Source: Prevotella sp. (lineage in GTDB: Bacteria; Bacteroidota; Bacteroidia; Bacteroidales; Bacteroidaceae). From it: DNA of 34,971 nucleotides. The notes under the pieces are model-generated. The model was given only the letters and a program-made list of their open reading frames with translations. It searched no databases and had not been told where the DNA came from. How positions within the stretch are numbered: position 1 is the stretch's first letter; each line of letters starts with the position of its first letter. A program made the position numbers and the translations under genes. Shown here piece after piece: positions 1-34,971 of this stretch. Location of the stretch: assembly GCA_017651265.1 (NCBI GenBank), contig JAGCDO010000016.1, positions 1 through 34,971 of the forward strand. Direction: 5' to 3'.

Positions 1-1452
1 ATTCGTTCGCCACAGGTTGGCATTGACGGCATGGTTAGCTCTACCGCTGCGGTGGAGGAACTGATTAGCGGACTGCGCCACGAGGGAGGTATCACACTAC
101 GAACCAACTTTGATCCATTGGCCATCATCTGGAAAGACCGTCCTGCTATTCCGCAGAATCCTGTGTTCATCCAGCCGTTGGAATATGCCGGGGAGGCCTG
201 TCATGAGAAGATCTACCGTATCCGTCGTGCCTTGCGACAACAGCATGCTGATGGTATGTTAGTGGCTTCGCTCGATGATATCGCGTGGATCCTGAATCTG
301 CGAGGCAGTGATGTACACTGCAATCCCGTGTTTGTCTCCTATCTGCTTATCTCGTCTACCAAGGTTACTTTGTTTATCGACAAGAAAAAACTGTCATCCA
401 GCGTTTTGGCCTACCTGAATGACGAGGGTGTGGATGTGGATGATTATGGTCGGGTTAAAGAAGGACTGAAAGATTATTTCGAATACAATATCCTGCTTGA
501 TCCCCATGAGGTGAACTACACCTTATATAATATAGTAAGACGGGAGATTGTCCGTGAGGAGTCGCCTGTCAAACGAATGAAGACCGTCAAGAACGAAAGT
601 GAGGTGCTGGGTTTTAGGAATGCGATGCTGAAAGACGGCATCGCACTCGTAAAATTCCTGAAATGGCTTCGTCCCGCTGTTGAGGCTGGCGGACAAACAG
701 AGATCAGTGTATCTGACAAGTTGGAGAGTCTAAGGGCGGAACAGCCCTTGTATAAAGGTCTTTCCTTTGATACCATTGCCGGTTATCAGGAGCATGGTGC
801 TATCGTTCACTACGAGGCAACACCAGATACCGACGCACCTTTGAAGCCAGAGGGCTTCTTACTGCTCGACAGTGGTGCGCAATATGTGGATGGAACAACG
901 GATGTTACACGCACCATCGCCTTAGGACCGGTTACAGAGGAACAGCGACACATCTATACGCTGGTGCTGAAAGGTCATCTGCAACTGCAGAACCTGAAGT
1001 TTCCTCAGGGAGCCAGTGGTACACAACTCGATTTGGTGGCACGTAAAGATTTGTGGCGCGAAGGACTGAACTATATGCATGGCACTGGTCATGGAGTAGG
1101 GGCTTTCCTGAATGTGCATGAAGGACCGCATCAGATCCGTATGGAATATAAGCCTGCTCCGATGGTGGCAGGGATGACAGTGACGGATGAGCCAGGAATC
1201 TATCTGGAAGGTCAGTTCGGGGTTCGTACAGAGAATACCCTATTGGTGGTGCCTTATCAGGAAACAGCGTTCGGCACCTTCCTGCAGTTCGAGCCCCTGA
1301 CGCTTTGTCCGATTGATAAGTCGGCCATCGATTTATCCCTGATGACTGAGGAAGAGATCGGTTGGTTGGACGATTATCACCAGATGGTATACGACCGCCT
1401 CTCGCCTTATCTCGATGAGGAGGAACGGACTTGGCTCAAGGAGCAGATATGA
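1..1452 (+). CDS. Xaa-Pro aminopeptidase (M24B), 5'-truncated by window
   Basis: Cytoplasmic metallopeptidase that removes an N-terminal residue next to proline. The reading frame is open from base 1, so the gene starts upstream; the ATG at 31 is internal. 483 residues are visible. The region around visible residues 65-190 looks like the second creatinase-type N-terminal domain, which points to the long three-domain form (about 590 residues), so roughly 110 residues are missing. The C-terminal pita-bread domain carries the complete dinuclear metal set in visible numbering: D290 (LLLDSG), D301 (TDVTRT), H364 (GTGHGVG), E397 (TDEPGIY) and E411 (RTENT). The stop is at 1450-1452 and a promoter for the next gene follows, so it probably ends its own transcript. 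Family assignment is firm; the exact substrate range is not visible. Confidence 0.93.
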   Translation: MRSPQVGIDGMVSSTAAVEELISGLRHEGGITLRTNFDPLAIIWKDRPAIPQNPVFIQPLEYAGEACHEKIYRIRRALRQQHADGMLVASLDDIAWILNLRGSDVHCNPVFVSYLLISSTKVTLFIDKKKLSSSVLAYLNDEGVDVDDYGRVKEGLKDYFEYNILLDPHEVNYTLYNIVRREIVREESPVKRMKTVKNESEVLGFRNAMLKDGIALVKFLKWLRPAVEAGGQTEISVSDKLESLRAEQPLYKGLSFDTIAGYQEHGAIVHYEATPDTDAPLKPEGFLLLDSGAQYVDGTTDVTRTIALGPVTEEQRHIYTLVLKGHLQLQNLKFPQGASGTQLDLVARKDLWREGLNYMHGTGHGVGAFLNVHEGPHQIRMEYKPAPMVAGMTVTDEPGIYLEGQFGVRTENTLLVVPYQETAFGTFLQFEPLTLCPIDKSAIDLSLMTEEEIGWLDDYHQMVYDRLSPYLDEEERTWLKEQI

Positions 1453-1455
1453 CAA

Positions 1456-1471
1456 ATAGGGAAATCCCTAT
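1456..1471. other. Perfect inverted repeat, ATAGGGA-AA-TCCCTAT
   Basis: A 16-bp perfect palindrome-like repeat with 7-bp arms, three bases after the aminopeptidase stop. Its right half (CCCTA) can alternatively pair with TAGGG at 1479-1483. It may be a weak transcript-end hairpin or an operator just upstream of the lipoprotein promoter; the sequence does not decide. Confidence 0.4.
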
Positions 1472-1489
1472 GACTTTTTAGGGAAAACG

Positions 1490-1523
1490 TTGCAGGGGCT
1501 GATAAGTTTTTTCGCTACTTTTG
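1490..1523 (+). promoter_or_regulatory. Bacteroidetes-type promoter for the lipoprotein gene
   Basis: A -7 box TACTTTTG (1516-1523) fits TAnnTTTG. A TTG at 1490-1492 is the nearest -33 candidate; the 23-bp gap is slightly long. It lies about 33 bp before the ATG at 1556. Confidence 0.5.
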
Positions 1524-1555
1524 CAGCACAGTTGAACGATTAAAACGTGAAGGAT

Positions 1556-2317
1556 ATGAAGAAGATAATGGTTTTGGCACTCGGTGCCGCTTTTCTGTTG
1601 AGCAGCTGCGGCTCTTATACCGCATCAGGTGCGTATACGGGTTCCACACTGGGCTCAGTGTTGGGCTCAGCCATTGGAGGCTTGTCCGGCGGTCCTCGTG
1701 GCAGTGACTGGGGACAGATTATCGGTATGGCAGGCGGAGCTGTGATTGGTGGTGCTATCGGCAATGCTGCCGACAAGGCCCAGGAGCGTAAGATCGAACG
1801 TTACCATGATCGTGTCCTGAATAAGTATGATAACCAGTATGGGCAGGTTAATGAACGTGACGATAGTGGTTTCGACCCCTCGAACAGTGCTGACGACCGT
1901 ATTGATTTCGATGGAAAGGCTCCCAGCAACGATACCTATCGTGTTCCTGCTCTTGGAATGAATGTTTCTCCTGAGGAGGCTATCCAGATCAGTAATGTGC
2001 GCTTCGTGGATAATGATAACATCCTTAGAGCCAACGAACGGAGCAAGATCGTGTTCGAAGTAAGGAATGTGTCCAACCATACCATCTTCCACGTGATGCC
2101 GAATGTAGTGGAGTCAACAGGGAACAAGCACATCGTGGTGTCGCCGGGTATCGAGGTGGAGAGTATTGCCCCGGGCTCTGGAATCAAATATACGGCTAAT
2201 GTGATGGCCGACAAGAAACTGAACGACGGACGAGCCTCTTTCACAATCTCTGTGGAGCATGGAAGCAGGACAAAGGCAACAACCACGAAGGTCATCAATG
2301 TTGTCACCCGTCGCTAG
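1556..2317 (+). CDS. Glycine-zipper lipoprotein, function unknown
   Basis: A 253-residue exported protein. The N-terminus is a lipoprotein signal peptide ending in the lipobox LSSC, followed by a glycine/alanine-rich segment with GxxxG spacing (about residues 18-70, e.g. GSTLGSVLGSAIGG and GGAVIGGAIGNAADKAQ) typical of glycine-zipper envelope proteins of the YMGG/OmpA-like class. The remaining part is soluble and rich in beta-prone residues, without a motif I recognise. I chose ATG 1556 because it gives a compact signal peptide; a GTG at 1547 in the same frame is possible. It is followed after 21 bp by the RlpA-like gene on the same strand, so the two are probably cotranscribed and both act in the envelope. 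Outer-membrane anchoring is inferred from the lipobox. Confidence 0.75.
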   Translation: MKKIMVLALGAAFLLSSCGSYTASGAYTGSTLGSVLGSAIGGLSGGPRGSDWGQIIGMAGGAVIGGAIGNAADKAQERKIERYHDRVLNKYDNQYGQVNERDDSGFDPSNSADDRIDFDGKAPSNDTYRVPALGMNVSPEEAIQISNVRFVDNDNILRANERSKIVFEVRNVSNHTIFHVMPNVVESTGNKHIVVSPGIEVESIAPGSGIKYTANVMADKKLNDGRASFTISVEHGSRTKATTTKVINVVTRR

Positions 2318-2338
2318 TGTGCAACGAAACAATAGTGC

Positions 2339-2983
2339 ATGAGATATAAATATAGGTTGATAGTAATTCTCGTGGCTTTCCTCTTTTCTTCCGTCACGTA
2401 CGGACAAGAGAAGGGGAAGGCTTCCTATTATTCACACAGTCTGCAAGGACGTAGGATGAGCGATGGTTCGAAGTATCATCGCGACAGTCTGGTATGCGCC
2501 CATAAACGTTACCCGATGGGAACGATGTTGAAGGTGACGAACCTCAACAATGACAAGAGCGTGGTGGTGCGTGTGGCCGACCGTGGTCCTCATGTCAAAG
2601 GAAGGATTATCGATCTGTCATACCGTGCCGCTAAAGAGATTGGCATGATTGCCTCGGGGGTGGTCATGGTCAAGGTGGAACCCTATCGTGGTGAGGTAGC
2701 CATTCCGTATAAGCCTGTCGATGAACCTTTGGATCTTCCTGAACTGGATTTCGAGATCTCGCGAGATGCTTATGACTATGTTCCTGAATGGCAGAAGCCC
2801 AAAGAGGAGAAGCCTGTTCCTGTGGAGGAACGTCGCGCCATCATGAAAGATGAGAAGCGAATCGCGGAGATGAAGAATGAGATCGCCACGCCCACGCCTA
2901 AAGAAACGAAGGAGGCGAGAAAGAATCCCGCCCCCAGCAATGTCTCTACAACAACGCCTCACAAGGCTTCGCAGAGACACTAA
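2339..2983 (+). CDS. RlpA-like septal/cell-wall double-psi beta-barrel protein
   Basis: 214 residues: a signal peptide (residues 1-22, cleavage after VTYG/Q, no lipobox), then the RlpA-like double-psi beta-barrel at about 24-115, beginning with GKASYYS. The residues matching the catalytic His and Asp of Pseudomonas RlpA lytic transglycosylase are present: H55 in CAHKRYPMGT and D81 in VADRGPH. The RlpA role is cleavage of denuded peptidoglycan strands at division sites. There is no C-terminal SPOR domain; instead residues 125-214 are Pro/Lys/Glu-rich and probably disordered, so septal targeting by SPOR is not expected. Transcribed with the upstream lipoprotein; it ends 17 bp from convergent gdhA, with no clear terminator between them. 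Confidence 0.87.
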   Translation: MRYKYRLIVILVAFLFSSVTYGQEKGKASYYSHSLQGRRMSDGSKYHRDSLVCAHKRYPMGTMLKVTNLNNDKSVVVRVADRGPHVKGRIIDLSYRAAKEIGMIASGVVMVKVEPYRGEVAIPYKPVDEPLDLPELDFEISRDAYDYVPEWQKPKEEKPVPVEERRAIMKDEKRIAEMKNEIATPTPKETKEARKNPAPSNVSTTTPHKASQRH

Positions 2984-3000
2984 TCATCCACATAACTAGA

Positions 3001-4338
3001 TTAAACGATTCCCTGTGCCATCATGGCATTGGCCACCTTCATGAATCCGGCTACGTTGGCGCCTTTTACATAATTGATGTAATCGCCTTCCTTGCCGTAT
3101 TTCACGCATTGGTCGTGAATGCCCGACATGATCTGATGCAGTTTCTGATCCACTTCTTCTGCCGTCCATGACATACGCATGGAGTTCTGTGTCATCTCCA
3201 ATCCGGAGGTAGCCACACCACCAGCATTCACAGCCTTACCAGGAGCAAACAATTGTCCTGCGGCAATGAACTTGTTCACAGCCTCTGCTGTACAGCCCAT
3301 GTTCGAAACCTCGGCAATACAGAGTGGTTTGTGAGCTAGTACCTTATCAGCATCCTCGCCATTCAGCTCGTTCTGCGTAGCGCAAGGCAGGTAGATGTCG
3401 GCCTTCTGCTCCCACGGCTTCTTGTTGGGGAAGAAGGTTGAACCCTCGAACTCCTCCTCGTATGGCTGACAAATATCATTGCCACTAGCACGGAGCTCCA
3501 ACAGATATTCGATCTTCTCATCATCCAATCCGGCGGGATCATAGATGTAGCCATCAGGACCGCTGATGGTAATCACCTTCGCACCTAACTCAGTAGCTTT
3601 CTTTGCGGCACCCCAGGCCACATTACCGAAGCCTGACAGTGCTACGGTCTTGCCCTTGATGTCGAGTCCGTGGGTCTTCATCATGTGGTTAACGAAATAC
3701 AGCGCACCGAATCCCGTTGCCTCAGGACGTAGGATGGAGCCACCCCATTCCAAGCCCTTACCTGTCAGGGTAGCACCGTGGAACTGACTGGTGAGTTTCT
3801 TGTACATGCCAAAGAGATAGCCGATCTCACGACCGCCCACGCCGATATCGCCGGCGGGAACGTCCATGTCAGGACCGATTACCTTGAAGAGCTCGCACAT
3901 GAAAGCCTGGCAGAAACGCATGATCTCTGCATCGCTCTTACCACGAGGGGCAAAATCAGAACCACCCTTGCCACCACCCATAGGAAGTGTGGTAAGAGCA
4001 TTCTTGAAGGTCTGCTCGAATCCGAGGAACTTCAAGATGGAAAGGTTTACTGATGGGTGGAAACGGAGCCCGCCTTTATACGGACCGATAGCACTGTTGA
4101 ACTGTACGCGATAGCCGATGTTCACCTGCACCTCACCCTTGTCGTCAACCCAAGGCACACGGAAGGTGGTGATGCGCTCCGGTTCCACAATGCGCTCGAT
4201 GATCTTGGCCTTCTCAAATTCGGGATGCTGGTTATAGACATCCTTGATTGATTCCAGCACTTCTCTCACTGCCTGTAAATACTCGGCTTCCCCTGGGTGT
4301 TTTTTCTCCAGGTTCTGCATAATGCTCTCAACGTTCAT
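3001..4338 (-). CDS. gdhA: NAD(P)-dependent glutamate dehydrogenase
   Basis: 445 residues, the normal length of hexameric bacterial GDH. It interconverts 2-oxoglutarate plus ammonium with glutamate, the main ammonium entry in ammonia-using Bacteroidales. The substrate-binding lysines corresponding to Clostridium symbiosum K89, K113 and K125 are all present: K88 (GPYKGGLRF), K112 (TFKNAL) and K124 (GGGKGG). The Rossmann domain starts near residue 230 with GFGNVAWG. Coenzyme preference cannot be fixed from sequence by eye. Single gene with its own promoter and a leader of about 80 nt; regulation by nitrogen supply is expected for the family but is not shown here. Confidence 0.96.
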   Translation of the reverse strand: MNVESIMQNLEKKHPGEAEYLQAVREVLESIKDVYNQHPEFEKAKIIERIVEPERITTFRVPWVDDKGEVQVNIGYRVQFNSAIGPYKGGLRFHPSVNLSILKFLGFEQTFKNALTTLPMGGGKGGSDFAPRGKSDAEIMRFCQAFMCELFKVIGPDMDVPAGDIGVGGREIGYLFGMYKKLTSQFHGATLTGKGLEWGGSILRPEATGFGALYFVNHMMKTHGLDIKGKTVALSGFGNVAWGAAKKATELGAKVITISGPDGYIYDPAGLDDEKIEYLLELRASGNDICQPYEEEFEGSTFFPNKKPWEQKADIYLPCATQNELNGEDADKVLAHKPLCIAEVSNMGCTAEAVNKFIAAGQLFAPGKAVNAGGVATSGLEMTQNSMRMSWTAEEVDQKLHQIMSGIHDQCVKYGKEGDYINYVKGANVAGFMKVANAMMAQGIV

Positions 4339-4403
4339 AATGTAGTTTTCTTTTTAGTTAAACGTATAGGTTGTATATATTTTATTCTTAGGTTTTATTG
4401 CTT

Positions 4404-4414
4404 GACATTATGTC
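4404..4414. other. Short palindrome in gdhA leader
   Basis: GACAT-T-ATGTC lies just downstream of the predicted gdhA start point (about 4420, minus strand). It could be an operator or a minor hairpin; nothing else supports either. Confidence 0.25.
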
Positions 4415-4426
4415 GTATATGCACCG

Positions 4427-4457
4427 CAAATATACGTTTTTTTCTGATAGAATCCAA
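4427..4457 (-). promoter_or_regulatory. gdhA promoter
   Basis: Read on the minus strand: -33 TTG (4457-4455), 20 bp, then -7 TATATTTG (4434-4427). Both boxes and the spacing match the Bacteroidetes primary-sigma consensus. Transcription would begin near 4420. Confidence 0.7.
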
Positions 4458-4487
4458 GGAAAAGCAGAAATAAATTCCAACCAAGGC

Positions 4488-5198
4488 TTACTTTTTGTTA
4501 AAGGAAGCAGGACTAATAACGGTTAGGGTACCTTGGTTAACACGAAAATGATAATCTTGCCCCTTGAAGGTCATCCCATATACTCTTTCGGGATCATCAT
4601 GGTATTGGGGACGAGGATCCAGTTCCAACAGTTCGCGCAGCGTGTGAAGGTCTTCGGATGAAAGCGACTCTTGGACCTGATCGGGAATCACAACCTGCAG
4701 TTTTTGCCAGACATGATTGTCTGTAAAACCGCCACGAGCTTCCGGGTGACAGTCTGCATAGGGTAGGTAGGGCTTGATGTCATAGATGGGAGTCCCATCC
4801 ATCAGGTCGGCTCCTGTGACATGGATAATCGGTCCTTCAGCTGTATCCCACTCAATTTGTCGTATACGTACCGATGATAACCCCAGATGATTGGGACGGA
4901 AAGGTGAGCGGGTAGCGAAGACACCCATGCGGGTGTTACCGCCAAGAAGGGGAGGACGCACTGTCAATGACGGTCTTTGGCTATTCTTTTCTTCATGGTG
5001 ATTCTCCGAGAAGTCCCAGATGAGCCAGATAAAATCAAAGTCCTCCAATCCACGCAAGCCCTCAGCATGGCGGTAAGGTGGCTCGAAGGAGATATACCCT
5101 TCCAAGTTATTGGCCAGTCCGCTCTGGCGGGGAATGCCGAATTTGGTGGTAAGAGGCGAATGGAAATAGCCTATGGGGTTGATGGTCATGATGGTCAA
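4488..5198 (-). CDS. trmO: tRNA (t6A37-N6)-methyltransferase TrmO
   Basis: 236 residues, YaeB/TsaA-like beta-barrel family. TrmO methylates N6-threonylcarbamoyladenosine at position 37 of threonine tRNAs using S-adenosylmethionine, tuning decoding. Hallmarks seen: N-terminal INPIGYFHSP, the region NTRMGVFATRSPFRPNHLGLS (residues about 85-105) and the signature DLMDGTPIYDIKPYLPYAD (about 131-149). The start at 5198 is supported by the -7 box 21 bp upstream; an in-frame ATG three codons later is equally possible. It is divergent from the PPDK-like gene, with the two promoters in the 119-bp gap. Confidence 0.92.
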   Translation of the reverse strand: MTIMTINPIGYFHSPLTTKFGIPRQSGLANNLEGYISFEPPYRHAEGLRGLEDFDFIWLIWDFSENHHEEKNSQRPSLTVRPPLLGGNTRMGVFATRSPFRPNHLGLSSVRIRQIEWDTAEGPIIHVTGADLMDGTPIYDIKPYLPYADCHPEARGGFTDNHVWQKLQVVIPDQVQESLSSEDLHTLRELLELDPRPQYHDDPERVYGMTFKGQDYHFRVNQGTLTVISPASFNKK

Positions 5199-5218
5199 TG
5201 GTTCATGGGTTCTTTCTG

Positions 5219-5226
5219 CAAAGATA
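5219..5226 (-). promoter_or_regulatory. trmO -7 box
   Basis: Minus-strand TATCTTTG fits TAnnTTTG, about 20 bp before the trmO ATG. The -33 region (TTTCG at about 5250-5246) is poor. Confidence 0.5.
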
Positions 5227-5266
5227 GAAACATTTTCCGATATGGCGAAATTTCATGCGATGAAAC

Positions 5267-5298
5267 TATGCTTCTTCGAGAAGAATTTATTACCTTTG
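5267..5298 (+). promoter_or_regulatory. Promoter of the receiver/ATP-grasp gene
   Basis: -7 box TACCTTTG (5291-5298), with a one-mismatch -33 TATG (5267-5270) 20 bp upstream; the start codon follows 19 bp later at 5318. Confidence 0.55.
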
Positions 5299-5317
5299 CA
5301 ACTAAATCAGTCAGAAC

Positions 5318-8300
5318 ATGGAAAATAGCATGCCACAGCAGTGGAACAAGTTTATCTTGAAGGATGTGTCGTTCGTCAATCTGATGACACGACGTATCTA
5401 CAATGTCCTGATCATCGCCAATCCTTATGATGCCTTCATGCTGGAGGATGACGGACGTGTGGATGAGAAGATCTTCAACGAATATACAGAACTCGGACTT
5501 CGTTATCCGCCTACTTTCACACAGGTGAGTACGACGGAAGAGGCTGCTGAGGTATTGGAACGCACGAATATCGACTTGGTGATCTGTATGCCGGGTAATG
5601 CTGACAATGATGCCTTCGATGTGGCGCGTGCCGTGAAGCACCGTTTCCCGGAGATGCCTTGCGTGGTACTGACACCTTTCTCGCATGGTATCACCCGACG
5701 GATGGAGAATGAGGACCTGTCTATTTTCGACTATGTGTTCTGCTGGTTGGGAAATACCAACCTCATCCTTTCCATCATCAAGCTGATTGAGGATAAGATG
5801 AACATCGAGCACGACATCCAGGAGGCAGGCGTGCAGATGATTCTGCTGGTAGAGGACGGCATTCGTTTCTATTCTTCCGTATTACCTAATCTATATAGTT
5901 ATATCCTTGCACAGAGTCAGCGGTTTGCCACCGAGGCGCTGAACCCCCATACGGCCACCCTGCGAATGCGCGGTCGTCCAAAGGTGGTGCTTGCACGAAA
6001 CTACGAAGAAGCTTGGCAGCTGTATGAGAAATATGCTGATAATACGTTGGGTGTGATCAGCGACTGTCGTTTCCCGATGCATGAAGGGGAGGAGAAAGAC
6101 CCGGAAGCTGGCTTCAAACTGCTGAAGGCCATTCGTGAGCGGGATGAGTATATCACCCTGATCATGCAGAGTGCAGAGGAGGTGAACCGCGAGAAGGCTG
6201 AGCAATCAGGCATCGGTATCAAGTACATCGACAAGAACTCGAAGAAGATGAACATCGATCTGAGGAACCTCCTGTCCATGCACATGGGCTTCGGCGATTT
6301 CATCTTCCGCGATCCCAAGACACATGACGAGATCATGCGTGTGAGGAACTTGAAGGAATTACAGGATAATATCTTCACCATTCCCAATGACTCGATGCTC
6401 TATCATGTTTCACGCAACCATATGAGTCGTTGGCTATGTGCTCGGGCAATCTTCCCCGTCTCGGCGTTCCTGAAAACGGTGACGTGGCATAAGCTGCAAG
6501 ATGTGGATGCGCACCGGAAGATTATCTTTGATGCTATCGTGCAATACCGTCACATGAAGAACATTGGTGTGGTGGCGTTGTTCGATAGGAACCGATATGA
6601 CTCCTATAGTCACTTCGCCCGTATTGGAGATGGCTCATTGGGCGGAAAAGGGCGTGGCCTTGCTTTTCTTGATAATGTCATCAAACGTCATCCGGAGTTC
6701 AATGACTTTGAAGGCGTGAAGGTGAGCATTCCCAAGACGGTGGTGCTCTGTACCGATGTGTTCGATGAATTCATGGATTCGAACAACTTATATCAGATAG
6801 CATTGAGCGATGCCAGTGACGAGGAGATCCTGAAACATTTCCTCAAGGCACAGTTGCCAGATAAGTATATAGCCGACTTCTTCGCATTCTTCGAAGCTAC
6901 CCGTTCGCCGATTGCCATCCGAAGCAGTTCGTTGCTCGAAGACTCCCACTATCAGCCGTTCGCAGGTATCTACAGTACCTATATGATACCATATCTGGAT
7001 GACAAGTATCAGATGCTTCAGATGATGGCGGCTGCCATCAAGAGTGTGTATGCGTCGGTGTATTACAAGGACTCGAAGGCATATATGACTGCCACGAGCA
7101 ATGTCATCGATCAGGAGAAGATGGCCGTGATCTTGCAAGAAGTGGTAGGTAAACGCTATGGTGACAACTTCTATCCGAATATCAGCGGTGTGTTGCGCTC
7201 ACTGAACTATTATCCCATTGACGATGAGAAAGCAGAGGAAGGTGTGGCCAGCCTGGCACTTGGATTGGGAAAGTATATTGTTGATGGTGGACAAACCTTG
7301 AGAGTGAATCCGTATCATCCCAAACGACTGCTTCAGATGAGCGAGATGGATATTGCCTTGAAAGAGACGCAGACCCGTTTTTATGCTCTCGATATGACGC
7401 AGGTGGGGAACGATTTCCAGGTGGATGATGGTTTCAACATCAAGAAACTCCGTATCAAACAGGCAGACCTGGATGGATCGGTGCGCTATGTCTGCAGTAC
7501 CTACGATCCTGTTGACCAGATGATACGCGATGGTTATTATGAGGGAGGTCGGAAGGTGATTTCCATGTGTGGCGTGCTCCAGCATGGCATCTTCCCGCTG
7601 CCTGAACTGTTGCAGATGTCGATGAAGTTTGGCGCCGAGGCCATGAAACGCCCCGTGGAGATAGAACTGGCTTGTAATGTGAACGACGACCGCACGGGAG
7701 AGTTCTACTTGTTGCAGATCAGACCTATCGTTGACAGTAAGCAGGTGCTAGATGAAGACCTGAAGTGCATCCCCGATGAGCAGTGTCTGCTGCGTTCGCA
7801 TAACTCCCTCGGACACGGAATCTCAGAAGATGTGGTGGATGTGGTGTATGTGAAGACCGATGAGCATTTCACTGCAGCGAATAACCCGCAGATTGCCTTG
7901 GAAATCGAGCATATCAACCAGAAATTCCTCAATGGCACTTATATGTCTCATTCCGGTGAGGGCTGCGGATCCTATATTCTGGTGGGACCTGGACGATGGG
8001 GCAGTAGTGACTATTGGCTGGGCATCCCCGTAAAATGGCCACATATCAGTGCAGCACGTGTCATCGTGGAGGCGGGCTTGGAGAACTACCGTGTGGATCC
8101 GAGTCAAGGCACGCATTTCTTCCAGAACCTTACCAGTTTCGGGGTGGGGTATTTCACGATCAATACTTATAATGGTGATGGAATCTTCCAAAAAGAGATC
8201 TTGGATGCCATGCCTGCAGTGGAGGAAACCGAATTCGTCAGACATGTGCGTTTCCAGCATCCGCTAAAAGTAATGATGGATGGAAAAAAACAGGAGGGAG

Positions 8301-8326
8301 TAGTCATATTACCCCCTGAAGGGTAA
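5318..8326 (+). CDS. Tandem receiver domains fused to PPDK/PEP-synthase-type ATP-grasp domain
   Basis: 1002 residues, probably cytoplasmic (no signal peptide). Residues about 27-150 form a receiver-like domain whose usual phosphoacceptor Asp is absent (VICMPG). Residues about 174-320 form a second receiver with a full active-site set: E179/D180, D249 (ISDCRFP), S285 and K306. From about 438 an N-terminal PPDK/PEP-synthase ATP-grasp domain follows: GGKG at 442-445, RSSS at 535-538, FAGIYSTY, and the closing LQIRPI near 800. The C-terminal 200 residues include VGPGRWGSSDYW. I find neither the swivelling His domain motif (GGxTSHAA) nor a PEP/pyruvate barrel, so the full PEP synthase reaction is not supported despite likely automatic annotation as such. 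A phosphorylation-controlled ATP-dependent phosphotransferase is one inference; the function is unknown. Confidence 0.85.
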   Translation: MENSMPQQWNKFILKDVSFVNLMTRRIYNVLIIANPYDAFMLEDDGRVDEKIFNEYTELGLRYPPTFTQVSTTEEAAEVLERTNIDLVICMPGNADNDAFDVARAVKHRFPEMPCVVLTPFSHGITRRMENEDLSIFDYVFCWLGNTNLILSIIKLIEDKMNIEHDIQEAGVQMILLVEDGIRFYSSVLPNLYSYILAQSQRFATEALNPHTATLRMRGRPKVVLARNYEEAWQLYEKYADNTLGVISDCRFPMHEGEEKDPEAGFKLLKAIRERDEYITLIMQSAEEVNREKAEQSGIGIKYIDKNSKKMNIDLRNLLSMHMGFGDFIFRDPKTHDEIMRVRNLKELQDNIFTIPNDSMLYHVSRNHMSRWLCARAIFPVSAFLKTVTWHKLQDVDAHRKIIFDAIVQYRHMKNIGVVALFDRNRYDSYSHFARIGDGSLGGKGRGLAFLDNVIKRHPEFNDFEGVKVSIPKTVVLCTDVFDEFMDSNNLYQIALSDASDEEILKHFLKAQLPDKYIADFFAFFEATRSPIAIRSSSLLEDSHYQPFAGIYSTYMIPYLDDKYQMLQMMAAAIKSVYASVYYKDSKAYMTATSNVIDQEKMAVILQEVVGKRYGDNFYPNISGVLRSLNYYPIDDEKAEEGVASLALGLGKYIVDGGQTLRVNPYHPKRLLQMSEMDIALKETQTRFYALDMTQVGNDFQVDDGFNIKKLRIKQADLDGSVRYVCSTYDPVDQMIRDGYYEGGRKVISMCGVLQHGIFPLPELLQMSMKFGAEAMKRPVEIELACNVNDDRTGEFYLLQIRPIVDSKQVLDEDLKCIPDEQCLLRSHNSLGHGISEDVVDVVYVKTDEHFTAANNPQIALEIEHINQKFLNGTYMSHSGEGCGSYILVGPGRWGSSDYWLGIPVKWPHISAARVIVEAGLENYRVDPSQGTHFFQNLTSFGVGYFTINTYNGDGIFQKEILDAMPAVEETEFVRHVRFQHPLKVMMDGKKQEGVVILPPEG

Positions 8327-8353
8327 AAGAATGTTAAAGAAAAGCACATTCTT
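8327..8353 (+). other. Possible 3' hairpin of the ATP-grasp transcript
   Basis: AAGAATGT (8327-8334) pairs with ACATTCTT (8346-8353), an 8-bp stem beginning right at the stop codon. There is no U-tract, so it may protect the mRNA end rather than terminate. Confidence 0.35.
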
Positions 8354-8362
8354 GCAGGATTA

Positions 8363-8394
8363 TTTGTTTCGTATGGGATAAATTCATATCTTTG
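8363..8394 (+). promoter_or_regulatory. Strong promoter without a following protein gene
   Basis: -33 TTTG (8363-8366), exactly 20 bp, -7 TATCTTTG (8387-8394). It is one of the best promoter matches in the window, and the next 160 bp contain no credible reading frame. It drives the candidate small RNA described next. Confidence 0.65.
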
Positions 8395-8400
8395 CAGTGT

Positions 8401-8462
8401 GTTTTTCATAGTATTAGATTTAAGGTTAACAATTAGGAGTACAGCGGTACTCCATTTTTTTT
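8401..8462 (+). ncRNA. Candidate small RNA, about 60 nt
   Basis: An unannotated transcription unit: promoter 8363-8394, predicted start near 8401, and an intrinsic terminator with a seven-base-pair stem and eight U residues at 8436-8462. The body (8401-8435) is AU-rich and mostly unpaired, leaving about 35 nt free for base pairing with targets. It is not the leader of aqpZ, which has its own promoter at 8562-8592. I do not recognise an Rfam family. It is either a trans-acting sRNA or an orphan terminated leader. Confidence 0.5.
8436..8462 (+). terminator. Rho-independent terminator of the candidate sRNA
   Basis: GGAGTAC (8436-8442), loop AGCG, GTACTCC (8447-8453), one A, then eight T. Confidence 0.75.
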
Positions 8463-8561
8463 GCCCTTATGTCAAGTCATTTTAGTACTTTTTTCTATGG
8501 TTCCAGAAATAATTCAAAGACAACACATGAAAGCAAAATGAATAGTTTTTGGTAAAAAAAG

Positions 8562-8592
8562 TTGCATTTGTCAAAAGAAACCTATATATTTG
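8562..8592 (+). promoter_or_regulatory. aqpZ promoter
   Basis: -33 TTG (8562-8564), 20 bp, -7 TATATTTG (8585-8592). It lies inside the open frame that extends upstream of the aquaporin, which argues for the downstream start at 8642. Confidence 0.7.
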
Positions 8593-8641
8593 CAGTGTTT
8601 TATTCGGGAATTACTTATTAATCATCAAAACTATAACAGTC

Positions 8642-9322
8642 ATGAAAAAGTATTTAGCAGAAATGTTTGGTACAATGGTACTTGTACTAATGGGCTGCGG
8701 TGCAGCAGTGAGTTTGGGTTGTACGAATGGCGATCCTGAAACAGTTGTGGGTACTGCCCTCGCTTTTGGTCTGGCAGTAGTGGCAATGGCTTACACCATT
8801 GGTGGAATCTCTGGTTGTCATATCAACCCAGCCATTTCCTTGGGCTGTCTCCTGACAGGAAGAATGAGTGGTAAGGAGTGTGGCATGTATATCATCTTCC
8901 AGGTGATTGGTGCCATCATTGGCTCGGCTATCCTTTATGCGCTGACATCTGCCAGTGGTCTGGTTGGCACAGGTGCCAATGATTTGCAGGCAAACGGTGT
9001 TGATACGATTCCTGCTATCGGCGGTCTGATTGCTGAGATCGTATTCACTTGCGTTTTCGTACTCGTAGTACTGGGTGCTACAGCTAAGACAAACGGTGCT
9101 ACCAACAACTTTGCTGGTCTGGCCATCGGTTTGTCTTTGGTACTCGTTCATCTCTGCTGTATCCGCTATACAGGTACATCTGTGAATCCCGCACGCTCCA
9201 TCGGTCCTGCCCTGTTCGAAGGTGGTACCGCACTGACCAACCTCTGGATCTTCATTGTAGGTCCGTTCATTGGTGGTGCTTTAGCAGCTTGCATCTGGAA
9301 AATCATTGAACCAGAGAAATAA
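8642..9322 (+). CDS. aqpZ: Aquaporin Z-type water channel (MIP family)
   Basis: 226 residues with six membrane helices and the two half-helix NPA motifs, HINPAISLG and SVNPARSIG. By alignment with E. coli AqpZ the aromatic/arginine selectivity filter is water-type: Phe in LAFG (F43), His in LVHL (H174), Thr of GTSVNPAR (T183) and Arg after NPA (R189); glycerol facilitators have Gly at the His position. The frame is open from 8549, but the promoter at 8562-8592 and the membrane-start MKKYLAEMFG favour ATG 8642, leaving a leader of about 40 nt. It acts in the inner membrane in osmotic adjustment. Monocistronic, followed by a large hairpin. Confidence 0.95.
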   Translation: MKKYLAEMFGTMVLVLMGCGAAVSLGCTNGDPETVVGTALAFGLAVVAMAYTIGGISGCHINPAISLGCLLTGRMSGKECGMYIIFQVIGAIIGSAILYALTSASGLVGTGANDLQANGVDTIPAIGGLIAEIVFTCVFVLVVLGATAKTNGATNNFAGLAIGLSLVLVHLCCIRYTGTSVNPARSIGPALFEGGTALTNLWIFIVGPFIGGALAACIWKIIEPEK

Positions 9323-9326
9323 CAAT

Positions 9327-9388
9327 GAATTGATAATTGAGAATTGAGAACTGAGTGCTGAGAATTCTCAACGCTCAGTTCTCAGTTT
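9327..9388. repeat. Inverted array of 7-bp repeats (NAATTGA / TCARTTN) forming a long hairpin
   Basis: Five consecutive 7-mers related to GAATTGA (9327-9361), a central GAATTC, then three inverse 7-mers (TCAACGC, TCAGTTC, TCAGTTT). Arms 9342-9364 and 9365-9387 pair over 23 bp; the three mismatches are all G-U compatible in RNA. It may end the aqpZ transcript (TTTAT follows) or shield the GH9 leader. The same 7-mer occurs at 22313-22347. Confidence 0.7.
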
Positions 9389-9404
9389 ATAACATAACTT
9401 CCTA

Positions 9405-11126
9405 ATGAAAACAACTTTTCGTATATTAGTGACGGCATGCTTTGCCGGAATGTGTGCTGTGTCTCAAGCACAGGTAAGAATCAATCAGGTGGCCATGTAT
9501 CCCCAACAGCAAAAGACAGCTGTGGTTGAAGGGAAGGTAGCTGCCTCAAAGGTGGTTATTCGTGATGCGAAGACCGGTAAGAAGGTGGTCAGTCCGAAAC
9601 TACTGCGTGTCGCCACTTCACCCTGGTCGGGCAAGCAACGCACAGTGGTTGATTTCTCTCGTCTAACTACTCCTGGCTCATATGTTGTGGAATGCAATGG
9701 CGACCAGCTTCCCTTCGAGGTGAAGGAGAACGCGTTGCGTGATGTCACCAAGGGTGCCATCAAGGCATTTTACTATCAGCGTACGGGAATGCCCATCGAG
9801 GCCAAGTACGCAGGAAAGTGGGCACGGCCCGCAGGTCATCCTGACACGCAGGTGATGATTCATTCGTCAGCGGTTTCTCCAGGGCGACCCGAAGGAACGA
9901 TCATTTCGTCTCCCTATGGGTGGTATGATGCAGGCGACTATAACAAGTATATCGTGAACTCCGCCTTCACCATCGCTGTTATGCTCGATAGCTACGAGCA
10001 GAACAAAGCCTATTATGATGCGTTGGAGGTGAATATCCCTGAGAGTGGGAACCAGACAGCCGACTTGCTCGATGAGATTATGTATAACCTGAAGTGGATG
10101 CTTACCATGCAGGATCCTTATGATGGAGGCGTGTATCATAAGCTGACCACACCGAACTTCGAGGGCTTTGTGATGCCATCAGCTTGTAAGCAACAACGCT
10201 ATGTGGTACAGAAAAGTGTGACGGCAGCCTACGATTTCGCTGCCGTGATGGCGCAGGCCGCGCGGATTTACAAAGATAACAAGGACTATCCGCATTTCTC
10301 AGCACATGCTACAAGTGCAGCCCTGGCTGCTTACAATTGGGCTGAGAACCATCCCAATGCTCATTATTTCCAAGATCGGATGAATAGAACCTTCAAGCCT
10401 GCCGTATCTACAGGAACCTATGGTGACTTCTCCGCCAAGGATGAACGCTTCTGGGCAGCAACGGAGTTGTATTTGTTGACTCATGATGAGGTGTTTGCAC
10501 AAATGGCTGAGGAGAATGCTCCCAACCGTTTCACCATTCCTGTATGGGGCAGTTTGGCTACATTGGGCTCTTTTGCTTGGATGACGAATGCACCTGAGCA
10601 TGAATTGGCCCAACGCAGTAAGCAGCAGCTGTTGGTCTTCTGTGACAGTGTGATCAGTACAACAGCCACTTCTTCGTTCCAAACGCCTAACGGGAATAGT
10701 GCCCGTGACTTCGGCTGGGGCTGTCTGGCTGAATGTTTCGGTGCTGGCGGTATGGCCCTTCTCTATGCTTATCAGCAAACAGGTAATGGAAAGTACCTTA
10801 CAGCAGCCTTGCAGAACGCTGAATATATCTTAGGAAGGAATGCCACAGGCTATTGCTATGTGACGGGCTTTGGTAGTAAGCCTACGATGAACCCGCATCA
10901 CCGCTTATCGGCTGCCGATGGTATTGAAGACCCCATCCCGGGTTTCCTGGCAGGCGGACCGAATCCCGGTCAGCAGGATAAGGCCAGCAACATATCCTAT
11001 CCCTCCAACCAACCGGATGAGTCGTATGCCGATGTAACAGAGTCGTATGCCTCTAACGAGATTGCTATCAACTGGAATGGATGTTTGGTGGGCTTGTTCG
11101 GATGGTTGGATGCAGTAGAAAAGTGA
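9405..11126 (+). CDS. Exported glycoside hydrolase family 9 endoglucanase
   Basis: 573 residues. A Sec signal peptide (cleavage near SQAQ, residue 22) is followed by the CelD-type N-terminal Ig-like domain (about 24-105) and the (alpha/alpha)6 GH9 catalytic domain. Catalytic features seen: the Asp pair D175/D178 in WYDAGDYNKY (general base and its partner), the His motif MNPHHR (H498/H499) and the general acid E552 in SNEIAINWN. Family enzymes hydrolyse beta-1,4-glucans (cellulose, mixed-linkage glucan, xyloglucan backbone); the exact substrate is not readable. No dockerin, binding module, lipobox or T9SS C-terminal domain is visible, so it is probably periplasmic and acts on imported oligosaccharides. 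It is not next to SusCD genes, so it is not in a classical PUL. I see no clear -7 box immediately upstream. Confidence 0.93.
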   Translation: MKTTFRILVTACFAGMCAVSQAQVRINQVAMYPQQQKTAVVEGKVAASKVVIRDAKTGKKVVSPKLLRVATSPWSGKQRTVVDFSRLTTPGSYVVECNGDQLPFEVKENALRDVTKGAIKAFYYQRTGMPIEAKYAGKWARPAGHPDTQVMIHSSAVSPGRPEGTIISSPYGWYDAGDYNKYIVNSAFTIAVMLDSYEQNKAYYDALEVNIPESGNQTADLLDEIMYNLKWMLTMQDPYDGGVYHKLTTPNFEGFVMPSACKQQRYVVQKSVTAAYDFAAVMAQAARIYKDNKDYPHFSAHATSAALAAYNWAENHPNAHYFQDRMNRTFKPAVSTGTYGDFSAKDERFWAATELYLLTHDEVFAQMAEENAPNRFTIPVWGSLATLGSFAWMTNAPEHELAQRSKQQLLVFCDSVISTTATSSFQTPNGNSARDFGWGCLAECFGAGGMALLYAYQQTGNGKYLTAALQNAEYILGRNATGYCYVTGFGSKPTMNPHHRLSAADGIEDPIPGFLAGGPNPGQQDKASNISYPSNQPDESYADVTESYASNEIAINWNGCLVGLFGWLDAVEK

Positions 11127-11231
11127 GCGCCGTTTTGTCATGTACATCTTGCAAATCGCCAAAGATGAGTCGCAAGCAGAAGACAAAAAGGGAAAAACAA
11201 GCTAATTCTACCTTAAAAAATGTTTCTACGT

Positions 11232-11262
11232 TTTGTTGTGAGAAAAGAAAGTGTTAATTTTG
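11232..11262 (+). promoter_or_regulatory. fba promoter
   Basis: -33 TTTG (11232-11235), 19 bp, -7 TAATTTTG (11255-11262); predicted leader of about 60 nt to ATG 11331. The interval 11127-11231 holds only a possible stem (TTTTGTC with GACAAAA) after the GH9 stop. Confidence 0.65.
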
Positions 11263-11330
11263 CACGTGCTTAGAGATCGTTTTCGGTTGAAGGCACAAGG
11301 ACAGATCATTTTTATCTAAATTCTTATAAT

Positions 11331-12341
11331 ATGGTAGATTACAAAACTTTAGGACTCGTGAACACCCGTGAGATGTTCAAGCGAGCCATCAATGGTGGGT
11401 ATGCCATCCCCGCATTCAACTTTAACAACATGGAGCAGCTGCAGGCTATCATCAAGGCCAGCTCTGATTTGAAGAGCCCGGTAATCCTGCAGGTGTCAAA
11501 AGGTGCTCGTAACTATGCCAACGCTACCTTGCTTCGCTACATGGCACAGGGTGCTGTGGAGTATGCCAAGGAGCTGGGTTGCGCTCATCCTGAGATTGCT
11601 CTCCACCTTGACCACGGTGATAGCTTCGAGACTTGCAAGAGCTGTATCGACTACGGATTCTCTTCTGTGATGATCGACGGTTCTTCACTTCCCTATGAGG
11701 AGAACATCGCCCTGACCAAGAAGGTTGTGGAATATGCTCACCAGTTCGATGTAACTGTTGAGGCTGAGCTCGGCGTTCTCGCTGGTGTTGAGGATGACGT
11801 AGTTGCTGCTGAGTCTCATTACACCAAGCCTGAGGAAGTGGTTGACTTCGCTACTCGTACAGGTTGCGACTCACTGGCTATCTCTATCGGTACTTCTCAT
11901 GGTGCTTACAAGTTCACTCCGGAGCAGTGTACACGTGACCCGAAGACTGGTAAGCTCGTTCCTCCTCCATTGGCATTCGACGTGCTCGATGCTGTGATGG
12001 TACAGCTGCCCGGATTCCCCATCGTGCTCCACGGTTCTTCTTCTGTTCCCCAGGAGTATGTTGATATGATCAACTCTCTTGGTGGTAAGTTGCCCGATGC
12101 AGTGGGTATTCCTGAAGAGCAGCTTCGCAAGGCTTCTAAGAGCGCTGTTTGCAAGATCAACATCGACTCAGACTCTCGTCTGGCCTTCACCGCTGCTGTA
12201 CGCAAGGTGCTGCATGACAAACCAGGTGAGTTTGACCCGCGTAAGTTCTGTGGTCCTGCTCGCGATGAGATGGAGAAGATGTACAAGCACAAGATCATCG
12301 ATGTGCTTGGATCAGACAACAAGCTTGCTCAGCTTGACTAA
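11331..12341 (+). CDS. fba: Class II fructose-1,6-bisphosphate aldolase
   Basis: 336 residues, zinc-dependent FbaA-type TIM barrel. It cleaves fructose 1,6-bisphosphate to DHAP and glyceraldehyde 3-phosphate and works in reverse in gluconeogenesis. Motifs: HLDHGD (catalytic Asp and first Zn His) at about 92-97, the EAELG motif at about 144-148, the Zn-binding His in GTSHGAYKF at about 189-197, and VLHGSSS at about 230-236. Codon use is strongly biased toward frequent codons, as expected for a highly expressed glycolytic gene. Monocistronic, with its own promoter and a strong terminator. Confidence 0.96.
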   Translation: MVDYKTLGLVNTREMFKRAINGGYAIPAFNFNNMEQLQAIIKASSDLKSPVILQVSKGARNYANATLLRYMAQGAVEYAKELGCAHPEIALHLDHGDSFETCKSCIDYGFSSVMIDGSSLPYEENIALTKKVVEYAHQFDVTVEAELGVLAGVEDDVVAAESHYTKPEEVVDFATRTGCDSLAISIGTSHGAYKFTPEQCTRDPKTGKLVPPPLAFDVLDAVMVQLPGFPIVLHGSSSVPQEYVDMINSLGGKLPDAVGIPEEQLRKASKSAVCKINIDSDSRLAFTAAVRKVLHDKPGEFDPRKFCGPARDEMEKMYKHKIIDVLGSDNKLAQLD

Positions 12342-12367
12342 CAGACGAATTCAGTTCGTAGTAAATA

Positions 12368-12405
12368 AAACAACCCCGCTAGATGGCGGGGTTGTTTGTT
12401 TTGTT
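12368..12405. terminator. Bidirectional intrinsic terminator between fba and the aldo/keto reductase
   Basis: A 12-bp perfect stem (12368-12379 with 12386-12397), loop TAGATG. T-rich on the plus side; the A-rich left flank supplies a U-tract for the minus-strand operon that ends at 12412. Confidence 0.85.
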
Positions 12406-12411
12406 GTTATT

Positions 12412-13842
12412 CTATTGTTCAGCAGGAACGGTAAAACCGTCGCGTTTCAGCGTTTCTACGAACTCATCGATACGCCGCATCTCACGAGGAATGTCAATGC
12501 GTTGAGGACAATGAGGTGAACACTGACCACACTGGATGCAATGACTGGCCTGTCGCAGTCGAGGAACCCTGCGGTCATACCCAATAAGGAAGGCACGTCG
12601 TTGCCTGCGGAACTCCTTCTGGTCTTCTGTGTCCTTCTCCTCTTTCTCGATGTTGGGCAGGTTCCCTTCTTTGATACATTTATTATAATGTGATAAGATG
12701 GCAGGGATATTGATGCCGTAAGGACAGGGCATGCAGTAGTTGCATTCATTACAAGGAATGGTCTTGAGGTTATAAATGTCCTCAGCAATCTCCATGAGGA
12801 AGGTGTTCTCTTCCTCGGTGATGGGCTCCAGTGGTGCGTAGGTGTTGATATTATCACGTAGGTGCTCCATGTAGGTCATGCCACTGAGGGCGGTAAGAAC
12901 TCCCTTAGGCGTTCCTGCATAGCGGAAAGCCCAGGAGGCAACGCTGCTGTCGGGTTTCCGTTTCTTCATCTTATGCACGATGGGATCGGGTACGTTGGCC
13001 AACCTACCGCCGAGAAGCGGTTCCATGATGACGGCTGGGATGCCACGTTTCTCCAGTTCTGCGTAGAGATAAGAAGCATCGGTATTGCGGTCGTTGATCT
13101 CGTCTGCCCAGTTCCAGTCGAGATAGTTCAACTCGATCTGTACGAAATCCCAGTGGTATCTGCCTTCATCGTGCCATCTGAGGAGCATGTCAAATATCTC
13201 CACATCGCCATGATAGGAGAAGCCGAGGTTGCGGATACGTCCTTTGTTCTTCTGTTCTACAAGCCAGTCGAGGACACCGTTGTCCATAAAGCGGGCATTA
13301 AAGGTCTCTTCACTGTCCATATCTTTAGAGGTACCGCCGATGGAGTGGAGCAACAGGTAGTCAATCCATTCCACTTGCAGTGCCTTGAGGGAATTCTCGA
13401 ACATCTCCATAGATGCCTTCTTTGACCACGTCTCAGGAGAGAAGTTCGACATCTTTGTGGCCACGAAGTATTTGTCGCGAGGATGACGGTGAAGGGCAAT
13501 ACCAGTGCATGTTTCCGACTGGCCCATGCAATAGGCAGGACTGGTGTCGAAATAGTTCACGCCATGTTCGATGGCATAGTCAACCTGCCGGTTGATCATT
13601 TCCTGATCATAGGGCGCATCGTCTTTGTCACTCTCCTTAGGGAGTCGCATCATTCCGTAACCTAAAAGCGAAACCTTTTCGTTGGTATTAGGGTTCACAC
13701 GATAAGTCATCTTGTCCTTTGGGGGCTCCTTGTCAACTCCGACAGACAGGTCTTTTTTCTTGCAGGCTACGAGCAAGGTGGAAGAAGCCACTGTGGCTCC
13801 ACCGAATATCTTGATGAATTGTCTTCTTGAGATTTCTTTCAT
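12412..13842 (-). CDS. Tat-exported aldo/keto reductase lipoprotein with C-terminal 4Fe-4S domain
   Basis: 476 residues. The N-terminus has a twin-arginine motif SRRQFIK (residues 5-11) and a hydrophobic stretch ending in lipobox LVAC (Cys27), indicating a Tat-exported lipoprotein. The AKR barrel follows with the usual tetrad: Asp and Tyr in YFDTSPAY, Lys in VATKMS and His in LLLHSIGG. The C-terminus carries two ferredoxin-like cysteine clusters, CNECNYCMPCP (about 367-377) and CIQCGQCSPHCP (about 436-447). This AKR-ferredoxin architecture is widespread in anaerobes, with unknown substrates. It is the last gene of the tat operon, 72 bp behind the membrane polyferredoxin, which is a plausible electron partner (inference). 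Confidence 0.88.
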   Translation of the reverse strand: MKEISRRQFIKIFGGATVASSTLLVACKKKDLSVGVDKEPPKDKMTYRVNPNTNEKVSLLGYGMMRLPKESDKDDAPYDQEMINRQVDYAIEHGVNYFDTSPAYCMGQSETCTGIALHRHPRDKYFVATKMSNFSPETWSKKASMEMFENSLKALQVEWIDYLLLHSIGGTSKDMDSEETFNARFMDNGVLDWLVEQKNKGRIRNLGFSYHGDVEIFDMLLRWHDEGRYHWDFVQIELNYLDWNWADEINDRNTDASYLYAELEKRGIPAVIMEPLLGGRLANVPDPIVHKMKKRKPDSSVASWAFRYAGTPKGVLTALSGMTYMEHLRDNINTYAPLEPITEEENTFLMEIAEDIYNLKTIPCNECNYCMPCPYGINIPAILSHYNKCIKEGNLPNIEKEEKDTEDQKEFRRQRRAFLIGYDRRVPRLRQASHCIQCGQCSPHCPQRIDIPREMRRIDEFVETLKRDGFTVPAEQ

Positions 13843-13872
13843 GGGGATGGGGGTTAAATGGTTCTTTATAGA

Positions 13873-13908
13873 TTCACTATATTCACTAGTTGTACTAGTG
13901 TTACTAGC
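13873..13908. repeat. Four tandem 9-bp repeats (about TTNACTAGT)
   Basis: Units TTCACTATA, TTCACTAGT, TGTACTAGT and GTTACTAGC run head to tail between the polyferredoxin stop and the aldo/keto reductase start. No coding role. Confidence 0.6.
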
Positions 13909-13914
13909 TTTATA

Positions 13915-15393
13915 TTATAGCAGCTTGTGCATTTCGTGACCTTCCACGTAGATAGCGCTGAAGGGATTAGCGGGACAGAGATTCTCGCAAGCACCGCAAC
14001 CAATACACTTTGCCTCGTTGATGGTAGGAACCATCACCGACATCTCATCATCGGGATCAAGCGGTTCCATCTCAATAGCACCGGTAGGACAGTGGCGTTC
14101 GCAGTTTCCACATTCCACACCGTCGGTAACGGGAATACAGTTCTTCTTAATCCAAACGGCATGTCCAATCTGTGTACTCGACTTCTCCTCTAAGGTAAGC
14201 GGTTTAATAGCCCCAGCAGGACAAACCTGAGAACAGCGGTTACACTCCGGTCGGCAATACCCCCGTTCATAACTCATTGTGGGCTGCATCAGGGTGAGCA
14301 GACCCGTTGATGGGCGTAGTACCTGATTAGGACAAGCAGAAACGCAAAGCTGACACGCAGTACAGTGTTTCTGCATATTCTTTGCGGAGAAGGATCCCGG
14401 TGGTGTGATGGCAGTGGTACGTTGTGGCGCTTTCTTCTCTTCAATGGTTGCCAGACCGCCATCCACCTTCTTCTTCTCTTGAGCCAAAGCTGTAGCTGTT
14501 GTTGCCAAAGCAGCACCAATAAGGAAGGAACGACGGGATGGGTCGGGCTCGTTCTCTGATTTCACTGGTTTCACAGAGCGGCCATACCGATAGCTGAGGG
14601 CACCGAACTTACATGCTTCGATACAGTTACCACAGGTTACACACCGACTGTGATCCACGGTATGGTTCTTATAATCGATGCAGGAAGCCTTACAGTTCTT
14701 AGTACACAGACTGCAGTTCTTGCATTTTTCCTCATCGAAGTGGATCTTCAGCAAGGAGAAACGACTGAAGAAGCTTAGGAAGGTACCTACTGGACAGATG
14801 GTGTTGCAATAGGTTCGTCCGCCTCGCCAAGCCAGAATGGCTATAATGACGAAGGTAATGGCTGCGATAATCAGTGTAGGCATGCTCTTAATCCATGTGT
14901 CCACATGGTAGAAAGCGTAGCTGTTGAAATGCTCGGCAATAGAAGCCAGCACGTTGTTCCCTGCTTCATAGATAGGCTTGAACAGGTTAACGACGATGCG
15001 TCCATAGGAGCTGTAGGGTGCTAAGAGCGCTACAAAGGAGCCAATACCCGCTACGATGGCAGCAATGAACACGACCAAAAGGGGATAGCGCAACCATTTC
15101 TTCTCAGCAGAATACGTAAAGCGGTTCTTTTTCCGCTTACCGTGAATCCATGAGATCACGTCCTGCATGACACCCAGTGGACAAATAACGGAACAGTATA
15201 TACGACCGAAGATCAGGGTAATTACGATCAAGGCAATGATAACCCCGGCATTCACCGCCAATACTGCTGGCAGGAATTGTATCTTCGCCATCCATCCAAG
15301 ATAGTGGTGAAGGGTGCCGGAGATGTCGAGAAGCAGCAGGGTGATGAGGATAAACATCAGGGCTGCAAGTGTAATACGGATTTTTCTAAGCAT
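13915..15393 (-). CDS. Membrane-bound polyferredoxin (NapH/NosR-like) with internal Tat-type segment
   Basis: 492 residues. The N-terminal half has about five membrane segments and the two CxxxCP motifs of the NapH/NosR family (CSVICPLG near 68-75, CNTICPVG near 196-203). Two 4Fe-4S clusters follow (CKNCSLCTKNC and CVTCGNCIEAC). At about 283-306 comes an internal twin-arginine-like stretch, SRRSFLIGAALATTATALAQ, and then several further cysteine clusters (CTACQLCVSACP, CNRCSQVCPAGA, CGNCERHCPTGA, CIGCGACENLCP). It looks like a NapH-type membrane protein fused to a NapG-type, Tat-secreted ferredoxin. Its role is most simply electron transfer between the quinone/membrane pool and periplasmic reductases such as its downstream neighbour; that partner is inferred. 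Confidence 0.85.
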   Translation of the reverse strand: MLRKIRITLAALMFILITLLLLDISGTLHHYLGWMAKIQFLPAVLAVNAGVIIALIVITLIFGRIYCSVICPLGVMQDVISWIHGKRKKNRFTYSAEKKWLRYPLLVVFIAAIVAGIGSFVALLAPYSSYGRIVVNLFKPIYEAGNNVLASIAEHFNSYAFYHVDTWIKSMPTLIIAAITFVIIAILAWRGGRTYCNTICPVGTFLSFFSRFSLLKIHFDEEKCKNCSLCTKNCKASCIDYKNHTVDHSRCVTCGNCIEACKFGALSYRYGRSVKPVKSENEPDPSRRSFLIGAALATTATALAQEKKKVDGGLATIEEKKAPQRTTAITPPGSFSAKNMQKHCTACQLCVSACPNQVLRPSTGLLTLMQPTMSYERGYCRPECNRCSQVCPAGAIKPLTLEEKSSTQIGHAVWIKKNCIPVTDGVECGNCERHCPTGAIEMEPLDPDDEMSVMVPTINEAKCIGCGACENLCPANPFSAIYVEGHEMHKLL

Positions 15394-15394
15394 G

Positions 15395-15421
15395 GGTTAA
15401 TAAGTTTAATAGGTTTAATGG
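15395..15421. repeat. Three tandem 9-bp repeats (GTTTAATAG)
   Basis: Units GGTTAATAA, GTTTAATAG and GTTTAATGG fill the 21-bp gap between tatC and the polyferredoxin and run into the tatC stop codon. Confidence 0.55.
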
Positions 15422-16164
15422 GTTACAGAGCGTACGAGAAGGATGCTTACTTCGTACAAGAGCCAGATTGGCAATGATACGATAATGAGCGTCAGAACAT
15501 CGGCGGTGGGTGTGATGATAGCCGCTACGATCAGAATGGCAACGATAGCATGTCGGCGGTACTCTGTCATCCACGACGCCTTGAGCATACCCGCCTTAGC
15601 CAGAAGCCATGAGATGACAGGTATCTCAAAGAGAATGCCGAAAACCAGACTCATCATGAGCAGCGTATCAATATAGCTCGTGATGGTGAGCATGGTTACC
15701 ACCTCTTCGCTGACCTGATAGGTTCCGAGGAATCTTACCGTGAGTGGGAAGATCAGCAGGTAGTTGACAACCACTCCAACGAGGAACATCACATATGCAG
15801 TGACAGTGATCCTGATGGAATAACGTCTTTCGTTCTCATAGAGGGCTGGTGAGATGAACCTGAACAGCAGGTAGATGATATACGGTGAAGCGACCAGGAT
15901 ACCCGTCATGAGCGCCACCTTCATGTGGATCATGAACTGTTCCGTGAGACCAGTGTTGACCAACTGGATGGAAAAGGGCTCAACACCTAACAGTCGATAG
16001 GTGCAGAAACTGCTGTCCTTCGGGGCGAGCACGATGTTGAATAACCAGTCTTTCATGAAGAAAGCCACAATTCCCATCACAACAGCCGCCACAATCATCC
16101 GGATGATGCTGCTGCGCAATACATCGAGATGATCCCAGAAGGTCAGGCTTCCATCATCACTCAT
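15415..16164 (-). CDS. tatC: Sec-independent protein translocase TatC
   Basis: 249 residues, six predicted membrane helices, the receptor subunit of the twin-arginine translocase. Seen: the N-terminal [10 protein letters not shown], the first periplasmic-loop region, and [10 protein letters not shown], which holds the Glu equivalent to E. coli E103. The Glu equivalent to E. coli E15 (HLIELR) is replaced by Val in HLDVLR. The start ATG lies inside the end of tatA (8-nt overlap), indicating translational coupling. It serves exported RR-motif proteins encoded just downstream. Confidence 0.95.
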
Positions 16165-16321
16165 CCTTTTTCGCGGGTTCGTCTTCTTTCCCGTTCAAAC
16201 CGTCTTTGAAACTTTTCATGCCCTTTCCGAGTCCTTTCATCAGTTCGGGTATCTTCTTACCGCCGAAGAGCAACAGAACGATGAGGGCAATCAGTAGAAT
16301 TTCTTGTGTTCCGATATTCAT
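16157..16321 (-). CDS. tatA: Twin-arginine translocase subunit TatA
   Basis: 54 residues: [20 protein letters not shown], i.e. a short N-tail and one membrane helix, then the FG hinge and an amphipathic helix [19 protein letters not shown], ending in a charged tail. This is the pore-forming TatA/E type; no separate tatB is seen, which is usual in this phylum. The stop codon (16157-16159) overlaps the tatC start (16162-16164). It follows the DUF4831 gene by 15 bp. At 54 residues it is shorter than many TatA proteins, but all functional parts are present. Confidence 0.92.
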
Positions 16322-16336
16322 ATCGTTAGCTATTTG

Positions 16337-17407
16337 TTATTTTTTGATCATTTCCGTACTTATCGTTTCCACATGACCCGTTGTGGGGTCATAGACCAGA
16401 CTGGTCAGCAGTTTCTTGCTGAACAGTTCATTGTCCATAGGGGCAGTGATGCCAAATTGGGCTGCATATACCTCGTATTCAGCTATCTGATTCTCGCTGC
16501 GATAGAGGGTTGCCTTAATCTTTCCAGGCAGGTTCGCATAAATACCGGCATCGTCTTTTGCCTTTTTGTCGGAAGTGTCGATGGCTGTATTCTCCACCTG
16601 CTTATGCAAGTCTTCTATACTAATATAATAAGGTTCACCTGAGAGATCGTCAGCGTCCACCAATCCGAACTTCTTAGAGAAGCGGAAGAGTACCTGCTTG
16701 TCAATGGCTTTTTCCGGAACGAAGGTGATGGTTGTTTCCAAGGTATCTTTCTCGGTCACCCCTTCGAACATCTGCAATAATGCTGCCTCCTGCGTATTCA
16801 GGTTGTTGAGCATGATGCGCATCTGCTCGCCGTCTTTCGGCATGAAGTCGGCCTGACCTTTGTTCAGCTGACTCTTGCTTTCACGGATATCATAGATCTC
16901 CTGGGCAATCAGTTCCGCCATCTTCGCGCTGCTTCCTGCTGCTAAGATCTCCTGACTCATATAATCCCGTGGATTCAAGGGTAGAGGCTTGGGAGCGGCA
17001 ATGAAAGGCGCAGGCTTCTCTATTCTCTTGGCTTCTGCGTTCACAGCGAGGAGGATTCCACTGTTCTCATCCACCTTCATACTGTTGATGGAATGCTTGG
17101 CATCGATTTTCGGTGTGAAGCGCTTAGCTGTATCGGCAACACCAACACTCGTCATCTGGATCTTCAGAATCCGATAGGCGGTGGTAGGCTTGGAAATGAC
17201 ATCATCTTTCTTGAGGAACCGACCTGCATACATGCTCAGTTCTCCCGGCTGGGTAGTAACTCGTTCGATGAGCAAGGTGTAGTTCAGTGCCGTTTTCGGC
17301 AGGTAATAGGTAGTCCCTTCCACGGCGTTCTGGGCAAAGGCGCCAGTTGAGAGGAAGATAGACATGCAGCTAAGCCAAAGCTTTTTAGTCATATTCTTGA
17401 TATCCAT
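16337..17407 (-). CDS. DUF4831 family exported protein
   Basis: 356 residues with a Sec signal peptide (hydrophobic segment about 9-22, cleavage near AFAQ). No lipobox. The sequence resembles the Bacteroidetes-specific DUF4831 family: an N-terminal part with YYLPKTALNYTLLIERVTT and a repeated region with SGEPYYISIEDL. Function unknown; no catalytic residues can be named. It lies between nnr (17 bp) and tatA (15 bp), so it is part of the same transcript. An alternative start at Met6 (17392) would give a tighter signal peptide. Confidence 0.8.
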   Translation of the reverse strand: MDIKNMTKKLWLSCMSIFLSTGAFAQNAVEGTTYYLPKTALNYTLLIERVTTQPGELSMYAGRFLKKDDVISKPTTAYRILKIQMTSVGVADTAKRFTPKIDAKHSINSMKVDENSGILLAVNAEAKRIEKPAPFIAAPKPLPLNPRDYMSQEILAAGSSAKMAELIAQEIYDIRESKSQLNKGQADFMPKDGEQMRIMLNNLNTQEAALLQMFEGVTEKDTLETTITFVPEKAIDKQVLFRFSKKFGLVDADDLSGEPYYISIEDLHKQVENTAIDTSDKKAKDDAGIYANLPGKIKATLYRSENQIAEYEVYAAQFGITAPMDNELFSKKLLTSLVYDPTTGHVETISTEMIKK

Positions 17408-17424
17408 TCTATTCTTTTGGTTCT

Positions 17425-18942
17425 TTAGTCGTTGATTCGTAAAAATGCCTTAGGCAGATAAGTAATGATGTCGCCCGCCGTCATACTCTCCTGTCCCAGT
17501 TCCTTGGCGGCGATGTCACCAGCCAATCCATGCAGATACATACCAGTCATGCAGGCATCTTCATGCTTATAACCTCTGGCAAGAAGACCCGTAATGATGC
17601 CTGCCAGCACATCCCCGCTTCCTGCCGTGGCCATACCTGCATTTCCCGTACTGTTGAACACAACATGTCCGTTGGGCATGCAGAGGGCAGAGTAATGACC
17701 TTTGAGGATGATGTATGCCTGAAGGTGTTCTGCCAGGTCGCGAGCTTTTGACAGACGTTCGAAAGAGTCGGCACAACTGGCTCCATTCAGGCGATCGAAC
17801 TCTTTAGGATGCGGCGTCATAATCATGTTCTTGGGCAGTTGTTGCAGCCAGGCACGATGGTTGGCCAGGATATTCAGGGCATCTGCATCAAGAACAGTAG
17901 GACATTGTGAACGGCGGATCTGTGAGATCAGTGCGATGGCGGTATTCTCCTGCTGACGCAGTCCGGGACCGATACATATGGCATCAACATCCTCTGTGTC
18001 AACCGTATCGCTGAAATACAGTTCGTCGCGGTCGATATCCATGATGGCCTCGGGAATGCTGATTTGCAAGATATCATTGTTACGTCGAGGAGTATGCACG
18101 ATGGCTTTTCCTACGCCAGAACGCAAACAGGCCTTGGTAGCAAGGATGGCTGCCCCAGCCATTCCATAGCTGCCTGCGATGATCAAGGCTGTTCCCATAT
18201 CACCTTTATGGGCAAACGCATTCCGATGAAGCATACGCGAACGGATATCGCTCTCGTCGATCACCGTATACTGCGCCTCGATCTTCTTCATACCCTCCTT
18301 GCTCAGGCGGATGTCGAGCACGCGCAACTTTCCGATGAACTGCTGGTTCTCGGCGAAGAGGAAGGCCAGCTTTTTCTGTTGAAGGGTCAGCGTAACATCG
18401 GCTTTGATGATATTCGCCCTGACATTGTAAGTATTGTCCTCGGTCATCAGTCCTGACGGGACGTCAATGCTGACAATCTCCGCCGGCGACTGGTTGATGT
18501 ATTTCACCAGTGATGAGAAACCTCCGGCCAAAGGTTTGTTCAGACCGGAGCCGAATAGACCGTCAACCACCAGTGTCGAGGCAGTGAGCTGGGGCGGGTC
18601 GAACTCGTCCCTTACCTCAAAGAACTCCTTAATCTTTCGACTGTCAATCACCCGTTGGCGGTTAATGGCACAGTCTTCAGAAAGTTTCCCGTTGATATTG
18701 AAAAGATAGACACTAACCTGATAGCCCTGCTCTGCAAGCAGTCGTGCCACAGCCAGTCCGTCACCTCCGTTGTTCCCGGGACCGGCAAACACCACAACGG
18801 GCTTTTCTGCCGACCAGGTGTCGGTGATGGCACGTGTCAACACTTTGGCAGCCCGCTCCATCAGGTCGATGGAACGTATCGGTTCATGCTCGATCGTATA
18901 ATGGTCAAGTTCATGAATCTGCGCACTAGTGAATATTTTCAT
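17425..18942 (-). CDS. nnr: Bifunctional NAD(P)H-hydrate epimerase / ADP-dependent dehydratase
   Basis: 505 residues. It repairs damaged (hydrated) NADH and NADPH: the N-terminal YjeF_N domain epimerises R to S hydrate and the C-terminal ribokinase-like YjeF_C domain dehydrates the S form. Seen: VVFAGPGNNGGDGLAVARLL (about 46-65) in the epimerase domain; in the dehydratase domain GSYGMAGAAILA, ICIGPGL, the nucleotide motif MTPHPKEFDRL, and the GSGDVLAGIITGLLARG anion hole near the C-terminus. I moved the start from the longest ATG (18984) to 18942, because the protein then begins MKIFTSAQIHELD as in relatives, and because a -7 box lies at 18948-18955. It is the first gene of the tat operon. 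Confidence 0.93.
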   Translation of the reverse strand: MKIFTSAQIHELDHYTIEHEPIRSIDLMERAAKVLTRAITDTWSAEKPVVVFAGPGNNGGDGLAVARLLAEQGYQVSVYLFNINGKLSEDCAINRQRVIDSRKIKEFFEVRDEFDPPQLTASTLVVDGLFGSGLNKPLAGGFSSLVKYINQSPAEIVSIDVPSGLMTEDNTYNVRANIIKADVTLTLQQKKLAFLFAENQQFIGKLRVLDIRLSKEGMKKIEAQYTVIDESDIRSRMLHRNAFAHKGDMGTALIIAGSYGMAGAAILATKACLRSGVGKAIVHTPRRNNDILQISIPEAIMDIDRDELYFSDTVDTEDVDAICIGPGLRQQENTAIALISQIRRSQCPTVLDADALNILANHRAWLQQLPKNMIMTPHPKEFDRLNGASCADSFERLSKARDLAEHLQAYIILKGHYSALCMPNGHVVFNSTGNAGMATAGSGDVLAGIITGLLARGYKHEDACMTGMYLHGLAGDIAAKELGQESMTAGDIITYLPKAFLRIND

Positions 18943-18947
18943 CCCTG

Positions 18948-18955
18948 CAAAAATA
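18948..18955 (-). promoter_or_regulatory. -7 box immediately upstream of nnr
   Basis: Minus-strand TATTTTTG fits TAnnTTTG but ends only 5 bp before the ATG at 18942, so the mRNA would be leaderless or nearly so. No good -33 box is seen. Confidence 0.4.
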
Positions 18956-19072
18956 CAAAATAAATAGTAATAAGCGGTCATCAATGCCCATTTTTTTCAT
19001 TTTTTGTTACTTAAATACTTATATTTACTCCTAATAAAGAATAAAATGAACGTAAAGTTGCTGAATATTGAT

Positions 19073-19080
19073 TACTTTTG
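19073..19080 (+). promoter_or_regulatory. -7 box for the small exported protein
   Basis: TACTTTTG, 28 bp before ATG 19109; no clear -33 box. Confidence 0.4.
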
Positions 19081-19108
19081 TGCTCGATAAACCAATAATG
19101 AATATCAG

Positions 19109-19507
19109 ATGAAAAAGTTGATGATTATTTCCGGACTGCTGTTGATGTGCTTGTCAGGACGGGCTCAGACAAATGGAACAGAGGAGTTTCTTGATAGGTA
19201 TACGGCACTGGTTGTGATGGTAGAATCAGAGGATGTCATCTCTGATGAGGAGTATAAGGTATTCTCTGCCAAGTACGAACAGCTTACCAGCGAGTATCAT
19301 GAAACCTACAAACCTTTGATGACCGACGATCAGCTTTCCAAATATACGGAGCTGCGTACACGTTATCATAAGAAAGTGGCTAACAGAACAGCTGAGAAGG
19401 TTGGTGAGAAGATCGACAGTGTCGGTCAGAACGTTATCAAGGGCGTGAAAAAGACAGGCTCAAAGGTAAGCGGATTCCTTAAAGGCATCTTCAGTAGGAA
19501 GGATTGA
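19109..19507 (+). CDS. Small exported helical protein, unknown function
   Basis: 132 residues. A signal peptide (residues 1-19, cleavage near GRAQ) is followed by an acidic, helix-rich region (FLDRYTALVVMVESED and beyond, with regular charged heptad-like patterns) and a basic C-terminus GFLKGIFSRKD that could form an amphipathic helix at the membrane. It resembles small Bacteroidales proteins annotated only as DUFs (possibly DUF6565; I cannot confirm). Probably monocistronic; a 254-bp gap follows. Confidence 0.7.
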   Translation: MKKLMIISGLLLMCLSGRAQTNGTEEFLDRYTALVVMVESEDVISDEEYKVFSAKYEQLTSEYHETYKPLMTDDQLSKYTELRTRYHKKVANRTAEKVGEKIDSVGQNVIKGVKKTGSKVSGFLKGIFSRKD

Positions 19508-19572
19508 TAAATTCTCCTGTTTGATGAAACAAAATCATTCGTTTTTCTTCTCACTCACATAGAATTTCCGTA

Positions 19573-19740
19573 AATTTGGCTTCGCCTAAGTTACTTTGTC
19601 TCGGCAAAAAAAGAAAGAAGTTTCTTTGTTTTGCGCTCGACTTTTCGTAACTCTTCCTTTGGAGAAGTTACCCGTCTCGGAAATGCAAAGAAAAACTCGT
19701 TTTCCTTTTGCATTTCACTCGACTTTTCGTAACTTTGCAC
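19573..19740 (+). repeat. Hairpin-rich repeat element with built-in promoter, copy 1
   Basis: Two half-units, each with a CTCGG...CTCGA frame around an inverted A/T-rich hairpin. Half-unit 1 pairs 19605-19618 with 19621-19634; half-unit 2 pairs GAAATGCAAAG... with ...CTTTTGCATTTC (19680-19716). The element ends in CGTAACTTTGCAC, the hpt-adk -7 box. It is related by sequence to copy 2 at 31948-32118. Antisense reading gives a peptide with EELRKVERKTKK, a repeat by-product. Confidence 0.65.
19707..19737 (+). promoter_or_regulatory. hpt-adk promoter inside the repeat element
   Basis: -33 TTTG (19707-19710), 19 bp, -7 TAACTTTG (19730-19737). The -33 box lies in the right arm of the second hairpin of the repeat. 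Leader about 20 nt to ATG 19762. Confidence 0.7.
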
Positions 19741-19761
19741 AAATAAAGTGAAGATACGATT

Positions 19762-20886
19762 ATGAGTGTAGTAAAAATCAAAGACAAGACGTTCAGAACG
19801 TCTATCTCGGAGAAAGAAATCAAAGAGCGCATTCAGGCCGTTGCCGATCGCATTAACCATGACATGGCCGACAAGAATCCGCTGTTCTTGGCGGTGCTGA
19901 ATGGTGCGTTTGTCTTTGCGGCAGATTTGATGAGAATGATTACGATTCCTTGCGAGATCTCGTTTGTCAAGCTCGCCTCTTATCAAGGTACCACTTCTAC
20001 AGGGAAGATCACCGAGGTGATGGGCATCAACGAGGATCTTACCGACCGTACCGTCGTGATTATTGAGGATATCGTGGATACGGGTCTTACCATGAAGCGG
20101 ATGATTGAGAGTCTGGGTACCCGTCATCCCGCTTCCGTACATATCTGTTCCTTGTTGGTGAAGCCCGAGAAGCTGCAGGTTGACCTGAACATCGAGTATG
20201 CCGTCATGGAGATTCCCAATGATTTCATTGTGGGCTATGGTCTTGACTACGACCAGCAGGGACGTAACCTGCCGGATATCTATACACTTGTAAATGAAGA
20301 CAATCTTAAGAATATGAAGAATATTGTGATTTTCGGTGCCCCTGGATCAGGAAAGGGGACACAGAGTGACTTGTTAATCGAGAAGTACGGACTGGGACAT
20401 ATCTCTACAGGTGATGTGCTTCGCAGTGAAATCAAGAAAGGTACGGAGCTGGGAAAGACCGCTGCTTCGTATATCGATAAAGGACAGCTGATTCCCGATG
20501 CACTGATGGTGGATATCCTGGCCAGCGTGTACGACAGCTTCGGCACGGATCATCCCGGTGTGATCTTCGATGGCTTCCCACGTACGATACCGCAGGCTGA
20601 GGCTTTGAAGAAGATGCTCGAGGAGCGTGGTCACCGCATCGCCGCTATGATCGAACTCGATGTTCCAGAGGAGGAATTGATGACGCGTCTGATCAAGCGC
20701 GGACAGGAGAGTGGACGTAGTGACGATAATGCCGAGACCATCAAGAAACGTCTCGATGTATATCACAACCAAACCTCCCCGCTCATCGAGTGGTATGAGA
20801 AGGAAGGCATCCGTCATCATATCAACGGACTGGGTGCGCTCGACCGTATCTCTGGTGATATCCAACAGGTCATCGACCAACTTTAA
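19762..20886 (+). CDS. hpt-adk: Fused hypoxanthine phosphoribosyltransferase - adenylate kinase
   Basis: 374 residues in one uninterrupted frame. Residues 1-177 are a complete HPRT (salvage of hypoxanthine/guanine with PRPP to IMP/GMP), with the PRPP loop [11 protein letters not shown] (acidic pair E102/D103) and the C-terminal [10 protein letters not shown] and DIYTLV. A linker of only about 7 residues follows (NEDNLKN). Residues 185-374 are a complete adenylate kinase (AMP + ATP to 2 ADP): P-loop GAPGSGKGT at 192-200, [16 protein letters not shown], and a short LID with [11 protein letters not shown]. Unfused relatives end HPRT at about residue 177 and begin Adk at the Met equivalent to M185 (ATG 20314), so the fusion looks like simple loss of the hpt stop codon; separate Adk could still be made from that internal ATG. 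obg follows after 8 bp. Confidence 0.93.
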
Positions 20887-20894
20887 TCTTTGCG

Positions 20895-22064
20895 ATGGAG
20901 AGTAATTTCGTCGATTATGTGAAGATCTACTGCCGATCTGGAAAGGGTGGACGTGGATCGATGCACTTGAAACATATTAAGTATAATCCGAATGCCGGTC
21001 CTGATGGCGGTGACGGAGGTAAAGGTGGCAGCGTAATCCTACGCGGCAACCATAACTTCTGGACCCTGCTGCACCTGAAGTACCAGCGACATGTAAAAGC
21101 TGAACATGGTGGTAACGGCGGTAAGGACAAATGTCATGGCACGGATGGTAAGGATGCCTACATCGATGTTCCGTGTGGTACCGTTGTCTATGATGCCGAG
21201 ACAGGAAAGTATGTGTGTGATGTGACCTACGATGGACAGGAGGTGGTGCTGCTGAAAGGCGGTCGTGGCGGACTTGGTAACTTCCAGTTCCGTAGTGCGA
21301 CGAACCAAGCACCGCGTTTTGCTCAGCCCGGAGAGCCGATGCAGGAGATGACGGTCATCCTTGAACTGAAGCTGTTGGCCGATGTGGGTCTTGTAGGTTT
21401 CCCCAATGCGGGGAAGTCAACCTTGCTGTCGGCACTCTCCAACGCCCGTCCGAAGATTGCCAATTACCCGTTCACGACCATGGAACCCTCATTGGGTATC
21501 GTGGGCTACCGTGAAGGAAAATCGTTCGTCATGGCCGATATCCCTGGAATCATTGAAGGTGCCAGTGAAGGTAGAGGACTGGGCTTGCGTTTTCTTCGTC
21601 ACATCGAACGCAACTCACTGCTGCTGTTCATGGTACCGGGAGATACGGATGATATCAAGAAGGAGTATGAGATACTGCTGAATGAACTGCAGCAGTTCAA
21701 TCCGGAGATGCTTGACAAGCAAAGGGTTCTAGCGGTGACCAAATGTGATCTGCTCGACGAGGAACTGATCGACATGCTTAGGGATACCTTACCAGATGAC
21801 CTTCCCGTGGTCTTTATCTCTGCCGTGACAGGCTATGGGTTGAATGACTTGAAAGATATCCTGTGGGCAGAGCTGAACAGTGAAAGCAACAAACTGAAGG
21901 GTATCACAGCAGAGGATACACTGGTACATCGCGACAAGGATATGCAGCGCTTCACGGAAGAACTGAGAGCGGAAGGCGAGGACGAAATCCTGTATGTGGA
22001 GGAAGAGGAAGACGATGATATCGAGGAACTCGAGGACTACGAACTGGAGGATATCGAAGACTAA
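20895..22064 (+). CDS. obg: GTPase Obg
   Basis: 389 residues; essential ribosome-assembly/stress GTPase. The glycine-rich Obg fold occupies residues 1-158 ([26 protein letters not shown]). The G domain has G1 GFPNAGKST (about 166-174), the switch I Thr in PFTT, G3 DIPG, G4 TKCD and G5 SAV. The C-terminus is a strongly acidic tail of about 30 residues ([12 protein letters not shown]...), and there is no OCT domain. It follows the hpt-adk fusion by 8 bp and is almost certainly cotranscribed with it. Confidence 0.97.
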
Positions 22065-22088
22065 AGGATTTCGTTGATAAATACAAAA

Positions 22089-22114
22089 AAGGGGAAGAGC
22101 TATCTCTTCCCCTT
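22089..22114 (-). terminator. Intrinsic terminator of the small basic protein gene, stop codon in the loop
   Basis: On the minus strand an 11-bp perfect stem (22114-22104 with 22099-22089), 4-nt loop ATAG, then a run of six T. The stem's first arm encodes the last codons and the loop contains the TAG stop (22102-22100). On the plus strand it also closes the obg transcript but has little U-tract. Confidence 0.8.
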
Positions 22115-22306
22115 ATGTCTGTTATTACGTTGCTGACGATATTTGGCTTTCTGCATGGCTGAGCCGCTGCCGTGGGCACCAGTCACATACTTCTTTTTCT
22201 TGGCCTTGGTCTTCACCTTGCCATCATCGGAACTCTTCTTCTGACCGCCTTTGCCAAAAGAAATCCCGTTCTCCAGAATGCTTTGAAAATCGTCTTCTTT
22301 ACTCAT
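22100..22306 (-). CDS. Small basic protein, unknown function
   Basis: 68 residues: an acidic start (MSKEDDFQSILE), a short central FGKGGQKK stretch, and a very basic, low-complexity tail (KVKTKAKKKK ... KYRQQRNNRHKGKR). No signal peptide or membrane helix. The composition resembles nucleic-acid or ribosome-associated tails. Support for being real: clean start, a dedicated terminator that uses its last codons, and a location between two well-defined genes with no competing frame. It is downstream of purH on the same strand (42 bp, filled by 7-mer repeats). Function not recognised. Confidence 0.65.
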   Translation of the reverse strand: MSKEDDFQSILENGISFGKGGQKKSSDDGKVKTKAKKKKYVTGAHGSGSAMQKAKYRQQRNNRHKGKR

Positions 22307-22347
22307 TAATTCTCAATTTTCAATTTTCAATTATCAATTTTCAATTC
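22307..22347. repeat. Tandem 7-bp repeats (TCAATTN)x5
   Basis: Five head-to-tail copies at 22313-22347 (TCAATTT, TCAATTT, TCAATTA, TCAATTT, TCAATTC), preceded by a degenerate unit TAATTC. They fill the whole spacer between purH and the small basic protein. Reverse complement of the unit at 9327-9361. Confidence 0.75.
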
Positions 22348-22348
22348 T

Positions 22349-23533
22349 TTAATGGTGGAAGAGTCTTACGCCCGTGAAGGTCATGGCAATGCCATATTTG
22401 TCGCAAGTCATGATGACATGATCATCGCGAACTGAACCGCCAGCTTGTGCGATATACTCCACACCGCTCTTATGAGCACGCTCCACATTGTCGCCGAAGG
22501 GGAAGAATGCATCAGATCCCAAAGATACCTTTGTGTTCTGTGCAATCCATGCTTTCTTTTCCTCACGGGTAAGCACCTCGGGTTTCTCCTTGAAGAATTT
22601 CTGCCACTCGCCCTCTGCCAGTACATCATCATGGTCGTCAGAGATATAGATATCGATGGTGTTGTCGCGGTCAGCCCTGCGGATGCCATCAATGAACGGA
22701 AGTGCCATCACCTTCGGATGCTGGCGCAGCCACCAGATATCAGCCTTGTTTCCTGCCAGACGGGTGCAGTGGATACGACTCTGCTGACCAGCACCGATAC
22801 CGATGGCTTGTCCGTCCTTGACATAGCAGACAGAGTTACTCTGTGTATATTTCAGGGTGATGAGTGCAATGATCAGGTCGCGCTTGGCATCAGCGGGGAA
22901 TACCTTGTTATCAGTGGGGATGTTCTCGAACAATGCGGGATCATCCAGTTTGATCTCATTTCGTCCCTGCTCGAAGGTGATGCCGAACACCTGCTTGCGC
23001 TCCACTGGCTCAGGCACATAGTTGGGGTCGATCTGAATCACATTATAAGTTCCCTTGCGCTTCTCACGGAGAATCTGCAAAGCCTCTTCGGTATAACCAG
23101 GAGCAATCACACCGTCGGAAACCTCACGCTTCAGCAACGTGGCGGTAACTGCATCACAGGTATCCGACAAAGCAACGAAGTCACCATAGGAGCTCATACG
23201 GTCGGCACCACGGGCACGAGCATAGGCACAAGCAATAGCCGACTCATCCAGTCCTTTAATGTCATCAACGAAATAGATCTTCTTCAGGGTATCGCTCAGG
23301 GGAAGTCCTACAGCAGCACCTGCAGGTGACACGTGCTTGAAGCTGGCGGCTGATGGCAGACCGGTAGCAGCCTTCATCTCCTTGACAAGCTGCCAGCTGT
23401 TCAGCGCATCCAGGAAATTGATATAGCCGGGACGACCGTTTAATACTTCGAGGGGTAATTCTCCTTCCGTCATGAAAATACGTGAAGGTTTTTGGTTGGG
23501 ATTACATCCGTACTTCAGTGCTAACTCTTTCAT
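22349..23533 (-). CDS. purH: AICAR formyltransferase (PurH transformylase domain only)
   Basis: 394 residues. It transfers a formyl group from 10-formyl-tetrahydrofolate to AICAR, the ninth step of purine synthesis. The catalytic Lys-His pair is seen in FKHVSPAGAAVG (K66/H67), and the substrate-site segment GIGAGQQSRIHCTRLAG (about 255-271) is intact. The N-terminal MGS-like IMP cyclohydrolase domain of bifunctional PurH is absent, so ring closure must be done by another gene. I chose ATG 23533 over the 29-codon longer frame because the promoter at 23562-23592 lies inside that extension and the family starts here. The small basic protein gene follows on the same strand. Confidence 0.92.
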   Translation of the reverse strand: MKELALKYGCNPNQKPSRIFMTEGELPLEVLNGRPGYINFLDALNSWQLVKEMKAATGLPSAASFKHVSPAGAAVGLPLSDTLKKIYFVDDIKGLDESAIACAYARARGADRMSSYGDFVALSDTCDAVTATLLKREVSDGVIAPGYTEEALQILREKRKGTYNVIQIDPNYVPEPVERKQVFGITFEQGRNEIKLDDPALFENIPTDNKVFPADAKRDLIIALITLKYTQSNSVCYVKDGQAIGIGAGQQSRIHCTRLAGNKADIWWLRQHPKVMALPFIDGIRRADRDNTIDIYISDDHDDVLAEGEWQKFFKEKPEVLTREEKKAWIAQNTKVSLGSDAFFPFGDNVERAHKSGVEYIAQAGGSVRDDHVIMTCDKYGIAMTFTGVRLFHH

Positions 23534-23561
23534 CTTTTCTATTGGGATATGAATTTGGGTA

Positions 23562-23592
23562 CAAAGGTACGAATAAGTGAGAACAATACAAA
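23562..23592 (-). promoter_or_regulatory. purH promoter
   Basis: Minus strand: -33 TTTG (23592-23589), 19 bp, -7 TACCTTTG (23569-23562). Decides the purH start at 23533. Confidence 0.75.
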
Positions 23593-23821
23593 GAAAAATA
23601 AGTGTAATTGCGTGAAACAACGCGAAGATTTACTTGAAATGTTAAATATTGAATAAAAAGGGTATTAAAAAACGTGAACGCACACAGTTGCCCTTTTACG
23701 TGAAACATATCCTCTAAGTGCCTATTATATTGCAAGAAAAGAGAAATGTGGGTGACAAAAACCGACATTTTGGTATATCCAAAAAGATGTAAACCCACTT
23801 TTATGCCCCACCTTTTTTTAT
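23593..23821. other. Intergenic region with folded element
   Basis: No reading frame I trust. It contains a nested inverted repeat: GTGGGT (23748-23753) with ACCCAC (23793-23798), enclosing TTTTGG-TATAT-CCAAAA (23768-23784), followed by TTTT. A motif CTAAGTGCCTATTA near 23714 recurs as TTAGGTGCCTATTT near 23859 in the nlpC leader. Confidence 0.4.
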
Positions 23822-23829
23822 TATCTTTG
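23822..23829 (+). promoter_or_regulatory. -7 box of the NlpC/CapA operon
   Basis: TATCTTTG; -33 region weak (TTTTATG at about 23799-23805). It leaves a leader of about 100 nt before ATG 23938. Confidence 0.5.
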
Positions 23830-23885
23830 CAATCGTAAAGTTCAGAGGGGCATTGCTTAGGTGCCTATTTTCTGTAACTTCCCGT

Positions 23886-23917
23886 TGGAACAGGAGAAAA
23901 TCTCCATGATCGTTCCA
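23886..23917 (+). other. Structured leader hairpin before the NlpC/P60 gene
   Basis: Nested stem: TGGAAC (23886-23891) with GTTCCA (23912-23917), enclosing GGAGA-AAA-TCTCC (23893-23905). It lies within the predicted 5' UTR, 20 nt before the start codon. Confidence 0.45.
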
Positions 23918-23937
23918 GTCATCTAACCTAAATAATA

Positions 23938-24510
23938 ATGAGTAAGAAAATTATTCTTTGCGTGGTACTGTTATTGGTTTCTTCTTTGGCTCCTTCGTCA
24001 GCCAAAAAGAAGAAGACTTCCAAGAAGGCTGCCCCTCAGACCGAGCAAAGATACCAGGAAATAGATAATTATGATTTTCTCTATTCAGGAGAGGATTATA
24101 TCTACCAAGACAACTATGCAGCTATTGATAATCTGATGGATGAGGCTTTCAAACACATTGGAGCCCGTTACCGTAGTGGTGCGAAGGGTCCGTCGGCTTT
24201 CGACTGCTCCGGCTTCACCAGCTATGTCTATAGCAAGATGATGAACAAATCCATCGGTGCCTCCTCTCGCGACCAGTATGCAAGAAATACCCCGATACGC
24301 AATGATGAGCTCCAGACAGGTGATCTGGTGTTCTTCACCAGTCCGAATAGCGGACGTGGTGTAGGTCATGTAGGTATCGTGGTTGATGTAGATCCTGCCA
24401 CTGGTTCCTTTGATTTCATTCATGCCAGTAGTTCAAGTGGCGTGAAGGTCAGCAATTCCCGCGATGGCTATTACTCTCGCAGGTATATTGGGGCACGCCG
24501 TGTGAACTGA
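23938..24510 (+). CDS. NlpC/P60 (C40) cell-wall peptidase
   Basis: 190 residues. A signal peptide (about 1-22) is followed by a lysine-rich linker (KKKKTSKKAA) and the NlpC/P60 papain-like domain, which cleaves peptidoglycan stem peptides in the periplasm. The catalytic triad is visible: C90 (FDCSGFTSYVY), H144 (GHVGIVV) and H162 (IHASSSSGV). No SH3 or LysM targeting domain. The stop codon overlaps the start of the CapA-like gene (TGATG at 24508-24512), so the two proteins are translationally coupled. Confidence 0.93.
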   Translation: MSKKIILCVVLLLVSSLAPSSAKKKKTSKKAAPQTEQRYQEIDNYDFLYSGEDYIYQDNYAAIDNLMDEAFKHIGARYRSGAKGPSAFDCSGFTSYVYSKMMNKSIGASSRDQYARNTPIRNDELQTGDLVFFTSPNSGRGVGHVGIVVDVDPATGSFDFIHASSSSGVKVSNSRDGYYSRRYIGARRVN

Positions 24511-25649
24511 TGAAGTATATGAGAATCAACTTTTTTTTATTAGTAGCAGGATATTTACTGGCCTGCTCTCCAACACAGGATGCTGGCAAACAAATGCCAG
24601 CATCGTCTGTCTATGACCCCGTGACATCTGATACCGTGGCCTCGGCTGTCGTTGGGGCTTCTGAACCAGAAAGGTCGATGCCTGATACGTTGACCATTGC
24701 CATGACAGGCGACATCATGATGGGCACCACCTATCCTTCAGTGATGCTTCCAGCTAACGATGGAAAGAACCTCTTCCGCGACGTGAAGGATCTTCTGGTG
24801 AATGCCGACCTGGCCGTAGGAAACCTTGAAGGGGCGTTATGCGATGGTGGACAGAGTACGAAGAAGGTATCGAACGTGAGTTATGCTTTCCGTATGCCTA
24901 CACGCTTTGCTCCGCTTTTGAAGGAGGCCGGCTTTGATTTCCTGAGCATGGCAAATAACCACGCGAACGATTTCGGTACAGAGGGTATCGAGTCAACGGA
25001 ACGTTGTCTGAAAGAACAGGACATCCGTTTTTCCGGTATTGCCGGAAGGGTGAGGAGTGCTGTGGTGGAACGCAACGGAGTGCGCTATGGTCTTTGTGCC
25101 TTCGGTCATAACGGCTATACCATGAAGCATAACGACCTGTCGTTGGTGAAGGACGTGATCGACGAGCTGCGACAGCAGTCTGATATCGTCGTGGTGTCTT
25201 TCCATGGCGGTGCAGAAGGACAGTCGTATAGTCATTTGCCACAAGGACGTGAGATCTTCCTTAACGAGGATCGCGGCTCTCTGCGTGAGTTTGCCCATTT
25301 CTGTATTGATAACGGTGCCGATGTGGTGTATGGTCACGGACCGCATGTGGTGCGCTGTGTGGAGGTATACCAAGGACGGTTCATTGCCTATAGTCTGGGG
25401 AACTTCTGCACACCCTACGGTATCAGTCTGAAGGGCATCTCGGGCTATGCACCGGTGGTGACCATCCAGATTGGTAACGACGGTCGTTTCCTGAATGGAA
25501 AGATCCATTCATTCATCCAGCAGCGCGGTCTTGGTCCGCGGAAGGATGAGACGAATGCCGTGCCTCGACAGATGAAGATGCTCAGCGATGCCGATGTTCC
25601 ACAAAGCATGGCACGCATCGACAACAAAGGAAACATCATCCTAAAATAA
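24510..25649 (+). CDS. CapA/PgsA-like metallophosphatase lipoprotein
   Basis: 379 residues. A lipoprotein signal ends in LLAC (Cys19), followed by a Ser/Thr/Pro-rich stretch and the CapA fold of the calcineurin-like superfamily. Metal-site motifs: MTGDIMMG (about 69-76), NLEGAL (about 111-116), MANNHANDFG (about 149-158), SFHGG and YGHGPHV, and the terminal SLGNF. In Bacillus, CapA/PgsA serves poly-gamma-glutamate synthesis, but no capB/capC is here, so a role in envelope maintenance with the coupled NlpC peptidase is more likely (inference). A bidirectional terminator follows. Confidence 0.88.
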   Translation: MKYMRINFFLLVAGYLLACSPTQDAGKQMPASSVYDPVTSDTVASAVVGASEPERSMPDTLTIAMTGDIMMGTTYPSVMLPANDGKNLFRDVKDLLVNADLAVGNLEGALCDGGQSTKKVSNVSYAFRMPTRFAPLLKEAGFDFLSMANNHANDFGTEGIESTERCLKEQDIRFSGIAGRVRSAVVERNGVRYGLCAFGHNGYTMKHNDLSLVKDVIDELRQQSDIVVVSFHGGAEGQSYSHLPQGREIFLNEDRGSLREFAHFCIDNGADVVYGHGPHVVRCVEVYQGRFIAYSLGNFCTPYGISLKGISGYAPVVTIQIGNDGRFLNGKIHSFIQQRGLGPRKDETNAVPRQMKMLSDADVPQSMARIDNKGNIILK

Positions 25650-25655
25650 AACCAC

Positions 25656-25687
25656 AAAAAAAGAGACTCATTCGAGTCTCTTTTTTA
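25656..25687. terminator. Bidirectional terminator between capA-like gene and rplS
   Basis: AGAGACTC (25662-25669), loop ATTC, GAGTCTCT (25674-25681), with an A-tract on the left and a T-tract on the right, so it works on both strands. Confidence 0.9.
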
Positions 25688-25705
25688 TTTTTCTCTTCAA
25701 AAGGA

Positions 25706-26077
25706 TTAGTCCTTTTTCTCTGCGGCAATCGGAGTACGCTTCTCAGCAATACGAGCCTTCTTACCAGTGAGCTTGCGCAGGTAGTACAGCTTAGCGCGAC
25801 GTACCTTACCGATCTTGTTCACCTCGATGCTTTCGATGTTCGGACTCTCGATGGGGAAGATGCGCTCTACACCAACAGTTCCTGACATCTTGCGAACAGT
25901 GAAACGCTTCTTCTCACCATGACCGCAAATCTTAATAACGACACCGCGGTAGAGCTGGATACGCTCCTTGTTACCCTCGATGATCTTGTAAGCAACGGTT
26001 ACTGTGTCACCTGCCTTGAAATCGGGGTGCTGCTTACCGGTTGCAAATGCTTCTTCAGCAACTTTAATTAAATCCAT
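25706..26077 (-). CDS. rplS: 50S ribosomal protein L19
   Basis: 123 residues; binds at the 30S-50S interface. Characteristic stretches: [42 protein letters not shown] (about 58-75) and [11 protein letters not shown] (about 92-102). The C-terminal extension ([18 protein letters not shown]) is typical of Bacteroidetes L19. Monocistronic, with its own promoter and a leader of about 85 nt that could carry autoregulation, as known for L19 leaders elsewhere; no conserved structure is provable from one sequence. Confidence 0.97.
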
Positions 26078-26167
26078 TGTCTTGAAATCGTTTGATTCTT
26101 AATAAGTTTCGCGCAACATAGACAGGCAACTCTTCTTCCTTCCATCGGTTACGTCGAAAAAGCGGTG

Positions 26168-26175
26168 CAAAGGTA
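26168..26175 (-). promoter_or_regulatory. rplS -7 box
   Basis: Minus-strand TACCTTTG; a TTTCG at about 26198-26194 is the only -33 candidate, at the right distance. Confidence 0.55.
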
Positions 26176-26220
26176 CAACAAATTTCTGAAACACGAAAAT
26201 ATTTCGCACTCTTTTTTGTT

Positions 26221-26265
26221 TTTAGACATAAGAACAGGGTTTTAGACATAAGAACATAAGAACAG
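26221..26265. repeat. Tandem 20-bp direct repeat (TTTAGACATAAGAACA unit)
   Basis: TTTAGACATAAGAACA at 26221-26236 and 26241-26256, then a partial third copy CATAAGAACAG ending at 26265. Between the rplS promoter and the barrel-protein promoter. Confidence 0.65.
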
Positions 26266-26348
26266 ATTTTACCTGTTAGGTGTTGATAGGTAGTGAGCAG
26301 TTTGTATTCTTTAACGTTTTTGGATGCAGGTATTTTATCTTTTCACGT

Positions 26349-26356
26349 TATCTTTG
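26349..26356 (+). promoter_or_regulatory. -7 box of the barrel protein gene
   Basis: TATCTTTG 16 bp before ATG 26372; it lies inside the longer open frame from 26324, which supports the later start. The -33 box is unclear. Confidence 0.5.
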
Positions 26357-26371
26357 CAAAAACTAATCGAA

Positions 26372-27073
26372 ATGAATATGAAGAGAGTTCTATTTCTATT
26401 GTTGGTATTAGGTTCTATGTCGTTGTCTGCTCAAAATTCTCAGAAACGATATCGTCACCATGAGTTCAGTAGCAGTTTCTCTGTGGGTTCCAACCCAGCA
26501 GATAAGACGGTCCAAGATGTTACCACGCAGTATATTGACGCCTATCAAATGGAAATTGCTAATGGTTGTTTTAATATCTTCGGCGCATCACATCTCATGC
26601 TCAATTTCGAGTACCATTACCGGTTGAATCAAACCAGTGCATTGGGCTTTATCTTCGGCTGGGGAGTATCCAGTAACGACTATGAGGGATGTCTTAAATC
26701 TGATAACAGAGATGACTTATACCTTGTAAGCAATGGTTCTGAGAGTAGTCGCATATTCCATATTGCCCCATCTTACCGCTATTCATGGTACCGTTTCTCA
26801 AATAACAAGTGCAGTTTGTATTCCCGCTTAGCAGTTGGTGCGATGAGGCAACATATGCAGTACAAATTCGGCGCGAAAGAAACTGAATACGCCGATCACT
26901 CCACCCCCATTGACAATATGGCTGTGTCATACGATCAAGTAAAATGGAAAGCAACCTATCAGATCACTGCTGTTGGTTTCGATGCAGGGTTGGGCTCCTT
27001 TCATGTGTACGACGAACTTGGCTATGGGTGTCAAGGTGTTTGGGTGGTATGCGGTTGTAGGGTCGTGTTTTAG
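26372..27073 (+). CDS. Outer-membrane beta-barrel protein, unknown function
   Basis: 233 residues. A signal peptide (MNMKRVLFLLLVLGSMSLSAQ) is followed by alternating polar/aromatic strands (FSSSFSVGS, LMLNFEYHYRL, FHIAPSYRYSWY, SLYSRLAVGAM) and a terminal strand ending in Phe, the usual outer-membrane barrel signature. The last strand ELGYGCQGVWVVCGCRVVF keeps the GYG.QG.VV pattern of related barrels but has three unusual cysteines. I checked the other frames for a frameshift there and found no better ending. No partner gene is obvious; the gene is convergent with the small membrane protein gene. Confidence 0.75.
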   Translation: MNMKRVLFLLLVLGSMSLSAQNSQKRYRHHEFSSSFSVGSNPADKTVQDVTTQYIDAYQMEIANGCFNIFGASHLMLNFEYHYRLNQTSALGFIFGWGVSSNDYEGCLKSDNRDDLYLVSNGSESSRIFHIAPSYRYSWYRFSNNKCSLYSRLAVGAMRQHMQYKFGAKETEYADHSTPIDNMAVSYDQVKWKATYQITAVGFDAGLGSFHVYDELGYGCQGVWVVCGCRVVF

Positions 27074-27099
27074 CAGGAGTTTAGATTGTTCTCCTATTA

Positions 27100-27113
27100 C
27101 AATGATGTCATTG
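27100..27113. other. Palindrome at convergent gene ends
   Basis: CAATGA-TG-TCATTG spans the stop codon of the minus-strand membrane protein; AGGAG/CTCCT (about 27075-27095) lies beside it. Possibly a weak shared 3' structure. Confidence 0.3.
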
Positions 27114-27371
27114 AACATCCTTCTTGGTTAGCTCTTTTTCGATCTTGCGCAGCCTGTCCGACATCTTGACAATTTGTAGCAGGACTGCCCAAATCGTTAT
27201 ACTACCACCGATACTACCCACGAATGTGACTACTGCATCGGGAAAAGCCATGTCTTGTTGGGATTCCCAGATGCATTTGCTGACCAAAGTGCCGCACACA
27301 ATTCCTCCTACGAGTACGATCCAAGCAATGACAACAATCAGTTTCTCAATAAATGTCCTTTCCTTTTCCAT
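27108..27371 (-). CDS. Small two-helix membrane protein, unknown function
   Basis: 87 residues from ATG 27371 (a longer frame starts at 27416 inside the upstream gene). A charged N-tail MEKERTFIEK leads into helix 1, LIVVIAWIVLVGGIVCGTLVS; a short loop with WESQQDMAFPD follows, then helix 2, AVVTFVGSIGGSITIWAVLLQIV, and a charged tail RLRKIEKELTKKDVQ likely to be helical in the cytoplasm. It follows the thioredoxin-fold gene by 26 bp and is probably cotranscribed. Not recognised; the size and topology are holin- or toxin-like as well as typical of small accessory membrane proteins, and nothing decides between these. Confidence 0.6.
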   Translation of the reverse strand: MEKERTFIEKLIVVIAWIVLVGGIVCGTLVSKCIWESQQDMAFPDAVVTFVGSIGGSITIWAVLLQIVKMSDRLRKIEKELTKKDVQ

Positions 27372-27397
27372 AAGTTTTGTAATTATAATAGGTTTTG

Positions 27398-29428
27398 TTA
27401 TGTTCCCGCTATCCATTTCTCTACTGTCTTCAACACTTTTGGGTTCTGACAGTTCGACATGAGTTCTTGTAGAGCATCAATCACAGACGGATCATTAAAC
27501 AGTGTACCTCCCTGTTTTAGGTCATTCTTCAACAACTTTACCATTTCTGAATAATTCCGAGAGTAAGAAGCATTCAATATCAATACCCATCTCTCATTCC
27601 GCAGGATATCAGCCTGCGGAACTCCATATTCTTTCATTGTCTGCTTATAGACTTGAAGAAAGTTAGCATCGATTCCTTGATAAGAACCGTCCTTGAAGAG
27701 CAGACAGCTTTTGGTTCCTTCCTTCCACAGTTCATTCATTTCTCTGACAGCCCCTTCCCCCTGATGGCGTTGAACAGCTTCACGTTCTTGATATAGCAGA
27801 GTAAACCATTTGTCGTTGAGCATAAAATGTCCTCTCTTAAATACCTCAAACAACTCTTTGTCACAAGCTACCTGTTCAGCATTTTTTCCATCAAGCAGAG
27901 CGGCAGCTATTTTCTTGGCAGTATTCTTCATATAATACTCCTCCGCAAGCTCCAAATAGTCGTAAAGGAACTGTTTATCACGTTCTCCATCATTAAACTG
28001 CCGTTGATACCAAGCAAGTCCCTCATCATCCTGCAACTCATCCTGAACCATCCAGATAAACCGGGTGATGTCAGTTCCTCCGACAACTCTTCCTAGATGA
28101 TTACCATTATTATCAAGAAGGAGATAAGTGGGAGCCTCATTAATATCGTATTTATAGACCAGTTCTATGTTCTGCTTGTCAGTCGCATCTATCTGCCAAC
28201 AAACAAACTTATTGTTGAAGAAGTTGCCTGCTTCTTTCTTCGGGAATTCTTTACCGTTCATCATCTGTGTACCCTCGCTCGACGGATCGTTGCATGCAAG
28301 GAACACCATTTTATTATCACGTTTCGCCATGTACAGGATATCGTCAAAAGATTTCCAGTCGTTGAAAAGAACACCACTTCCAGGAGTAAGGATTCCAAAC
28401 ACATCCTCTAATTTGTCTTCCAATAACGACCCAGAGAGATTATTCGCGGTGATAATACTGTCTGGCTCAATGAATAAAGTAAGGGAAGAATTACCACCAT
28501 ACACTTGAGAGAAAACCCCTGCAGCTCCTTGAGCGTCGTGTAGTTGATGCCATGGCAATGACATTTCATTTATCGCTTTCAACCAACTATTCCGGTCCTT
28601 CTCGGTTGAGACACTGACGATATCGAAACCTTTTTCATGATACTTCTCATAGACGGCCCTCATATTCAGCATCTCTGAACGGTCATTTGGGATCTTGCCA
28701 TTCCAGAAGTTTACAAAGACGTATTGCCCCTTGCCGACGTATTCAGACAACTTGTGTATCTTTCCGTCTTTGTCGGGCAACTCAAAATCTGTGAAAGTCA
28801 CCCCTGCCATCTGCCTTTCCATTGCCTTCTTTCGTTCTTGATACTCCTTGAACAAGGGATAGTTCAAGAACTCCTCACTGGCAGTAGCCAGTAGTTCTGC
28901 TCTTTCCCGTTCCGTCAGTGGTCCACCCCCAAACGTGCTGTAGAAATGAGCACCGATGATGTTGTCGTTATTCTTCTTTAGAAAAGAAGCGAGGTATTTA
29001 AGATAACGATCCTGATCATTAAACAGCTTTTTCGTTGTTTCTTCATGTGTCAAGTAGATCGTTGTGCGCTTGCCACCTTTTACCAGTAAGGAGTTATTCA
29101 CATAGGTAAACGTGGTCTCGCCTTCTTCCAGAACAAAAGTAACATTCTCCACGAATAAACCACCACTCACTACCAGACGAGCAAGACTGGGACTTTCAAG
29201 GGGTCCTGTAAGTATGAATTTTCCATCTCTTACCACAGTGGATTCTGTAGTCCTTGGGTCATCCAGGTGGGCATATAGAGTAACTTTCTTACCATTCAAA
29301 CTGGTAGGAAAAATCCCTTTCAATGTATAAGTCGCAGATTGTGAAATAGCTTTGTCATTACTTGTATTCTGTGCTAGGCAAGAACAAGTGAAAGCCATCA
29401 CCATCAATGATAAAAGCATTCTTTTCAT
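27398..29428 (-). CDS. DUF4369 / AhpC-TSA thioredoxin-fold protein lacking CXXC motifs
   Basis: 676 residues, exported (signal peptide 1-20, SCLAQ; TCSC could act as a lipobox). Residues about 32-130 resemble DUF4369, the N-terminal partner of many Bacteroidetes TlpA-like proteins. A TlpA/AhpC-TSA domain spans about 210-345; where relatives have WCxPC after FVNFW, this protein has NGKIPNDRSEM, with no cysteine. A second thioredoxin-like domain (about 355-455, ending DINEAPTYLLLDNNG with the cis-Pro) has CNDPSS in place of CxxC. The C-terminal 220 residues are helical and unrecognised. It therefore cannot be a normal disulfide reductase; a binding or chaperone role is inferred. Single promoter upstream; the small membrane protein follows. 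Confidence 0.82.
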   Translation of the reverse strand: MKRMLLSLMVMAFTCSCLAQNTSNDKAISQSATYTLKGIFPTSLNGKKVTLYAHLDDPRTTESTVVRDGKFILTGPLESPSLARLVVSGGLFVENVTFVLEEGETTFTYVNNSLLVKGGKRTTIYLTHEETTKKLFNDQDRYLKYLASFLKKNNDNIIGAHFYSTFGGGPLTERERAELLATASEEFLNYPLFKEYQERKKAMERQMAGVTFTDFELPDKDGKIHKLSEYVGKGQYVFVNFWNGKIPNDRSEMLNMRAVYEKYHEKGFDIVSVSTEKDRNSWLKAINEMSLPWHQLHDAQGAAGVFSQVYGGNSSLTLFIEPDSIITANNLSGSLLEDKLEDVFGILTPGSGVLFNDWKSFDDILYMAKRDNKMVFLACNDPSSEGTQMMNGKEFPKKEAGNFFNNKFVCWQIDATDKQNIELVYKYDINEAPTYLLLDNNGNHLGRVVGGTDITRFIWMVQDELQDDEGLAWYQRQFNDGERDKQFLYDYLELAEEYYMKNTAKKIAAALLDGKNAEQVACDKELFEVFKRGHFMLNDKWFTLLYQEREAVQRHQGEGAVREMNELWKEGTKSCLLFKDGSYQGIDANFLQVYKQTMKEYGVPQADILRNERWVLILNASYSRNYSEMVKLLKNDLKQGGTLFNDPSVIDALQELMSNCQNPKVLKTVEKWIAGT

Positions 29429-29471
29429 AGATACTCTTTTAACTCATGGTCGTACAATAGTTTATCGACCG

Positions 29472-29502
29472 CAAAGTTACAATCTTTCCATCATAAATGC
29501 AA
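29472..29502 (-). promoter_or_regulatory. Promoter of the thioredoxin-fold gene
   Basis: Minus strand: -33 TTG (29502-29500), 20 bp, -7 TAACTTTG (29479-29472). Confidence 0.65.
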
Positions 29503-29551
29503 GTGATAGACAATATAAATTCGTTTTTCAATGAATTTCACCGTTTTTTTC

Positions 29552-29820
29552 AACACCTAACATTGTGAAAACTTAATTGCTTTATTGTGAGCAACTTAGA
29601 AGAGAAAGATGTGCTAAAAGAGGTAACCTAACACCTAACATAAACCTAACAAAAAGGTAACATCACACCTAACATTTCCCTCTTGAGCGAACTACACACA
29701 GCGAACTACAAGGTGGCTCTCAATGTTAGGTTTATGTTAGGTCTTTGGTTAGGTTTATGTTAGGTCTGGAAAATCGTGAAACATCTTTATATAGGGGGCT
29801 TTTGCCGTGAAACTGTTAGG
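29552..29820. repeat. Inverted array of CCTAACA / TGTTAGG motifs
   Basis: Forward CCTAACA motifs at about 29556, 29628, 29635, 29646 and 29668 face TGTTAGG motifs at 29724, 29735, 29759 and 29814, with a related GGTTAGG at about 29748. The 18-mer CCTAACATAAACCTAACA (29635-29652) is the exact reverse complement of 29724-29741, and 29748-29765 repeats it with one change. This fills much of a 569-bp stretch (29429-29997) in which I find no gene. TGTTAGGTGTT recurs at about 26273. Confidence 0.7.
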
Positions 29821-29901
29821 TGTTGGACAAAAACACAAAATTCTTTCATTTTGACGAATTGGCAATCCGAGACGAATCACAGTTTCTCATACTCGTAGCT
29901 G

Positions 29902-29918
29902 GCGAATATTAAATTCGC
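29902..29918. other. Short hairpin GCGAAT-ATTAA-ATTCGC
   Basis: A 6-bp perfect inverted repeat in the gene-free stretch; role unknown. Confidence 0.35.
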
Positions 29919-29956
29919 TAGAACGATGGACAGTGTTTCTTACTGGAAAACTAGTT

Positions 29957-29996
29957 GTTCCCAACGTGGGAATAAAATGTTCCCAACGTGGGAATA
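29957..29996. repeat. Two identical palindromes, GTTCCCAACGTGGGAATA x2
   Basis: An 18-bp unit (29957-29974 and 29979-29996) repeated exactly with a 22-bp period. Each is an inverted repeat TTCCCA-ACG-TGGGAA. The second copy stops two bases before the flavoprotein stop codon, so on the minus strand the mRNA would end in two identical hairpins. Confidence 0.75.
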
Positions 29997-29997
29997 C

Positions 29998-30723
29998 TTA
30001 TCTGATGAAGTTCATGAACTGGGGCCGCTCGTCGCGCTTGGGTGTTGGATCGCCATCGGCATGAATCTTCTGTAACAAGAAGGCCATATTGGTAGCCAGG
30101 GTGCGCATGGTCTGCATACCTTCGGTGTCGCGTTTCACCTCACCCTTTCCTGCGCCATAGGCGATGTTCCAGTATTGAGAGGTGACCACGGGCATGTTCA
30201 TCATCTCGAACATCATGTTCATCGTTTGGAGCGTAGCCGTAGCACCACCTCGTCTGCACACTGCCAATGCTGCCGCAGGTTTGTTCTGCACCAGATGACC
30301 AGCCGAGAAGAACAGTCGTTGCATCAGAGAAAGCACACCGCCGTTGGGCTGTCCGTAATAGACGGGTGTACCAACGATGAGCGCATCTGCCGTTGCCATC
30401 TTTTCGGTGATTACACTACAGAGGTCATCATCGAACACACAACCGTCACTATTGGGTTGATGACAGCCGCCGCAGTTGATGCACATACGGATAGGGTCTT
30501 GACCAACCTGAACGATTTCCGTCTCCAAACCGTATTTGTGTAACGTCGTTTCTATCTCTTGCAGGCAACAGAACGTGTTACCTTCGGACCTCGGACTGCC
30601 GTTGATCAGTAGCACTTTGCACTTCTTGCCCGACACCGTATTCAACATCGCTGATACAGGTGCTACAACAGCTGCTCCTGCAGCCGCTAATGTGGCTTTC
30701 TTGATGAAATCTCTTCTTTCCAT
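29998..30723 (-). CDS. Tat-exported flavodoxin-like NAD(P)H:FMN reductase
   Basis: 241 residues from ATG 30723 (ATG 30735 also in frame). The N-terminus is a twin-arginine signal, MERRDFIKKATLAAAGAAVVAP. The mature part is a flavodoxin-like fold: the phosphate loop NGSPRSEGNT for FMN at about 38-47, then CINCGGCHQ...GCVFDDD (a cysteine-rich segment as in iron-sulfur flavoproteins and related NADPH-dependent FMN reductases), GTPVYYGQPNGG near the flavin, and a C-terminal helix. It most likely reduces an electron acceptor in the periplasm; the substrate is unknown. It follows the alpha/beta hydrolase by about 29 bp and is probably cotranscribed. It depends on the TatAC encoded at 15415-16321. 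Confidence 0.87.
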   Translation of the reverse strand: MERRDFIKKATLAAAGAAVVAPVSAMLNTVSGKKCKVLLINGSPRSEGNTFCCLQEIETTLHKYGLETEIVQVGQDPIRMCINCGGCHQPNSDGCVFDDDLCSVITEKMATADALIVGTPVYYGQPNGGVLSLMQRLFFSAGHLVQNKPAAALAVCRRGGATATLQTMNMMFEMMNMPVVTSQYWNIAYGAGKGEVKRDTEGMQTMRTLATNMAFLLQKIHADGDPTPKRDERPQFMNFIR

Positions 30724-30752
30724 TGTTGTTACCAATTATTTGATGATAGTCA

Positions 30753-31718
30753 TTATCTATTATGACTCTTGATGATTTCTGCAATCTCCTTACGGGCTTC
30801 CTTTCCTTCAGGACATGGCCAGAGAGGATAGACGTGTCCCATTTTCTTTTTCACATGTAAACGGACATCTACGTCTGCCGATTTCATCTTGTCGTAGGTC
30901 TTGACAATATCCGTGTAGAATGTTTCCCATGTGCCCACGAAGATGTCGGTAGGTGGTAATCCCTGCATGTCACCGTAGAGAGGTGATACCATCGGATCGT
31001 GAGCATCGATATCGCCAGCCCAGTCGGCTCCTACGAGTCGCAGCACTTCTATGTTTAGGAAGGTGTCGTACTCCTGTAACGCATCGTCTCCTCCCACTAC
31101 GTCCACCCAAGGCGAGATGAGCACCAGTTGACTGGGCAGGTCGAGCGAGTCATTCTTCAGTTCCTGCGTTAGGGCAAGACTAAAGCCACCGCCGGCAGAA
31201 TCGCCCATGATGATGATTCGTTTGGCAGGGATACGTTCCAGCAGTTGTCGATAAAGCTGTACCATCAGCGGAAAAGCATCCTTGACAGTATAGCGGTATA
31301 GCAATGGATAGTTTGGCGTTATGATGCCGCAGCCAGTCGTCTGCGCCCATTCGGCCATCGCCGACCAATGCAACGGCATGAAGTTGTTCAGATAGGCTCC
31401 ACCATGGATGTAGAGCACAATGGGTTTTGAATCGTCTTCTGCTGCCGTCTCAAACACCTGCATATCACCAATCTTGAATTGCTTTACTTCACGGGGGAAT
31501 TCTATTCCGTCAGGTATCTCCACAAAGCTTTTGTCTGTCATATTCCCCTTACCCTTTTCATAGTCCTCCATTGTTGACTGTGTCAAGGAATGGGCGCAGA
31601 TGTACGCCTGGGGTGAGCGACCGTCAATGAGCCAAAACCCCAAACAGATCAATGCGATGACAGCAATGAGCGTCACTATTGTCAGAAACAGTTTCTTAAG
31701 TACTTTCTTCGCTTTCAT
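30753..31718 (-). CDS. Alpha/beta hydrolase, hormone-sensitive-lipase type esterase
   Basis: 321 residues. One N-terminal membrane segment (about 9-30, LFLTIVTLIAVIALICLGFWL) probably anchors or exports the protein. The HSL-family oxyanion motif HGGAY (about 105-109), nucleophile elbow GDSAGGG (about 173-179), an Asp/Glu region GTWETFYTD and the catalytic His in KKMGHVYPLWP are all visible. It hydrolyses small acyl or aryl esters; the natural substrate is unknown. It is upstream of the Tat flavoprotein in a two-gene unit with its own promoter about 115 bp upstream. Confidence 0.88.
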   Translation of the reverse strand: MKAKKVLKKLFLTIVTLIAVIALICLGFWLIDGRSPQAYICAHSLTQSTMEDYEKGKGNMTDKSFVEIPDGIEFPREVKQFKIGDMQVFETAAEDDSKPIVLYIHGGAYLNNFMPLHWSAMAEWAQTTGCGIITPNYPLLYRYTVKDAFPLMVQLYRQLLERIPAKRIIIMGDSAGGGFSLALTQELKNDSLDLPSQLVLISPWVDVVGGDDALQEYDTFLNIEVLRLVGADWAGDIDAHDPMVSPLYGDMQGLPPTDIFVGTWETFYTDIVKTYDKMKSADVDVRLHVKKKMGHVYPLWPCPEGKEARKEIAEIIKSHNR

Positions 31719-31823
31719 AAGTTTTTATTATTCTTGATTGTTAGTTGTCTGTTCTATTAATAAATCTTTACCTCTCCAATTCCTTGGCTTATTTGAAAAG
31801 CATCGTACAACCGAGTATGGTAA

Positions 31824-31860
31824 TACCTTTGCAAAGATAATCATATTTGTGTAAACCACC
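31824..31860. promoter_or_regulatory. Promoter of the hydrolase-flavoprotein unit, with back-to-back -7 boxes
   Basis: Minus strand: -33 TTG (31862-31860), 20 bp, -7 TATCTTTG (31839-31832). Directly abutting it on the plus strand is TACCTTTG (31824-31831), so TTTGCAAA sits at the dyad. Only the minus direction has a -33 box. Confidence 0.55.
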
Positions 31861-31947
31861 AAGAAAAATTTACACATAATACATGTGGCGTGGCTAGGGC
31901 AAATGATAAAGCACCTTTTTATTTGGCTCTTCTCAGAAAAAAGTCTA

Positions 31948-32118
31948 CCTTTGGCTTCGCCAAATTTACTCCATCTCGGCATAAAAAAAGAATGAATTCT
32001 TTTTGTTTTGCTCTCGATTTTTCGTATCTCTGACTTCGTCGAAGATACTTGCGCTTGGAAATACAAACAAAAACAAGCTTTTGCTTGGTATTTCGCTCGC
32101 TTAATCGTATCTTTGCAT
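31948..32118 (+). repeat. Hairpin-rich repeat element with built-in promoter, copy 2
   Basis: It shares with copy 1 (19573-19740) the blocks TTTGGCTTCGCC, CTCGGCA, TTTGTTTTGC-CTCGA-TTTTTCGTA, GAAG-TAC, GGAAAT-CAAA and CGTA-CTTTGCA in the same order. The second hairpin pairs GAAATACAAACAAAAAC (from about 32058) with GCTTTTGCTTGGTATTTC (to about 32094); differences from copy 1 partly preserve pairing. The rest of 31719-32119 holds no gene: the 112-residue minus-strand frame crosses this repeat. Confidence 0.65.
32085..32115 (+). promoter_or_regulatory. Promoter of the split 5'-nucleotidase operon, inside the repeat
   Basis: -33 TTG (32085-32087), 20 bp, -7 TATCTTTG (32108-32115). The ATG at 32120 follows after 4 bp, so the transcript would be leaderless. 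Confidence 0.65.
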
Positions 32119-32119
32119 T

Positions 32120-32887
32120 ATGAAAAGGAAGCAATGGATGACTATAGGAGCGGTGGTTATTGGTATGATGATCACCTCTTGCCGCTCACATTATGTGATG
32201 AGCGGGATAGAACGTAACCGTATCTTAGTGGATCAGCGGTATGATGCGCTGTCGGATGGACAGGCTGAGGCGCTGATGACACCCTATAAGCATGCGGTGG
32301 ACAGTATGATGTCTCCCGTAGTAGGGGAGGTGGCTCGGTATATGGCAGCCCATCGCCCGGAGAGTGAGTTGTCGAACCTGCTGGCCGATATCCTGGTATG
32401 GGCGGGGAAGTCGTATAACGAACAACCAGTCTTCGGCGTGTATAACATGGGTGGCATCCGTGCAGGCCTCGCCAAAGGTAAGGTTACCTATGGTGATGTG
32501 TTGGATGTGGCACCGTTTGAGAACAAGATCGCTTTCCTGACACTGAGCGGTGAGAAGGTGCTGGAACTGTTCCGACAGATGGCTATGACAGGTGGAGAGG
32601 CCGTGAGTCATGGCGTAAAACTGGTGTTTACGAAGGATCGTCAGTTGAAATCGGCCAAGCTCAACGGTGAGGATATCGATCCTTCTGCTTCCTATCGTAT
32701 CGCATCCATCGACTACCTGATACAGGGGAATGACAAGATGGAGGCGTTCAAGGGCAAGACCGATGTGAACTCGCCTCAGGAAGAGAAAAACAACCTACGC
32801 TATATCATCATGGATTATTTCCGTGAGCAGATGCAGCAAGGGAAGGTGGTTGACCGGGAAATAGAAGGAAGAATTGTAGTTGAGTAA
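32120..32887 (+). CDS. 5'-nucleotidase C-terminal domain lipoprotein
   Basis: 255 residues. A lipoprotein signal ends in ITSC (Cys21). The rest matches only the C-terminal, substrate-recognition domain of UshA-type 5'-nucleotidases: NMGGIRAGLAKGKVTYGDVLDVAPFENKI (about 109-137, with the Gly-Gly-Ile-Arg and APF.N motifs), LSGEKVLELF, and SYRIASIDYLIQGND (about 193-207). The catalytic metallophosphatase domain is missing and is encoded by the next gene 3 bp downstream, so this is one half of a split enzyme. The start at 32120 is kept because the MKRK n-region is needed for export, even though it implies a leaderless mRNA. Confidence 0.9.
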   Translation: MKRKQWMTIGAVVIGMMITSCRSHYVMSGIERNRILVDQRYDALSDGQAEALMTPYKHAVDSMMSPVVGEVARYMAAHRPESELSNLLADILVWAGKSYNEQPVFGVYNMGGIRAGLAKGKVTYGDVLDVAPFENKIAFLTLSGEKVLELFRQMAMTGGEAVSHGVKLVFTKDRQLKSAKLNGEDIDPSASYRIASIDYLIQGNDKMEAFKGKTDVNSPQEEKNNLRYIIMDYFREQMQQGKVVDREIEGRIVVE

Positions 32888-32890
32888 GAA

Positions 32891-33775
32891 TTGAAGAGGA
32901 TGAGTTATATATATTATAATAAGGTGAAGAGAACAGTAGGCGGACTGATGATGGTCCTTATGTTCTCGTTCGTACCGCAGACAGCGTCAGGACAGACAAA
33001 GCAGTTGGTAATACTTCATACCAACGATACACATAGTACTATCTATCCGCTGAACCCCAATCTCGCTGATACGGCATTGGCGGGTAGGGGAGGCTTCATC
33101 CGTCGTATTGCTATGCTTCGCGAGGAACGGAAGAAGCATCCTGACCTGCTGCTGTTCGACAGTGGTGACTTCTGTCAGGGCTCTCCCTATTTCACTTTGT
33201 ATAAAGGTGACGTGGAGGTGTCGCTGATGAATCTCATGGGCTATAGCGCCGGTACCATTGGTAACCATGAGTTTGACTTCGGTTTGGAGAATATGGCGCG
33301 GATGTTCCGTAACCTGAACTTCCCGATAGTGTGCTCGAACTATGACTTCACAGGAACACCGGTGGAAGGAACGGTTAAGGATTATATCATCCTGAAGCGC
33401 AACGGACTGAAGATCGGTGTGTTCGGACTGTCACCCAAACTTGAAGGACTGGTTCCTAACGATCACTGTCAAGGGGTAAAGTTCCTTGATCCGATTAGTG
33501 AGGCAAAGCGTGTTGTAGCCATCCTGCAGAAGAAGAAATGTGATGTGATCATTTGTATATCCCATCTGGGTTGGTCGGTCTTGAATACAGTAGATGACCA
33601 GCACCTGATTCCTGCCACGAATGGTATCGACCTGGTATTGGGCGGTCATTCACATACATATTTCCAGACCCTACAGTATGTGAAGAATCTTGACGGGAAG
33701 GAGATTCCTGTTGACCAGAACGGAAAGCACGCGCTCTATGTTGGGAAGATGGTACTGAACTTCAGGAAAAAGTAG
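32891..33775 (+). CDS. 5'-nucleotidase catalytic (metallophosphatase) domain protein
   Basis: 294 residues. A signal peptide (cleavage near ASGQ, residue 35) is followed by the calcineurin-like domain of UshA/5'-nucleotidases with all metal motifs: LHTNDTHS, DSGDFCQGSP, IGNHEFDFG, ISHLGW and GGHSHTYF. It hydrolyses nucleoside 5'-phosphates (or related phosphoesters) in the periplasm or on the surface. The protein ends where the C-terminal domain would begin; that domain is supplied by the upstream gene. The two products presumably assemble (inference). A large hairpin follows. Confidence 0.92.
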   Translation: MKRMSYIYYNKVKRTVGGLMMVLMFSFVPQTASGQTKQLVILHTNDTHSTIYPLNPNLADTALAGRGGFIRRIAMLREERKKHPDLLLFDSGDFCQGSPYFTLYKGDVEVSLMNLMGYSAGTIGNHEFDFGLENMARMFRNLNFPIVCSNYDFTGTPVEGTVKDYIILKRNGLKIGVFGLSPKLEGLVPNDHCQGVKFLDPISEAKRVVAILQKKKCDVIICISHLGWSVLNTVDDQHLIPATNGIDLVLGGHSHTYFQTLQYVKNLDGKEIPVDQNGKHALYVGKMVLNFRKK

Positions 33776-33779
33776 GAGG

Positions 33780-33870
33780 GCCACCCCTAGCCCCTCCATA
33801 AGGAGGGGAAACAAAACAGATTGGCCACCCTCTTCACTTCTCCCCTCCTTATGGAGGGGTCGGGGGTGGC
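33780..33870. terminator. Long inverted repeat between convergent genes
   Basis: Arms 33780-33808 and 33842-33870 (29 nt, three mismatches) around a 33-bp spacer. Each arm contains the small palindrome CCCCTCC-nnnn-GGAGGGG. It probably acts as a shared transcript end; GC-rich elements of this form recur in Bacteroidetes genomes. Confidence 0.6.
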
Positions 33871-33873
33871 TTT

Positions 33874-34620
33874 CTATTCGAAATAGAAGGTGAGGGCCAC
33901 GAACTTGGTACGGGTATGGTCGGCCTTCACGCTATTCGTATAGATAAGCATGTTCTTGTCCTTGATGTCTTTGGCTTGATCGGCATCAAGGGCGTTCATC
34001 AGACTGTAACCGAATTTGAGTTCAGGACGTAGCTTGAAGAAGGGTAGGTAGAAATCACAGCCGATACCCAATTCAAGGTAGCAGTCGAAACCCTTCAAGC
34101 GGATGATATCTTCGTTCTTACCCGACAGGTTCATCATCGGGTTCACACCCGCCATTACATACGGACGGTGGTTATTGAAACGCTTGGCGCTGAATATCAA
34201 ATCACAAGCTGACGAGATATACACGGATTTCATCTCCTGCTGCATCGTGATGGGCGTTCCGTCTTCCAGCTTGTCGGTGTGGTTCAGGAACTGCAGATGA
34301 CGGGTGCCGAAATACATCGCCGGGGCCACACGGAAAGCGAAGTACGTTCCTAACCGCGCTTCTCCCAATACACCCACCGTGAAACCAGCATCCCAACGGT
34401 CTTGATCGCAGGTAACCAACTTCTCTACTGTAGTACCATCCTCATTGGTAATGAACTGCGGTCCCACATTCTGTAACTCCATATCCTGCAGGTGCGTACC
34501 GACAAGTACACCAAAATGGAATGGACGCAAGTCTATGTAAGGCTTGTTCTGAACCGTTCGTTCCTGAGCACTTGCTCCTAAGCAAACGGCAATGATGAGG
34601 GAAAGGATCATCTTTCGCAT
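33874..34620 (-). CDS. porT: PorT-family outer-membrane beta-barrel protein
   Basis: 248 residues with a signal peptide (1-18, ASAQ). The mature part begins YIDLRPFHFGVLVGTHLQDM and continues with barrel strands (FAFRVAPAMYFG, KSVYISSACDLIFSAKR, RPYVMAGVNPMMNL, CYLELGIGCDFYLPFFKLRPELKFGY), ending in the aromatic strand KFVALTFYFE. This pattern matches PorT-like barrels; in Porphyromonas gingivalis PorT is needed for type IX secretion. The related general porin family (OMP_b-brl_2) is the alternative, since no other T9SS gene is in the window. No promoter was recognised upstream. Confidence 0.72.
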   Translation of the reverse strand: MRKMILSLIIAVCLGASAQERTVQNKPYIDLRPFHFGVLVGTHLQDMELQNVGPQFITNEDGTTVEKLVTCDQDRWDAGFTVGVLGEARLGTYFAFRVAPAMYFGTRHLQFLNHTDKLEDGTPITMQQEMKSVYISSACDLIFSAKRFNNHRPYVMAGVNPMMNLSGKNEDIIRLKGFDCYLELGIGCDFYLPFFKLRPELKFGYSLMNALDADQAKDIKDKNMLIYTNSVKADHTRTKFVALTFYFE

Positions 34621-34736
34621 GTGTGAATAATAACGCTGAAAACGACAGGATATTGTGAATCAACGGATGTTTTGTTGTTAAGTGATAACTGCATACCCCC
34701 TTTTGTGTGAATTAAAGTTAATCACCAACAAAATCC

Positions 34737-34754
34737 ATACCTACAAATAGGTAT
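34737..34754. promoter_or_regulatory. Inverted repeat in the ferredoxin promoter, candidate operator
   Basis: ATACCTA-CAAA-TAGGTAT, perfect 7-bp arms, lies where the -33 element would be for the -7 box at 34771-34778. A regulator bound here would act on the ferredoxin promoter. Confidence 0.5.
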
Positions 34755-34770
34755 ATTCGAAAATAATCTA

Positions 34771-34778
34771 TATCTTTG
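34771..34778 (+). promoter_or_regulatory. Ferredoxin gene -7 box
   Basis: TATCTTTG with no -33 TTG at the right distance. Leader of about 68 nt, containing a small stem GCTGC...GCAGC (34791-34809). Confidence 0.55.
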
Positions 34779-34852
34779 CACCATTAAAAACGCTGCGTCC
34801 CAGATGCAGCAGAGAATGTGATAACAATAGTATTAACGAATAAAACAACATT

Positions 34853-34971
34853 ATGGCTTACGTAATTGGCGAAGATTGTATCGCATGTGGTACATGTATC
34901 GATGAATGTCCGGTAGGAGCTATCTCTGAGGGCGAACGTTATTCAATTGATGCTGATGCTTGCACAGAGTG
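34853..34971 (+). CDS. 2[4Fe-4S] ferredoxin, 3'-truncated by window
   Basis: The first 39 codons are visible: MAYVIGEDCIACGTCIDECP, then VGAISEGERYSIDADAC. This is the N-terminal half of a clostridial-type 8-cysteine ferredoxin, with the CxxCxxC...CP motif at residues 9-19 and the first cysteine of the second motif at residue 37. Such ferredoxins carry electrons for pyruvate:ferredoxin oxidoreductase and hydrogenase in strict anaerobes. The gene runs off the window at 34971. Confidence 0.93.
   Translation, partial: MAYVIGEDCIACGTCIDECPVGAISEGERYSIDADACTE

Follow-up and report, generated by a model that had tools for sequence, protein, structure and literature searches.

In infB and clpB, an internal in-frame start gives a C-terminal product beside the full-length protein. 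Hypoxanthine phosphoribosyltransferase (HPRT) and adenylate kinase (Adk) have been described in a single chain in Zobellia galactanivorans, whose dual-domain HGPRT/adenylate kinase (UniProt G0LC40) was expressed and assayed (PMC7326950). For that work a synthetic gene encoding an N-terminally tagged protein was expressed in E. coli. It is mainly a homodimer, its two parts are joined by the linker REVYQLNQKH, and the one purified chain has both hypoxanthine/guanine phosphoribosyltransferase and adenylate kinase activity, the Adk turnover being 0.07–0.16 per s (PMC7326950). According to its authors, no other protein of this type had been described, and the available parts of their paper do not mention an internal Adk start (PMC7326950). 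A literature search covering the fusion as well as internal starts, judged on titles and abstracts, found the fusion only in that paper.

The window, i.e., the whole stretch of DNA that was analysed, comprises 34,971 nucleotides from Prevotella sp. (contig JAGCDO010000016.1 of assembly GCA_017651265.1). On its + strand, positions 19762–20886 form a single ORF of 374 amino acids, stop-free up to 20884–20886 (Table 1). This gene is an HPRT-Adk fusion of the Zobellia kind, and the fusion itself is already known. We propose, with a probability of about 0.62 and on comparative sequence evidence, that the gene yields two proteins, i.e., the 42-kDa HPRT-Adk fusion and a free 21-kDa Adk initiated at the ATG at 20314.

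Table 1. Positions of the fused gene, its parts and neighbouring elements in the window.
Feature	Position	Strand	Basis
TAnnTTTG box (−7-type Bacteroidetes promoter-like), 24 bases before the HPRT ATG	19730–19737	+	pattern scan
HPRT part (residues 1–177)	19762–20292	+	TIGR01203 and PF00156 above cut-off
Linker NEDNLKN (7 residues)	20293–20313	+	stop and spacer at this place in split relatives
ATG of the Adk start (Met185), kept in the fusion as a proposed site of internal initiation	20314–20316	+	retention across fused loci; start-like context
Adenylate kinase part (residues 185–374, short-lid type) with stop	20314–20886	+	NF001381 and PF00406 above cut-off
Adk codons; stop codon	20314–20883; 20884–20886	+	codon arithmetic
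Obg GTPase gene, 8 bases downstream of the fusion	20895–22064	+	PF01018

The HPRT domain is full and N-terminal (Pribosyltran PF00156 at residues 19–163; NCBIfam HGPRTase TIGR01203 at 15–176, 173.3 bits for a cut-off of 150). The Adk domain is full, C-terminal and in the same frame (ADK PF00406 at 190–349; NF001381 at 187–373, 236.2 bits for a cut-off of 187). In an alignment of 52 fused proteins, HPRT residues E102, D103, K134 and D162 are invariant, as are the Adk P-loop, R221, DGFPR 270–274, R313, R319, D321, D322 and R330. The active-site residues of both enzymes are thus present in the window fusion, the catalytic roles of the invariant residues being assumed from family knowledge. The initial annotation had described one open frame with a full HPRT and a full Adk joined by about seven residues, an internal ATG at 20314, and intact catalytic motifs indicating a gene that is not decaying. 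The ORF together with the Pfam and NCBIfam matches bears out the first point, codon arithmetic the second, and the invariance of the key residues of both enzymes agrees with the third.

The window fusion resembles that of Zobellia in having HPRT N-terminal and Adk C-terminal in one chain of about 42 kDa, both active sites and a short polar linker (10 residues in Zobellia, 7 here). It is 44–47% identical to 23 aligned fusions of one flavobacterial family. Two loci of one genus code (L203 and L243, g213) carry the same ten letters, REVYQLNQKH, followed by Met, and their genus is presumably Zobellia. The genes and their order are also those of Bacteroidales hpt-adk-obg, and many of the sampled loci have all three on the same strand. 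In split hpt-adk pairs a stop and a spacer lie between the two genes (median 42 bases in 105 split loci of the Prevotella group, whose selection favoured frame 0). As in infB and clpB, an in-frame internal ATG with a start-like context would give a complete downstream domain. Unlike in these, the internal product is here a predicted one, and the short product would correspond to an entire enzyme, which has a gene of its own in relatives.

The structure predicted from the 52 fused proteins has a mean pLDDT of 87.1, with residues 74–79 below 50, and a pTM of 0.55, which makes the mutual orientation of the HPRT and Adk parts uncertain. Met185 is predicted to lie between the linker helix (179–184) and the first Adk strand (187–192), outside the strand. 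The pattern TAnnTTTG, which we take to be the −7-type Bacteroidetes promoter consensus, was found at just 19073, 19571 and 19730 in a + strand scan of about 19000–21000, and is absent on that strand between the 19730 box and the Adk ATG; the box is weak by itself because the + strand of the whole window has 17 matches. A 17-base direct repeat, ctcgacttttcgtaact, is seen by eye upstream of the gene at 19636–19652 and 19718–19734, the second copy overlapping the box at 19730. Near the fusion lies another purine gene on the − strand (22349–23620), with AICARFT as its sole Pfam match (PF01808, profile 71–311). The − strand gene at 17425–18984 combines YjeF_N and Carb_kinase in one protein, the usual NAD(P)H-hydrate epimerase/dehydratase.

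The window comes from a draft assembly (69 contigs, 94% complete), and the deletion of a stop codon by an assembly or sequencing error could be thought of. However, the same open fusion is found at 99, 98 and 94% identity in three other genomes (G110, G767 and G904), which excludes an assembly slip, and the frame is open in 41 distinct Prevotella loci; an error is thus extremely improbable. The genome has a single match to the fusion (E ≤ 0.001) and a single PF00406 match (E ≤ 1e-10), i.e., no Adk other than the fusion was found by the latter scan.

In the window's genus, 105 of 398 genomes gave a joined match (E ≤ 1e-115) and at least 36, the window's own included, are fused without a stop; this is a lower bound because long linkers split the match. 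In a sample of the order (294 genomes), at least eight are joined without a stop, i.e., the window's own, G444, G288, G338, G181, G410, G248 and G026. In one flavobacterial family a joined match (E ≤ 1e-80) is present in 179 of 249 genomes and, among the matches listed, stops occur only in G1142, G987 and G1205. In a smaller phylum sample, 12 of the 19 joined rows of this family have no stop, and the seven with stops all belong to one mixed genus (code g187). The genome counts (36/398 and 8/294) rely on stops inside the match, and the fused or split state of loci on stop-to-stop ORFs. The open-frame length of the joined match was rejected as a fusion test: it is misleading, being about 380–600 for split pairs with separate ORFs.

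A set of 147 distinct loci from Prevotella and its near relatives contains 41 fused and 106 split ones; this is not a frequency, since a joined match was one of the grounds for including a locus. Their tree requires at least 12 state changes, without separation of gains from losses, of which seven are forced by well-supported branches; shuffled labels give about 36. The alternation of fused and split states in Prevotella is a difference from the Zobellia fusion. Side-by-side hpt and adk genes are common in the order, as the initial annotation had supposed. Its view that a single polypeptide is unusual does not hold: such a protein is published from Zobellia (PMC7326950), is common in one flavobacterial family and recurs in the window's genus. 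The samples of the order, phylum, genus and flavobacterial family also rule out a fusion unique to the strain or genus, and the present gene adds Prevotella to the known HPRT-Adk kind. In one draft genome, an apparent HPRT-Adk-Obg triple fusion was observed (L260, G944:C142, 1529–3889 reverse complement, a frame of 787 residues).

The retained internal Adk start, unlike the fusion itself, is new here. The ATG is kept in all 41 distinct fused Prevotella loci and in 91 of 92 flavobacterial loci (together 132/133), the exception, L282, having GTT. It is lost in 7/7 fusions of other Bacteroidales families, which have V, L or K instead. On the flavobacterial tree (length 22.1), 31, 36 and 32 changes fall in the well-filled linker columns and 7 and 10 in the HPRT tail columns just before the linker, as against a single one in the Met column. 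On the Prevotella tree (length 3.4), there are 12–17 changes in each of columns −1 to −5 and none in the Met column. However, Asn at +2 has no change in either set, and zero changes are also found for other Met-majority columns (one of three flavobacterial and five of nine Prevotella, the HPRT-start column among these). Conservation of the Met alone is thus insufficient as a proof of an internal start.

Start determinants measured in Flavobacterium johnsoniae are A at −3, −6, −12 and −13 and low structure from −20 to +20 (PMC6847099). The context of the internal ATG was compared with that of Met codons elsewhere in the frame of each gene (41 vs. 379 sites in Prevotella, 91 vs. 486 in Flavobacteriaceae). 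The unpaired probability over −20 to +20 is 0.530 at the internal ATG vs. 0.399 at control Met in Prevotella (higher in 38/41) and 0.587 vs. 0.410 in Flavobacteriaceae (higher in 85/91). The upstream GC is 0.277 vs. 0.570 and 0.263 vs. 0.385, respectively. Prevotella has A at −3 in 35 of 41 loci, for 0.21 at control sites; Flavobacteriaceae show little excess at −3 (27/91 vs. 0.21) and no enrichment at −6 (0.48 vs. 0.47). The true adk starts of split Prevotella-group loci, used as a positive control (105 of 106 scorable), are alike, with an unpaired probability of 0.522, a GC of 0.214 and a frequency of A at −3 of 0.70.

Because polar linkers are A-rich anyway, synonymous codons were redrawn from the same gene with the amino acids fixed. 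In Prevotella, the eight codons before the ATG have a third-position GC of 0.25, the redraw giving 0.65 (lower in 40/41), and 0.20 vs. 0.35 in the flavobacterial set (lower in 79/92); p-values of such paired tests are not to be taken at face value, since the rows are related and independence is overstated. The control Met sites show no comparable difference. The gain in openness over redrawn codons is modest in Prevotella (0.530 vs. 0.488; 28/41), and amounts to 0.586 vs. 0.495 (80/92) in the flavobacterial set. The seven ATG-lost fusions have no detectable synonymous GC bias (0.32 vs. 0.28 redrawn; n = 7, little power). Their junctions are also open in absolute terms (0.520 vs. 0.487, higher in 5/7, not significant). 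The sole test that sets them apart from the ATG-keeping junctions is that of synonymous GC (n = 7). The initiation-like context at the internal ATG goes beyond the requirement of the protein.

The supply of Adk was compared by a PF00406 scan of 40 genomes (E ≤ 1e-10). Each of the 32 genomes with an ATG-keeping fusion has one match. Among the eight with an ATG-lost fusion, six, from three families (G444, G288, G338, G181, G410 and G248), have a separate Adk ORF on another contig; in all six this ORF encodes two Adk domains, and no checked residue of the first domain is altered. In the other two, G026 and G1028, the scan gave no match besides the fused Adk, hence the fusion can be the sole Adk. 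The association fits an internal start that is kept while it is the sole source of free Adk, but it is not absolute.

In the two-product reading, a ribosome starting at 19762 would make the 374-residue bifunctional HPRT-Adk, and one starting at the retained ATG at 20314 the free 190-residue Adk. The fusion would have originated from the loss of a stop between hpt and adk adjoining in one frame, and would have been tolerated because the downstream Adk start still worked. We infer both the use of the internal start in the cell and this route by stop loss; the initial annotation had named a stop loss with additional Adk from the ATG at 20314 as one of two alternatives, and this is the one that is favoured by the comparative evidence. 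It is also rather probable that, across Bacteroidota, fused hpt-adk is a conserved two-product gene in which selection keeps the in-frame Adk start, its loss being largely confined to genomes with a further Adk gene. HPRT makes IMP and GMP, while the substrate of Adk is AMP, so direct product passing is unlikely, and substrate channelling from HPRT to Adk was rejected on these grounds of established enzymology. The two enzymes would thus act side by side on different substrates. The coupling of salvage to nucleotide charging that had been suggested is accordingly weak as direct channelling; co-location or a fixed dosage of HPRT and Adk is conceivable.

Several points tell against the two-product reading: G026 and G1028, the limited weight of Met invariance, the openness in absolute terms of the seven ATG-lost junctions, the modest gain in openness in Prevotella, the flavobacterial frequencies of A at −3 and −6, and the relatedness of the rows, the six ATG-lost genomes with an extra Adk coming from three families. 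Young Prevotella fusions could also keep an AT-rich spacer by history, though the 15-row fused Prevotella clade is as biased (GC 0.23, with 0.67 in the remainder of the gene) as the other fusions (0.27 vs. 0.65). The gene might instead encode an obligate bifunctional enzyme, i.e., the 42-kDa fusion only, as is assumed for Zobellia, with the Met as a linker or strand-edge residue and an advantage from a fixed ratio or place of the enzymes. The absence of both ATG and second Adk match in G026 and G1028 and the frequency of the architecture in one flavobacterial family agree with this. A fused product alone gives no reason to expect the bias in synonymous GC and structure just upstream of the ATG; the seven ATG-lost fusions have no such synonymous bias (small n), and Met185 is modelled before the first Adk strand and not inside it. 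The Adk turnover of the Zobellia chain (0.07–0.16 per s) is moreover low for an adenylate kinase. That recombinant chain, mainly a homodimer with both activities (PMC7326950), is in favour of an obligate enzyme, but it was tagged at the N-terminus and made in E. coli, therefore a free Adk would have escaped purification. Taken as a whole, an obligate bifunctional enzyme seems unlikely.

Neutral stop loss has a somewhat less than even chance. It holds that the fused product is tolerated and nothing special, that the function is served by free Adk made from the internal start, and that the state flickers by point mutation; it is compatible with the two-product reading. The 12 or more state changes among 147 loci, seven of them forced, agree with it. 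Also, in L058, the sister of the fused L057, a stop placed 21 bases ahead of the Adk match splits the pair, and many relatives have hpt and adk in one frame with stops between. On the other hand, a 15-row Prevotella clade and many of the sampled flavobacterial genera are fused, which may point to a persistence exceeding pure flicker.

If the two-product reading is true, recombinant work on the fusion has studied only one of two natural products, and proteins annotated as «bifunctional» may conceal a second product. The retained start would matter more than the fusion itself. With at least 12 changes of state in 147 loci and a flavobacterial family with common fusion, it offers a naturally replicated experiment on the joining of neighbouring genes under protection of an essential downstream protein, in a phylum whose translation initiation does not use Shine-Dalgarno pairing.

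At 18 places in other Bacteroidales families, a single ORF was also observed to encode two Adk domains: 12 (L169–L179 and L199) and 6 (L337–L342), L154 being the same place as L172. A literature search on tandem Adk found no match. The first copy keeps all 22 checked residues in 18/18. In the second copy, the Asp of DGFPR is replaced by Lys or Asn in 17/18, a lid Arg is replaced in 17/18 and the second lid Asp in 18/18, and the P-loop Lys is Arg in 5/18. The second copy looks like a conserved pseudo-adenylate-kinase tail.
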